Positions 1 to 6,012 of a stretch of DNA of 6,012 nt are shown here, one piece after another (the first letter of the stretch is position 1; each line of letters starts with the position of its first letter). The position numbers and the translations under genes are program-made. Under the pieces are notes generated by a model. The model made no database searches, was not told the DNA's origin, and worked only from the letters and a program-made list of their open reading frames with translations. Source of the DNA: a candidate division WOR-3 bacterium (GTDB lineage Bacteria; Hydrothermota; UBA3072); the NCBI GenBank assembly GCA_039804165.1, contig JBDRZZ010000046.1, positions 1 to 6,012 on the forward strand. The letters are read 5' to 3'.

Positions 1-371
1 ACAAACTCCTTATGACGATTTAATATCTCAGGAGGTAACTTCTTTTCTTTCAAAGTCTTTTCGGTTAGAGCAAATTTTTCTCTTATTTCTCTATCTCTTT
101 CTTTTAGCTCGCTTAATATCGTTTTGAAAGCATCTTTCCTTAACTCATCAGAAAAATCCTTTTCAAGGATTTCTTCTGATTTCTTTAGAACTTCATCAAA
201 ATCTTTATCTTTAAGGGAATTTAAGATTACAGTTAGTTTTTGATTCTGGATTTCTTCTTTAAGTTCTTTTGATTGAGCGTAGGCATCTATTCCGAATGCA
301 AAAGGTAAAAACACAAATAGACTAAACCAGAGAAGAGATTTAAAAATCCTTTTATGTGATATTCTAATCAT
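1..371 (-). CDS. Second transglutaminase-like protein, N-terminal part, cut by the left edge
   Basis: This is the first 123 codons of a paralogue of the gene that starts at 5260; it continues beyond base 1. The ATG at 371-369 overlaps the toroid gene's TGA (370-368) as ATGA, which suggests translational coupling. A GGGAGGG Shine-Dalgarno lies at 379-385. Residues 1-32 form a signal peptide (basic start, hydrophobic core, AYA at 30-32). A charged, probably helical region follows and includes the PPEILNRHKEFVKK stretch. Compared with the other copy it differs at 8 bases, and only residues 64 (Lys instead of Glu) and 83 (Lys instead of Arg) change. By homology the missing part should hold the transglutaminase-like domain. 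The frame is intact as far as it can be seen. Confidence 0.8.
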   Translation of the reverse strand, partial: MIRISHKRIFKSLLWFSLFVFLPFAFGIDAYAQSKELKEEIQNQKLTVILNSLKDKDFDEVLKKSEEILEKDFSDELRKDAFKTILSELKERDREIREKFALTEKTLKEKKLPPEILNRHKEF

Positions 372-1324
372 ATCACAACCCTCCCAAAACTATTAGCCAA
401 ATCTAATAAATGTTTTCTCCCTGTCAAGGGCAATTTGCCTATTTTGGATACCAAAATAATAAGAGCAGTCTCATAAGCATTATTGTTCCAACTCCCATCT
501 GAATCCTGAAGAGAAAGGAGGAAGTTTTTTGTTTTATTTATTGCACTATACCATATTACCCTATAATCTATACCCTCTCTATACCCTATACCCTCTAAAC
601 CATACCCTCCCTGTAGGGCCATCAGGGAAAGTGCACTCTCATATATTGAAGTTGTATCCTTCCCAAAACTACCATTTGTGTTCTGTTGACTAAGAAGCCA
701 GGAAATTCCATTTTTGATTTGGGTGCTTAAATCATATATACCATGGAATCTTTCCAGAGAAATGAGAGTTAATGCGGTTAGATATATATTGGAAATGTTC
801 TCATCATTATATCGCCAGAATCCTGCTGTATCTTGCTCGTCCATTAGGTATCCAATTGACCATCCGATATTTTCATTTACCGAATAATTAGATTCATGCA
901 AAGAAATAAGAGCAAACGCTGTACTCAGTACATCTCTTTTCTCTTTATCAAAAGTAAAACCACCTATAGGAGGTGAATAGTAAGATAATAGAGTATCCTG
1001 CAAAGAAGTTATATTAACGTCGGATGGTGCGAGCGCCTTTATTTTTTGAGACAAATGGCCACTGTTTTTAACTTCTAAGCTATCAAGATAAGTAATACCT
1101 TTAATATATAAGCTATCTGATGGATTTAAAACGCCGAGTGCTTCACAAACAGTAGCAGTTGATACATAAGTGCTTACAGTAGTATCTCCTCCCCATGAAC
1201 CATCAGAATTCTGAGAGACTTTAAGCCATCGAATTCCAGCGTCAATAGCATCGCTAATTTTATTACTGTAAAGATTAAAAGAAAAAACAAGTAATACTGC
1301 TATAAAATTTTTAAATGCTTTCAT
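368..1324 (-). CDS. Secreted alpha/alpha-toroid protein with prenyltransferase/squalene-oxidase repeats
   Basis: A 318-residue protein with a signal peptide at about 1-20. Repeated QW-type motifs mark an alpha/alpha-toroid: WLKVSQNSDGSWG at 33-45, YLMDEQDTAGFW at 159-170, WLLSQQNTNGSFG at 209-221 and FLLSLQDSDGSW at 268-279, each followed by a helix of the type YETALIIL or STAFALISL. This fold is shared by squalene cyclases, protein prenyltransferase beta subunits and thioester domains of alpha-2-macroglobulins. The DxDD acid motif of hopene cyclases and the CxEQ thioester motif are both absent, so a binding or structural role outside the cytoplasm is more likely than catalysis. The start at 1324 is supported by a GAGGGGAG ribosome site about 8 bases upstream. 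It lies 17 bases after the preceding gene's stop and overlaps the next gene by ATGA. Residues about 239-257 are encoded by an AGGGTA-rich repeat. Confidence 0.85.
   Translation of the reverse strand: MKAFKNFIAVLLVFSFNLYSNKISDAIDAGIRWLKVSQNSDGSWGGDTTVSTYVSTATVCEALGVLNPSDSLYIKGITYLDSLEVKNSGHLSQKIKALAPSDVNITSLQDTLLSYYSPPIGGFTFDKEKRDVLSTAFALISLHESNYSVNENIGWSIGYLMDEQDTAGFWRYNDENISNIYLTALTLISLERFHGIYDLSTQIKNGISWLLSQQNTNGSFGKDTTSIYESALSLMALQGGYGLEGIGYREGIDYRVIWYSAINKTKNFLLSLQDSDGSWNNNAYETALIILVSKIGKLPLTGRKHLLDLANSFGRVVI
400..427 (-). promoter_or_regulatory. Possible internal promoter for the second transglutaminase-like gene
   Basis: On the minus strand a perfect TTGACA (427-422) is followed after 16 bases by TAGATT (405-400, four of six matches to TATAAT). 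It sits inside the end of the toroid gene, about 29 bases before the ATG at 371. The same sequence is unchanged in the right-hand repeat copy. This is a pattern match only; no transcript data support it. Confidence 0.35.
557..608 (-). repeat. AGGGTA short repeat inside the toroid gene
   Basis: Five copies of TACCCT (plus strand) lie at 557-562, 571-576, 582-587, 589-594 and 603-608. On the coding strand they give a degenerate GGGTATAG repeat that encodes the Gly/Tyr-rich stretch GYGLEGIGYREGIDYR (240-255) in a loop before the last QW motif. Similar TACCCT words occur in the spacer at 5473-5478 and 5486-5491. Confidence 0.6.
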
Positions 1325-1341
1325 ATAATACTCCCCTCTTT

Positions 1342-2109
1342 TTAACTTTTCTTCCTATCAAAAACAAGATACTTTTCGTCCCATTTCCATTCGGGTTGAA
1401 AGGCTGCTTCGGTTATGATTACGATTTTGTTTTTATTTACTAACTTCTCTATATCTTTTTTTATCTGTTTGGGAATATCTAACTCTGGCAACAATTCTTC
1501 CTTATTATCCTTACTAACCCAAACGAGAGGATATAATAAAGGTTTCTTCGTCGATTTATATTTCATATAATATGCATTAAACCTACTTCTTTGTATAAAA
1601 TTCATACCCGGGAAACCTCTAAATATACTGCACATATATTTTACCTTTGGCGGTTTTTTATCAAAACTCTCTATAACGACATATTTTTCAGGATATTTCC
1701 AACCTGGTTTAAACGCAGCTTCCGAAATTAAAACTCCATCTCCATTTTCGACTATTTTCTTTATTTCTTCCTTTACCGATTCGGGGATATTTGCTGTTTT
1801 GATGATATTTTCGTAGTTAGTTGATGTTACACATAAGAGAGGAGAATCGTATTCTAAAGTGTTTGCCCATTTTGTAGAATATGAATTGTATTTCAATCTT
1901 GCTGCTCCGTCCTTAAAGAAATTCCATTGTTTAAAAGGATCAGATATTGGTTTTCCTTCAAAAATAACTACTTTAAGATATCTTATATATTTTTTAAGAG
2001 AAGCTTTCTCCGTTCCAAAGACCCAATTGAAGGGGTACATAAATAGTACATATAAAAAACAAAGTATTACTATACCTATATACACTATTATAATTCTAAG
2101 AAATTTCAT
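1342..2109 (-). CDS. Membrane-anchored protein with two tandem copies of the transglutaminase-family C-terminal module
   Basis: A 255-residue protein with one N-terminal membrane helix or uncleaved signal anchor (about 5-29); the rest is probably outside the membrane. Residues about 71-150 and 176-252 are repeats of each other: the cores 107-148 and 211-252 align without gaps with 19 identities in 42. Shared features are IP, K..I, the word EAAF, P.WK and EKY. The same pattern appears once in the upstream transglutaminase-like protein (residues about 848-889 of the rejoined protein), so the two genes share a module. The start is supported by AAGGAGA 8 bases before the ATG. The gene begins 34 bases after the upstream stop and ends 17 bases before the toroid start, so it is probably in the same operon. 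I do not recognise it as a named family. Its role is unknown; oligomerising with or capping the transglutaminase-like partner is a guess. Confidence 0.85.
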   Translation of the reverse strand: MKFLRIIIVYIGIVILCFLYVLFMYPFNWVFGTEKASLKKYIRYLKVVIFEGKPISDPFKQWNFFKDGAARLKYNSYSTKWANTLEYDSPLLCVTSTNYENIIKTANIPESVKEEIKKIVENGDGVLISEAAFKPGWKYPEKYVVIESFDKKPPKVKYMCSIFRGFPGMNFIQRSRFNAYYMKYKSTKKPLLYPLVWVSKDNKEELLPELDIPKQIKKDIEKLVNKNKIVIITEAAFQPEWKWDEKYLVFDRKKS

Positions 2110-2134
2110 TTATGGTTCTCCTTATACATTTAAG

Positions 2135-2156
2135 CTCCACTCCTCAAGGGGTGGAG
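2135..2156 (-). other. Hairpin overlapping the stop codon of the transglutaminase-like gene
   Basis: A 9-bp stem (one G-T pair) with a four-base loop runs from 2135 to 2156. It includes the TGA at 2146-2144 and the codons for the last residues PSTP. No T-run follows on the minus strand and a good ribosome site for the next gene lies just downstream. An intercistronic hairpin (mRNA processing, translational tuning or an inserted palindromic repeat) fits better than a terminator. Confidence 0.6.
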
Positions 2157-3733
2157 GGTTGCCTTTCTTCTTCAAGTAAATCCAACAATTTTTGAATCAT
2201 TTCACCTATACACCAGTAAATATTTTGTGGGTACTCATAAGGAGGTGGACTCCCCGGAATGGCAGCTGGAAGAGCGCAAATATGCTGCAATATTAAAGGA
2301 CCATATAAGAGGAAAAAATTTTTAATCATAGGCCAATACCAAAGAATAAAATCTTTCCACAATTCTTCAAATGGGCCTACAATGTAATAAGCTATTGCCC
2401 AAAAAACACCAAAAAAATCTATCGCTTCAGCTATAACTCCTATAATAACTCCCAAAAACTCCACCAACAGTAATCCCAAACACACAGCTCCAGCTGCTAC
2501 ACATATCCAAAGGAACACATATCCAACCCACCAGAGAAAATAAATTATCCCTCCACCAATACCCTCCACCATATAAGCCCCTTCTCCAGTTTCAGGGTCC
2601 ATTGCAATATACCCTATACCTTCCCAACCATTATAAGTAATATTGGAACGGGGAATGATTACTTCCATACCTCTATCAACTACACACTGAATCGCCGATT
2701 TTACTTCCTTCGATATCTGTAGAAGTGGTAATATTTGAGAAATATTGGCTGAATTAATTGTATATATCGGGATTTGTCTCTCATTCGCTATTGATAATAT
2801 CCTTGTGGCTGATAAGGCTTTTGCATTTTTTAAACTGAATACCTGATCCAGCACCCTCGCCTCCATCTCCGAACCCATTATTCCTGATGCTATATTGTAT
2901 GATTTCTTTCTGTTGCTATCGCCATCTTTCCCGAAGACCGCCTCCATATCCCTATCCACATCTATTTTGAATCCATTCGCCGAAATCGCGTAAGGGAATC
3001 CAAGAATAGAAGTTACTTCCACTGAAAGAAATGCTATTGCCTCTGAAGGAACTCTCTGATGAAATACATCCGTTTTTCTTGCAAATAATTCATTATAGGT
3101 ATCAAGCTGATAATAATACGAAAGAGAAGTGAGATTCAATAGCTCTCCTACTATATCATAAGAAGTCAATAAAGAAATGTTTTGAGTTTCCATTTGCTCT
3201 TTTACTTCCTTGTATCTATCTATCCTTTTTCTCATCACCTCGTTTGGTATCCTGGAAATATCAAAAGCGATTCCATACATCGAACCAACTATCGCAGGAT
3301 TTTCTACTTCCTCTCTAAACCCTGCTGGAGAATGAAATATCATCCTGTATGTCTGTTCCTTTCCCATACCGATTGATGAACCTGTAGCTACTGCTTGATT
3401 CTCTATTACTATTTGGGGTTTCATCTTTATTAAATAAGCAGATATCGCTGATGGGATATTTGTAGTATCTGTCAAGGTATCGGGGGCTTGAGATAATAAC
3501 AACTTTTCATCATTGGAACTGGCTGGAGTATATGCAAGCAATATCCTCTTACCTACTATTCCTATGGTAGGAAAAGTATAAGATATATCACTTAAAATAT
3601 TCCTTTCGTCCATCACTTCTATAGTTATCTTATACCTGAATTCATCAGGAATTTCAGAATACTTTCCTTTTTTTTCGTGACATCGTAAGGAAGAACAGGA
3701 GCGAAACCACCGCTTACTTTCGGTTTTATCCAT
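2144..3733 (-). CDS. Transglutaminase-like protein, C-terminal fragment (third frame)
   Basis: A 529-codon open frame. Its first 21 codons (from the ATG at 3733) are an out-of-frame reading of the upstream fragment. The genuine sequence starts at about residue 22, KGKYSEIPDEFRYKITIEV, which continues PYDVTKK of the previous fragment. Residues 318-383 hold a module with PIYTIN, ISKEVKSAI, the hydrophobic strand MEVIIP, NGWEGIGYIAMDP and then ETGEGAYM; from memory this is the usual C-terminal signature of this transglutaminase-like family. Residues about 394-485 are strongly hydrophobic (several possible membrane helices, rich in Trp, Phe and Gly), followed by a Pro-rich stretch and a Glu-rich end. 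The C-terminus is thus likely to be in a membrane. No independent ribosome site is evident before the ATG at 3733, so expression on its own is doubtful. Confidence 0.75.
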   Translation of the reverse strand: MDKTESKRWFRSCSSLRCHEKKGKYSEIPDEFRYKITIEVMDERNILSDISYTFPTIGIVGKRILLAYTPASSNDEKLLLSQAPDTLTDTTNIPSAISAYLIKMKPQIVIENQAVATGSSIGMGKEQTYRMIFHSPAGFREEVENPAIVGSMYGIAFDISRIPNEVMRKRIDRYKEVKEQMETQNISLLTSYDIVGELLNLTSLSYYYQLDTYNELFARKTDVFHQRVPSEAIAFLSVEVTSILGFPYAISANGFKIDVDRDMEAVFGKDGDSNRKKSYNIASGIMGSEMEARVLDQVFSLKNAKALSATRILSIANERQIPIYTINSANISQILPLLQISKEVKSAIQCVVDRGMEVIIPRSNITYNGWEGIGYIAMDPETGEGAYMVEGIGGGIIYFLWWVGYVFLWICVAAGAVCLGLLLVEFLGVIIGVIAEAIDFFGVFWAIAYYIVGPFEELWKDFILWYWPMIKNFFLLYGPLILQHICALPAAIPGSPPPYEYPQNIYWCIGEMIQKLLDLLEEERQPSTP

Positions 3734-4509
3734 TTGAAAGGAAATACTTCGCCAATGGTAGCACTATCTCCTAAATTTTCCTCTATCCAGTTATTTGTTC
3801 TCGTTCCATAATCCTCCAATGCCTGATTTATTATCGTTGTGTCCATTCCTGTAACCGCTCCCGTTATGGTGTCAATGTTTGCTGAAGCGCGAATTTCTCC
3901 CATTAGACTATCCACATCTAAAGGAACTTCCTCTTCCAATTTCACCGGGTTATTATATTCAAGTATCTTATAACTGGGGTCCATCGGTATCCAGGTCAAA
4001 TCCTTACTCACGGGGTTTTTTCTTCCTAAATCTATATCATAATTAAGCTGTGCCTCAACCCAGCAATGTTCCAGGCGTAACCCATAAGGTTTTCCATTTA
4101 CAACTAACATCCTCGCAGGAACTCCCATTGTTGCAAAAATGTTTCCTGCAACCCAGGGGTCTTTAACGCCTAGCCACCCCATTGCTTTATCTATAGGTAC
4201 GATTATCTCTCCATATACATATCTTGATTTTATTCCTGAAGTTCGTAATAGGGAAATAAGAAGTGAGGCTAAATCGAAGTCATTTCCGGCTTTCTCAAAC
4301 AATGTCTCCTGTGCACCCTTAAGACTCCCAAAATAAGGCTCATATTTGAAGTTATTTCTTATATACTCATATATCTCTACAGGCTTATACTCCAGTTCTT
4401 CTGCAAGTTCCTGTATTTCTTCCGTAAATTGCACTTCCATTGTCTCCTGTAAAATATCCATCCCCTCCCTCGGAAACAAGCAAAGGTAACATCGAAACAT
4501 CACCTGCAT
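3625..4509 (-). CDS. Transglutaminase-like domain fragment (second frame)
   Basis: A 294-codon open frame. The first 16 codons are an out-of-frame reading of the upstream fragment; family-like sequence begins at Met17 (4461), MDILQETMEVQ. If translated on its own, that Met is the better start because GAGG lies just upstream. The core holds IYEYIRNNFKYEPYFGSLKG (47-66), GNDFDLASLLISLLRTSG (75-92), an EHCWVEA strand (147-153) and WIPMDPSYK (173-181). These are the three active-site blocks of transglutaminase-like proteins. His148 and Asp177 are present, but where most members have GxCxxxA this one has GNDFDLA, so no catalytic Cys. The last 14 codons after PYDVTKKK are out of frame. Cross-linking or protease activity is unlikely; ligand binding or a scaffold role is more plausible. 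Confidence 0.78.
   Translation of the reverse strand: MQVMFRCYLCLFPREGMDILQETMEVQFTEEIQELAEELEYKPVEIYEYIRNNFKYEPYFGSLKGAQETLFEKAGNDFDLASLLISLLRTSGIKSRYVYGEIIVPIDKAMGWLGVKDPWVAGNIFATMGVPARMLVVNGKPYGLRLEHCWVEAQLNYDIDLGRKNPVSKDLTWIPMDPSYKILEYNNPVKLEEEVPLDVDSLMGEIRASANIDTITGAVTGMDTTIINQALEDYGTRTNNWIEENLGDSATIGEVFPFKWIKPKVSGGFAPVLPYDVTKKKESILKFLMNSGIR
3667..3675 (-). other. A8 run with dnaX-type slippery heptamer at a -1 frame switch
   Basis: On the minus strand the second-frame codons read ACG AAA AAA AAG GAA, so A AAA AAG is in the frame needed for -1 slippage, as in the dnaX frameshift site. A -1 slip joins exactly the two halves of the family-like protein (PYDVTKKK then GKYSEIPD). A short inverted repeat (CCTGA/TCAGG, 3635-3649) lies downstream; no clear upstream stimulatory Shine-Dalgarno is seen. 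A missing A in a sequenced A9 run would look the same. Confidence 0.5.
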
Positions 4510-5260
4510 AGGCGAAGAGCTCCTTACTCAGGGTATAGTTATGAGGGTTTAGGTTATAGTAATTGGAATCAGAGTTGTTGGGACAAATTTTATTTTCTTC
4601 AAATTTAAAATTTTCAATTTCTAATTTACAACCTTCAATTAAGCCGCTACTACCCTGAAGCATCGCTCCTCGCTTCTCTGGCCTATACTCCTCTGTCTGT
4701 ATTTTCTTTACAGGCATTGAACGATGAGGTAATTTATTAGGGTCAAATTCGGATATTCTCTTCTTATAAGTATTCTTCTCGATAAAACCTTTCAACCCCT
4801 TCCTTGAAGAACTTCTGGTTAGCCAGTTTGAGTTTATATACGAATTAACTTTCCCGTCAAATTCTTTAAATCTCTCCTCATACTTCTTTACAAACTCCTT
4901 ATGACGATTTAATATCTCAGGAGGTAACTTCTTTTCTTTCAAAGTCTTTTCGGTTAGAGCAAATTTTTCTCTTATTTCTCTATCTCTTTCTTTTAGCTCG
5001 CTTAATATCGTCCTGAAGGCGTCTTTCCTTAACTCATCAGAAAAATCCTTTTCAAGGATTTCTTCTGATTCCTTTAGAACTTCATCAAAATCTTTATCTT
5101 TAAGGGAATTTAAGATTACAGTTAGTTTTTGATTCTGGATTTCTTCTTTAAGTTCTTTTGATTGAGCGTAGGCATCTATTCCGAATGCAAAAGGCAAAAA
5201 AACAAATAGACTGAACCAGAGAAGAGATTTAAAAATCCTTTTATGTGATATTCTAATCAT
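4385..5260 (-). CDS. Transglutaminase-like protein, N-terminal fragment with signal peptide (first frame)
   Basis: A 291-codon open frame starting at the ATG 5260-5258, with GGGAGGG about 8 bases upstream. Residues 1-32 are a signal peptide ending AYA. Residues about 33-145 are Lys/Glu-rich and likely helical or coiled. The RHKEFVKKYEERFKEF (119-134) and EFDPNKLPHRS (171-181) stretches are, from memory, recurrent in the N-terminal part of RHS-neighbouring transglutaminase-like proteins. The family-like sequence runs through ELFAYAGDVSMLPLLVSEGG (247-266); the last 25 codons are an out-of-frame reading of the next fragment. The first 371 bases of the gene are duplicated at the left edge of the window. 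The leader is the tail of a truncated toroid gene that holds a promoter-like sequence. Confidence 0.8.
   Translation of the reverse strand: MIRISHKRIFKSLLWFSLFVFLPFAFGIDAYAQSKELKEEIQNQKLTVILNSLKDKDFDEVLKESEEILEKDFSDELRKDAFRTILSELKERDREIREKFALTEKTLKEKKLPPEILNRHKEFVKKYEERFKEFDGKVNSYINSNWLTRSSSRKGLKGFIEKNTYKKRISEFDPNKLPHRSMPVKKIQTEEYRPEKRGAMLQGSSGLIEGCKLEIENFKFEENKICPNNSDSNYYNLNPHNYTLSKELFAYAGDVSMLPLLVSEGGDGYFTGDNGSAIYGRNTGTCRRTGV
4462..4465 (-). other. +1 frame switch at a G4 run
   Basis: The minus strand reads GAG GGA GGG G ATG GAT. Dropping one G gives SEGG then MDILQE and rejoins the N-terminal fragment to the transglutaminase-like core. The same GAGGGAGGGG could act as a ribosome site for the ATG at 4461, so re-initiation is a weaker alternative. 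Confidence 0.5.
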
Positions 5261-5333
5261 ATCACAACCCTCCCAAAACTATTAGCCAAATCTAATAAAT
5301 GTTTTCTCCCTGTCAAGGGCAATTTGCCTATTT
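5257..5333 (-). pseudogene. Remnant of a toroid gene (last 24 codons)
   Basis: The minus strand encodes IGKLPLTGRKHLLDLANSFG, RVVI and the TGA stop, identical to residues 295-318 of the toroid protein at 368-1324. Two codons upstream of the remnant is an in-frame TAA and there is no start, so it is not translated as a protein. It keeps the ATGA overlap with the downstream gene and now serves as its leader, with ribosome site and promoter-like sequence. Confidence 0.9.
5289..5316 (-). promoter_or_regulatory. Possible promoter for the transglutaminase-like operon
   Basis: TTGACA (5316-5311), 16 bases, TAGATT (5294-5289), about 29 bases before the ATG at 5260. It is identical to the element at 400-427. 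Here it is the only well-placed promoter-like sequence between the truncated toroid tail and the start codon. Pattern match only. Confidence 0.4.
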
Positions 5334-5492
5334 CTTAATAGCACGCATATTTTCATAAGATATACGCAGATTACCACCCCTCCACATCACTTATAGTTTT
5401 TACGGAAAACGGAAGACGGTCAACGGATAACATATCCCCTCCATGGCTATTCCCTTTTCACTATTCCCTATTACCCTCATTAATATACCCTC
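5334..5492. other. Gene-free spacer with degenerate short repeats
   Basis: No open frame of note lies between the repeat boundary and the end of the right-hand gene. The spacer contains the ACGG heptads (5401-5428) and CCCTA-type words (CTATTCCC at 5447-5454 and 5461-5468, TATTACCC at 5469-5476, TATACCC at 5484-5490). No T-tailed hairpin terminator is seen for the right-hand gene. Confidence 0.6.
5401..5428. repeat. Degenerate 7-bp tandem repeat, pattern NACGGNN
   Basis: Four consecutive heptamers, TACGGAA, AACGGAA, GACGGTC and AACGGAT, keep ACGG at fixed 7-base spacing; a fifth unit is decayed. Their role is unknown. They lie 67 bases from the duplication breakpoint. Confidence 0.65.
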
Positions 5493-5616
5493 TTATAAAC
5501 TCCTCCTACTTATGAAAACCTTCAACTTAAATATCCCAAACCCTATTAAAAAACATATTCCAGATATAAAAACAAATGTCCAAATATAACTTGAAAAAAA
5601 GGCCAGGTCAAAAAAA
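5493..5616 (-). other. Frame-switched C-terminal tail of the right-hand gene
   Basis: After a -1 shift at the T7 run the frame reads HIFFDLAFFSSYIWTFVFIS, then GICFLIGFGIFKLKVFISRR, SL and TAA at 5495-5493. That is a typical single membrane helix followed by a basic tail, and more protein-like than the short tail in the original frame. The 0-frame codons ATT TTT TTG contain T TTT TTG, a slip-prone heptamer. An indel in sequencing would give the same picture. Confidence 0.45.
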
Positions 5617-6012
5617 TATGCCTGAAATATTCAACTATCTTTAATCCAATATTTTTAAATGTTAACCCTGTAACAAAAATGGTGTGGATCGCTTTGTATA
5701 TTGGATTCCTTGTTGGTTTCACAAGAAAAATAATCCCATTATCTACTAACTTTAACTCCGGTTTATCCACCCATGGTAATCTATAATAAACTGTTATGCT
5801 ATCTATAAATCTATCTTTACCAATATTGTCTTCAATCTTCTTATCTAACAAACGGCAAGCCCTTGGAAAAATTTCTTCCGCAGAACAGAAAAGTTGATGT
5901 ATATCACTATGTATTATATTTTTAAAAAAGAAAAACTTTACTTTTACTCTCTCGTAAGTGTACCCTGAAAACCTATCACTAATCCACCAGACAAACTGAC
6001 CACCACTTCCAT
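5546..6012 (-). CDS. Unrecognised membrane-associated protein, C-terminal part, cut by the right edge
   Basis: The frame is open from the right edge (first full codon 6010-6008) to a TAA at 5546, about 154 residues, with no stop in between. It should be read as a 5'-truncated gene rather than one starting at the TTG at 5851. Visible stretches include GSGGQFVWWISDRFSGYTYE near the edge and VYYRLPWVDKPELKLVDNG further on. The last 20 or so residues look like an out-of-frame reading: a -1 shift in the T7 run at 5610-5616 opens a tail to 5493 with a clean membrane helix. I do not recognise the family. It is separated from the cassette by the repeat-bearing spacer and may be a different operon. 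Confidence 0.6.
   Translation of the reverse strand, partial: GSGGQFVWWISDRFSGYTYERVKVKFFFFKNIIHSDIHQLFCSAEEIFPRACRLLDKKIEDNIGKDRFIDSITVYYRLPWVDKPELKLVDNGIIFLVKPTRNPIYKAIHTIFVTGLTFKNIGLKIVEYFRHIFLTWPFFQVIFGHLFLYLEYVF

What the first reader, a model, noticed from the sequence alone, without database searches (positions are those of the whole stretch)
1342..2109. A stand-alone gene built from two copies of the transglutaminase family's C-terminal module
Residues 107-148 and 211-252 are 19/42 identical, and both resemble residues 848-889 of the rejoined neighbour (P-x-x-x-[IV] start, IP/IS-x-x-[VI]-K-x-x-I helix, hydrophobic strand, W, then Y strand). The module has been copied out of, or into, the larger protein and tandemly duplicated behind a membrane anchor. 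Such sharing between operon partners suggests like-with-like assembly or competition for one ligand.
Basis: partly seen in the sequence, partly recalled or inferred. Interest (0 to 1): 0.6.

Follow-up and report, generated by a model that had tools for sequence, protein, structure and literature searches.

The report
Doubled pre-tip domain in partner gene
A small membrane-anchored protein in an uncultured WOR-3 bacterium carries two copies of a domain that, in its toxin-like neighbour, sits just before the variable tip; the family link is real and old, and the gene occupies the place where such systems usually keep the partner (immunity-type) gene.

Summary
Protein 1342-2109(-) has an N-terminal membrane helix and two ~60-residue copies of one domain. 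The same domain lies near the C-terminus of the neighbouring transglutaminase (TG) protein. A profile built only from TG copies finds the small protein at E=9e-13, the reverse search works, profile-profile probability is 98%, and the predicted helix/strand order agrees. The domain is not strictly C-terminal: it ends the TG trunk and precedes a variable tip, and in RHS relatives it precedes DUF6531/RHS. The doublet is not a local copy: the four stand-alone domains form their own clade (97/97), and grouping them with the neighbour's domain is rejected (p=0.004). The TG lacks its catalytic Cys and belongs near the 'inactive transglutaminase' polymorphic toxins. WOR-3 loci repeat the order TG(variable tip) - unrelated partner gene - toroid protein, and the doublet gene fills the partner slot. 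Best guess (~0.4): a membrane-anchored partner, probably immunity-like, for a membrane-active tip. Immunity was not tested. The doublet also occurs in a second WOR-3 genome in an NHL membrane protein, with no TG gene visible on its short contig, so a general adaptor role stays open.

The parts
1342..2109 (-). Stand-alone double-module protein (P0001, 255 aa)
   Evidence: Intact ORF with ATG and AAGGAG ribosome site; 34 bp after the TG gene, 17 bp before the toroid gene
2038..2094 (-). N-terminal membrane helix (residues 6-24, mean hydropathy 3.05)
1666..1842 (-). Module 1 of P0001 (residues ~90-148)
   Evidence: profile match; HMM of TG modules
1351..1530 (-). Module 2 of P0001 (residues ~194-253)
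   Evidence: profile match; HMM of TG modules
1531..1662 (-). Linker between modules (residues 150-193), basic, not alignable with the linker of the relative L004
   Evidence: linker score z = 0.1
2591..2773 (-). The same module in the TG neighbour, at the end of its trunk
   Evidence: AlphaFold2 order E-H-H-E-E-E
2147..2548 (-). Variable C-terminal tip of the TG neighbour: 134 aa, first ~60 residues strongly hydrophobic
   Evidence: no similarity to the tips at other loci
3625..4509 (-). TG ORF with Transglut_core domain; Cys of the catalytic triad replaced by Asp (GNDFD)
   Evidence: PF01841 E = 3e-17; alignment
4385..5260 (-). TG gene N-terminal ORF with signal-peptide-like start
2144..3733 (-). 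TG gene C-terminal ORF (contains module and tip)
368..1324 (-). Alpha-alpha toroid protein (squalene-cyclase/TED-like), third gene of the cluster
   Evidence: PF13243 E = 2.3e-12; 47% identical to the C33 copy and 30% to the G070 copy
3..371 (-). Start of a second TG gene, cut by the contig end; overlaps the toroid stop by 4 bp
4890..5333 (.). 444-bp direct repeat (98.2%) of 1-444, spanning the toroid-end/TG-start junction

Best explanation
P0001 is the dedicated partner of the TG protein just upstream of it. The TG protein is an RHS-less relative of polymorphic toxins with an inactive transglutaminase: exported trunk, pre-tip module, variable tip (here a hydrophobic, probably membrane-inserting one). 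P0001 holds two diverged copies of the pre-tip module at the membrane. Most likely it protects the producer, or manages its own TG protein, by binding either the tip/trunk or whatever the pre-tip module binds. Shown: homology, doublet, anchor, gene order, partner slot, loss of the catalytic Cys, variability of tips and partners between loci. Inferred: that the tip is toxic, that P0001 neutralises or escorts it, and that module-module or shared-ligand contact is the means.
For: Homology. Partner slot: TG - partner - toroid in the window, in contig C33 and in G070 (TG - 391 aa - TG cassette - 395 aa - toroid), gene gaps of -4 to 55 bp. Partners at different loci are mutually unrelated by sequence apart from the paralogous pair within G070, and so are the tips, as in toxin-immunity pairs; most of the partner genes start with a membrane helix or a signal-like segment. 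TG triad Cys replaced by Asp, Asp and Ala in three proteins, matching the inactive transglutaminases of PMC3482391 section 19. The TG trunk finds RHS proteins on plasmids, and the module lies just before DUF6531 in Methylomonas. Hydrophobic tip plus membrane-anchored partner fits the ionophore/immunity pairs described in PMC11630599. P0001 is more AT-rich (30.6% GC) than its neighbours (35-38%). The doublet occurs in 2 of 147 WOR-3 genomes, both among the 4 with TG modules (hypergeometric p = 0.0006; within the class 2 of 10, p = 0.02).
Against: In the other genome (G008) the doublet is part of an 833-aa membrane/NHL protein, and no TG gene is seen on that 4.4-kb contig. Topology of P0001 is ambiguous: positive charges lie on both sides of the helix, and the L004 doublet looks cytoplasmic, which would keep it from an exported protein. 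No immunity family was matched. The TG gene appears frameshifted twice, so the pair may be decayed or misassembled. Immunity proteins made from the toxin's own trunk domain are not something I found described.
Confidence: 0.4

Rival explanations
1. P0001 is an anchor or assembly factor: its two modules bind the same ligand as the TG pre-tip module (or the module itself) and hold or present the TG protein at the membrane. It serves export or display, not immunity.
For: Same domain in both proteins, adjacency and operon-like spacing, co-occurrence of doublet and TG in the same genomes.
Against: Other TG loci have unrelated partners in that slot, so a general assembly role would need a different protein each time. 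Module surfaces have diverged: the GYIxxDPxTG and GG-rich motif of the TG copies is missing in the stand-alone copies.
Confidence: 0.25
2. The doublet is a general small adaptor or sensor domain used in WOR-3 membrane proteins. Its place beside the TG gene is incidental, and the common ancestry with TG modules is remote and functionally irrelevant.
For: L004 joins the same doublet to a multi-helix membrane region and an NHL propeller without a TG gene nearby; separate clade.
Against: The doublet is found only in genomes that also have TG modules, 2 of 2; tight spacing inside the TG - partner - toroid order. Only two examples, so weak either way.
Confidence: 0.22
3. P0001 is a remnant of a displaced TG cassette (orphan module fragments), without a function of its own.
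For: The locus is recombining: 444-bp junction repeat at 98%, orphan TG cassette in G070, TG gene itself interrupted.
Against: Intact ORF, own ribosome site, membrane helix, doublet of a distinct old clade shared with another family of the class.
Confidence: 0.08

Closest known systems
Inactive transglutaminase polymorphic toxins (Zhang et al. 2012, PMC3482391, section 19)
   Same: Exported TG-fold trunk with lost catalytic residues, variable C-terminal regions, downstream partner genes; trunk and module recovered in RHS proteins of Methylomonas and Caballeronia plasmids
   Different: No RHS array in WOR-3; ~270 residues between signal segment and TG core; the tip follows the module directly; one partner gene is itself built from the module
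CDI ionophore toxins and CdiI immunity proteins (PMC11630599)
   Same: Hydrophobic tip followed by a membrane-associated partner gene
   Different: No sequence relation tested or seen; CdiI there are 72-100-residue two-helix hairpins, P0001 is 255 aa with one helix and a doublet of soluble domains
L004, 833-aa membrane/NHL protein of a WOR-3 genome of the same class (G008)
   Same: Same doublet, 34% identity over both modules, E = 4e-26
   Different: Multi-helix N-terminus and NHL propeller; no TG gene on its short contig; linker unrelated

Membership tests
Inactive-transglutaminase polymorphic toxin (TG neighbour) | Transglutaminase-fold core | tested here: met
   PF01841 E = 3e-17
Inactive-transglutaminase polymorphic toxin (TG neighbour) | One or more of the catalytic C, H, D lost | tested here: met
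   Cys position is Asp in the window and G008, Ala in Paraglaciecola
Inactive-transglutaminase polymorphic toxin (TG neighbour) | TG domain immediately after signal peptide or TM helix | tested here: not met
   Signal-like segment at residues 9-27, but a ~270-residue ORF precedes the TG core
Inactive-transglutaminase polymorphic toxin (TG neighbour) | Array of RHS repeats after the TG domain | tested here: not met
   No RHS hit in the window pieces; RHS is present in Methylomonas relatives. Hence 'relative', not 'member'
Inactive-transglutaminase polymorphic toxin (TG neighbour) | Variable C-terminal domain on a conserved trunk | tested here: met
   Tips mutually unrelated or only weakly alike while modules are 42-55% identical
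Inactive-transglutaminase polymorphic toxin (TG neighbour) | Toxic activity of the tip | not testable with these tools
   Needs expression
Immunity protein (P0001) | Gene directly downstream of the toxin tip, same strand | tested here: met
   34-bp gap
Immunity protein (P0001) | Changes together with the tip between loci | tested here: met
   Partners unrelated between loci; only four loci in WOR-3
Immunity protein (P0001) | Match to a described immunity family | tested here: inconclusive
   No Pfam, NCBIfam or PHROGs family above cut-off; weak PADLOC matches only
Immunity protein (P0001) | Neutralises the cognate tip | not testable with these tools
   Needs co-expression
Module family shared by TG trunk and P0001 | Mutual profile hits | tested here: met
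Module family shared by TG trunk and P0001 | Same predicted fold | tested here: inconclusive
   Same secondary-structure order in all three, but pLDDT 66 and 56 and no PDB match

The most novel reading that the evidence does not exclude
An immunity (or self-recognition) protein made from two diverged copies of the toxin's own pre-tip domain, fixed to the membrane: protection by decoy, occupying the receptor or the module-module contact that the toxin trunk uses.
Probability: 0.22. Interest if true: 0.65.

Novelty: new variant of a known kind. Interest (0 to 1): 0.42.

Why it matters
The TG trunk ends in a conserved domain for which I found no Pfam, NCBIfam, PHROGs or PDB match above cut-off, at the junction where polymorphic proteins exchange tips. 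Finding the same domain, doubled, in a partner gene gives a handle on what the junction does: the doublet is soluble-sized and could be purified and used as bait. If the partner works as a decoy, it would be an immunity strategy aimed at the trunk rather than the toxin tip.

Tried and rejected
Local copying between neighbours: rejected by tree test. Known domain: HP1451_C (E 0.02), PTPase PF25516 (7.5e-4) and PADLOC/PHROGs hits all below cut-off or weak. PDB by sequence: nothing; by fold: best Foldseek E 0.6, best VIA Z 3.8, PCNA-like rows, not meaningful at this model confidence. Partner genes as one family: rejected, pairwise z near 0 except the paralogous pair and one weak pair (z 3.7). Homologous linker between doublets: no signal. 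Genome-contig scans: the first found nothing, the second one WOR-3 contig, so distribution outside WOR-3 is poorly sampled; viral contigs: none; phages: none. Caspase-like nature of the G070/G096/C33 tips is a motif impression (GH...CxS/A) not backed by any library hit.

Full report
Setting. The window is the whole 6012-bp contig C46 of a WOR-3 genome of 1.96 Mb. On the minus strand the order is TG gene (three overlapping ORFs, 5260 to 2144), P0001 (2109-1342), an alpha-alpha toroid protein (1324-368) and the start of a second TG gene (371-3). Gaps are 34, 17 and -4 bp. A 444-bp stretch across the toroid-end/TG-start junction is repeated at both ends of the contig at 98.2% identity.

Observation. 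The two halves of P0001 and the neighbour's segment are homologous. Pairwise scores exceed all 1000 shuffles. The test that matters is non-circular: an HMM from TG modules alone finds P0001 at 8.6e-13, an HMM from stand-alone modules alone finds the TG modules of this genome at 1e-7 to 8e-6 (and those of G070 and G096 at 1e-5 to 3e-4), and profile-profile comparison gives 97.8%. The unit is about 60 residues, with invariant N, K, I, W and Y. AlphaFold2 places strand, helix, helix, strand, strand in the same order in module 1, module 2 and the TG module, but with mean pLDDT of only 56 (P0001) and 66 (TG module). No solved structure matches.

Origin. P0001 has a relative in another WOR-3 family of the same class: L004, 833 aa, a multi-helix membrane region, the same doublet, an NHL propeller and a last helix. 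On a tree of 11 modules the four stand-alone modules form one clade against the seven TG modules (97/97). Forcing the P0001 modules together with the neighbour's module costs 29 log units (AU p = 0.004). With only 64 columns the finer branching is unresolved.

What the module is in the TG protein. It is not the C-terminus. In WOR-3 it is followed by a glycine-rich stretch and then a tip: a 134-aa hydrophobic one in the window, ~200-aa ones in C33, G070 and G096. Tips are unrelated between loci, or only weakly alike. On a Paraglaciecola plasmid a 1044-aa TG protein carries the module before a ~340-aa C-terminal region and is followed by a 284-aa gene. In Methylomonas the module (weak match, 9e-5) lies at 314-369, before DUF6531 at 438-513, and RHS repeats follow in the next ORF. 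So the module ends the trunk. [quoted passage not shown] The WOR-3 proteins fail two of that group's defining features, RHS array and TG directly after the signal segment, so I call them relatives.

The partner slot. Three WOR-3 stretches share the order TG tip, partner, toroid, with an extra TG cassette and second partner in G070. Partners are P0001, a 378-aa protein, and 391/395-aa proteins with a helix at each end; G096 has a 425-aa one after its tip. None resembles P0001. The doublet was found in 2 of 147 WOR-3 genomes, and both are among the four with TG modules (p = 0.0006, or 0.02 within the class). These numbers are small and the genomes are related.

Mechanism. Variable tip plus variable downstream partner is the layout of toxin-immunity pairs, and a hydrophobic tip with a membrane-anchored partner recalls the ionophore pairs of CDI systems (PMC11630599). 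I therefore favour a membrane-anchored partner, probably immunity-like, at about 0.4. That it works through the module (decoy or module-module contact) is a guess suggested by the shared domain. Against it stand the ambiguous topology of P0001, the L004 architecture, and the apparent frameshifts in the TG gene.

Verdict. Real homology, old doublet, interesting slot; function open. New variant of a known kind, interest 0.42.

Noticed in passing
window 3625-4509 / 2144-3733 / 4385-5260: The TG gene is split into three overlapping ORFs by two apparent frameshifts; one overlap holds a run of eight T (about 3668-3675), so sequencing error, slippage or decay are all possible.
   Followed up: no
window 1-444 and 4890-5333: Direct repeat at 98.2% with eight mismatches, covering the toroid 3' end and TG 5' end; a toroid remnant lies upstream of the TG gene. 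Looks like tandem expansion or exchange of a TG-partner-toroid unit.
   Followed up: partly
L014 3-12758 (contig C33 of the same genome): Giant secreted-looking protein of more than 4250 aa starting with a toroid 47% identical to the window's; two stretches (175 and 94 bp) are 88-95% identical at DNA level, suggesting exchange between the two loci.
   Followed up: partly
L023 1-5448 (G070, JAJRUZ010000041.1): Tandem TG tip - 391 aa - TG cassette without TG core (445 aa) - 395 aa - toroid: an orphan cassette arrangement like those of polymorphic toxins.
   Followed up: partly
L023 2819-3469, L038 6462-7280, L014 13967-15037: Tips share GH and CxS/A-like motifs reminiscent of caspase-fold peptidases, but no library supports this.
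   Followed up: partly
L004 670-3171 (G008): 833-aa protein combining a multi-helix membrane region, the module doublet, an NHL propeller and a C-terminal helix; its upstream neighbour is propeller-like (weak WD40/DPPIV_N hits) and its downstream neighbour Yip1-like (weak).
   Followed up: partly
window 5546-6010: Unannotated ORF fragment of 101-154 aa on the minus strand, open at the contig end, without Pfam match.
   Followed up: no
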